From positions 1-37,641 of the forward strand of contig JAEEXG010000021.1 in assembly GCA_016291405.1 (NCBI GenBank): 37,641 nt of DNA, in the 5' to 3' direction. Shown piece by piece: positions 1 to 37,641 of this stretch. Below the pieces are notes generated by a model that was not told the DNA's origin, searched no databases, and saw only the letters and a list, made by a program, of their open reading frames with translations. Each line of letters begins with the position of its first letter. Position 1 is the first letter of the stretch. Source of the DNA: Lachnospiraceae bacterium. Lineage in GTDB: Bacteria > Bacillota > Clostridia > Lachnospirales > Lachnospiraceae. The translations under genes were made by a program, and so were the position numbers.

Positions 1-1066
1 CTTTAATTCAAAGCTTAGAGGCTACTCTTCAAACTTGGAAGCAGCCGTTGATAAAAATAACGTATCTCCCACAGTTTATAAAAACCTGGTTGATAGCGTA
101 AACAGAAACATTTCAAAGCTTCACAGATACGTTTCTTTAAGAAAGAAATGCTTAGGTGTTTCAGAACTTCACATGTACGATATCTACACACCTATGATTA
201 AGGATGCTGCTAAGGAAGTGCCTTATGAAGAAGCGCAGGAAATCATAAAGAAAGCTCTTGCAGTTTTAGGCGATGATTACGTGGCATTACTTGATGAAGC
301 ATTTAAGAACCGCTGGTGCGACGTTTATGAAAACAAGGGAAAGCGTGGAGGAGCATATTCAAGCTGTTCATACGGCACTCACCCTTACATGCTTTTAAAC
401 TACAACAATTCACTTGATGCGATGTTTACAACCGCTCACGAAATGGGCCACTCAATGCACTCCTGGTTTTCAAACCAGGCACAGCCCTTTATCTACAGCG
501 ATTACAAGATTTTTGTAGCGGAAGTTGCTTCCACATGTAACGAAATCTTACTTTTGGAATACTTACTTAAAAACTGTACCGACAAAAAGGAAAAGGCTTA
601 CCTTTTAAATCACTACCTTGATTCCTTTAAGGGAACGGTTTTCCGTCAGACTCAGTTTGCAGAGTTTGAAATGCTTACAAACGAAATGCAGGAAAAGGGC
701 GAATCTTTAAACGCCGAGAACCTTTGTGCTTTGTACAAAGAAATCAATGAAAAGTATTACGGAAAAGATATGATTTCCGATGAAGAGATTTCTTATGAAT
801 GGGCACGCATTCCTCATTTTTATTACAATTTCTACGTATATCAATATGCAACAAGCTTCTGCGCAGCAGTGGCAATTGCAGAAAGAATTTTAAAAGAAGG
901 CGAACCCGCCGTTAAAGAATACAAGAAATTCTTATCAAGCGGATGTACCGACGCTCCCGTAGAACTTTTAAAGATTGCGGGCGTAGACCTTACAACAGGT
1001 GCTCCTATTGATGCTGCACTTTCAAAAATGGGCGAAATCATTGATGAGCTCGAAGCTTTGGTTTAG
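1..1066 (+). CDS. pepF: Oligoendopeptidase F (M3 family), 3' part
   Basis: This is a cytosolic zinc metallopeptidase that trims short peptides. The reading frame is open from base 2, so the gene starts upstream of the window and only the last 354 residues of a protein usually near 600 aa are present. The M3 zinc site is visible as AHEMGHSMH (codons around 436-462), with the two zinc histidines and the catalytic glutamate. A downstream ALL-type helix carries a further acidic residue (FVAEVAS). The C-terminal part contains the usual Tyr/His-rich segment (IPHFYYNFYVYQYATS). The stop codon overlaps the AGGAGG ribosome binding site of valS, so the two genes are probably co-transcribed. The family assignment is sure. 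The missing N-terminus reflects the window edge and is not evidence of a pseudogene. Confidence 0.95.
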   Translation, partial: FNSKLRGYSSNLEAAVDKNNVSPTVYKNLVDSVNRNISKLHRYVSLRKKCLGVSELHMYDIYTPMIKDAAKEVPYEEAQEIIKKALAVLGDDYVALLDEAFKNRWCDVYENKGKRGGAYSSCSYGTHPYMLLNYNNSLDAMFTTAHEMGHSMHSWFSNQAQPFIYSDYKIFVAEVASTCNEILLLEYLLKNCTDKKEKAYLLNHYLDSFKGTVFRQTQFAEFEMLTNEMQEKGESLNAENLCALYKEINEKYYGKDMISDEEISYEWARIPHFYYNFYVYQYATSFCAAVAIAERILKEGEPAVKEYKKFLSSGCTDAPVELLKIAGVDLTTGAPIDAALSKMGEIIDELEALV

Positions 1067-1075
1067 GAGGATAAA

Positions 1076-3739
1076 ATGAAGAAAGAACTTGAAAAAACCT
1101 ACAATCCTCAGGGTATGGAGGATAGAATTTATCAGAACTGGTTGGATAAGAAGTATTTTCACGCTGAAGTAAACAGATCAAAGAAACCCTTCACCATCGT
1201 GATGCCTCCTCCGAATATCACAGGACAGCTTCACATGGGCCATGCCCTTGATAACACCATGCAGGATATCTTAACAAGATTTAAGAGAATGCAGGGCTTT
1301 GAGGCACTTTGGCAGCCCGGCACCGACCATGCGTCAATCGCGACTGAAGCAAAGGTTGTTGAGCAACTTAGAAAAGAAGGCATCGAAAAAGAAGATTTGG
1401 GCCGTGAAAAGTTCTTAGAGAGAGTATGGGACTGGAAGAAAGAATACGGCGGAAGAATCGTATCTCAGTTAAAGAAACTTGGTTCTTCATGCGACTGGGA
1501 CAGAGAACGCTTCACAATGGACGAAGGCTGCAACAAGGCAGTTACCGAAGTTTTCTGTAAGATGCATAAAAAAGGCTGGATTTACAAGGGCTCAAGAATC
1601 GTTAACTGGTGTCCCGTTTGCGGAACTTCCATTTCCGATGCGGAAGTTGAATACGAAGAACAGGCAGGCCATTTTTGGCACATTAAGTATCCTCTTGTAG
1701 ATGAAAACGGACAGCCTTCAAAGACAGAGTTTTTGGAGTTTGCAACCACACGTCCCGAAACAATGCTTGGCGATACCGCAGTTGCAGTTAACCCTAATGA
1801 TGAAAGATATACATATTTAAAGGGAAGAAAAGTATGGCTTCCTTTGGTAAATAAGGCTATTCCCGTAGTTGAAGATAATTACGTTGATATGGAATTCGGA
1901 ACAGGTGTAGTTAAGATTACTCCCGCTCACGACCCTAACGACTTTGAAGTTGGTAAGCGTCACAACTTGCCTGAAATCAACATCTTAAACGACGATGCAA
2001 CCATCAATTCAAACGGTGGAGAATATGAAGGTTTAGATAGATACGAAGCAAGAAAACGTATTGTTGAAGATCTTGATAAGTTAGGTTTGCTTGTTGAAAT
2101 CGAAGACTATTCACATAACGTAGGTACATGTTACCGTTGCGGCACAACAGTTGAACCTATGATTAAAAAGCAGTGGTTTGTAAAGATGGATGAGCTTATT
2201 AAGCCCGCCGTTAACGCTGTAAAGACAGGGGACATCAAGCTTGTTCCCGAATCAATGGACAAGACCTACTATAACTGGACAGACAACATTCGTGACTGGT
2301 GTATTTCAAGACAGCTTTGGTGGGGACACAGAATTCCTGCTTACTACTGTGAAGAATGCGGAGAAATAGTTGTTGCAAAATCAATGCCCGAAAAGTGCCC
2401 TAAGTGCGGATGCACTCACTTTAAGCAGGATGAAGATACACTTGATACATGGTTTTCTTCAGCTTTATGGCCTTTCTCAACCTTAGGATGGCCCGAACAG
2501 ACAGAAGACTTAAAATACTTCTATCCCACAGACGTACTTGTAACAGGTTACGACATCATTTTCTTCTGGGTTATCAGAATGATTTTCTCAGGATTTGAAA
2601 ATATGGGAGAGAGACCTTTCAAGGCAGTATTGTTCCACGGACTTGTTCGTGACTCACTTGGAAGAAAGATGAGTAAATCTTTAGGTAACGGTATCGATCC
2701 TTTGGAAATCATTGATAAGTACGGAGCAGATGCTTTGAGACTTACCCTTATTACAGGTAATGCACCCGGTAACGACATGCGTTTCTACAACGAACGTGTT
2801 GAAGCAAGCCGTAACTTTGCAAACAAGCTTTGGAACGCTTCAAGATTTATCATGATGAACATGCCTGACGGTGAAATCGCAGAGCCTTCAAAGGATGCTT
2901 TGGAAAGTGTTGATAAGTGGATTTTATCAAAGTGTAACTCTCTTATTAAAGAAGTTACCGACAACATGGAAAAGTACGAACTTGGTATTGCGGTTCAAAA
3001 GGTTTACGACTTTATCTGGGATGAATTCTGCGACTGGTACATTGAAATGGTTAAGCCCCGTCTTTACGCTGAGGGTAACAACGATTCAAAGAATGCCGCA
3101 TTGTGGACATTAAAGACGGTTTGTATCAATGCATTAAAGCTTCTTCATCCTTACATGCCTTTTGTTACAGAAGAAATCTTTACAACCATTCAGGATAAGG
3201 AAGAATCCATTATGATTTCTTCTTGGCCCGAATACTCTAAAGACTTTGCTTTTGAAAAAGAAGAAAAGGCTATTGAAACAATCAAAGAAGCCGTTCGTGC
3301 AATCAGAAACGTACGTACAAACATGAACGTTGCTCCTTCAAGAAAAGCTGAAGTTTTTGTTGTAAGTAACAAGGCAGATGTAAGAGAAATCTTTGAAAGT
3401 GCAAACGTTTACTTTAAGCCTTTGGCTTATGCATCAAACGTATCAGTCCAGGCTGACAACGCAGGTATTGCTGAAGACGCAGTTTCTTGTGTGATTTCAG
3501 GCGCAACAATTTACATGCCTTTTGCAGAGCTTGTTGATATCTCAGCCGAAATCGAGAGACTTACCAAGGAAGAAGCGAGACTTCAAGGCGAAATCAAGCG
3601 TTCAAACGGTATGCTTTCAAATGAAAAGTTCATTGCCAAGGCTCCCGAAGCTAAGGTAAATGAAGAAAAAGAAAAGTTAAAGAAGTACGAAGAAATGTTA
3701 AAAGAAGTAACCGAAAGACTTGCTTCATTAAAGAAATAA
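1076..3739 (+). CDS. valS: Valyl-tRNA synthetase
   Basis: Class I aminoacyl-tRNA synthetase that charges tRNA-Val in the cytosol. The 887-aa length is normal for the bacterial enzyme. The HIGH signature reads HMGH (residues 53-56, after PPPNITGQL) and the KMSKS loop is present at 531-535. The editing domain lies between them, and zinc-type CxxC pairs (CPVC near 180, CEEC and CPKC near 440-460) are visible. The C-terminal ~65 residues form the charged coiled-coil arm typical of ValS, rich in Glu and Lys. The ATG lies 9 nt after the pepF stop, with an AGGAGG ribosome binding site overlapping that stop. A strong intrinsic terminator follows the gene. No T-box is seen in front of it; if one exists it would be upstream of pepF, outside the window. 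Confidence 0.98.
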
Positions 3740-3752
3740 GCTGTATTTACAG

Positions 3753-3787
3753 GCCCTCCGAAGAGATTCGGAGGGCTTTTTCTTTTT
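3753..3787 (+). terminator. Intrinsic terminator after valS
   Basis: Perfect 10-bp stem (gccctccgaa / ttcggagggc) with a GAGA tetraloop, followed by TTTTTCTTTTT. It separates the pepF-valS unit from the GntR/ABC operon. Confidence 0.95.
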
Positions 3788-3791
3788 GCTG

Positions 3792-3820
3792 TTGACAGAA
3801 AGGAAAATCTACTGTACTAT
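3792..3820 (+). promoter_or_regulatory. SigA-type promoter of the ytrA-like operon
   Basis: Consensus -35 TTGACA (3792-3797), 17-bp spacer and -10 TACTAT (3815-3820). It starts directly behind the valS terminator and drives the GntR/ABC operon. The -10 box overlaps an ACTGTACTA half-site of the operator cluster. Confidence 0.9.
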
Positions 3821-3856
3821 AACTGTATGAACTGTACTAAGTGTGTTAGTACAGTT
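3811..3856 (+). promoter_or_regulatory. Palindromic operator, probably for the GntR/YtrA-type repressor
   Basis: Two 11-bp arms (aactgtactaa 3830-3840, ttagtacagtt 3846-3856) form a perfect inverted repeat with a 5-bp spacer, just downstream of the -10 box. Further half-sites ACTGTACTA (3811-3819) and ACTGTATGA (3822-3830) lie in direct orientation and overlap the -10. The position suits repression by the regulator encoded immediately downstream. Binding by that protein is inferred from known YtrA autoregulation. Confidence 0.75.
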
Positions 3857-3897
3857 AGAGAGGGAGATAGTGTTATTCATACAGAAAGGAGAGAGTC

Positions 3898-4251
3898 TTG
3901 ATTGAATTAAATTACAGAGACTCGCGTCCTATCTACGAGCAGATTAAAGATTGCATTAGAAAGCTGATAATATCAGGTGTGATGCCGCCGAACGAAAAGT
4001 TAGAGTCGGTAAGGAGCCTTGCAATCAAGCTTTCCATCAATCCGAATACGATTCAAAGGGCTTACAATGAGCTTGAAAATGAGGGATACGTTTACTCAAT
4101 CCCGGGAAAAGGAAGCTTTGTGTGCCCGGCCGTAAGACAGGATGAAGAGAAGATTGTTAATCTTAAGGCTAAACTAAAAGAAATTGCCGGTGAATTAAAA
4201 TTCATGGGCGTAAGCTATGAGGAGCTTGTTACTTTGATAAAGGGAGATTGA
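3898..4251 (+). CDS. GntR-family regulator, YtrA subfamily
   Basis: A 117-aa DNA-binding repressor. Residues ~5-75 form the GntR winged helix-turn-helix (YEQIKDCIRKLIISG, then the recognition segment INPNTIQRAYNELENEGY and the wing SIPGKGSFV). The short all-helical tail after residue 80, with no ligand domain, is what defines the YtrA type. The start is TTG, supported by AAAGGAGA 5-6 nt upstream. The first gene of the operon, it overlaps the region of the ABC ATPase start. YtrA-type proteins usually repress their own ABC-transporter operons and respond to cell-envelope stress or antibiotics. The inducer here is unknown. Confidence 0.92.
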   Translation: MIELNYRDSRPIYEQIKDCIRKLIISGVMPPNEKLESVRSLAIKLSINPNTIQRAYNELENEGYVYSIPGKGSFVCPAVRQDEEKIVNLKAKLKEIAGELKFMGVSYEELVTLIKGD

Positions 4252-4253
4252 TT

Positions 4254-5162
4254 ATGATAGTAGTTAAAGATTTAGTTAAAACCTTTGATGGTTTTAGAGC
4301 GTTAGACGGCATTTCTTTAACTGTTCCGACAGGTTCGGTGTATGGGCTTGTGGGGCCAAACGGTGCCGGTAAATCAACGCTTATAAGAAACATCTTGGGC
4401 ATTTACAAAGAAGACGGGGGGAGCATTACAATAGATAACATTCCGGCATGGGAAAATGAAGATGTTAAGGCGCGTCTTGCATCCATTCCCGATGACTGGT
4501 TCTTTTTCCTTAATTCTACAATTAAGGAAATGAAGGATTTTTACAAGGGAGTATATCCTAATTTCAGTGAGGAAAGGTATGAAAAGTTAAAAGAAGCCTT
4601 CCCTATCGATGAAAAGAAACAAATAAGACATTTATCAAAAGGTATGCAAAAGCAGGTGGCTTTCTGGCTTGCATTATCGACAATGCCTGACTACCTCATT
4701 TTGGATGAGCCGGTTGACGGTCTCGACCCTGTCATGAGACGCCAGGTATGGAGCCTTATGATGAATGATGTGGCAGAAAGAGGCACCACTGTTCTTGTTT
4801 CAAGCCACAATTTAAGAGAGCTTGAAGACGTGTGCGATCATGTTGGAATCATGAATAAAGGAAAGCTTTTGCTTGAACGTGATTTAAGCTCATTACAGGA
4901 TAACATTATAAAGCTTCAGGTTGCATTTGAAGAAGGCGTAACCGAATTACCGGAAGCTTTAAATAAGGAATTATCTATTCTTCATCTTTCAAAGCATGGA
5001 CGCGTGTTTACAATCATCGTGCACCACTCTGCAAAAGAAGCTGAAGAAATCTTAAAGCCTTATAATCCCATTTTGGTGGATGCAATTCCGCTTACAATGG
5101 AAGAAATATTTGTATACGAATTGGGAGGTGAAAACTATGAAGTCAAAGAAATCATTCTTTGA
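4254..5162 (+). CDS. ABC transporter ATP-binding protein
   Basis: ATPase subunit of an ABC-2-type exporter, 302 aa from the chosen ATG. Walker A GPNGAGKST is at residues 34-42. The signature is LSKGMQKQ instead of LSGGQ. Walker B is YLILDEPVDGLDP and the H-loop is SSHNL. The usual Q-loop glutamine is not obvious: the segment reads SIPDDWFFF, a pattern seen in YtrB/BcrA-like relatives. A TTG six bases upstream (4248) is in frame, but the ATG at 4254 has AGGGAG 7 nt ahead and is preferred. The gene overlaps the permease start by 26 nt, indicating translational coupling. The substrate cannot be deduced from the sequence. Confidence 0.93.
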   Translation: MIVVKDLVKTFDGFRALDGISLTVPTGSVYGLVGPNGAGKSTLIRNILGIYKEDGGSITIDNIPAWENEDVKARLASIPDDWFFFLNSTIKEMKDFYKGVYPNFSEERYEKLKEAFPIDEKKQIRHLSKGMQKQVAFWLALSTMPDYLILDEPVDGLDPVMRRQVWSLMMNDVAERGTTVLVSSHNLRELEDVCDHVGIMNKGKLLLERDLSSLQDNIIKLQVAFEEGVTELPEALNKELSILHLSKHGRVFTIIVHHSAKEAEEILKPYNPILVDAIPLTMEEIFVYELGGENYEVKEIIL

Positions 5163-7065
5163 AAAAAGCCTCTTTAAAGCAAACATAAAAAGATATTGGC
5201 TGATTTGGACAGTGCTTTCTGTGTTAATGTGCCTGGTGCCTGCGTTTGTTTTCAGCCAGTCAAGGTTGGAACTTGCCCACGGTAACATGATATCGCCTAA
5301 AGAAATAGCTTATATGTATAAGGCATTGGCGGTAGTTGCCGTTCCCATTACCGCATTTTTTGCAAGTGCCTTGGTGGGAGGCCTTCTTTGGAACTATTTA
5401 TACACCCAAAGAAGTGTAGGCTTTTTCCACACCATTCCCGTAAGCAGAAATAAGCTCTTTGTGACCAATTACCTTTCGGGACTTGCTATTTTGCTTATTC
5501 CTTACCTTTTTGCGGCCCCCATCACCATGCTTGTGGTGCTTGGAATTGGTGCGGGAGTCCCTTCCGCAACTTTTGAGCTTATGTTTTGTGTGCTTTGTGA
5601 AACGATTTTATTTTTCTCAATAGCTACAGTTTCTGCCCATATAACAGGTAACATTTTTGGTATGGGAGCGCTTTATTTAACCATTAACTTTTTATCAACC
5701 TTTTTAACATATGTGGCGTCAAGAACCTACTGCAGGTTTGTGCTTGGAGTCTATAATGCAGACTTAGTCTGGACGGATTTCCTGTCCCCTTTAACGTATA
5801 TATTGTCAAGGGTTGACTTAACAAACGGTGACAGTGCAGCCGATTATATCGGCTATTATCACTTTAACTCTGCCGTAAAGAGCTGGATGGGCGGAATAGG
5901 AGCGATTGCTGTATATGGAATTATCGGGTTGGCCTTATGCTTTCTTTCTTTATACCTCTATAAGAAAAGAAAAAGTGAAGTCGCCGGTGATTTTTCGGCA
6001 TTCAGAATTTTAAGACCTGCTTTTATCGGACTCTTTTCATCGGTAGGCGGTTTGACACTTGCTTCACTTATAGTATCGATTGTATTTAATTCAAGAGAAG
6101 AAGACCCTTGGCTTTTCTTAGTGGTTTCTTTAATCAGTGCAACACTTGCATATTATGTAACAAAGATGATTATCGAAAAAAGCTTCTTTGTGTTTACAAA
6201 GAAGTCTATAAAGGGGCTTGTGGCTTTGTGGATAATTTTTTCTTTGTTCACAATCGCTGCAGGAAATGACATTTTTAAAGTTGCATACTCTCATCCCGCA
6301 TTGGAAGAGATTGATAATTTAAGCTTTAATTTTAACGCGGGTTATTACGATATCGATGTAAAGGAAAATGAAGAAATCATTAAAGAGTTCTTTGATTTTC
6401 AGAATTTTCTTGCGGACCGTGCGGATGAAATTAAAGAAAGAAACCGCGAGTACGAAAATGATTACTATCATGATTTTTATTTTGATATTGAGTATCACGT
6501 TGCAAAGCAAAGCAATTCAAGATTTGAAAACAGGGATTACCGATTAAAGCTCTTTGAAGAAGATTTAAAGGATCCTGATTCCATAGCTTCTAAGCTTCTT
6601 GAGTTCTTAAGCAATAAGGAATTGTATAAAGCAATGATGGAATGCGGACAAGGTTATGAAATTGATTCGTGCAATGTGTACGGATCATTCTATAACAACA
6701 ATAACGATTACTTTGATGAGACTCTTTGGCTTACGGACGCACAGGAAATGTATGATGCAATAATGAATGACATTGAAGCGGGACGAGTGAAAGTAAGCTC
6801 TTTAAACCAGCTTAGAATTTCACCTCCCATTGAAGTGTATTTTGATTTGAAAGGTCCTGTTTCAGAAAGAATGGGCAGAAGATACACTGAGCCCGGATCT
6901 TTAAGAATACAGATTACAAAGGATATGACAGAGTCCCTTAAGGTTATCGAAAAGTATTCTAAAAAGTCATACGATGAGTTGATGAAAATGTACGAAGATC
7001 ATTACAACGAATATTCCAACGAATATTCCAACGATTATAGTGTTGATTATTCAGAAGATTTTTAA
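5137..7065 (+). CDS. ABC transporter permease with large extracytoplasmic C-terminal domain
   Basis: Membrane partner of the upstream ATPase, 642 aa. The ATG at 5137 has GGGAGGTG upstream and lies inside the end of the ATPase gene. About nine hydrophobic segments are seen in the first ~375 residues (for example YWLIWTVLSVLMCLVPAFVF near 15-35 and GLVALWIIFSLFTIAAG near 360-377). These are followed by a hydrophilic domain of ~260 residues, probably outside the cell. That domain resembles the long permeases of YtrA-regulated operons in Clostridia. The extreme C-terminus is an odd Tyr/Asp/Asn/Ser-rich tail in which NEYS is repeated (a 12-bp direct repeat in the DNA). The transported substrate is unknown. 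Confidence 0.85.
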   Translation: MKSKKSFFEKSLFKANIKRYWLIWTVLSVLMCLVPAFVFSQSRLELAHGNMISPKEIAYMYKALAVVAVPITAFFASALVGGLLWNYLYTQRSVGFFHTIPVSRNKLFVTNYLSGLAILLIPYLFAAPITMLVVLGIGAGVPSATFELMFCVLCETILFFSIATVSAHITGNIFGMGALYLTINFLSTFLTYVASRTYCRFVLGVYNADLVWTDFLSPLTYILSRVDLTNGDSAADYIGYYHFNSAVKSWMGGIGAIAVYGIIGLALCFLSLYLYKKRKSEVAGDFSAFRILRPAFIGLFSSVGGLTLASLIVSIVFNSREEDPWLFLVVSLISATLAYYVTKMIIEKSFFVFTKKSIKGLVALWIIFSLFTIAAGNDIFKVAYSHPALEEIDNLSFNFNAGYYDIDVKENEEIIKEFFDFQNFLADRADEIKERNREYENDYYHDFYFDIEYHVAKQSNSRFENRDYRLKLFEEDLKDPDSIASKLLEFLSNKELYKAMMECGQGYEIDSCNVYGSFYNNNNDYFDETLWLTDAQEMYDAIMNDIEAGRVKVSSLNQLRISPPIEVYFDLKGPVSERMGRRYTEPGSLRIQITKDMTESLKVIEKYSKKSYDELMKMYEDHYNEYSNEYSNDYSVDYSEDF

Positions 7066-7094
7066 TCGCTTTCTTGAGGGGGGAGCGATATATG

Positions 7095-7122
7095 GGCCCA
7101 TGGAAACATGGGCCTTGTTTTA
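7095..7122 (+). terminator. Intrinsic terminator after the ABC operon
   Basis: Stem ggcccatg / catgggcc (8 bp) with a GAAA loop, followed by TTGTTTTA. It ends the GntR/ABC operon. Confidence 0.85.
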
Positions 7123-7263
7123 TGTAATCTTTACATAACAAGGACATATTATTTAGCTATGCTAGAATGATTGCCTTAAATAGGCACTTTTAAGAAGAAT
7201 TAACAAAAGATTATGTTTACATAATCGATAAGATATGATACATTTACATTATAGTTATGTAAA
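7120..7263. promoter_or_regulatory. Cluster of TTACATAA-type inverted repeats upstream of the sortase operon
   Basis: Three inverted repeats share the core ATGTAA/TTACAT. They are ttatgtaa-3 nt-ttacataa (7120-7138), ttatgt-2 nt-acataa (7211-7224) and tttacat-7 nt-atgtaaa (7243-7263). The second and third overlap a possible promoter, TTTACA (7216-7221), 17 bp, TACATT (7239-7244). The arrangement looks like operator sites for an unidentified regulator of the sortase/surface-protein pair. The first repeat overlaps the T-tract of the preceding terminator and may be partly structural. Confidence 0.5.
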
Positions 7264-7278
7264 GTTATAGGGGGAATT

Positions 7279-8190
7279 GTGAAAAAGTCTAAGCACGTGA
7301 TTCCGATTATATTGTTTGCGCTTAGTGCCTTTTGCTTACTTGTGGGCGCGGCAATTCTTTTTTTGGAACATTCAGGTGAACTCACTGTTGAACATACACA
7401 TACTCATTTAAATAATGAGGCTAAAAATACAGAAACTTCCGTTTCTTCCACACCCATTGTAAGTGTTGAGGAGCTTCCCTTAGAAAAGGAAGAGCCGGCC
7501 GAGACGGTTTCTTTAGACGAAGTATCTTCTAATGAAGAAGCGGTAGAAGAAGTCATACCGGTTGAGAATCCCTACAAGGATTACTTCCTTCAAAACACAG
7601 ACATGGCGGGATGGCTTAAGATTGAAGATACGATAGTTGACTATCCCGTAATGTGGACTCCCGGGGATGAAAACTATTATCTATACAGAAATTTTGACAA
7701 GAAAAAGGGAAAAGGCTGTCTTATCCTTGATACAGACTCAAAGCTTTGCCCAAGCTCCACGAATTTAATAATTCACGGTCATACTTATGATGACAACAGA
7801 CATATCTATTTCGGAGAGCTAAACTACTACGAAGATAAGAGTTACAGAGACGAGCACCCGATAATTTCTTTGTATGCTCAGGACTGCGAGCATCGATACG
7901 AGGTAATGGCAGTATTCAGGTCCCAGGTCTTTTACGAGACTGACACCTGTTTTAAATACTACAAATTCTTCAATGCTTATTCAGAGGAAGAGTTTAAAGA
8001 TTTCTATGACAATGTGATGGCGCTTTCTTTCTACGACACAGGCGTAACGGCTTCTTTTGGAGATAAGTTCATTACGCTATCCACCTGCTCAAATCATGTT
8101 GAGAACGGTAGACTTGTGGTGGTGGGAAAAGAAATAGAACCGGGCGACTCATACATAGCCATAGACTATGAGTCAAACAATGACAATTAA
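7279..8190 (+). CDS. srtB: Class B sortase
   Basis: Membrane-anchored cysteine transpeptidase, 303 aa, that covalently attaches surface proteins to peptidoglycan. An N-terminal signal-anchor (residues ~8-29) precedes a low-complexity Glu/Val/Ser-rich linker (~50-95) and the sortase domain. The catalytic set is visible: His168 in HGH (166-168), Cys270 in TLSTC, and Arg278 in NGRLVVVG, spaced as in class B enzymes. The start is GTG with AGGGGG upstream; no better start exists. The next gene, 22 nt downstream, encodes a protein with a VPRTG sorting signal, so the pair is probably a dedicated enzyme and substrate. The class B call rests on the motif spacing and overall length. Confidence 0.9.
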   Translation: MKKSKHVIPIILFALSAFCLLVGAAILFLEHSGELTVEHTHTHLNNEAKNTETSVSSTPIVSVEELPLEKEEPAETVSLDEVSSNEEAVEEVIPVENPYKDYFLQNTDMAGWLKIEDTIVDYPVMWTPGDENYYLYRNFDKKKGKGCLILDTDSKLCPSSTNLIIHGHTYDDNRHIYFGELNYYEDKSYRDEHPIISLYAQDCEHRYEVMAVFRSQVFYETDTCFKYYKFFNAYSEEEFKDFYDNVMALSFYDTGVTASFGDKFITLSTCSNHVENGRLVVVGKEIEPGDSYIAIDYESNNDN

Positions 8191-8212
8191 TATCCAAAGA
8201 GGAGGGTATGGC

Positions 8213-8998
8213 ATGAAAGTTTTTAAGAAAGCAGCTACTATTTTAGCAGCATTATCACTTGCATTGGGAATGTTCTCAATGAAGATTGACGCACAGGCAG
8301 AAGCAAAGACATGGTACATTCGTTATGATGACGGCACATCTGCATGGTATGCTTCAACAGACCAAAAGAACTGGAGCTACGCAGATCTTTCACTTATGGA
8401 AGAAGGCGACAACGTAGTAATCGATGCAAGCGGACGCGATCTTCCCCAGTTTACACTTCACGCACCCAAGAAAATCGGTGAACTTACAGCAGGCGGTAAG
8501 GCATCAGCAGTTGTTTATGCTCCTTATGTTACACACGCTTATGCTACCACAGGCGGAGCACTTTCAGTTAACGCACCTGTAGGATTGGCTGAAGGTTACC
8601 AGGGCGCAGCAATTCAGGTAAATGATAACGTTGATCGTTTGGTTGGTCATTATGATCCTAACGGAGTTGAACTTACACTCATTGGTGTAAAGGGAACAGT
8701 TAACCAGGCTAACGTTAAGTGGGATAAGAACTTATTAAGCAATGAGCTTACAATCTACAACGTAGCAGCAGGAAAGCTTAAGACAAATGAATGGGGATAC
8801 GTTCATTTTGAAAATGATACAGATTATTCATTAACACCCGGCGCAGCTGCAGCAGCTCCCGCAGCAAACGCACCTGCGAAGAAGCTCGATGCAGTTCCTA
8901 GGACAGGAGCTTCCGAATTATCAGAATCAATCGTATTCTTCATGCTTGCAGCAGTATTTGCGGTAGGCGCAGTAGTTTATAAGAAAAAGACAGTTTAA
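8213..8998 (+). CDS. Secreted, sortase-anchored surface protein with VPRTG signal
   Basis: A 261-aa precursor with a signal peptide (MKVFKKAATILAALSLALG, cleavage likely near AQA at ~28-30), a mature domain of ~200 residues, and a classical cell-wall sorting signal. The sorting signal is VPRTG at 228-232, a hydrophobic stretch of ~16 residues (FFMLAAVFAVGAVVY) and the basic tail KKK. An Ala/Pro-rich linker (~205-222) precedes it and may span the wall. The mature domain is rich in beta-type residues and I do not recognise it. The ATG at 8213 is chosen because GGAGGG lies 6 nt upstream; longer in-frame extensions overlap the sortase gene and lack a binding site. It is the likely substrate of the adjacent sortase. 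Confidence 0.88.
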   Translation: MKVFKKAATILAALSLALGMFSMKIDAQAEAKTWYIRYDDGTSAWYASTDQKNWSYADLSLMEEGDNVVIDASGRDLPQFTLHAPKKIGELTAGGKASAVVYAPYVTHAYATTGGALSVNAPVGLAEGYQGAAIQVNDNVDRLVGHYDPNGVELTLIGVKGTVNQANVKWDKNLLSNELTIYNVAAGKLKTNEWGYVHFENDTDYSLTPGAAAAAPAANAPAKKLDAVPRTGASELSESIVFFMLAAVFAVGAVVYKKKTV

Positions 8999-9015
8999 TA
9001 ATTATTGGACTGTTT

Positions 9016-9044
9016 AAAGGCGGGCAGTGAGCCCGCCTTTTTTT
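9016..9044 (+). terminator. Intrinsic terminator after the sortase/substrate pair
   Basis: Perfect 10-bp stem aaaggcgggc / gcccgccttt with an AGTGA loop; the T-tract is continuous from the right arm (TTTTTTT). The inverted-flank repeat starts right behind it at 9045. Confidence 0.95.
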
Positions 9045-9075
9045 GTGGGCTTTGGCGCTTTTGGTGGGCCAATAT
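9045..9075. repeat. Outer inverted flank, left copy
   Basis: These 31 bases are the reverse complement of 11510-11541 apart from one inserted base and one substitution. They comprise one copy of the 19-bp unit found in tandem on the right side (aaagcgccaaagccc when read on the minus strand) and the first TGGGCCAATA of palindrome A. Together with the right copy they bracket the nuclease/S66 gene pair like terminal inverted repeats. Confidence 0.8.
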
Positions 9076-9430
9076 GAGATTATTTGTAAATTGGGAGCAA
9101 ATTATAGACTAATTAGGGGCCCTTGGGGGCTCTCATGGGCCAATATGAAATCCATTGCAAATTAGGCGTAATTTTGGCTGTTTTGGACCTGATTTTGAAC
9201 TAATTTGGGCCAATACATAAAGCATACATAATTGGGAGTAGAAAATGCGATTTTCTACTCCCAAATCATCATGGATTCAATATTAGCCCAAATGATTCTA
9301 AAAAGTGCTCTGAAAGGGGCTAAATTACTCCCAAATCTTCATGGATTTCACATTGGCCCACCTGAGCCGGAACAGACCATAAATAACACCTAATTTGCTC
9401 CCAATTTTTAAATTATTACTTATTGGGACA
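9065..9430. repeat. Modular nested palindrome, copy A
   Basis: This 366-bp stretch is one long imperfect palindrome centred near 9248. TGGGCCAATA occurs at 9065, 9136 and 9206 in the left arm, a 70-71-bp period. Its complement occurs ending at 9290 (TATTAGCCCA), 9360 (CATTGGCCCA) and 9430 (TATTGGGACA) in the right arm, a 70-bp period. Each unit also holds an AAATCCAT-like block and a TTGGGAGTAATTT-like block in its first ~42 bases, then ~28 more variable bases. The centre is a strong hairpin (ttgggagtagaaaa / ttttctactcccaa, 9233-9263). The right end touches the stop codon of the nuclease gene at 9431, so the nuclease transcript would run into this structure. No open reading frame of note lies here. 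Confidence 0.9.
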
Positions 9431-10210
9431 CTAATCCATCAACCATTCTTCAATCTCATCTATGATTCTATCAATAGTCATCATATTAATGGGCTTATCG
9501 GCTGTTTCAAAAGTGAAGATCAATTCTCTGCCCGGAAGCAAACCGTTTGAATAGTATAAGTCTTCCTTTTCCAAAGCCTTCTTTCTATATTTAGGATCAT
9601 CCATCATTCCATAATGCTCCCAATACTTGTATTCACCTGTCCTCTCTTTGTAAAAGGTAAAGTCGGGGTAAGAAGTTTGACCTCCAATAATAGCTTTGCA
9701 TTCATATCGGAAAGGGATTTTTCGATGAAATAATTCCATATCGATAAGGCACTCCGATTTTGAACGGAGGATGTGCCCTGAGGGGCTTGGGAATTTAAGA
9801 TTATCTAAAAATGTGGGATTTTGATCAAATGGTTGGTCTTGCCATTTTTGCACGTCTTCGTTGTTTGCTTTGATAAGTAATTCCTCGAATCTTTTTTGCG
9901 TGGTGGCGCTTTTAATCCAGGCGTCCTCACTCGGACAGTGCTTTAAATAAAGGTCAATGGCAGCTTTTTCTTTTTCCATAAGTATTATGCGTTCGGTTTC
10001 AATTCGTTTTTTCGCAAGGGCCGACGCAAGTTTGATTTCACTTTTGGGAAGATAGTTTCTTTCACCGTCATCAGGTTTTACAAACCATTTTGTAGCGTTA
10101 CGATTATAAGAAATCTCCAGTTTTCCGGGAGGAGCTGATTTGATGGTTTTACGGCACTTTTCAATCTCAGCACAAAGAAAAGCTCGCCGTTTAAGAATTG
10201 AGTCGTACAT
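9431..10210 (-). CDS. PD-(D/E)XK-like nuclease of unknown role
   Basis: A 259-aa cytosolic protein without signal or membrane segments. The N-terminal ~110 residues are helical and charged. The C-terminal half carries a restriction-endonuclease-like core: RSKSE with Glu153, an FRYE beta strand (Glu170), YPDFTF with Asp183, and YWEHYG with Glu198/His199. The usual lysine of the (D/E)XK pair is replaced (EHY), a variant common in clostridial hypothetical proteins with the SKSE-PDFT-WEH pattern. The ATG at 10210 has AAGGAG upstream, and a strong promoter lies at 10305-10277. The stop codon abuts the end of palindrome A. It could serve in defence, DNA repair or mobility of the surrounding repeats; none of these is shown. 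Nuclease fold: fairly sure. Biological role: unknown. Confidence 0.75.
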   Translation of the reverse strand: MYDSILKRRAFLCAEIEKCRKTIKSAPPGKLEISYNRNATKWFVKPDDGERNYLPKSEIKLASALAKKRIETERIILMEKEKAAIDLYLKHCPSEDAWIKSATTQKRFEELLIKANNEDVQKWQDQPFDQNPTFLDNLKFPSPSGHILRSKSECLIDMELFHRKIPFRYECKAIIGGQTSYPDFTFYKERTGEYKYWEHYGMMDDPKYRKKALEKEDLYYSNGLLPGRELIFTFETADKPINMMTIDRIIDEIEEWLMD

Positions 10211-10276
10211 ATTTCTCCTTATTAAATTGATTTTAATGAAAACGGAAATCAGATTTTGACTTCCGAGGATAAAGAA

Positions 10277-10305
10277 AATATATGATAATCCAATCCGAGT
10301 GTCAA
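10277..10305 (-). promoter_or_regulatory. SigA-type promoter of the nuclease gene
   Basis: On the minus strand: TTGACA (10305-10300), 17-bp spacer, TATATT (10282-10277). A near-consensus promoter, giving a leader of roughly 60 nt before the ATG at 10210. Confidence 0.85.
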
Positions 10306-10316
10306 GCGATAAATTC

Positions 10317-10345
10317 TTCGAAAACTGATGGATATCGAGTATAAT
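10317..10345 (+). promoter_or_regulatory. Probable promoter of the S66 peptidase gene
   Basis: Perfect -10 TATAAT (10340-10345) with a weak -35 TTCGAA (10317-10322) at 17 bp. It points away from the nuclease promoter, whose -35 box lies 11 bp away. Confidence 0.6.
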
Positions 10346-10411
10346 GGGATTGTCGATTTAAAATGATTTCAAAGCCATGTGAGAAATGGTGATTGAATTT
10401 GGAGGTATTCT

Positions 10412-11245
10412 ATGAAGGCAGGTATAAGTGCATGCTCCAACGGACATATGAAAGAATGGAAAAATCAGGTTGATGAGCTTGTTGAAACTTTAAATAAAAT
10501 GGGGATTGAGCCGATTCTTTCGCCCCACATATATGCAACCATCGACGAATTCAGTGCTTCCGACAAAGAACGCGCCGAGGACTTGATGCGCTTTTATTTA
10601 GATAAAGATATCACCAATATATTTGACATTTCAGGCGGCGATCTGGCTAACGGTGTTTTAAAGTATCTTGATTTTGATGTGATAAAAGAAACCGGTAAGA
10701 CTTTCTGGGGATATTCAGATCTAACCACCATTATAAATGCCATCTATTCAATGACAGGAAAGTCCTCCGTTCTTTATCAAATAAAGAACATGGTTTGGAA
10801 TTGTAAAGATATTCAACAGAAAAGATTCTTTGATTACATAGGCGGAAAAAACAATGACTTATTTGATTTAAAATACGATTTCTTGCAGGGAAAATCCATG
10901 GAAGGAATTGTTGTAGGCGGAAACATTCGCTGTTTTTCTAAACTTGCAGGCACAAAATACTGGCCTGATATGACGGGTAAAATCCTTCTTTTAGAATCAC
11001 TTGGAGGAGAGAGCGGTCAGATTGCTACACTTCTAAATCAGCTTGATGACATAGGTGTGTTTAAGCAGATTTCCGGCGTTTTACTTGGAACATTCACAAA
11101 TTATGAAAAAGCAGGCCTTGAACTTACTGTTTATGACTTACTTAAAATGCACATTTCTGATGATATGCCCGTAGCTTGTACAAAAGAAATCGGTCACGGA
11201 AATGATTCTAAAGCAATAAAGATTGGGGCTTATCAAGCTTTTTAG
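10412..11245 (+). CDS. S66-family serine peptidase (LD-carboxypeptidase / MccF-like)
   Basis: A 277-aa cytosolic enzyme of peptidase family S66. The family includes LD-carboxypeptidases that trim the muropeptide tetrapeptide during wall recycling, and MccF, which cleaves the toxic nucleotide-peptide microcin C. The Ser-Glu-His triad is visible: Ser102 in WGYSDLT, Glu195 in LLLESLGG and His262 in IGHGND. Other family blocks are FDISGGDLAN and GVLLGTF. It is slightly shorter than the usual ~300 aa. The ATG has GGAGG 7 nt upstream. Transcribed divergently from the nuclease gene, it runs into palindrome B. Sequence alone does not separate wall recycling from immunity; the accessory setting makes an MccF-like role possible. 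Confidence 0.85.
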   Translation: MKAGISACSNGHMKEWKNQVDELVETLNKMGIEPILSPHIYATIDEFSASDKERAEDLMRFYLDKDITNIFDISGGDLANGVLKYLDFDVIKETGKTFWGYSDLTTIINAIYSMTGKSSVLYQIKNMVWNCKDIQQKRFFDYIGGKNNDLFDLKYDFLQGKSMEGIVVGGNIRCFSKLAGTKYWPDMTGKILLLESLGGESGQIATLLNQLDDIGVFKQISGVLLGTFTNYEKAGLELTVYDLLKMHISDDMPVACTKEIGHGNDSKAIKIGAYQAF

Positions 11246-11294
11246 TGTAATAAGAATTGATGGGGTGACTTTTAAGGTATTTCAAAGAGCCGGT

Positions 11295-11520
11295 TGGGCC
11301 AATACGAAATCCATAGTAAATTGGGCGTAATTTTTGGCTGTTTTGGACCTGATTTTGGGCTAATGTGGGCCAATACATAAAGCATAAAAAATTGGGAGTA
11401 GAAAACGCGGTTTTCTACTCCCAATTCTTCGCGGATTTGATATTAGCCCAAACGATTCTAAAATGAGCCCTGAAAGGGGCTAAATTACTCCCAAATCTTC
11501 ATGGATTTTATATTGGCCCA
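11295..11520. repeat. Modular nested palindrome, copy B
   Basis: A 226-bp copy of the inner four units of palindrome A (9136-9360), in the same orientation and identical at roughly nine in ten positions by eye. TGGGCCAATA lies at 11295 and 11366; the complements end at 11450 (TATTAGCCCA) and 11520 (TATTGGCCCA). The centre is near 11408 with the same hairpin (ttgggagtagaaaa / ttttctactcccaa, loop region cgcgg). Several differences between the copies keep the arms paired: the central loop-proximal bases are atgcgat in A and acgcggt in B. It begins 49 nt after the S66 gene stop. The outermost units found in copy A are missing here. Confidence 0.9.
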
Positions 11521-11541
11521 CCAAAAAGCGCCAGAGCCCAC
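11510..11541. repeat. Outer inverted flank, right copy
   Basis: Reverse complement of 9045-9075 with one extra base and one substitution. It spans the last unit of palindrome B and the first 19-bp tandem unit. Confidence 0.8.
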
Positions 11542-11580
11542 GAAAAGCGCCAGAGCCCACGAAAAGCCCCAGAGCCCGCA
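11524..11580. repeat. Three tandem 19-bp repeats
   Basis: Units at 11524-11542 and 11543-11561 are identical (aaaagcgccagagcccacg). The third (11562-11580) has three changes. A degenerate continuation (aaaaggcctc) follows. One inverted copy of the unit lies at 9045-9062. Confidence 0.85.
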
Positions 11581-11631
11581 AAAGGCCTCAATCCCCCGCA
11601 CCGGTGCCCCAAAGCTCCCAACCCCGCAAAG

Positions 11632-11662
11632 TAAGGGAGCAGGCGCGTTGCCTGCTCCCTTA
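11632..11662. other. Strong hairpin between convergent genes, without a T-tract
   Basis: Perfect 13-bp stem (taagggagcaggc / gcctgctccctta) with a GCGTT loop, between the S66 gene side and the end of the chemoreceptor gene. Neither strand has a T-run behind it, so it is not a standard intrinsic terminator, although it may still stop or protect transcripts. The rest of 11581-11687 is C-rich and holds no gene I can support. Confidence 0.6.
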
Positions 11663-11687
11663 GTAAAACTATATGGTAAATCCGGGC

Positions 11688-13385
11688 TTATTTAAGCTTA
11701 AATACTGATACCTGATTTCCAAGGTCTTCCGCAATGTCTGTTAAGCGCCTTGCATCGGAAGCAAGTTCCTGCATATCCTGGTTAACAACAGTTGTGGAAG
11801 CTGAAGTTTCCTGGGTGGAAGCTGCATTTTCTTCTGCGATGGCAGAGAGGTTTGAAACGATGTCTGTAACAGTCTGACGTGACTTGTTTAACTGTCTCAT
11901 GTTCTCTGAAATCTCAGATGCATTATCTCTTGACTGCTTAACGCCTTCAATGATTTCCTTAAATGCTGTAGCTGTTTCCGCAACCATTTCACTCTGGTTA
12001 TTCATGATTACATTAACTTCGTTCATGGTGTTAACAGCCTTTTCTGAATCTTCCACAAGGGATGTAATGATTTCTTCAATTTTCTTTGCAGATTCGCTTG
12101 ACTGTTCAGCAAGCTTTGAAATCTGTGAAGCAACAACTGCGAAGCCCTTTCCTTGTTCGCCTGCTCTTGCGGCTTCGATTGAAGCGTTAAGAGAAAGAAG
12201 GTTGGTTTCTTCTGCAATTGAAGTGATAAGGCTAACTGCCTCACCGATATTCTTAGCAGATTCGTTGGTGGTATTGGTCTGTTCGTAAATGATTTCGATG
12301 GCATCTTTTGCCTTTGCATTTACGCCTTCAAGTTTGGTAAGTGTTTCTGAAGCAGCCTTACCGCTTGTTTCCATACCGTCTGCAACTTCGTTTAACTTTT
12401 CGATGCTTTCATTGGTGCGTTCAACCAATTCGCCCATCTGAATAACCTTTTCGGTAGCATCTGTTGTATCTGTAGCCTGGCTGGTAGCGCCTTCTGCAAT
12501 TTCCTGAACTGAGTGTTCAATCTGATCAAGAGATGTTGAACACTTTTCGCATGTTCCGCCAAGTGTACCTGCAAATGAGTCTACGTCGCCGCTCTTTGAT
12601 TTAATGTTTTCAACGATTTCCTGAAGTTTATCCTGAAGGTCGTTGATGCTTCGGCAAATGTCGCCGCTTTCGTCCTTATTATTAAGAAGCTTTTCAGGAA
12701 TTTCGTTTGTAAGGTCACCGCTTGCAACGGATGCAAGTGTATTAACACTGTAGATAAAGCGTTTGCTGATTGCTTCTGAAACAAACCATGCAACGATAAA
12801 GCAACCAACGACTACCAATACTGCAACAAAGATAATACCTGTTACAAGGGATCTTACTGTTGCGTTAACGGTTGCCTGAGGCTTTCCTGCAAACACCATA
12901 CCGACTGCATTTCCGTTATCGTCTAAAAGAGGAATATAGTATGCAAAATAGGGTTTTCCGACTACGTTTACGTTTTCAGCAAAATATTCCTGCTTATTGT
13001 TAATAACCTTAGTAACAACTGCGTCACCTGCGGTTGTAAGTAATGCTCTTTTACCGTCGTCTTGGACAACTGAAGTTGAATAACGTGTATTTCCGAAGAA
13101 AAGTGTGGTAACGATACCGGTTTCTGCCTTAATACTATCCATTATTTCTGTTTCGATAGTAAGGTTTCTTGTTCCGTTAAACAATTGATCGTTTTCAACG
13201 TAATAATCGTTTCCTTCTACTTCTGTAGCATTTTCTCTTAAAAGAAGACAGGTAGAATGCAGAGCATCCTGAATTTCATCCTTCATTGAGGCTGTAGCCT
13301 TCTCTGATACGTAGAATCCGATTACCAATGATGCGACAAGAATTGGAACGATGGAGACAAGTAAGAGTTTTCCTTTTAGTTTCAT
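11688..13385 (-). CDS. Methyl-accepting chemotaxis protein
   Basis: A 565-aa transmembrane chemoreceptor that would control a CheA kinase and hence flagellar rotation. TM1 is at ~7-25, then an extracytoplasmic single-Cache-type sensor (~30-178, with [11 protein letters not shown] and [13 protein letters not shown] typical of this fold), TM2 at ~180-202, HAMP at ~203-255, and a long coiled-coil signalling domain. The conserved CheA/CheW-binding hairpin tip is at ~391-419 ([10 protein letters not shown] and [16 protein letters not shown]). The ligand is not evident. The start is ATG at 13385 with AAGGAGA upstream. It is a single gene, convergent with the S66 gene and divergent from fapA. Its presence suggests a motile organism, but no flagellar gene is in the window. 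Confidence 0.95.
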
Positions 13386-13549
13386 AGTTAAATTCTCCTT
13401 TACAATTTATTTCTTATAGCCCGGAAAAGAATCCCTCTTTTCAAAGTCATTGTAGTTAGTTAATGTTAACGCATTGTAAACAAGGAGAAGAAATATCACA
13501 TAAATGGGGATAAATGCCGTAAATATGCATATTTATAGCCTTAATACAT

Positions 13550-13578
13550 TTGTTTGAGATGAGTGTTGCTCCTATGGT
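13550..13578 (+). promoter_or_regulatory. Possible promoter of the fapA-folC unit
   Basis: TTGTTT (13550-13555), 17 bp, TATGGT (13573-13578). Only a moderate match; it lies in the 244-bp divergent region between the chemoreceptor and fapA, which otherwise holds AT-rich sequence and no recognised RNA. Confidence 0.35.
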
Positions 13579-13638
13579 AATATATAAATGATAGTATATC
13601 TAAGAGTATGTATATAAATGTAAGGGGAGGTGAGGATT

Positions 13639-15174
13639 TTGGCAGAGGATTTAATGAAAGCGCTGAGCAATTTGGAAGAAATGCTTAAAGAAATTCCTCA
13701 GGATCAGCTGATAAAACCCCATCTTGATGAAGGCGAAGTAAACCCTGAAGTTGAAGCGCCTAAAGAAGAAGAAAACACCCATTGTATAAAGAACGGAGCC
13801 TATGTAAGAGTCGAAGACGATTGCATGAAGGCATGGTTATATTTAAATCCTCCAAAGCAAGGGGAGGATTATTACTCGCGGGATTTAATAATGCAGTTTC
13901 TTGCAGAATACGGTGTTATAGCGGGATTTCACACATCAAACATCGCAGCTATTGCAAAGAAGCATGTTTACGAGCGTGAGATTTTGGTTGCAAACGGCAA
14001 AGAAGCCGTAAGAGGCGAGCCGGGATTTTATGAATTTTTCTTTGATACCGGCGATAAACGTCATCCTTTAATAAGAGAAGACGGAACAGTTGACTATTCT
14101 TCCATGTCAAGCCTTTCAAACGTAGAGGAAGGTCAGCTGATTGCAAGGTATCATCACTCGGTTAAATCTGAGGACGGCTATGATGTACTTGGTAAAACGA
14201 TAGCTTCAAAGCCTGCAAAAGACCTTCTTCCTTTAAGAGGAAAGGGCTTTTCAAATGCAAAGAACCCTGATGAGTACTATGCTACGATTTCAGGTAAGAT
14301 AGAGTATAAAAACGGTCATATTGACATTAAAGACGTCCATGAAATAAGGGGCGATGTTGACATGATCACAGGTAAGGTTGAATTCTTTGGAGATATCCAC
14401 ATTCAGGGTAATGTGGGCACAGGTGTTGTGATAAGGTCAAGTAGAAACGTAACCGTTGACGGAGTGGTGGAAGCTGCCACTATTTATGCGGGCGGTGACG
14501 TGGTGTTAAAGAGAGGTATCCAAGGCGCGCAGAAAGCACACATTGTGGCAAGAGGTACGGTTTGCGCCGAATTTATAGAGCACACAAAGGTGGAAGCAGG
14601 GGAAGATATAAGAGCCAATTCCTTCCTTAATTCTGACGTTTACTCCGCAGGAAAGATTAAAGCCGAAGGAAAACAGGGAATAATTTTAGGCGGACACGTA
14701 AGAGGACTTCTTGGTGTTAGTGCTCAAAATATAGGAAACGATGCGGAAACAAAGACAGCGGTTTCTTGCGGCTATTCTGCTGAAGATTATGCTCACTATG
14801 TAGATGCATTCCAAAGAGAAACGGAAGCTCAAAAGCAGTTATCGGATACCGTTGAAAAAATGACCGAGCTTTTAAAATTAAGAAGGCTTGGAAAAGATGT
14901 TATGCCTGAAAAAACAAACCGCGATATTGCCTTTTTAAACGAGAAAAAAGACGAATATTTCGAGGCCCTTGATAAGGCAAGAACAGAAAAAGAAGAATTA
15001 ACAAAAATTATTGAAAAAGGTAAAGGAAGTGTTATACTTGCAAATGACAAAATTTTTCGCGGCGTAACCATCTGCGTTGAAGGAAACGTTTACAAGGTAG
15101 AAAGAAACACGTCCTTTATGAAATATCATAATGAAGCGGGAAAGATTGTCCAAAGCGTAATTGTTGCAAGGTAG
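13639..15174 (+). CDS. FapA family protein (DUF342)
   Basis: A 511-aa protein of the FapA/DUF342 family. The ~35-residue N-terminus is acidic. A middle region (~60-200) precedes the repetitive beta-helix (~205-340; repeated G-D-V, G-N-V and G-x-I turns such as GDVDMITGKVEFFGDIHIQGNVGTG). A charged coiled coil (~385-450) and a short beta C-terminus follow. Family members are cytosolic, linked in some bacteria to polar flagellar assembly, but the function is not firmly known. An in-frame GTG at 13630 lies inside the binding site GGGGAGGTGAGG, so the TTG at 13639 is the better start. folC follows after 12 nt, suggesting co-transcription. Confidence 0.85.
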   Translation: MAEDLMKALSNLEEMLKEIPQDQLIKPHLDEGEVNPEVEAPKEEENTHCIKNGAYVRVEDDCMKAWLYLNPPKQGEDYYSRDLIMQFLAEYGVIAGFHTSNIAAIAKKHVYEREILVANGKEAVRGEPGFYEFFFDTGDKRHPLIREDGTVDYSSMSSLSNVEEGQLIARYHHSVKSEDGYDVLGKTIASKPAKDLLPLRGKGFSNAKNPDEYYATISGKIEYKNGHIDIKDVHEIRGDVDMITGKVEFFGDIHIQGNVGTGVVIRSSRNVTVDGVVEAATIYAGGDVVLKRGIQGAQKAHIVARGTVCAEFIEHTKVEAGEDIRANSFLNSDVYSAGKIKAEGKQGIILGGHVRGLLGVSAQNIGNDAETKTAVSCGYSAEDYAHYVDAFQRETEAQKQLSDTVEKMTELLKLRRLGKDVMPEKTNRDIAFLNEKKDEYFEALDKARTEKEELTKIIEKGKGSVILANDKIFRGVTICVEGNVYKVERNTSFMKYHNEAGKIVQSVIVAR

Positions 15175-15186
15175 GTTTTTATTTGT

Positions 15187-16497
15187 ATGGATTTTAAAGA
15201 AGCAGAGGACTGGCTTTACTCTATCCCCAGATTCGCCAAAAAGAATGAGGTAGAAAAGACAAAGCAGTTTTTGGATGAAGAAATAGGGGACTTCAGTAAA
15301 AGTATACCCACGATACATGTGGCCGGCACAAACGGTAAAGGTTCCGTTTGTGCTTATTTACGTGCCGCATTAAATGAGTGCGGTTTAAAGGTGGGACTTT
15401 TTACATCTCCTCACTTAGTGTCTGTCCTTGAAAGATTTATGATAGATGATGTAACCATGTCTGAAAGGGAGTTTACAAACACCCTTGAATACGTGCGTTC
15501 ATTGATTGAAGACTTTAACAAAAAGTCGGGTAATGAAAAATATTTCCCCACTTTCTTTGAGTTTGTTTTCTTTATGGCAGCAGTGTGGTTTAAAAACAAG
15601 AAACCAGATGTGATTGTGCTTGAAACAGGCCTTGGGGGAAGACTTGATGCCACAAATTCAATAGAAAAGAAAGCAATTTCCGTCATTACCGAAATCGGTC
15701 TTGATCATACAGAATATTTGGGAAACACAAAAGAAGAAATTGCTTTTGAAAAAGCGGGTATTATAAAAGAGAATACTCCGGTTGTTTTCTTTAATAAAGA
15801 AGAAAACGTAAGCGATGTGATTAGAAACCGCGCCAAGGAATTAAATGCGCCCGTTTATGAAGTAAGTGTTAAAAATATTAAGAATTATGAAACAAACAAT
15901 GCAGGGATTGATTTTTCAATGCAATCTTTGTATGATGGATTTGTCGAAATTGTGCTTAATACAAAGGCACTTTATCAAACAGAAAATGCGCTTATAGCAT
16001 TTCGTGCATTAGAAGTTCTTTCTAAAGACTTTCCGTTTAAACTTGATTCGAAAGACTACGTTAAAGGTTTGTCTAAGATGAATTGGCCCGGCCGAATGGA
16101 AGTTGTGGCAGACCGCTTCATGGTGGACGGAGGTCACAACGAGGACGGAATAAAAGCATTCCTTGAATCGGTAAAAACATTTGATTATAAGAAGAAAGAG
16201 CTTTTATACAGCGCCGTTTCGGATAAAGATATTGATAAAGCGGCTTCTTTGATAAAAGAAAGCAGGCTTTTTGATAAAATCTACGTTTGCAAGCTTTCAA
16301 GCTACAGAGCTTCTAACTTAGACAGACTTAAAGAAGCCTTTAAGGATGTTCAAAACGTGGAATATTTTGACAACGTAGCAGAGGGAATTGGGAAGATGAT
16401 TTCTGAAAGGTCAAGCGACACTTATTCGTTTGCGGCTGGGTCACTTTACCTTGTGGGCGAAATCAAATCCCTTATCTATGAGGAAGAAATTATATGA
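15187..16497 (+). CDS. folC: Bifunctional folylpolyglutamate synthase / dihydrofolate synthase
   Basis: A 436-aa cytosolic ligase of the Mur superfamily that adds glutamate to dihydropteroate and folates. The ATP-binding loop GTNGKGS is at residues 47-53. The segment LETGLGGRLDATN (~143-155) and the motif EIGLDHTEYLG (~164-175) carry the conserved folate and metal contacts, and DGGHN begins the C-terminal domain at about residue 314. Length is normal. The binding site AAGGTAGG is weak and rather far from the ATG. The stop overlaps the start of the following 46-aa gene in an ATGA arrangement. Confidence 0.95.
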   Translation: MDFKEAEDWLYSIPRFAKKNEVEKTKQFLDEEIGDFSKSIPTIHVAGTNGKGSVCAYLRAALNECGLKVGLFTSPHLVSVLERFMIDDVTMSEREFTNTLEYVRSLIEDFNKKSGNEKYFPTFFEFVFFMAAVWFKNKKPDVIVLETGLGGRLDATNSIEKKAISVITEIGLDHTEYLGNTKEEIAFEKAGIIKENTPVVFFNKEENVSDVIRNRAKELNAPVYEVSVKNIKNYETNNAGIDFSMQSLYDGFVEIVLNTKALYQTENALIAFRALEVLSKDFPFKLDSKDYVKGLSKMNWPGRMEVVADRFMVDGGHNEDGIKAFLESVKTFDYKKKELLYSAVSDKDIDKAASLIKESRLFDKIYVCKLSSYRASNLDRLKEAFKDVQNVEYFDNVAEGIGKMISERSSDTYSFAAGSLYLVGEIKSLIYEEEII

Positions 16498-16634
16498 TTA
16501 ATTTTGAAGAAGAAATAAAAAAATTTAATCCAAGTCTTGAAGTCGAAGACGTTGAAAGCGCCATCTACAACCAGGACATTACCGACGTTGCGGATATTTT
16601 TATAAGAATGATAAAAGAAGACAAGGATAATTAA
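16494..16634 (+). CDS. Small acidic protein of unknown function (46 aa)
   Basis: This short frame starts in an ATGA overlap with the folC stop and ends 3 nt before the next gene, so it fills the gap exactly as a coupled operon gene would. The protein begins MINFEEEIKKFNPSLEVED and ends MIKEDKDN. It is strongly acidic and likely helical, without membrane segment or cysteines. I do not recognise the family. It has no separate Shine-Dalgarno beyond GAGGAAGAAA within the end of folC. Position, coding-like composition and packing support it as real; independent conservation is not tested. Confidence 0.7.
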   Translation: MINFEEEIKKFNPSLEVEDVESAIYNQDITDVADIFIRMIKEDKDN

Positions 16635-16637
16635 CGC

Positions 16638-18059
16638 ATGAGATGTTACAACTGTGGATGCGAACTTTCGGAACACAGCTTTTGCACCAATTGCGGCGTT
16701 GATGTAGCTCTTTACAAAAAGATAATTCGTACATCGAATTTCTTTTACAATCAGGGGCTGGAACGTGCCAAGGTGAGAGACCTTTCCGGCGCAATCGTAT
16801 CCTTACGACAGAGTCTTAAATTTAATAAGAACAACATTAAGGCAAGAAACCTTTTGGGACTTGTCTATTTTGAGTTGGGAGAAGTGCCCGCTGCTTTATC
16901 CGAATGGGTAATAAGCAAAAACTTAAAGTCAAAGAAGAATATAGCTTCGGATTATCTTGAGCTTGTACAGTCAAGTGCGGCTAAGCTTGATACCATAAAT
17001 CAATCCATAAAGAAGTACAACCAGGCGCTTGAATATGCCAAGGCCACAGACGGAATCGATATGGCTATCATTCAGTTAAAAAGAGTGCTTGGCTCAAATC
17101 CCAAATTCGTGCGTGCACATCAGCTTTTGGCTCTTTGCTACATTCAGACAAGAAAGCTTGAATATGCAAAAAGAGAGCTTGAAAAGTGCAAGGCAATTGA
17201 TGTAAACAACACAATGACCCTTCGCTATTTAAGCGAAGTTGAAAATATGTTAAATCCCGTAGACGATAAAAAGAAGGGAAAGAGCAAGGACGGTTCGAAA
17301 GAACCTCTTACTTCCACCTACGTTGACGGAAACGAAGTTATCATTCAGCCTAACTACGTCAAAGAAAAGAAGGGCTCGAATACGGTACTTAACATTATTT
17401 TTGGTATAGCAATCGGATTTGCAGTCACTTTCTTTTTGGTGGTGCCTGCAAAGGTTGCGCAGATTAAAGCAAACTCCAACGAAGAAATCAAAAGCTACGG
17501 CACTCAGATTGAGTCTAAGAACACTATGATTTCAACCTTGGAAAAGACAATTAGCGAGCAGGAAGATAAGATTGCAACTTTAACTGAAAATCTTTCAGCC
17601 TATGCGGGAACGGAAGGAACCCTTCTTTCAATGGAAAACCTTTTGAAGGCTTCCTCCATTTACCTTGAAAATCCTGAAAATTATCTGGAAGTTGCGGATT
17701 ATATAAGAGAAGTGGATGAATCCACTTGGACAGAAGAAACCAGTGAAAACTATAAGAGATTGTATTCAGCATTAAAGAACGCAATCGGACCTACAGTTTC
17801 TACGGAGTATTACAACGAAGGCTTTAACGCTCTTAAAAACGGACAGTTTGAAGATGCGATTGCTTACCTTGAAGGTTCAGTTTTCTTTAACCCTTCAAAT
17901 GTAGATGCGGTTTATCAGTTGGCGGTTTCTTATGAAAGAGCAGGCAAGCTTGAAGATGCCAAGACTACCTATAAGAAGGTAACGGAATCTTACATGGGAA
18001 CCTGGCAGGCTAAGCAGGCAGAAACTGCATTGGCAAAGCTTGAGACACCTGCGGAATAG
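16638..18059 (+). CDS. Membrane-anchored zinc-ribbon / TPR protein
   Basis: A 473-aa protein. Residues 3-19 form a zinc ribbon with two CxxC pairs (C3/C6 and C16/C19). Tetratricopeptide repeats at ~25-130 and ~150-215 have the usual A/L/Y pattern. A Lys/Ser/Gly-rich linker (~220-235), one transmembrane helix (~250-271) and a Glu/Ser/Thr-rich coiled coil (~275-320) follow, and another TPR set lies at ~385-470. With one membrane span, the N-terminal ribbon and TPRs would face the cytosol and the C-terminal TPRs the outside. It probably acts as a scaffold; no enzyme motif is seen. Last gene of the fapA-folC run; no clear terminator follows before the T-box promoter. Confidence 0.8.
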   Translation: MRCYNCGCELSEHSFCTNCGVDVALYKKIIRTSNFFYNQGLERAKVRDLSGAIVSLRQSLKFNKNNIKARNLLGLVYFELGEVPAALSEWVISKNLKSKKNIASDYLELVQSSAAKLDTINQSIKKYNQALEYAKATDGIDMAIIQLKRVLGSNPKFVRAHQLLALCYIQTRKLEYAKRELEKCKAIDVNNTMTLRYLSEVENMLNPVDDKKKGKSKDGSKEPLTSTYVDGNEVIIQPNYVKEKKGSNTVLNIIFGIAIGFAVTFFLVVPAKVAQIKANSNEEIKSYGTQIESKNTMISTLEKTISEQEDKIATLTENLSAYAGTEGTLLSMENLLKASSIYLENPENYLEVADYIREVDESTWTEETSENYKRLYSALKNAIGPTVSTEYYNEGFNALKNGQFEDAIAYLEGSVFFNPSNVDAVYQLAVSYERAGKLEDAKTTYKKVTESYMGTWQAKQAETALAKLETPAE

Positions 18060-18078
18060 CACAGTTTTTTGCAGGTGC

Positions 18079-18107
18079 TTGACAACGTAAATATCGAAAG
18101 ATATAAT
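18079..18107 (+). promoter_or_regulatory. SigA-type promoter of pheST
   Basis: Consensus TTGACA (18079-18084), 17-bp spacer, TATAAT (18102-18107), directly upstream of the T-box leader. Confidence 0.95.
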
Positions 18108-18113
18108 CACATA

Positions 18114-18367
18114 AAGCAATGAAGATGCGTAAGTAGTATATATGAACATGTTGACAGAGAATTGTGTCACCGGTTGAGAGCACATAACATAAGCATATAT
18201 ATGAATTTCAACATCGGAGCATTTTTGCGAAAACGGTTTACCGGCTAAGCAAAATGGAGACGCCACATTAAGGCGTAACGAGTGCGGATAAGTTTCTTTA
18301 TCCGAACATGGGTGGTACCGCGATGATTTCGTCCCATGGCAAGTAAAATTGCCATGGGGCTTTTTTT
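18114..18367 (+). ncRNA. T-box leader (Phe-type) of pheST
   Basis: Uncharged-tRNA-sensing leader RNA. The invariant T-box core (tgggtggtaccgcg, 18309-18322) is followed by a rho-independent terminator, with the mutually exclusive antiterminator formed from the core. Stem I carries the GACAGAGAA block (about 18155-18163). A candidate specifier codon TTC at 18207-18209, followed by A, fits tRNA-Phe and the downstream genes. Low phenylalanyl-tRNA charging would permit read-through into pheS. The specifier was assigned by position and gene context, not by a full structure model. Confidence 0.93.
18332..18367 (+). terminator. T-box regulated terminator
   Basis: Stem tcccatggcaa / ttgccatgggg (18332-18342 with 18349-18359), then C and seven T. 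Its left arm competes with the T-box antiterminator. Confidence 0.93.
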
Positions 18368-18408
18368 ATCTAAAAAGGTCCTTTGGCACAGCAAAAGAGG
18401 AGGAAGAA

Positions 18409-19452
18409 ATGGCTGATTTAAATGAATTAACCCAGAAGCTTTCAGACATTAAAACTGAAGTTTCCGAAGGCCTTAAGGCACTTGCAAATTCAAAAGAAGC
18501 TTTTGAATATCGTAAAAGCCTTATGGATTCAAAGACCGGTAAAATCGGCACTCTCATGAGAGAGATGGGCAAAATCCCCAATGAATTAAAAGCCGAATAC
18601 GGTAAAAAAGTAAATGAGATTAAAACCTGGGCGCAGGAAGAGTTTGACGCTTTAGAGACTAAGCTTAAAGAAAAAGAAATGCTTATGCGCTATGAAAGCG
18701 AAAAGATTGATGTAACCCTTCCCGCAAAGATGCGTAAAAAGGGTAACCTTCACCCCAATACTTTAGTTAAGAACCAGATAGTTGATATCTTTGGTTCCAT
18801 GGGATTTGACGTATACGAAGGAACAGAAATCGAGACCGATTACTACAACTTCACCGCGCTCAACATTCCCGACAATCATCCCGCAAGAGATATGCAGGAT
18901 ACATTTTATTTAAGCCCTGAGTTCTTGCTTCGTACACAGACATCTGCAGGTCAGATTCACGTAATGGAAGAAAAGAAACCGCCCATTAAGATTGTATCTC
19001 CCGGTAAGGTGTTCCGTTCAGACGATGATGCCACACATTCACCTATGTTTGGCCAGATGGAAGGACTTGTGGTTGATAAAGGAATCACACTTTGCGACCT
19101 TCAGGGTATGTTGAATGTGTTTGTTGAAAAGATTTTCGGTGATGGCACCACCACTAGACTCCGTCCTTCATACTTCCCTTTCACAGAGCCTTCGGTTGAA
19201 GTAGACGTAAGCTGCTTCCAGTGTAAGGGTAAGGGATGTAAGCTCTGCAAGGGTACCGGCTGGATAGAGGTACTCGGCGCAGGCGTAGTTAACAAGAAAG
19301 TTCTTGAAGACTGCCACATCGATTCAGATGTATACAGCGGTATTGCTTTCGGTATCGGTATCGAGCGTATCGCAATGCTTAAGTACGGCATTAACAATAT
19401 TAAATTATTATTCGAGTCTGATTTAAGAGTATTAGATCAGCTTGATGAGTAG
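18409..19452 (+). CDS. pheS: Phenylalanyl-tRNA synthetase alpha subunit
   Basis: Class II synthetase catalytic subunit, 347 aa, forming an alpha2-beta2 enzyme with PheT. The N-terminal coiled coil (~1-85) binds tRNA. Motif 2 appears as [18 protein letters not shown] and motif 3 as [15 protein letters not shown] CxxC-type insert ([17 protein letters not shown]) precedes motif 3; it is common in bacterial PheS. The ATG at 18409 follows GAGGAGG; frames extending upstream run into the T-box terminator and are not translated. Controlled by the T-box; pheT follows 17 nt downstream. Confidence 0.98.
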
Positions 19453-19469
19453 AAAGGAGGAAATGTTTA

Positions 19470-21884
19470 ATGTTAGTACCGATTAGTTGGTTAAAAGATT
19501 ATGTGGATATAAATGTTTCCCCCGATGTTTTGGAGGAAAAGCTTTTCTCTTGCGGATTTGAAGTAGAAGAAAAGTATCAGGTTGGTAAAGATATAAGCAA
19601 TGTTGTAGTTGGCCTTGTTAAGACCTGCGAGGATATTGAAGGCACACACCTTCATTTATGTAAGGTAGATGCCGGAAAGCACGGTGAACTCCAGATTTGC
19701 TGTGGCGCTGACAACGTGCATGCGGGAGGTAAGTTCCCCCTTGCATTAATAGGAGCAACAGTTTATGCAACAGCTAAAGACCACGTTACCGTTGAAGGCG
19801 TTATGACCATAGGCCAGGGCAAGTTAAGAGGATATGATTCATTTGGTATGCTTTGCTCAGGAACTGAACTTGGCGTATCTGAAGATATGTATCCCGGTGC
19901 CGGCTACAACGGACTTTTGGCACTTCCCGATGATGCGGAAGTTGGCGCTGATGTAAAGCCTATTTTGGGACTTGATGATTGGATTTTCGACGTTTCAATC
20001 ACAGCAAACCGTCCCGATTGTCAGAGCATTTTTGGTCTTGCAAGAGAAGTTGCGGCAGTTTTGGAACTTCCTATTAAAACTCCCGCTCTTGATTACACTG
20101 AGACAGACGTAAAGAAACCTTTTAATGTAACTGTTGAAGCTAAGGACATTTGCCCTCGCTACACAGCTCACTATGTATACGATGTAAAAATCGGCGAATC
20201 ACCTGCATGGATGAAGAGACGCCTTGCGCTTGTAGGCTGTAACTCCATCTCCAACATGGTAGACATCACTAACTACGTATTAAAAGAACTCGGTCAGCCC
20301 ATGCATGCTTTTGACTATGCATACCTTGAAGGCGATGCAATCAATGTTCGCCGAGCTGCTGACGGAGAGAAGATTGTTACACTCGATGAGAAAGAATTCG
20401 AGCTTAATTCAAATAACCTCGTAATCTGCGACGGCAAGAAGCCTGTTGCTCTTGCAGGTATCATGGGCGGTCTCAACTCAGAGATTCTCGATACTACTAC
20501 CGCAGTTATGTTTGAGTCTGCTAAGTTCGAGAGAGATAACATCCGTAAGAGCTCCAAGGCTCTCGGTCAGGTATCGGATTCAAGTGCAAGATTTTCTAAG
20601 GGCGTTGACGAATACACAACCGTTATGGCATTAAAGAGAGCTTTACACTTAGTTGAAGAGCTTGGATGCGGTAAGGTTTCTTCTACCGGATTTGACGTAA
20701 ATACAGGTAACTCAATCGAGCCTTTTGAATTAAAGGCAAGTGTAGCTAAAGTAAACGGAGTGCTTGGAATCAAGGTTCCCGATAAAGACATCGTAAGAAT
20801 CCTTACAAACCTTGACTTTAAGCCCGAACTTTCAGGCGACGAGCTCACACTTCACATTCCTGCTTACAGAGAAGATATGGCGACATATCAGGATGTGGCT
20901 GAAGAAGTTATCAGAATGTATGGTTACGATCACATCACACCTACATTCATCCCTACAGCTCAGGTTACAAGTGGCGGATACAATCTTCAGCAAAGAACAG
21001 AGCTTAAGATTAAGAGAGCTCTTTGCGCACAAGGGGCTTTTGAAGGAGTGCATTATTCATTCTTCTCACCTTCCGACTTGGATTTGCTTAGACTTCCGGA
21101 AGATGCGCCCGAAAGACATGCAATTAAGCTTATTAATCCTATAAATAAAGACCTTTCATTAATGAGAACAACCCTTGCTCCTCAGATGATTGCAGCACTT
21201 GCTCGTAACCAAAAGAACGGTATCTTGGAAGGAAGAATCTTCGAGCTTGGAAACAAGTTCATCGCAGGAAAGCTTCCTTTGGAAGATTATCCCGATGAGA
21301 GAGAAACAATCTGTATCGGAGTATTCGGAGAAAACGAAGATTTCTTTAGCTTAAAGGGATTGGTGGATGCCATTGCAGATTCTTTGGACATTGAATTTGA
21401 GTACGAAGAAACCACAAAGACTTTCCTTCATCCTTACAGAACAGCAAAGGTTCTTTGCGAAGGCGTAGAAATCGGATATTTGGGACAGCTTCTTTACGAA
21501 ATCGTGGATGAGCTTGATATGAGAGTAAACGGCTATATCGCTGAAATCGACTTAAAGGCTTTGACCAAGTATTACGGAAAGAATCAGAAGTTCATTCCTT
21601 TACCTAAGTACGCAGAAGAAAAGAGAGATTTCTGCTTTGTAATGGATAAGAAGTTAACATGTGCCCAGATCGAAGGCGCCATCAAGGAAGCCTGCGACTA
21701 CATCACAAGCATTGAACTTTTCGACCTTTACGAAGGCGCTCAGCTTGGAGATAAGAAGAGTATGGCATTCTCTGTAGTATTTACTCCAAAGGATGAAGAA
21801 TTCACTCAGGAAATGACTGATGAATTTGTAAACGACATTTTAAAGAATGTACAGGATAAGTACGGCGCAACTTTAAGAGCATAA
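19470..21884 (+). CDS. pheT: Phenylalanyl-tRNA synthetase beta subunit
   Basis: Partner of PheS, 804 aa, the usual full bacterial length. Domains in order: the N-terminal segment (MLVPISWLKDYVD), an OB-fold tRNA-binding domain (~40-150), the B3/B4 editing domain (~210-380), B5 (~405-475), a degenerate class II core (~490-690) and the C-terminal ferredoxin-like anticodon-binding domain (~712-804, starting near LPKYAEEKRDFCFV). The ATG follows AAAGGAGG. Same T-box transcript as pheS, and closed by a strong bidirectional terminator. Confidence 0.98.
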   Translation: MLVPISWLKDYVDINVSPDVLEEKLFSCGFEVEEKYQVGKDISNVVVGLVKTCEDIEGTHLHLCKVDAGKHGELQICCGADNVHAGGKFPLALIGATVYATAKDHVTVEGVMTIGQGKLRGYDSFGMLCSGTELGVSEDMYPGAGYNGLLALPDDAEVGADVKPILGLDDWIFDVSITANRPDCQSIFGLAREVAAVLELPIKTPALDYTETDVKKPFNVTVEAKDICPRYTAHYVYDVKIGESPAWMKRRLALVGCNSISNMVDITNYVLKELGQPMHAFDYAYLEGDAINVRRAADGEKIVTLDEKEFELNSNNLVICDGKKPVALAGIMGGLNSEILDTTTAVMFESAKFERDNIRKSSKALGQVSDSSARFSKGVDEYTTVMALKRALHLVEELGCGKVSSTGFDVNTGNSIEPFELKASVAKVNGVLGIKVPDKDIVRILTNLDFKPELSGDELTLHIPAYREDMATYQDVAEEVIRMYGYDHITPTFIPTAQVTSGGYNLQQRTELKIKRALCAQGAFEGVHYSFFSPSDLDLLRLPEDAPERHAIKLINPINKDLSLMRTTLAPQMIAALARNQKNGILEGRIFELGNKFIAGKLPLEDYPDERETICIGVFGENEDFFSLKGLVDAIADSLDIEFEYEETTKTFLHPYRTAKVLCEGVEIGYLGQLLYEIVDELDMRVNGYIAEIDLKALTKYYGKNQKFIPLPKYAEEKRDFCFVMDKKLTCAQIEGAIKEACDYITSIELFDLYEGAQLGDKKSMAFSVVFTPKDEEFTQEMTDEFVNDILKNVQDKYGATLRA

Positions 21885-21891
21885 AAAAATT

Positions 21892-21930
21892 AAGGCCCGA
21901 CCAAACCGGTCGGGCCTTTTTGTTTCTTTA
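21892..21930. terminator. Bidirectional terminator between pheT and the gtrA-like gene
   Basis: Perfect 11-bp stem aaggcccgacc / ggtcgggcctt with an AAACC loop. T-rich on the plus side (TTTTTGTTTCTTT) and, on the minus strand, followed by TTAATTTTTTTA, so it can serve both convergent units. Confidence 0.93.
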
Positions 21931-22356
21931 TTCAGTAGTTTCTTTCTTTGCTAAATCGTTTGTATCAAGCGTTTTTCCAAATACCACAAATCTGTCGTAA
22001 AGGTATTCAAGCACGAAGTTTGCAAGCATGTTTATCGCGGTTACGATGAATCCGTTTACGCCCAAATCTTCCGCTAAGTAGTTTCCAAAGATTGTTGATG
22101 CGGGAGTAAAGATTGCATAGAAGATTGCAACCTTTATCATGGCAATCGGAACGTTACCTGCGGATTTAAAAGTAAATCTTCTATTTAGAGTAAAGTTCCA
22201 TAAAACGGATGCTACCAAAGCAATTAAATATTTAAACCAATAGCTTGTGTCCGTTAACGTTTCAAGGAGTGTAAACACTCCGATTTCTATAAGGCCTGCA
22301 GAGGCTGAAAACAATACAAACTTAAGTGTTCTAAGTAATTCTTTTTTCTTTTCCAT
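21928..22356 (-). CDS. GtrA-like membrane protein
   Basis: A 142-aa integral membrane protein of the GtrA family, with four transmembrane helices and the family pattern FVLFSASAGLIEIGVFTLL ... NFTLNRRFTF ... NFVLEYLYDRFVVFG. Family members help move undecaprenyl-linked sugars or other polyprenyl carriers across the membrane during surface polysaccharide modification. The start lies 1 nt after the stop of the upstream ECF gene, with no clear binding site of its own, which suggests translational coupling. No glycosyltransferase is adjacent, so the substrate stays open. Confidence 0.88.
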   Translation of the reverse strand: MEKKKELLRTLKFVLFSASAGLIEIGVFTLLETLTDTSYWFKYLIALVASVLWNFTLNRRFTFKSAGNVPIAMIKVAIFYAIFTPASTIFGNYLAEDLGVNGFIVTAINMLANFVLEYLYDRFVVFGKTLDTNDLAKKETTE

Positions 22357-22357
22357 A

Positions 22358-22915
22358 TTATTCTGACAAACTCTTTAAATATTTTCCTGCGCTAAGCCAG
22401 ATAACGTAAGCAATAGCGGAACCAATTAAAGCGGTAATAAGCTGAGTGCCGCTGAATGTTACCTTTGCTGCGGCAAGTGCTTCGGGCTTTAAGTTCTGAA
22501 CTGCTTTTGTGTAAACGAGTAAGCAATTTGAAATAACTCCGCCCATGAATGCTGCTTTAAGCACACATCCAACCGCCATGCCGATAGGAAGTGATAAAGT
22601 CTGGTTTCTTTTAAACCTTTTATAAATCACATGAGTTGCTACGCAAAGAATGATGTTTCCCACCATAACTGCGGGGATAATTAAAGGAACCATCTTCATG
22701 ATGGGAGCGCCTGTAATAAGGTAAGATGTTACAGGTGCAATAATTGAAAGAATTATTCCAACCCAGGGACCCAAGGTCAGGGTTGCGATAATAAGTATTG
22801 TGTTAATGATGGGGCCTGTAATAAACACTGAAATGTTTTTAAAAAACTGGCTTACCACCATCAGTCCTAAGAGTATACCTGCTGTAACAATTTGTTTAGT
22901 TGTAATCTTTTTCAT
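22358..22915 (-). CDS. ECF transporter substrate-binding (S) component
   Basis: A 185-aa, about six-helix membrane protein resembling S components of energy-coupling factor vitamin importers (GILLGLMVVSQFFKN, then the long loop before GPIINTILIIATLTLGPWVG). It would capture a small molecule and use shared EcfA/EcfT modules encoded elsewhere, as none is here. The internal ATG (22915) is preferred because GGAGG lies 6 nt upstream; a 16-residue extension has no such site. The ligand is not deducible: the 135-bp leader toward tig shows no riboswitch I can recognise. Confidence 0.8.
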   Translation of the reverse strand: MKKITTKQIVTAGILLGLMVVSQFFKNISVFITGPIINTILIIATLTLGPWVGIILSIIAPVTSYLITGAPIMKMVPLIIPAVMVGNIILCVATHVIYKRFKRNQTLSLPIGMAVGCVLKAAFMGGVISNCLLVYTKAVQNLKPEALAAAKVTFSGTQLITALIGSAIAYVIWLSAGKYLKSLSE

Positions 22916-23031
22916 AACCAATCCTCCGAATACTAATATACTCTGATAAAAAAGGAAAAACAATCGGGGATTTTTTTATGACAAATTTTATCCATATTTA
23001 ATGAATTCTGCTGGATTATAAGGCATCCGTG

Positions 23032-23040
23032 TGTTATAAT
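23032..23040 (+). promoter_or_regulatory. Extended -10 promoter of tig
   Basis: TG-T-TATAAT (TG at 23032-23033, TATAAT at 23035-23040) with no good -35, as allowed for extended -10 promoters. A TATAAT on the opposite strand (23020-23015) may serve the ECF gene. Confidence 0.65.
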
Positions 23041-23086
23041 ATCTCGATGATTGTGGCCGATTGGGCCATTAAGGAGGAAATTTTTA

Positions 23087-24370
23087 ATGAGTTTGAAAGT
23101 AGAAAAGTTAGAAAACAGCATGGCTAAGCTCACTATTGAAGTCGATGCTTCCGAATTAGAAAAAGCTATCGAGAAGGCTTATCATAAACAGAAAAATAAG
23201 ATCAGCGTTCCCGGTTTTAGAAAAGGAAAAGTTCCCCGTCAGATGATCGAAAAGATGTACGGAAAAGAAGTATTCTATGAAGATGCGGCTAATGAACTTA
23301 TTCCTGAAGCATACGAAAAAGCTTATGACGAATGCGAAGAAGAAATCGTAAGCACACCCGAAATCGAAGTTGTTCAGATCGAAGCAGGAAAGCCTTTCAT
23401 TTTCACAGCAAAGGTTGCTTTAAAGCCTGAAATCAAGCTTGGTAAGTATAAGGGCGTTAAGGTTTCTAAGCCTGATACAGCTGTAACAGATGAAGAAGTT
23501 ATGGCAGTTATCGAAAAAGAACGTGAAAACAGTGCAAGAAGCATTTCCGTTGAAAGACCTGTAAAGGAGAAGGACGAAGTTATCCTTGACTTTGAAGGAT
23601 TCGTTGGCGGAAAGGCATTCGAAGGCGGTAAGGGTGAGAACTATCCTCTTACAATCGGTTCAGGTGCATTCATTCCCGGATTTGAAGATCAGTTAATCGG
23701 CGCTGAAATCGGTAAGGAAGTAGAAGTTAAGGTTACATTCCCTAAGGATTATCAGGCAGAAGAACTTAAGGGTAAGAAAGCTACATTTAAGTGCACCATC
23801 AAGGAAGTAAAGGAAAAAGAACTTCCCGAACTTGATGATGAATTTGCAAGCGAAGTATCAGAATACGATACATTTAAGGAATACAAAGAAGCTACAGTTA
23901 AGAGCCTTGAAGAAAAGAAGGCTAACGATGCTAAGAACAAGAAGGAAGATGAAGCTATCGAAGCTATCATCAAGGCTTCAGAAATCAACATTCCCGAAGC
24001 TATGCTTGAAACTCAGAAGCGTCAGATGGTTCAGGAATTTGCTCAGAACATTCAGCAGAACGGCCTTTCAATGGAACAGTACTTCCAGTTCACAGGCTTA
24101 ACAGCTGAAAAGCTTATGGAACAGGTTGCTCCCAACGCTGAAAAGAGAATTAAGTCTCGTCTCGTACTTGAAGGCGTAGCTAAGGCTGAAAAGCTTGAAG
24201 CAAGCGAAGAAGATTACGCTAAGGAACTTCAGAGAATGGCAGATGCTTACAAGATGGAACTTGACAAGATCAAGGAAATGGTCGACGACAACTCCAAGAA
24301 GCAGATTATGGACGACCTTGCTATTCAGAAGGCAGTTGACTTTGTTGTTTCAAACGCAAAGGAAGCTTAA
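23087..24370 (+). CDS. tig: Trigger factor
   Basis: Ribosome-associated chaperone and peptidyl-prolyl isomerase, 427 aa. The N-terminal ribosome-docking loop contains GFRKGK (43-48). The FKBP-type isomerase domain (~150-235) is marked by VILDFEGFVGGKAFEGG and GSGAFIPGFEDQLIG. The C-terminal helical cradle extends from ~240 to the end. The ATG at 23087 follows AAGGAGG; a longer in-frame extension from 23051 lacks such a site. First gene of a protein-quality-control run with clpP, clpX and lon, the common order in Firmicutes. Confidence 0.97.
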   Translation: MSLKVEKLENSMAKLTIEVDASELEKAIEKAYHKQKNKISVPGFRKGKVPRQMIEKMYGKEVFYEDAANELIPEAYEKAYDECEEEIVSTPEIEVVQIEAGKPFIFTAKVALKPEIKLGKYKGVKVSKPDTAVTDEEVMAVIEKERENSARSISVERPVKEKDEVILDFEGFVGGKAFEGGKGENYPLTIGSGAFIPGFEDQLIGAEIGKEVEVKVTFPKDYQAEELKGKKATFKCTIKEVKEKELPELDDEFASEVSEYDTFKEYKEATVKSLEEKKANDAKNKKEDEAIEAIIKASEINIPEAMLETQKRQMVQEFAQNIQQNGLSMEQYFQFTGLTAEKLMEQVAPNAEKRIKSRLVLEGVAKAEKLEASEEDYAKELQRMADAYKMELDKIKEMVDDNSKKQIMDDLAIQKAVDFVVSNAKEA

Positions 24371-24414
24371 TTCAGGAAAGAATTACTATATTACAATAGA
24401 AAAGAGGGATAAAT

Positions 24415-25005
24415 ATGAGTTTAGTGCCTTACGTCATTGAGCAGACAAGCAGAGGAGAACGCTCCTACGATATCTACTCAAGACTTTTAAAAGAAAGAAT
24501 TATCTTTTTAGGTGAAGAGGTAAACGATGTTACCGCAAGCCTTGTGGTAGCACAGCTTTTGTTCCTCGAAGCAGAAGATCCCGAAAAGGACATTCATCTT
24601 TACATCAACTCTCCCGGCGGTTCCATCACAGCCGGCATGGCAATTTATGACACCATGCAGTTTGTAAAGTGTGACGTTTCCACCACCTGTATCGGTATGG
24701 CAGCATCAATGGGTGCTTTCTTACTTGCAGGAGGAACAAAGGGTAAAAGATATGCACTTCCCAATGCAGAAATCATGATTCACCAGCCTTTAGGCGGAGC
24801 ACAGGGACAGGCAACAGAAATCGAAATTGCCGCTAAGCATATCATTCAGACAAGAGAAAGAATGAACAGAATCCTTTCAGAAAACACCGGCAAGCCTTAT
24901 GAAGATGTTTGCAAGGATACAGAAAGAGATAACTGGAAGACAGCTGAAGAAGCTAAGGAATACGGACTTGTAGATGAAGTTATCTACAGCCACAACAATA
25001 AATAA
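24415..25005 (+). CDS. clpP: ATP-dependent Clp protease proteolytic subunit
   Basis: Serine protease subunit, 196 aa, that assembles into a tetradecameric chamber fed by ClpX. The triad is visible: Ser98 in GMAASMGAF, His123 in MIHQPLGG and Asp172 in ERDNW. The LYINSPGGS segment (62-70) forms the oxyanion region. The ATG is preceded by AGAGGGA. clpX follows 14 nt downstream, the conserved pairing. Confidence 0.98.
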
Positions 25006-25019
25006 TTCGGAGAACGCAA

Positions 25020-26294
25020 ATGGCTAAAATGACCAACAACGGACCTAAGTGCTGTTCTTTCTGCGGAAAGACTCAGGACATGGTCCAGAAGCTGATTGCC
25101 GGCCCCAACGATATTTACATCTGTGATGAATGTGTTGAAATTTGCGCAGACATCATTGAAGAAGAGCTTGAAGAATCTTCAAGAAACGATTCAAAAGATG
25201 AACTTGAGGGCATAAAACTTTTAAAGCCTGCCGAAATCAAAGAGTTTCTCGATGAGTATGTTATCGGCCAGGAAAATGCAAAGAAAGTTTTATCGGTAGC
25301 GGTTTACAACCATTACAAAAGAATAATGTCTAAGAGCGATGATTCCGACGATGTGGAGCTTCAGAAATCAAACATTTTGATGGTGGGCCCTACAGGTTCG
25401 GGTAAGACATATCTTGCTCAGACACTTGCTAAAATAATAAATGTGCCGTTTGCTATTGCCGATGCAACCACTCTTACTGAGGCCGGTTACGTGGGCGAAG
25501 ATGTTGAAAACATTCTTCTTAAGCTTATTCAGGCAGCGGACTACGATATAGAGAGAGCTTCATGCGGTATCATCTATATCGATGAAATTGATAAGATTAC
25601 AAAGAAAAGCGAAAATGTTTCCATTACCAGAGATGTATCGGGTGAAGGCGTACAGCAGGCTTTGCTTAAGATAATCGAAGGTACACAGGCAAACGTTCCG
25701 CCCCAGGGTGGAAGAAAGCATCCTCATCAGGAGCTTATCCCCATCGATACCACCAACATTTTGTTTATCTGCGGTGGTGCATTTGACGGCTTGGAAAAGA
25801 TCGTTGAAGCAAGACTTGATAAGAGTTCAATCGGCTTTAACGCTCCCGTAAGCGAAAAGTCAAAGAAAGATATCGGTGAAGTGTTAAAGGACGTTACCCC
25901 TCAGGATTTGATCAAGTTTGGACTTATCCCTGAATTTGTGGGACGTGTTCCGATTAACGTTACTTTGGAAGGCCTTGATGAAGAAGCAATGCTTCGAATC
26001 TTAAAAGAGCCCAAGAACGCGCTTATCAAGCAGTACAAGAAGCTTTTCAACATGGACAATGTTGAGCTTGAGTTTGAAGATGAAGCCATTCTTGCAATTG
26101 CTAAGAAAGCAATGGAACAAAAGACCGGAGCAAGAGGACTTCGCTCTATCTTAGAAAACATAATGATGGATGTTATGTTTAAGATTCCTTCGGATGACAC
26201 TATTATTAAGTGCACCATCACCAAGGAATGTGTAACAGGAAAAGCGGAACCTATTACGGTACGCGCCGGAAAAGGCTTAAAGAAAGCCTTGTAA
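25020..26294 (+). CDS. clpX: ATP-dependent Clp protease ATP-binding subunit ClpX
   Basis: AAA+ unfoldase, 424 aa, that delivers substrates to ClpP. The N-terminal zinc domain has C12/C15 and C35/C38. Walker A GPTGSGKT is at 123-130, Walker B is IIYIDEIDK, and the pore loop GYVGED is near 160. The sensor segment FVGRVP and the GARGLRS sensor-2 box are present. Binding site CGGAGAA. A short stem-loop lies between it and lon. Confidence 0.98.
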
Positions 26295-26317
26295 GATTAG
26301 TTTATTTGTAACTTAAA

Positions 26318-26350
26318 CGCTGTATGATTTATTGGTCATACAGCGTTTTC
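26318..26350 (+). terminator. Weak terminator or attenuator between clpX and lon
   Basis: Perfect 10-bp stem cgctgtatga / tcatacagcg with an 8-nt loop, followed by TTTTC. Modest T-tract and low GC suggest partial termination. No good separate lon promoter is seen downstream. Confidence 0.65.
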
Positions 26351-26377
26351 TACCTTATAGGAGAAAGAAGGACTGAC

Positions 26378-28681
26378 ATGGGTATTATCAGAGAAATGCC
26401 TGCGATTGTCGTAAAAGATATAGTGCTTATGCCTCACATGAGCGTTAACTTTTCGCTTCTTACAAAAGAAGCAGCTTTGGCCTGCGAAAAAGCCATGAAG
26501 GGTGACCAGCTTGTTTTTGTGGCTTTTCAAAAGAAAGAACAAAGCTTTGTGAGCAAAGAAAACCTTTATGAAATCGGTATGGTCACAAAGATAAAGCAGA
26601 TAAATAAGCTTCCCGATAAAAATGTGCAGCTTATTTTGGAAAGCAATAAGCGCGCAAAGATTGTGGAAGTGCTTGATGATAAAGCAACCTATGTGCTTGT
26701 TGAAAGCGTGGAAGAAACAGGCGAAGATATTGAAAAGCACGAAAAAGAAGCAATGCTTAGAACCATCAGAGAGCTTTTCATAGAGTATAGCTTATATAAT
26801 TCAAACGTAGCTAAGCCCATGATAAAGACAGTCAATCACACAAACAGTATCGGTGAAGTGACAGACTTTATAACAGGAACCGTGATTCTACCCTATGAAG
26901 TTAAGCTTTCTTTGCTTAATACTTTGGATGTTATTAAGCGCTATAACAGGCTTCTTGAAATCTTAAGGGATGAGATCGAAGTTTCAAAAATAAAGGCAGA
27001 CTTAAAGAAAAAGACCAATATAAAGGTTTCAAAGGCCCAAAGAGAGTTCTTTTTGCGTGAACAGATGGGAGCCATAAAGAAAGAACTTGGCGAAGATCCT
27101 TTATCCGAAGATGCAGAGTTTAGAAAAGAACTTGAAAAGCTTGAAGCTTCAAAAGAAGTAAAAGAAAAAATAGAAAAAGAAATATCCCGTCTTTCAAGCC
27201 TTAATGCAGGCGGTAGCGAAGCACAGGTTGAAAGAGGTTATATAGAGACCCTTTTAGAGCTTCCCTGGGATAAGATGAGCGAAGATACTCATGATATTAA
27301 AAAAGCCAGGGAAATTTTGGATAAAGACCATTACGGTCTTGAAAAGGTAAAAGAAAGAATCCTTGAATTTTTGGCGGTAAGAGCCCTTAACTCTAAGGGA
27401 GAGAGCCCCATTATTTGCTTAGTCGGCCCTCCCGGAACGGGTAAAACTTCCATAGCAAAAAGCATTGCCAGAGCCCTTAATAAAAAGTATGTACGCATTT
27501 GCTTAGGCGGTGTAAAAGATGAAGCTGAAATAAGAGGTCACAGACGTACTTATGTAGGCGCAATGCCCGGTAACATTGTGGCAGGCTTAAAGCAGGCAGG
27601 AGTAAAGAATCCTTTGATGCTTTTAGATGAAATAGATAAGGCATCTGATGAACACAGAGGCGATACTTCCTCAGCTCTTTTGGAAGTGCTTGATAGCGAG
27701 CAAAACTCTCACTTTAGAGATCACTATGTGGGAATCCCCGTAGATTTATCGGAAGTATTGTTTATAGCTACGGCAAATTCAGCAAGCGATATTCCAAGAC
27801 CTTTGTATGACAGAATGGAAGTTATCGAAGTAACTTCTTATACCGCTAACGAAAAATTCCATATTGCGAAGGAATATCTTTTAAAGAAGCAGTTTGAAAA
27901 GAACGGTCTTAAAAAGAAGAATCTAAGCATAAACGACGGCGCCATAAAGAAAATCATAGACGCTTACACAAAGGAAGCGGGCGTCAGAGAATTAGAGAGA
28001 AAAATCTCTGAAATATGCAGAAAAGCAGCTATGAGGATTCTTGAAAACGGCGATGAAAAGATTACAGTCACGGCCGCTAATTTAAAGGATTTTCTTGGTA
28101 AAGAAAAGTATAGAAACGATACTAAGAATAAACGCGATGAAGCAGGAATTGTAAGAGGCCTTGCTTGGACTCCGGTCGGAGGCACCACTCTTTCAATCGA
28201 AGTAAATGTAATGCCCGGAAAAGGTGAGCTTGAGCTTACGGGCCAGATGGGCGATGTGATGAAAGAATCAGCTCTTGCCGGCATCAGCTACTTAAGAAGC
28301 ATTGCAAGTAAGTATAAAATCGATTCTTCTTTCTTTGCTGAAAACGATATTCACATTCACATTCCGGAAGGCGCAGTGCCTAAGGATGGCCCTTCTGCAG
28401 GTATCACTATGGCAACCGCGGTTCTTTCTGCAATCACAAATGTGCCCATCAGCAGAAATGTGGCAATGACCGGCGAAATTACCCTTAGAGGAAGAGTGCT
28501 TGCGGTAGGCGGTCTTAAGGAAAAAATTCTTGCGGCGAAAACCGCAGGTATTATAATGGTGTTAGTACCTTTAGAAAACAAGGCGGATATAGAAGAGATT
28601 TCCGAAGAAATTAAAGATGGTTTGGAAATAGTTTACGTATCCTCAATGAAAGACGTATTGGAAAAAGTATATGAAAATTAA
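26378..28681 (+). CDS. lon: ATP-dependent protease Lon
   Basis: AAA+ serine protease, 767 aa, degrading damaged and regulatory proteins. The N-terminal substrate domain (~1-200) precedes the ATPase domain, with Walker A GPPGTGKT at 350-357 and Walker [10 protein letters not shown]. The C-terminal protease domain carries the Ser-Lys dyad, Ser673 in KDGPSAG and Lys716 in GGLKEKIL, spaced 43 residues as in the family. The ATG at 26378 has AAGAAGGA ahead; the 18-residue upstream extension runs through the clpX-lon stem-loop and is unlikely. Overlaps engB by 11 nt. Confidence 0.97.
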
Positions 28682-29294
28682 ATCGGCAGAACTTGAATGC
28701 GTATGCGGTATCACAAGTAAGCTTCCCGTAAACACATTACCTGAAATCGCTTTTTGCGGAAAGAGTAATGTGGGAAAGTCTTCACTTATAAATACCCTCG
28801 TAAACAGAAAGGCTTTGGCAAGAACTTCTCAAAGCCCCGGAAAGACGCAGACTATTAACTTTTATAACTTAAATAAAGAGCTTTACATGGTGGATTTACC
28901 CGGATACGGATATGCCCAGGTAAGTAAAGAAGTGCGTGAAAAATGGGGAAAGATGATTGAAAAGTATCTTAGAACCTCAAAAATGCTTTGCGCCGTGTTT
29001 CTTTTGATAGACATTCGTCATGAGCCTTCGGGCAATGACGTAATGATGTATGACTGGATAAAGAATAACGGATATGAGCCAATCATCATCTGCACCAAGG
29101 CCGACAAAATCAGTAAAGGCGCCACTCAAAAGAACTTAAAGATTATAAGAGATAAGTTAAAGTGCAAAAAAGATACAATAATGATTCCTTTTTCTTCGCA
29201 GACTAAGCAAGGAAAGGAAGAAGTGTATACACTAATGGATGAAATCTTGCAGCGTACTTCTCAAAATGCAAGTAATCCTACAGAAAACGAGTAA
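28671..29294 (+). CDS. engB: Ribosome biogenesis GTPase EngB (YsxC/YihA)
   Basis: A 207-aa essential GTPase for large-subunit assembly. G1 GKSNVGKSS is at 30-38, the switch region with NFYNL and G3 DLPGYGYA follow, and G4 appears as TKADK. The ATG lies inside the end of lon, and the lon-engB order is conserved in Firmicutes. The ribosome binding site is weak (GAAAAAG), consistent with translational coupling. Confidence 0.96.
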   Translation: MKIKSAELECVCGITSKLPVNTLPEIAFCGKSNVGKSSLINTLVNRKALARTSQSPGKTQTINFYNLNKELYMVDLPGYGYAQVSKEVREKWGKMIEKYLRTSKMLCAVFLLIDIRHEPSGNDVMMYDWIKNNGYEPIIICTKADKISKGATQKNLKIIRDKLKCKKDTIMIPFSSQTKQGKEEVYTLMDEILQRTSQNASNPTENE

Positions 29295-29311
29295 AGGTGA
29301 GGATCAGGGGA

Positions 29312-30493
29312 GTGAAAAAATCAACTTTATATCTAAAGGCATTGGTAAATATATTGTTATACGCCATAGCGGCGGTGCTTGTGGTAGTGTTTGTGCCAAA
29401 GCTCATTGTATTCTTTATGCCTTTTGTAATCGGATGGATTGTCTCAGCAATTGCCAATCCACCAATCAAATTCTTTGAAGAAAAAATCAAATTTAAAAGA
29501 AAAACCTCGTCAGCAATATTTATCGTGCTGATTCTGGCAGTCATAATATTGGCTTTATACGGAATCGTGGTTTTCCTTATTAACGAAGGAATCGGCCTTG
29601 TTTCAAGCATTCCCGATAAATGGGATGGTATTCAAAAAAGCCTTGATACCTTTGGAGATAACGTAAGTAAACTTACGGCCAATTTACCCAGCGAATTTAG
29701 TAAACCTTTTAAGAACTTCGGTAATTTCGTGATGGGTTCTTTGTCCGAATTTGTTTCGGGATTAACTGCCAAGGAGAATGGAACATCCTTAATTTCCAGC
29801 ATTTCAGAGGGTATCGGAAGTGTTGCGAATATAATAATCGGAATTATTATGACGGTTCTTTCCGCATATTTCTTTGCGGTTGAAAGAAACGCGGTGATAG
29901 AGTTCTTTAAAAGGCACATGTCTAAAAAGGTTCGCACAAAGGTTGAAGCTGCGGTAAGAGGCCTTAAAAATGCGGTGGGCGGATACTTTAAAGCACAGCT
30001 TTGGATAGAGCTTTGGGTGTACGTGATTACTGTAATCGGCCTTATTATATTAAGAGTCGATTATGCGGTGCTCATCGGCCTTGGCATAGCGTTCTTAGAC
30101 TTTTTGCCCTTCTTTGGCGCAGGCCTTATCATGGTTCCTTGGGCGGTTGTTGCTTTTGTTAACAACGATTTCTGGATTGGAGTAGGCCTTTTAATCACTT
30201 GGGGTGTGGGTCAGCTTGTAAGACAGCTTATTCAGCCTAAAATCGTGGGTGATCAGGTTGGGGTGGCTCCGCTTCCTACATTGATCCTTCTATTTTTAGG
30301 ATATAAGTGGAAGGGCGTGTTCGGTATGGTTATTGCTTTGCCTATAGCCATGATATTCATAGCTTTGTACGAAGAACACGTTTTTGATACGTTTACATAT
30401 TCTGTTAAGATTTTATGGGATGGACTTTCTTCTTTCAGAAGAATTAAGGAACCTTCAACCGAAAAAGAAATTGAGGAAAAGGGGAACGACTGA
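29312..30493 (+). CDS. AI-2E family membrane protein (YtvI/PerM-like)
   Basis: A 393-aa integral membrane protein with about eight transmembrane helices. It carries the family signature near the C-terminus (FLDFLPFFGAGLIMVPWAV, then the GQLVRQLIQPKIVGD segment). Relatives include sporulation protein YtvI and various exporters of small molecules; the AI-2 export name is historical and not implied here. Two in-frame GTG starts exist: 29297 and 29312. The latter has AGGTGAGG about 9 nt ahead and gives MKKSTLYLK, so it is preferred, with some doubt. Immediately downstream of engB and upstream of the CPBP protease. Confidence 0.85.
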   Translation: MKKSTLYLKALVNILLYAIAAVLVVVFVPKLIVFFMPFVIGWIVSAIANPPIKFFEEKIKFKRKTSSAIFIVLILAVIILALYGIVVFLINEGIGLVSSIPDKWDGIQKSLDTFGDNVSKLTANLPSEFSKPFKNFGNFVMGSLSEFVSGLTAKENGTSLISSISEGIGSVANIIIGIIMTVLSAYFFAVERNAVIEFFKRHMSKKVRTKVEAAVRGLKNAVGGYFKAQLWIELWVYVITVIGLIILRVDYAVLIGLGIAFLDFLPFFGAGLIMVPWAVVAFVNNDFWIGVGLLITWGVGQLVRQLIQPKIVGDQVGVAPLPTLILLFLGYKWKGVFGMVIALPIAMIFIALYEEHVFDTFTYSVKILWDGLSSFRRIKEPSTEKEIEEKGND

Positions 30494-30496
30494 TAG

Positions 30497-31351
30497 ATGA
30501 AAAAATTTGCGCAGTTTATGCTTACACTTATTCCTGCTGTAGTATTCATTGTGTTGCAGGTTGCGGTATCAATGATACTTACTTATGGATATGTGTTTAA
30601 ATATATCCTTGAAAATGGATTTGACGTAGAAAGTTACAGCAGTTACGTGCTGGGACTTACGCAGGACAGTGATTTCCTATGGAAGGTAATGGTGGTATTT
30701 GAAATACTTGCCTTAATTACGTTTGTGTTACTTTATTTTGTTGGGTTAAAGAAAAAAATAAATACTTTTTCAGGCCGCTTCAGTGCCACATCTTTTCCGG
30801 CAATCATTCTTTTATTTATGGGAGCGGAGTTTGGAACAGGAGTGCTTTTACAGCTTTCAAGCTTTGCTTTCCCCAAGGTAATCGAAGATTATGCAAAGAT
30901 GATAGAGCAATCGGGACTTGGAGAATTAAGCCTTATATCAACCATCATGACCTTGGTTGCGGCGCCTATTGTGGAAGAGCTTGCCTTTAGAGGCGTGACA
31001 ATGCACTGGGCAAAGAGACTTACAAATAAGTTCTGGATTGTAAATCTTATTCAGGCATTCCTTTTTGGATTTGTGCACTTAAATATCGTGCAAGGAACTT
31101 ATGCCTTCCTTTTGGGCTTATTCTTAGGATATGTGGCACACAAATACAATTCCTTATGGCCTTCAATTGTGGGTCACTTAGTATTTAACTTTACAGGCAC
31201 TTATCTTGTAGGCTTGGCATTTGGCCAAGGCCCTGAAATATCCTTTGCAAGACTTGCAATAGTAATGCTTGTATCGGTAGTGTTTGTTGGCGCAGCCCTT
31301 AAGCTTTTAAGCAACGATAAAGATTGCTCCGAAAGCGTAGAAACTGTATAG
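30497..31351 (+). CDS. CPBP family intramembrane glutamic endopeptidase
   Basis: A 284-aa membrane protease of the CAAX/ABI (CPBP) family. Motif 1 EELAFRG (Glu160, Glu161, Arg165), motif 2 FVHLN (His194) and motif 3 HLVFNFTG (His227, Asn231) are all intact, so it is probably active. About six to eight transmembrane helices. Bacterial members can process peptides or confer bacteriocin self-immunity; the substrate here is unknown. The ATG follows the AI-2E stop by 3 nt, with only a distant AAGGGG. Ends the unit before a bidirectional terminator. Confidence 0.88.
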   Translation: MKKFAQFMLTLIPAVVFIVLQVAVSMILTYGYVFKYILENGFDVESYSSYVLGLTQDSDFLWKVMVVFEILALITFVLLYFVGLKKKINTFSGRFSATSFPAIILLFMGAEFGTGVLLQLSSFAFPKVIEDYAKMIEQSGLGELSLISTIMTLVAAPIVEELAFRGVTMHWAKRLTNKFWIVNLIQAFLFGFVHLNIVQGTYAFLLGLFLGYVAHKYNSLWPSIVGHLVFNFTGTYLVGLAFGQGPEISFARLAIVMLVSVVFVGAALKLLSNDKDCSESVETV

Positions 31352-31360
31352 AATAAATAA

Positions 31361-31393
31361 AACCCTCCGAGATTAATCTCGGAGGGTTATTTT
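31361..31393. terminator. Bidirectional terminator
   Basis: Perfect 28-bp palindrome (14-bp arm aaccctccgagatt and its complement) followed by ATTTTATT; on the other strand it is followed by TTTTATTTATTC. It serves the convergent CPBP gene and the glycosyltransferase gene. Confidence 0.92.
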
Positions 31394-31406
31394 ATTGATT
31401 TGTTTA

Positions 31407-33215
31407 TTACCTTTCAGCAGTATATCGTATAACTGCCTTATCTCTTATGGTTTTTCTCTCTTTTTCAACTAATGTAAATCCCGATTCTTTCTTAGGATAA
31501 TTATCTATAATGCTTCTTTCAACACCTTCATCAACGCCGGGCTTAATGATAAGTGTAAGGTCCGCACCATCTGTGGGTGTGTAGCTATCATTAAACTTAT
31601 CAAGGTCATCTTCTCTGATTACCAAAACATTTTCGCATTGTGATAAAAGAAGGCAATCGTCCACGCTTTCATTCCACCATCCTGCTGGAAGCACGTATAT
31701 GCAATCAGTCTTTCCGGCGACTTTATCAAGCTCCTGACCGCCTGTAAAGAGATAATTGTTTCCAAGTCTTAAGGCGTTTGAAGAAATTAAAAGGATTAAA
31801 GTAAAGCCGATGATGGCATAAAGCCTTATGGTTTCTTTTTTTATGAATTTACGAATCAAAACGTAGAAACAGCAAATCACAAACACGCTTACCCAAGGGA
31901 AGAGAAGGAAAATGTATCTGTCTACCAAAAATGGAATAGACTTTGAAACAAGGGTAAAGTAAAGGGTAAAGGGGACTATTATGAGAAGTCCTTTTTCTTC
32001 GACCTTTCCGAAGAAGGTTTCTTTTTTTATGGCTTTAAAAACGAAGTAAGCAATAGTGACAAGCGCTAAGAAAGAAACAAACGCCCATCCCGGTATGCCC
32101 AAGGTGTGGCTTGTAAGCACATCAAGCATCACTCTTACTCTGTAGCTTAAATCAGAAAGTGAGAAGAGGGCGCCAAAGGTTCCCTGTGTCACTGAGCCGT
32201 GGAACACCGCATTGATTGAAAAGGGCCATACCATAATGCCTATAACGCCGGTGATTGCCATGGTAAGAATGTATCTAAGGATGCTTTTTCCTTTTTTCTT
32301 TACAGCCATGGAAATGATGGATGCGATGGCGGCGCCTATGGCAAAGAGCACGAAGTAGTACTGAGAAAGGTAGCCAAATAAAGTAAAGAGAATCAATATT
32401 CGCCTGTCCTTTTTGCTCCATTCCCAGTCGGCTTCCGCAAGCCTTAAGTGGGCATACACAAAGCCTATCGTCATAAAGGTGACAAGTGCGTAAAGCCTTA
32501 TAAAGGTGACTATGTCTCCCGCAGCGGCGCTAAGGCCATAGCATGCTGTCACTAATATAGCAAGGTTTCTTCCGCCAAGGTAATCTCTTACGGTTACATA
32601 TAAAAGAAGAAGCGTAAGAAGCGTAATGACTATATTTAACGTAAGGCCGAACCATTTTGAAAATACGCCCGGGAAAAAGGAGCATATGGTATGAAGAAAC
32701 AGGGCGTAAAGCGGGGGATGGTCATCTCCTCTAAAGTTATTTAAAACAGAAAAGTAGTTAAATCGGTTACTCTCCGTAACTGTTATATAGTTGTGGAAGT
32801 ATTCCCCTGTTACCCAATCGGGCCTATACATATCGTTACTGTTTTCTTTTGCAACAAGATAATCTGCGTATATAGTTGTATTTTTAAAATGCCAATGGGA
32901 TTCTTTAAGTAGCGAAAAGTCTTTTCCGATGTTTTTAAAAAACTGTAAAAGGCTTTCTCCGGGACCGTATTCAAGCATCCAGTCTTTAACGCGGTAACCG
33001 TCGTTACTTAAGTGAGGAACCGAGAGGTATTCGCTGTTTGCGGTTCCGTACATATACATTTCGTCTACGTGGAAGCCCTGTTTCTTTGTGCCAAAGAAAA
33101 TAAGCTCAGACGTAACGAGAATAAAAAGAAACAATAAAATAAGAGCATATTTTATTGAAAATTTGCTGCCAGACTTCATCAAATGATTTGGCGGATTCCC
33201 GCCGACCCCTTTCAT
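31407..33215 (-). CDS. GT-C family membrane glycosyltransferase (GT39/ArnT-like)
   Basis: A 602-aa polytopic membrane protein. TM1 is at ~22-41, followed by FHVDEMYMY with the acidic pair Asp51/Glu52, the hallmark of GT-C enzymes using polyprenyl-phosphate sugars. A second conserved block, DDHPPLYALFLH, precedes a long run of helices. About 11-13 transmembrane segments, then a ~110-residue soluble C-terminus. It should transfer a lipid-linked sugar to an envelope acceptor; the acceptor is unknown. The start lies 5 nt after the stop of the DUF5662 gene with no distinct binding site, indicating coupling; an ATG 36 nt further in (33179) is possible. Confidence 0.8.
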   Translation of the reverse strand: MKGVGGNPPNHLMKSGSKFSIKYALILLFLFILVTSELIFFGTKKQGFHVDEMYMYGTANSEYLSVPHLSNDGYRVKDWMLEYGPGESLLQFFKNIGKDFSLLKESHWHFKNTTIYADYLVAKENSNDMYRPDWVTGEYFHNYITVTESNRFNYFSVLNNFRGDDHPPLYALFLHTICSFFPGVFSKWFGLTLNIVITLLTLLLLYVTVRDYLGGRNLAILVTACYGLSAAAGDIVTFIRLYALVTFMTIGFVYAHLRLAEADWEWSKKDRRILILFTLFGYLSQYYFVLFAIGAAIASIISMAVKKKGKSILRYILTMAITGVIGIMVWPFSINAVFHGSVTQGTFGALFSLSDLSYRVRVMLDVLTSHTLGIPGWAFVSFLALVTIAYFVFKAIKKETFFGKVEEKGLLIIVPFTLYFTLVSKSIPFLVDRYIFLLFPWVSVFVICCFYVLIRKFIKKETIRLYAIIGFTLILLISSNALRLGNNYLFTGGQELDKVAGKTDCIYVLPAGWWNESVDDCLLLSQCENVLVIREDDLDKFNDSYTPTDGADLTLIIKPGVDEGVERSIIDNYPKKESGFTLVEKERKTIRDKAVIRYTAER

Positions 33216-33220
33216 AGGTA

Positions 33221-34135
33221 CTATTTTTCTTTCAAATAAACATTCTTTATATACTTAAAGGTTTCTTTTTCCCCTTTTTCGCTAAGCATAGTAAGAATAA
33301 AAACAAGATCTTCTTTGTTTTTTGGAGCCATTTTAACACCGGCTTCTCTGGTCATGAAATATTCCATGGGAGCGGAATCGTTGTAGGTTTTACCGCGGTA
33401 CACTTTGGAGGCTGCGATTCTGTCCATCACCTGCTCCACAAAGTACTTCTTTGGCATCTCGATTAATTCAAGGAGATTGCCAGTTTCGGCGGAGTATTCG
33501 CTCCAGTATTCAATGTGATGCTTATTTCTTCCCTTGTGGTGAAGCCAGGCGGAAGAATAGCCTTTGTCAATTCTTTCGGCCACATTCGGGCTTCGCATTC
33601 CCTGATAATATTTAACGCCAACGAGGAATTCTTCCGGAGAGTATTTTGATAAATCGTGGGTGAGCCCCTGCCAGTAAAGCCCTACTTTAAAGCACCCCCT
33701 ACGCACAAGGCGTCTGTGAGTGTTGACTGTATGAAGGTGCTTAAAGAAAGCAATGAATGGATTAATCTTTACGCGACTGCAAGCCGTCACAAGTTTTTCG
33801 TCTCTGAAACGTAAGTATAAATTTATGTTTGTGACGCCGTTTAGCATATCCCTCACATAAAACATTTCCCCAACATTAATTGGAAGTTTTAATATTTCGT
33901 CTTTAGTGAAAAAAGAAACCGTTTCAGAAAAACAGGCGTTACCTGAAATTTCTCCCTTAAAAAGCGAAGTGACACTTGTTTCATGTATTTCGGAAATACC
34001 GCATTTGATAAGCTTTTTTACGTTTTCTTTAAACGGGGCAAATTCACTTTCTGTCAAAAGACGATAAAGGCCGTTATCTTTTTTTAAAAGGTATTTATTT
34101 TCTTTATATAAAAGGTAAGCATTAAGATTTTCCAT
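33221..34135 (-). CDS. DUF5662 family protein
   Basis: A 304-aa soluble protein. The first ~100 residues form a separate small domain without recognised motifs. The C-terminal ~180 residues match the DUF5662 pattern, rich in histidine: HLHTVNTHRR (133-142), THDLSKYSPEEF (His160, Asp161) and LHHKGRNKHHIEYW (His199/200, His206/207). The HD and HH pairs suggest a metal-binding, HD-like hydrolase fold; no activity is established to my knowledge. It has no ribosome binding site, and a TATAAT sits only 6 nt before the ATG, implying a nearly leaderless transcript. Co-transcribed with the glycosyltransferase. Confidence 0.78.
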   Translation of the reverse strand: MENLNAYLLYKENKYLLKKDNGLYRLLTESEFAPFKENVKKLIKCGISEIHETSVTSLFKGEISGNACFSETVSFFTKDEILKLPINVGEMFYVRDMLNGVTNINLYLRFRDEKLVTACSRVKINPFIAFFKHLHTVNTHRRLVRRGCFKVGLYWQGLTHDLSKYSPEEFLVGVKYYQGMRSPNVAERIDKGYSSAWLHHKGRNKHHIEYWSEYSAETGNLLELIEMPKKYFVEQVMDRIAASKVYRGKTYNDSAPMEYFMTREAGVKMAPKNKEDLVFILTMLSEKGEKETFKYIKNVYLKEK

Positions 34136-34141
34136 GGGAAA

Positions 34142-34147
34142 ATTATA
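34142..34147 (-). promoter_or_regulatory. -10 box just before the DUF5662 start codon
   Basis: TATAAT on the minus strand (34147-34142), 6 nt before the ATG at 34135, with a poor -35 region (TGAAAA near 34170-34165). Transcription from it would begin at or next to the start codon. Confidence 0.45.
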
Positions 34148-34192
34148 GCATAAGATTTATAGAATTTTCATAGAATTGAACATAAAAAACGA

Positions 34193-34220
34193 TTGATTTT
34201 TAATACAGCACTGATATAAT
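34193..34220 (+). promoter_or_regulatory. Promoter of the AraC-type regulator gene
   Basis: TTGATT (34193-34198), 16-bp spacer, TATAAT (34215-34220). It leaves a leader of ~70 nt before the ATG at 34297. Confidence 0.7.
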
Positions 34221-34296
34221 AATATCGTTTGCTGGACGTTTAGAAGAGCAAAAACAGGGGAATTTTTGTAGTTAAAACTCGCGAGGATAAAAAATC

Positions 34297-35229
34297 ATGC
34301 AAGAATACGTATTTAAATTAAACAAGCGTCCCGATGATTCTCAGGTTATTGGATACAATAATCCTTTGTTTTATTGCTATTTTGACAAGCATAGATATCC
34401 TAAGGAGAATGCTTACAGAGTAGGAGAGCACTGGCATGAAGACATTGAAATAATGTATGTAACGGACGGAGTGCTTAATTTTAGAGTAAACGGAGAAAAC
34501 TTTCTTTTAAAAAAAGGAGAAGGTGTATTTGTAAACTCAAGAAGAATCCACTCTAACTGGACAAAGAAAGATGAGGATTGCGAGTTTATTTGTATGATAA
34601 TGCATCCTTCTTATTTTTGTGCATCTCCTTATGTGGAGCAAAAATATATTGCTCCACTTTTATCAAACTCTTCATTTGATTATATTATCTTAAATCAAAA
34701 TGACTGGACCAAAGAAATCCTTGACGGAATCTCTTTAGTGTTTGATGAAAAGCCCAATACGGCTTCTTTTGAACTAAAAATCCTTGAAAACGCCTATAAA
34801 TGCATGAGGCTTATCTACGAAAACTATGATACTTCGGAGATTATACCTCAGACTGCGCCAATTCATTTAAATACATTTAAGCAGATGCTTAACTATCTTC
34901 AGAATCACTATATGGAAAAGCTTTCTTTGGATGAGATAGCAAAGGCCGGAAATGTGGGAAAAACACTTTGTGCAAAGCTCTTTAAAAAGTATGTTAATGC
35001 AACGCCCGGCGATTATCTTATTACCTATAGAATAGTAAAGAGCACCGACATGCTTAGAAATACAGATCTTTCGATTACCGATATCGCATACAAATGCGGA
35101 TTCACAAGCGGTAGTCATTTCACCAAAACTTTTGGCGAGATAATAGGCTGCACACCCAATAAATACAGGAATCTTGGCTGCAATGAACTTGGCTATGCAG
35201 GACATCTTGCTTATTTAAAGCAAAAATAG
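34297..35229 (+). CDS. AraC-family transcriptional regulator with cupin sensor domain
   Basis: A 310-aa regulator. Residues ~35-95 form a cupin-type ligand pocket (GEHWHEDIEIMYVTDG, then KKGEGVFVNSRRIHS). The C-terminal ~100 residues hold two helix-turn-helix motifs (LSLDEIAKAGNVGKTLCAKLFKKYV and LSITDIAYKCGFTSGSHFTKTF), the second matching the AraC signature. Such proteins usually control sugar utilisation genes. No target operon lies next to it: upstream is DUF5662 and downstream the metal module, which has its own promoter and sensor. ATG with GAGGA upstream. Ligand and targets unknown. Confidence 0.92.
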   Translation: MQEYVFKLNKRPDDSQVIGYNNPLFYCYFDKHRYPKENAYRVGEHWHEDIEIMYVTDGVLNFRVNGENFLLKKGEGVFVNSRRIHSNWTKKDEDCEFICMIMHPSYFCASPYVEQKYIAPLLSNSSFDYIILNQNDWTKEILDGISLVFDEKPNTASFELKILENAYKCMRLIYENYDTSEIIPQTAPIHLNTFKQMLNYLQNHYMEKLSLDEIAKAGNVGKTLCAKLFKKYVNATPGDYLITYRIVKSTDMLRNTDLSITDIAYKCGFTSGSHFTKTFGEIIGCTPNKYRNLGCNELGYAGHLAYLKQK

Positions 35230-35231
35230 TG

Positions 35232-35259
35232 TTGACATTTAAAATATTTGTTTTATAAT
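35232..35259 (+). promoter_or_regulatory. SigA-type promoter of the metal efflux operon
   Basis: TTGACA (35232-35237), 16-bp spacer, TATAAT (35254-35259). It lies just after the AraC gene stop and overlaps the operator. Confidence 0.9.
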
Positions 35260-35285
35260 GAACATATGAACAGTTGAACATATGA
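35259..35285 (+). promoter_or_regulatory. ArsR/SmtB-type operator
   Basis: TGAACATATGA occurs twice (35259-35269 and 35275-35285), a 16-bp period, starting at the last base of the -10. Each holds the CATATG core flanked by TGAA. The position suits repression by the ArsR-type sensor encoded 14 nt downstream. Confidence 0.75.
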
Positions 35286-35299
35286 GAAAGGATTGAAAG

Positions 35300-35581
35300 A
35301 TGGACGATAAGATATATGATCTGGCAGATTTGTTTAAGGTTTTCTCCGATTCCACAAGAATCCGTATTCTTTACCTTCTTTTAGGAGGAGAAAAAAACGT
35401 AAGTGATATATCTGACGAGCTTTCAATGAATCAGTCAGCTGTATCACATCAATTAAAAACATTAAAGCAGAGCGATTTGGTGAAGGTTAGGCGTGACGGT
35501 AAGGCGATGTTTTACAGTTTGTCCGATTCCCACGTTGAATCAATTCTAAAAATCGGGATGGAACATATTTTGGAGGAGTGA
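35300..35581 (+). CDS. ArsR/SmtB-family metal sensor repressor, zinc/cadmium type
   Basis: A 93-aa winged-helix repressor. The recognition helix is in MNQSAVSHQLKTLKQ (43-57). The alpha-5 metal site is readable as Asp76, His78, His89 and Glu92, the same 0/+2/+13/+16 spacing as the Asp-His-His-His set of CzrA, with Glu in the last position. The alpha-3 Cys box of arsenic and lead sensors is absent (EKNVSDI). This points to Zn(II) or a similar ion as inducer. ATG with GAAAGGA upstream; it heads the operon with the HMA protein and the P1B ATPase. Confidence 0.92.
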   Translation: MDDKIYDLADLFKVFSDSTRIRILYLLLGGEKNVSDISDELSMNQSAVSHQLKTLKQSDLVKVRRDGKAMFYSLSDSHVESILKIGMEHILEE

Positions 35582-35584
35582 AAT

Positions 35585-35806
35585 ATGAAGAGAACATTTA
35601 TTTTGGAAGATTTGGATTGCGCACACTGCGCACAGAAGATTGAAGATGCTGTTGCAAAGATTGACGGCGTTTCAAATTGTAAGGTTACATTCCTTACACA
35701 GAAGCTCGTTTACGATGTAGATGACGCTAAAAACGATACAGTAGAAAAAGAAATGAAGAAGATTGTTAAAAGCACAGAGCCTGACGTAACTGTAAAGGCA
35801 GTTTAA
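35585..35806 (+). CDS. Stand-alone heavy-metal-associated (HMA) domain protein
   Basis: A 73-aa ferredoxin-like metallochaperone. The metal loop is DCAHCAQK with Cys12 and Cys15. The Asp before the first Cys is typical of Zn/Cd/Pb-type HMA domains rather than copper ones. The usual Met/Gly before it is replaced (EDLDC). The HMA domain that other P1B ATPases carry at the N-terminus is absent from the pump encoded next, so this small protein probably supplies metal in trans. ATG with GGAGG upstream, 3 nt after the ArsR gene stop. A stem-loop with a T-tract follows it. Confidence 0.9.
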   Translation: MKRTFILEDLDCAHCAQKIEDAVAKIDGVSNCKVTFLTQKLVYDVDDAKNDTVEKEMKKIVKSTEPDVTVKAV

Positions 35807-35835
35807 ACAGTGGGGAGATTGCTTAGATAAAGAAT

Positions 35836-35860
35836 GGGGATGCGCTTGCGTCCCCTTTTT
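35836..35860 (+). terminator. Internal terminator or attenuator between the HMA gene and the ATPase gene
   Basis: 8-bp stem, ggggatgc with gcgtcccc (one G-U pair), GCTT loop, followed by TTTTT. It would let the sensor and HMA genes be expressed above the pump. Confidence 0.75.
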
Positions 35861-35873
35861 GCGGAGATAAATT

Positions 35874-37641
35874 ATGACAAAGAAACTAAAAAAGAAAATA
35901 ATCAGAGTCGGAATCGGAGCTCTTTTATTCATAGCGGCCGTTATTGTTTCAAAAGTTGCAAACGTATATGTAGGCCTTGCAATTTTTATTGCAGCTTACC
36001 TTGTGCTTGCGATAGATGTGCTTAAAAATGCGGCTATAAACATAGCTCACGGCCATGTGTTTGACGAAAACTTTCTTATGATGGTGGCAACTTTCGGAGC
36101 CTTCTTTTGTAGGGAATACGGCGAAGCCGTAGCGGTTATGCTCTTTTACCAGGTGGGCGAATGCTTCCAGACTTATGCGGTTAATAAATCAAGGAAATCA
36201 ATTAAGGCATTGATGAGCATAAGACCCGACTTTGCAAGAATAGAAATTGAGGGAGAAGAAAAAGAAGTAGATCCTTCTGAAGTAAACATTGGTGACATTA
36301 TTATCATTAAGCCCGGCGAGCGTGTTCCTTTGGACGGTAATATCATAGAGGGAAGAAGCGCTATGGATACGGCGGCAATCACGGGTGAGAGCCTTCCTAA
36401 AGAAGTGGGCCCCGGTGAACTTGTTGTCAGCGGCTGGGTGAATAAATCAGGTGTAATAAAGGTAAGCGTAACTTCCAACTTCTCTCAGTCAACAGTTTCA
36501 AAGATTTTGGAACTTGTTGAAAAGGCAAGCGAAAAGAAGGCTAAAGCCGAGCAGTTTATCACTGTATTTTCAAGGTATTATACGCCTTCCGTTGTTGGTG
36601 CTGCAGCCCTTTTATTTATTGCCGGAGCTTTGATAACGGGTGATACTTTAACATGGATGTATAGGGCTATGACCTTCCTTCTTATATCCTGCCCTTGCGC
36701 TTTGGTAATAAGCGTACCCCTTTCTTTCTTTGGTGGAATCGGTGGCGCCGGTAAGGTAGGTATCCTTATTAAGGGTGGCAACTACATGGATACGCTTTCT
36801 AAAATTGACACTCTTGTCCTTGATAAAACAGGTACGGTTACAAAGGGTAATTTTGCTCTTAAACATATAGAGCCTTCAAAGTATTTTGAAGATGCTCATA
36901 AAGGTAAGGCAAAAGAAACTCTCCTTAAAATAACAGCTATCGCAGAAGGCTACTCAACACATCCCATCGCAGCTTCTATTGTTGAAGCATACGCAGAAAA
37001 GATTGATAAAAAGGATGTTGGAGAGATTACGGAAATTGCGGGTAAAGGTATCTGTGCCGAAATCGGAAAAGACAAGATATACGTTGGAAACAGAAAACTT
37101 ATGGCAGACGTTATAGTGCCTGAGGATGAAAAAGAAACCGATACCTGTCTTTGCGGAATCGAAGAAGGTACAATCGTATACATTGCCGTAAACGATAGAC
37201 TTGCAGGACATATGCACATAGTCGATGAGGTAAAAGAAAATGCATCGGTTTCTTTGGCCGAATGTAAGAAAGAAGGCATCCGCAAAATCGTGATGCTCAC
37301 GGGAGATAACGAAAGAACGGCCAATGCAGTATGTAAGGCCGTTGGAATCGATGAATACAGAGCAAACTTAACTCCTATGGATAAAGTAAAAGCCTTGGAA
37401 GAAATTATGGGAGAAAGCGGCGTAAATGTTGTAGCTTTTGCAGGTGACGGTATAAACGATGCGCCTGTTCTATCAAGAGCCGATATAGGTATCGCAATGG
37501 GAGCCATGGGCTCTGATGCCGCTATCGAAGCTGCGGACGTAGTCATTATGACAGACGATCTTTCAAAGATTTCAAAAGCTAAAAAGATAGCAGCAAAAAC
37601 GATTCGAATAGTTAAAGAAAACATAGTGTTTGCATTAGCAA
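35874..37641 (+). CDS. P1B-type heavy metal ATPase (Zn/Cd/Pb type), 3' end outside window
   Basis: Metal-exporting ATPase. 589 residues are visible, and the frame is still open at the right edge, about 30-50 residues short of a complete protein. There is no N-terminal HMA domain; TM helices begin at residue ~10. The actuator loop has TGES. The channel motif is SCPCALV (Cys273/Cys275). The phosphorylation site is DKTGT (317-321), followed by THP in the nucleotide-binding domain, and the hinge GDGINDAP is at 524-531. The CPC motif plus the zinc-type sensor upstream favour Zn/Cd/Pb export. ATG with GCGGAGA upstream. Confidence 0.95.
   Translation, partial: MTKKLKKKIIRVGIGALLFIAAVIVSKVANVYVGLAIFIAAYLVLAIDVLKNAAINIAHGHVFDENFLMMVATFGAFFCREYGEAVAVMLFYQVGECFQTYAVNKSRKSIKALMSIRPDFARIEIEGEEKEVDPSEVNIGDIIIIKPGERVPLDGNIIEGRSAMDTAAITGESLPKEVGPGELVVSGWVNKSGVIKVSVTSNFSQSTVSKILELVEKASEKKAKAEQFITVFSRYYTPSVVGAAALLFIAGALITGDTLTWMYRAMTFLLISCPCALVISVPLSFFGGIGGAGKVGILIKGGNYMDTLSKIDTLVLDKTGTVTKGNFALKHIEPSKYFEDAHKGKAKETLLKITAIAEGYSTHPIAASIVEAYAEKIDKKDVGEITEIAGKGICAEIGKDKIYVGNRKLMADVIVPEDEKETDTCLCGIEEGTIVYIAVNDRLAGHMHIVDEVKENASVSLAECKKEGIRKIVMLTGDNERTANAVCKAVGIDEYRANLTPMDKVKALEEIMGESGVNVVAFAGDGINDAPVLSRADIGIAMGAMGSDAAIEAADVVIMTDDLSKISKAKKIAAKTIRIVKENIVFALA

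Follow-up and report, generated by a model that had tools for sequence, protein, structure and literature searches.

The best reading of the region described here is that Lachnospiraceae harbour an undescribed family of PD-(D/E)XK-like nucleases with private palindromic sites, and that these nuclease/array pairs behave in a REPIN-RAYT-like manner with an unrelated protein. Such a nuclease-associated palindrome family had been proposed in an earlier note on this DNA, by analogy with REP elements and RAYTs. The proposal is now strongly supported, because arrays lie 3' of the close nucleases, the association holds across the family, and the arrays are dispersed and partly polymorphic in presence and absence.

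Architecture of the arrays

The window, that is, the whole stretch of 37,641 nucleotides that was analysed, contains two arrays of 35-bp units with a period of 70-71 bp, each mirrored about a 15-bp centre and neither assigned to a strand as a whole. Array A (9065-9430) has three units per arm, at 9065-9099, 9136-9170 and 9206-9240 (plus strand), followed by the centre at 9241-9255 and the inverted units at 9256-9290, 9326-9360 and 9396-9430 (minus strand). Array B (11295-11520) has two per arm, at 11295-11329 and 11366-11400 (plus strand), with the centre at 11401-11415 and the inverted units at 11416-11450 and 11486-11520 (minus strand). The unit numbers, the 70-71 bp recurrence in both arms and the symmetry centres at 9248 and 11408 had all been read correctly in the earlier note. 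The central 85-nt module, composed of unit, centre and inverted unit, spans 9206-9290 in A, where it was modelled as R1, and 11366-11450 in B. Array B aligns over 228 nt with the inner 2+2 units of A at 89% identity, and the homology stops at most 2 nt from the ends of B. In relatives, the 35-bp unit is itself an inverted repeat in most copies; the TGGGCC variant of the window masks this character.

The gene of the probable PD-(D/E)XK-like nuclease (259 aa, 9431-10210, minus strand) has its stop codon adjoining the end of array A at 9430, as had been noted. The S66 LD-carboxypeptidase gene (10412-11245, plus strand, Pfam PF02016/PF17676) lies between the arrays, and array B does begin 49 nt past its end. 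No S66 match was found among the two nearest ORFs on each side of any array outside the window; the gene therefore looks incidental, and a linkage between S66 peptidases and arrays was rejected.

Probable DNA sites rather than RNA hairpins

The earlier note had also considered a structured RNA, in which a giant hairpin would terminate or regulate both flanking transcripts. Both copies do fold beyond chance (z -8.6 for A and -4.8 for B), and shuffles as stable as the real array were obtained in 0/100 cases for A and 0/100 for B. The pair-preserving change between the two centres is real and recurs, with AAAA/TTTT replaced by TTTT/AAAA in 2 of 12 copies, and the centres of 40 arrays are self-complementary at a ratio of 127/287, against 0.21 in shuffles. 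Several arrays sit, as judged by eye, just past terminator-like hairpins, and boxes match slightly better within than between arrays (e.g., 0.945 versus 0.891), points that would also speak for an RNA. The label "giant hairpin" overstates the case: with the boxes left aside, the two arms of an array match each other no better than arms taken from two different arrays in one genome (spacer complementarity 0.343 versus 0.373). G-U is not preferred over A-C either, with 29 versus 36 in the boxes and 182 versus 199 elsewhere, all of these values being taken from the 40 of 56 arrays in which all four units were detected. Furthermore, positions 8800-12000 gave no Rfam match at the gathering score, and tandem direct arrays exist (G005). 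With unpaired spacers and no preference for G-U, the arrays are taken to be DNA sites; an RNA hairpin or terminator was dismissed on the same two grounds, and control of both transcripts by a structured RNA now appears very improbable.

The nuclease family

The N-terminus of the window nuclease comprises a helix, a three-strand sheet and a long helix. Residues E153, P182-D183 and E198 are invariant in an alignment (A3) of the window protein, L115 and 66 of 80 family loci, the other 14 having been left out for a stop (2) or by hand as near-duplicates, contig-edge or shorter matches (12). Assignment to a PD-(D/E)XK-like fold rests on the motif and on PADLOC models, HEAT_CxxC_PDDEXK among them (E 0.0086); Foldseek returned nothing at E <= 0.001, its best restriction-like match, 3ijm, reaching E 0.16 only. 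The window nuclease has no match in Pfam, and a Pfam search with 68 family members (E <= 0.01) yielded no transposase family among its matches.

Of 299 genomes from the window's family, sampled at almost one per genus, 99 contain a match to the nuclease profile. Carriers are gut and rumen Lachnospiraceae. Distinct nuclease genes coexist within a genome, with five matches in G000 and nine in G007, and the paralogues of the latter are under purifying selection (dN/dS 0.08, dS 1.8). In a sample of the phylum, eight matches outside the Lachnospiraceae nuclease family cover the nuclease domain only, and five of these lie in ORFs of more than 600 aa. Plasmid and phage collections contained only partial nuclease matches of less than 60% identity (4 and 2 records, respectively), and a single-protein query of viral_contigs found no relative.

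Association of arrays with the nuclease

In 18 genomes of the genus, an array lies 0-52 nt past the stop codon at all six close nucleases (at least 52% identity, window included), while a homologue in G005 (48% identity) has a tandem array of the window-type unit on its 5' side. Arrays thus accompany homologues of the 259-aa nuclease, and the link is wider than originally proposed. Among the best 80 of 511 relatives, at least two same-box units occur within 600 nt at 33 loci, compared with 0 of 537 control windows. When palindromic same-box units within 800 nt were counted, at least two were present at 56 of 114 family loci, compared with 0 of 348 control windows and 1 of 121 other genes of these stretches whose flanks were tested alike, in a mechanical test that could also count other tandem repeats. 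The sole positive control gene (G005, L142) is flanked by seven units with the box TATCCCA, which is also that of the nuclease on its stretch. The 114 loci leave out L264, L277, L279, L281 and L284 as repeats and L269-L276 as domain-only matches outside the family; they form 112 groups at 97% identity, 56 of which are positive. At the other 58 loci, at least two exact units are absent, and some of these loci show single or degenerate units. A two-sided test of remote paralogues found at least two units at 15 of 24, with arrays that can be made out in the sequence, a further eight loci of both groups having been dropped because no ORF was found. In G012, five arrays were detected and no close nuclease was found in a genome that is 89% complete.

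Dispersal, mobility and constraint

Copies exist elsewhere. With the R1 model of the array centre, scored on the best 150 or fewer candidates per genome in one scan and the best 15 or fewer in the other, 15 arrays were found in the genome of the window, 12 apiece in three relatives, five in a fourth and none in 13 other genomes of the genus. A second case of dispersal is G316, an Agathobacter MAG with 24 exact TTGGGTGTA units on eight contigs; these may represent fewer loci, as some arrays lie at contig ends. A nuclease is present in one of the eight array-bearing stretches fetched, and exact TTGGGTGTA units are absent from eight other genomes (reversed control 0). Arrays have spread around the chromosome in at least two lineages. 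Dispersal is not general, because exact units of KH1T2 were found only beside the nuclease gene.

In 24 of 41 pairs of paralogous arrays, homology reaches no further than 10 nt past either array; it runs on for 11-43 nt in 13 pairs and for 80-250 nt in four. The last group includes a duplication of a whole stretch (G0_C74/G0_C9) and a pair whose shared homology includes the nuclease (G7_C7/G7_C8a). Presence and absence were compared for seven arrays, six without a detected partner and one (G15_C51b) with a partner in G006 only; G15_C37 was uninformative, as its flanks lie on different contigs. The G7_C19 array is absent in G015 and G006 with an identical junction in both. G7_C8b, G7_C22b and G6_C49 are missing in relatives, gain and loss not being distinguished. 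Loss explains part of the absences: in G007, the G15_C51b array is reduced to one hybrid unit, and in G006 that of G15_C6b looks decayed. The G15_C51c array is present without a nuclease at a locus where G6 and G7 carry one. No clean target-site duplication was seen at the empty sites examined, including that of G7_C19. Copies have little in common outside the array, and some sites are empty; on both counts, the array is likely to be a mobile element. No ORF that spans an array exceeds 121 aa (19 of 56 arrays).

At fixed loci, the boxes are constrained. Across 13 orthologous pairs of arrays findable by the model (one array used twice), 28 of 1060 box sites had changed (2.6%), compared with 289 of 1158 spacer sites (25%); the corresponding figures are 144 of 794 for unit interiors and 668 of 3011 for flanks. 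A second fixed motif, GTTATGTNAAC, which resembles the XerD half of Firmicutes dif, occurs in 41 of 56 arrays, mostly at fixed offsets beside the inner units. With one mismatch allowed, about 17.8 kb of arrays contained 62 occurrences and about 394 kb elsewhere contained 27, in a scan that covered the window twice. This enrichment would fit arrays that serve chromosome organisation, as replication-terminus or segregation sites. Such a role is nevertheless improbable: no dif site was recognised in the genus, outside the genus GTTATGTNAAC is only about twice as dense around the nuclease as elsewhere (10 in 86 kb versus 16 in 305 kb), and the boxes differ between subfamilies.

Box diversity and a probable box switch

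Nuclease subfamilies differ in their boxes, which include TATCCCAATA, TATCGCAATA, TAGTCCAATA, TTGGGTGTA, GGGCATA, TTGACTAA, AGGTGTG, ACACGTA and more. In one species, the box has changed in the nuclease-side arrays and in most of the other arrays. Both nuclease-side arrays of G007 are of the CGC type, as are 8 of its 12 arrays overall, and both of its nucleases have RFY in strand 2. The nucleases of G006 and G015 carry KWF, and four of the five CGC loci of G007 with a detected orthologue have CCC-type partners in these genomes. GTCC boxes, read by eye, lie beside three RWR nucleases. Counter to a switch, G7_C14 and its orthologue G6_C11 are both CGC, a single CGC array is present in G015 and in G006 although neither has an RFY nuclease, and CCC was kept in four arrays of G007.

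The arrays could instead be operators or decoys only, holding a defence- or toxin-type nuclease in check from the adjoining position, with the dispersed copies arising by ordinary duplication rather than being moved by the nuclease. Arrays lie 5' of the gene, in the operator position, as often as 3' (28 positive loci 5' only, 25 3' only, 3 both), and the nuclease domain is shared with the PADLOC phage-defence candidate PDC-S68 (E 8e-28 to one of its models). The purely local units of KH1T2 and the plain duplication behind the G0_C74/G0_C9 pair point the same way. Taken alone, however, this explanation, which is unlikely, does not account for the 5-15 loci per genome at which arrays remote from the gene have conserved boxes, nor for the change of many dispersed arrays of G007 together with the nuclease-side ones.

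Comparison with known systems

In MITEs, short elements with inverted ends and no gene of their own depend on a trans-acting transposase. The arrays are likewise short, have inverted ends and contain no gene of their own; they differ in lacking a transposase of a known family and in their conserved, repeated internal half-sites, and no clean target duplication was seen. The models of the PADLOC defence candidate PDC-S68 have 1202-1273 positions, and the alignment to the nuclease is confined to their C-terminal part; that of the candidate PDC-S69 has 289 positions, of which only part aligns.

REPINs are described, in the passages of PMC3116915 that concern them, as short boxes in inverted orientation, dispersed and extragenic, whose spacers are less conserved and which match a distinctive gene with the same boxes beside it. 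The nuclease arrays are also extragenic inverted doublets with spacers less conserved than the boxes, the same boxes adjoin the cognate gene, and several distinct nuclease genes occur per genome. However, the nuclease matches no HUH/Y1 transposase family, and each of its units is a pair of half-sites set apart by a spacer, the units forming mirrored (2+2) or tandem arrays. Array numbers are also lower, at 5-15 per genome (model R1, 150 candidates scored), REPs usually exceeding 100 per genome in the relevant part of PMC2817692; a GTAG-type tetranucleotide of REPs is mentioned in a section of PMC8266576. Rpn/YhgA-like proteins (PF04754), linked to recombination in the part of PMC5350276 that treats them, are nucleases of the PD-(D/E)XK type, as the family of the window nuclease probably is, but that family has no match to the PF04754 Transposase_31 Pfam model. 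A literature search covering few subscription papers brought up REP/RAYT and Rpn work and nothing on an association of nucleases with palindromes.

Proposed mechanism and significance

Taken as a whole, the mechanism in which each array provides sequence-specific DNA sites for the nuclease encoded next to it is probably correct. Each 35-bp unit carries two inverted half-sites of 8-10 bp, and their simplest reader would be a dimeric protein. Its N-terminal sheet domain would recognise the half-site, and its nuclease domain, at the C-terminus, would work at the unit or close to it. Binding, cleavage and dimerisation, together with any transposition or spread caused by the nuclease, are what we infer. 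Subfamilies differ in their box, and roughly every second locus examined has a recognisable array beside the gene. Same-box arrays also occupy other loci in two separate cases, the clade of the window and the Agathobacter MAG. In the former, the dispersed arrays are elements of about 226 bp that would stay matched to a protein encoded apart from them, in the manner of REPINs and their RAYTs. More tentatively, an evolvable N-terminal DNA-reading domain may give each subfamily a private palindromic code, with several nuclease/array pairs per chromosome; the orthologous loci of G007 suggest that dispersed arrays could be rewritten or replaced to match when this code changes.

To our knowledge, dispersed bacterial palindromes in step with a cognate protein are known only for HUH transposases (RAYTs); here, an unrelated and unannotated nuclease family shows the RAYT-like pattern. 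Since its boxes vary from member to member and also change at orthologous loci, the nuclease/array system is a natural series of variants from which a protein-DNA recognition code could be deciphered. It also lends itself to the question of why genomes retain such pairs, be it through selfish spread, addiction or host benefit.

Arrays and their units

The two array copies of the window, array A (9065-9430) and array B (11295-11520), were re-examined in the sequence and are built as the earlier note described them. According to a weight-matrix scan of all copies, the unit is 35 bp long and consists of a box of 8-10 bp followed, after about 15 bp, by the same box inverted. Units within an arm are mostly spaced 70-72 bp apart, and the centre between the mirrored arms measures 15-17 bp, except for 25 bp in a single array. 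The unit of the relatives is plainly an inverted repeat, TATCCCAATA-N15-TATTGGGATA, which is obscured in the window because of a TGGGCC variant. ORFs running across arrays, present at 19 of 56 arrays, span at most 121 aa. Where ORFs of at least 100 aa lie on both sides, gene orientation is convergent at 17 arrays, tandem at 26 and divergent at 8.

Outside the window arrays, the entire nuclease-S66 segment is enclosed by one more inverted repeat, GTGGGCTTTGGCGCTTTT with its complement (9041-9069 and 11524-11567, about 90% complementary); on the right it takes the form of a 19-bp sequence repeated in tandem about three times. A second motif, GTTATGTNAAC, which resembles the XerD half of dif, stands beside inner units at fixed offsets in arrays of five genomes of the genus, G000 (the window genome), G006, G007, G012 and G015 (e.g. 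offset 56 at locus L069, 160 at L073). It occurs 62 times in arrays versus 27 times in about 394 kb elsewhere, and in some of the distant members (L179, L192, L205) it also lies next to boxes.

Association with the nuclease gene

The proposal that the copies sit beside homologues of the 259-aa nuclease (9431-10210, minus strand) is borne out. Among 18 genomes, an array lies 0-52 nt 3' of the stop at all six nuclease genes at least 52% identical to that of the window, itself included (window, G000:C9, G015:C52, G007:C8, G007:C7, G006:C6). Conversely, 5 of 56 arrays found with R1, a covariance model of the 85-nt centre, adjoin such a gene; the array at position 15.6 kb of G000:C9 is too degenerate for the model. 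G012 (89% complete) carries arrays, and no close nuclease was found there. 5' of the G005 homologue (48% identity), the window-type unit forms a 73-bp tandem array; a second array, seven TATCCCA units, lies upstream of another ORF (3082-4015 of locus L142), about 2 kb from the nuclease.

A scan of an 84,980-species collection yielded 511 relatives, and 80 of the 511 loci were examined. With an exact 7-bp box common to the units as the criterion, at least two units within 600 nt of the gene were found at 33 of 80 nuclease loci versus 0 of 537 control windows; an 8-mer occurring at least four times within 450 nt was found at 49 of 80 loci versus 8 of 341 control pairs. When remote paralogues were included and flanks extended to 800 nt, 56 of 114 loci were positive versus 0 of 348 windows, and the same test on flanks of other genes gave 1 of 121, namely the G005 TATCCCA array. 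The 114 loci form 112 groups at 97% identity, though they are kin by descent. The positive loci carry the array 5' only (28), 3' only (25) or on both sides (3), and the box sequence varies from subfamily to subfamily. Other repeats also occur: TTTTTATCAGTATG variants upstream of a remote paralogue (L122, G000:C99), and, 5' of the L139 nuclease, a 22-bp sequence, AACAAGAT...GGAAAG, present ten times in tandem.

G007 offers a possible case of a switch in box specificity. Its two nuclease-side arrays carry the CGC box TATCGCAATA, as do 8 of its 12 arrays in all; the other four are CCC arrays. An orthologue in G006 or G015 was detected for five of the eight: the partners of C8a, C7, C18 and C11 carry TATCCCAATA, and that of C14 is likewise CGC. 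Elsewhere, CGC arrays number one each in G015 and G006. Both G007 nucleases have RFY in strand 2 of the N-terminal sheet, where the nucleases of G006, G015 and the window have KWF; GTCC boxes, as read by eye, go with three RWR nucleases (L139-L141). The cases are few and mutually related. In one G007 nuclease, the N-terminus tracks its locus and the remainder tracks the paralogue, as gene conversion would leave it.

Dispersal and probable mobility

Blast finds copies of the window array on four other contigs. The search of related genomes that the earlier note had called for finds copies: with R1 (E <= 0.01), the window genome has 15 arrays, G006, G007 and G015 have 12 apiece and G012 has 5, and the 13 other genomes of the genus have none. 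Under stricter filters, the window genome is the sole match among 299 genomes of the family sample; R1 was trained on copies from G000 and G012 and misses tandem arrays such as those of G005. In the Agathobacter-labelled MAG G316, the nuclease-side box TTGGGTGTA makes 24 exact units on eight contigs, and none were found in eight other genomes or in the reversed control. One of eight fetched G316 array stretches holds a nuclease gene; the loci may be fewer than eight, since several arrays sit at contig ends. KH1T2 has four exact units, all local to the nuclease. Another dispersed repeat, unrelated and about 53 bp long, GGCCGCTAC...GAAGCGGGAGAGGG, gives about 30 hits across G006, G007 and G015, at times adjoining arrays.

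Within single genomes, 41 paralogous array pairs (at least 200 nt, at least 72% identity) were compared. Homology ends within 10 nt of either array in 24 pairs, such as winA/winB, the two window arrays (89%, 228 bp), and G7_C19/G7_C8b (86%, 226 bp). It continues for 11-43 nt in 13 pairs and for 80-250 nt in four, among them G0_C74/G0_C9, a whole-stretch duplication, and the two G007 nuclease loci. The G7_C19 array is missing in G015 and G006, with an identical junction in both; the most plausible reading is that G007 gained about 350 bp with the array within, because protein identities, with no tree behind them, put G007 nearest G015. The remaining absences are either losses or undecided. The G15_C51b array corresponds in G007 to a single hybrid unit (G007:C4:19800-20150, L249, vs G015:C51, L262), which joins the left half of unit 1 to the right half of unit 4 of an array with two units per arm; the flanks are near-identical, and the change is a recent deletion with both ends within unit interiors. 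The G15_C6b array has been lost from G007, and its G006 counterpart appears decayed. G7_C8b, G7_C22b and G6_C49 are absent in relatives, gain and loss not being told apart, and G15_C51c has an array without a nuclease where two sisters hold both. No target duplication was found at the array sites examined.

DNA sites or RNA

The alternative that the arrays form a structured RNA did not hold up. In 40 complete arrays, the spacers of the two arms pair (0.343) no better than those of arms taken from different arrays within one genome (0.373), and G-U does not outnumber A-C (29 vs 36 in boxes, 182 vs 199 elsewhere). For boxes, the match is somewhat closer within an array (0.78-0.95) than from one array to another (0.71-0.89). 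Across 13 orthologous array pairs, changed sites number 28 of 1060 in boxes, 289 of 1158 in spacers and 668 of 3011 in flanks; this count misses arrays too decayed for the model, but the 0-4 changes in 60-100 box sites per pair are not what one would see on truncating a 25% rate. The comparisons argue for DNA sites rather than RNA.

The nuclease family

The window protein has no match in Pfam, PHROGs or NCBIfam and shares its C-terminal domain with PADLOC PDC-S68. Six Pfam families each have weak matches, in one or two of 68 members, and no nuclease or transposase family is among the six. The invariant residues E153, P182-D183 and E198 would fit PD-(D/E)XK. The AlphaFold model (mean pLDDT 94, pTM 0.58) predicts a helix (2-25), three strands (30-54), a long helix (56-91) and a nuclease core from about 149; Foldseek found nothing at E <= 0.001. 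The sheet domain may resemble AP2 or integrase arm-binding domains. The gene is under purifying selection, with dS near saturation. Matches to the family profile were found in 99 of 299 genomes (98 of 298 genera) from the window's family and in 13 of 398 in a phylum sample, where the eight outside the family match the nuclease domain only. L176, L214 and a few of the profile matches in the window's family have an in-frame stop within the region matched and are possibly decayed.

Relation to known systems

REPINs are described as inverted doublets with less conserved spacers, near single-copy distinctive RAYTs with which they co-evolve (PMC3116915); REP recognition by HUH enzymes is likewise reported (PMC8266576). 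The nuclease-array system behaves alike, but it differs in its protein, which did not test as HUH, and in copy number, which did not test as REPIN-like. Rpn proteins belong to the PD-(D/E)XK nucleases and promote recombination, with low sequence specificity (PMC5350276); by Pfam, the present family is not a member. Literature searches returned no report of this nuclease-palindrome association, which is, as far as searched, undescribed. The association is real and widespread.
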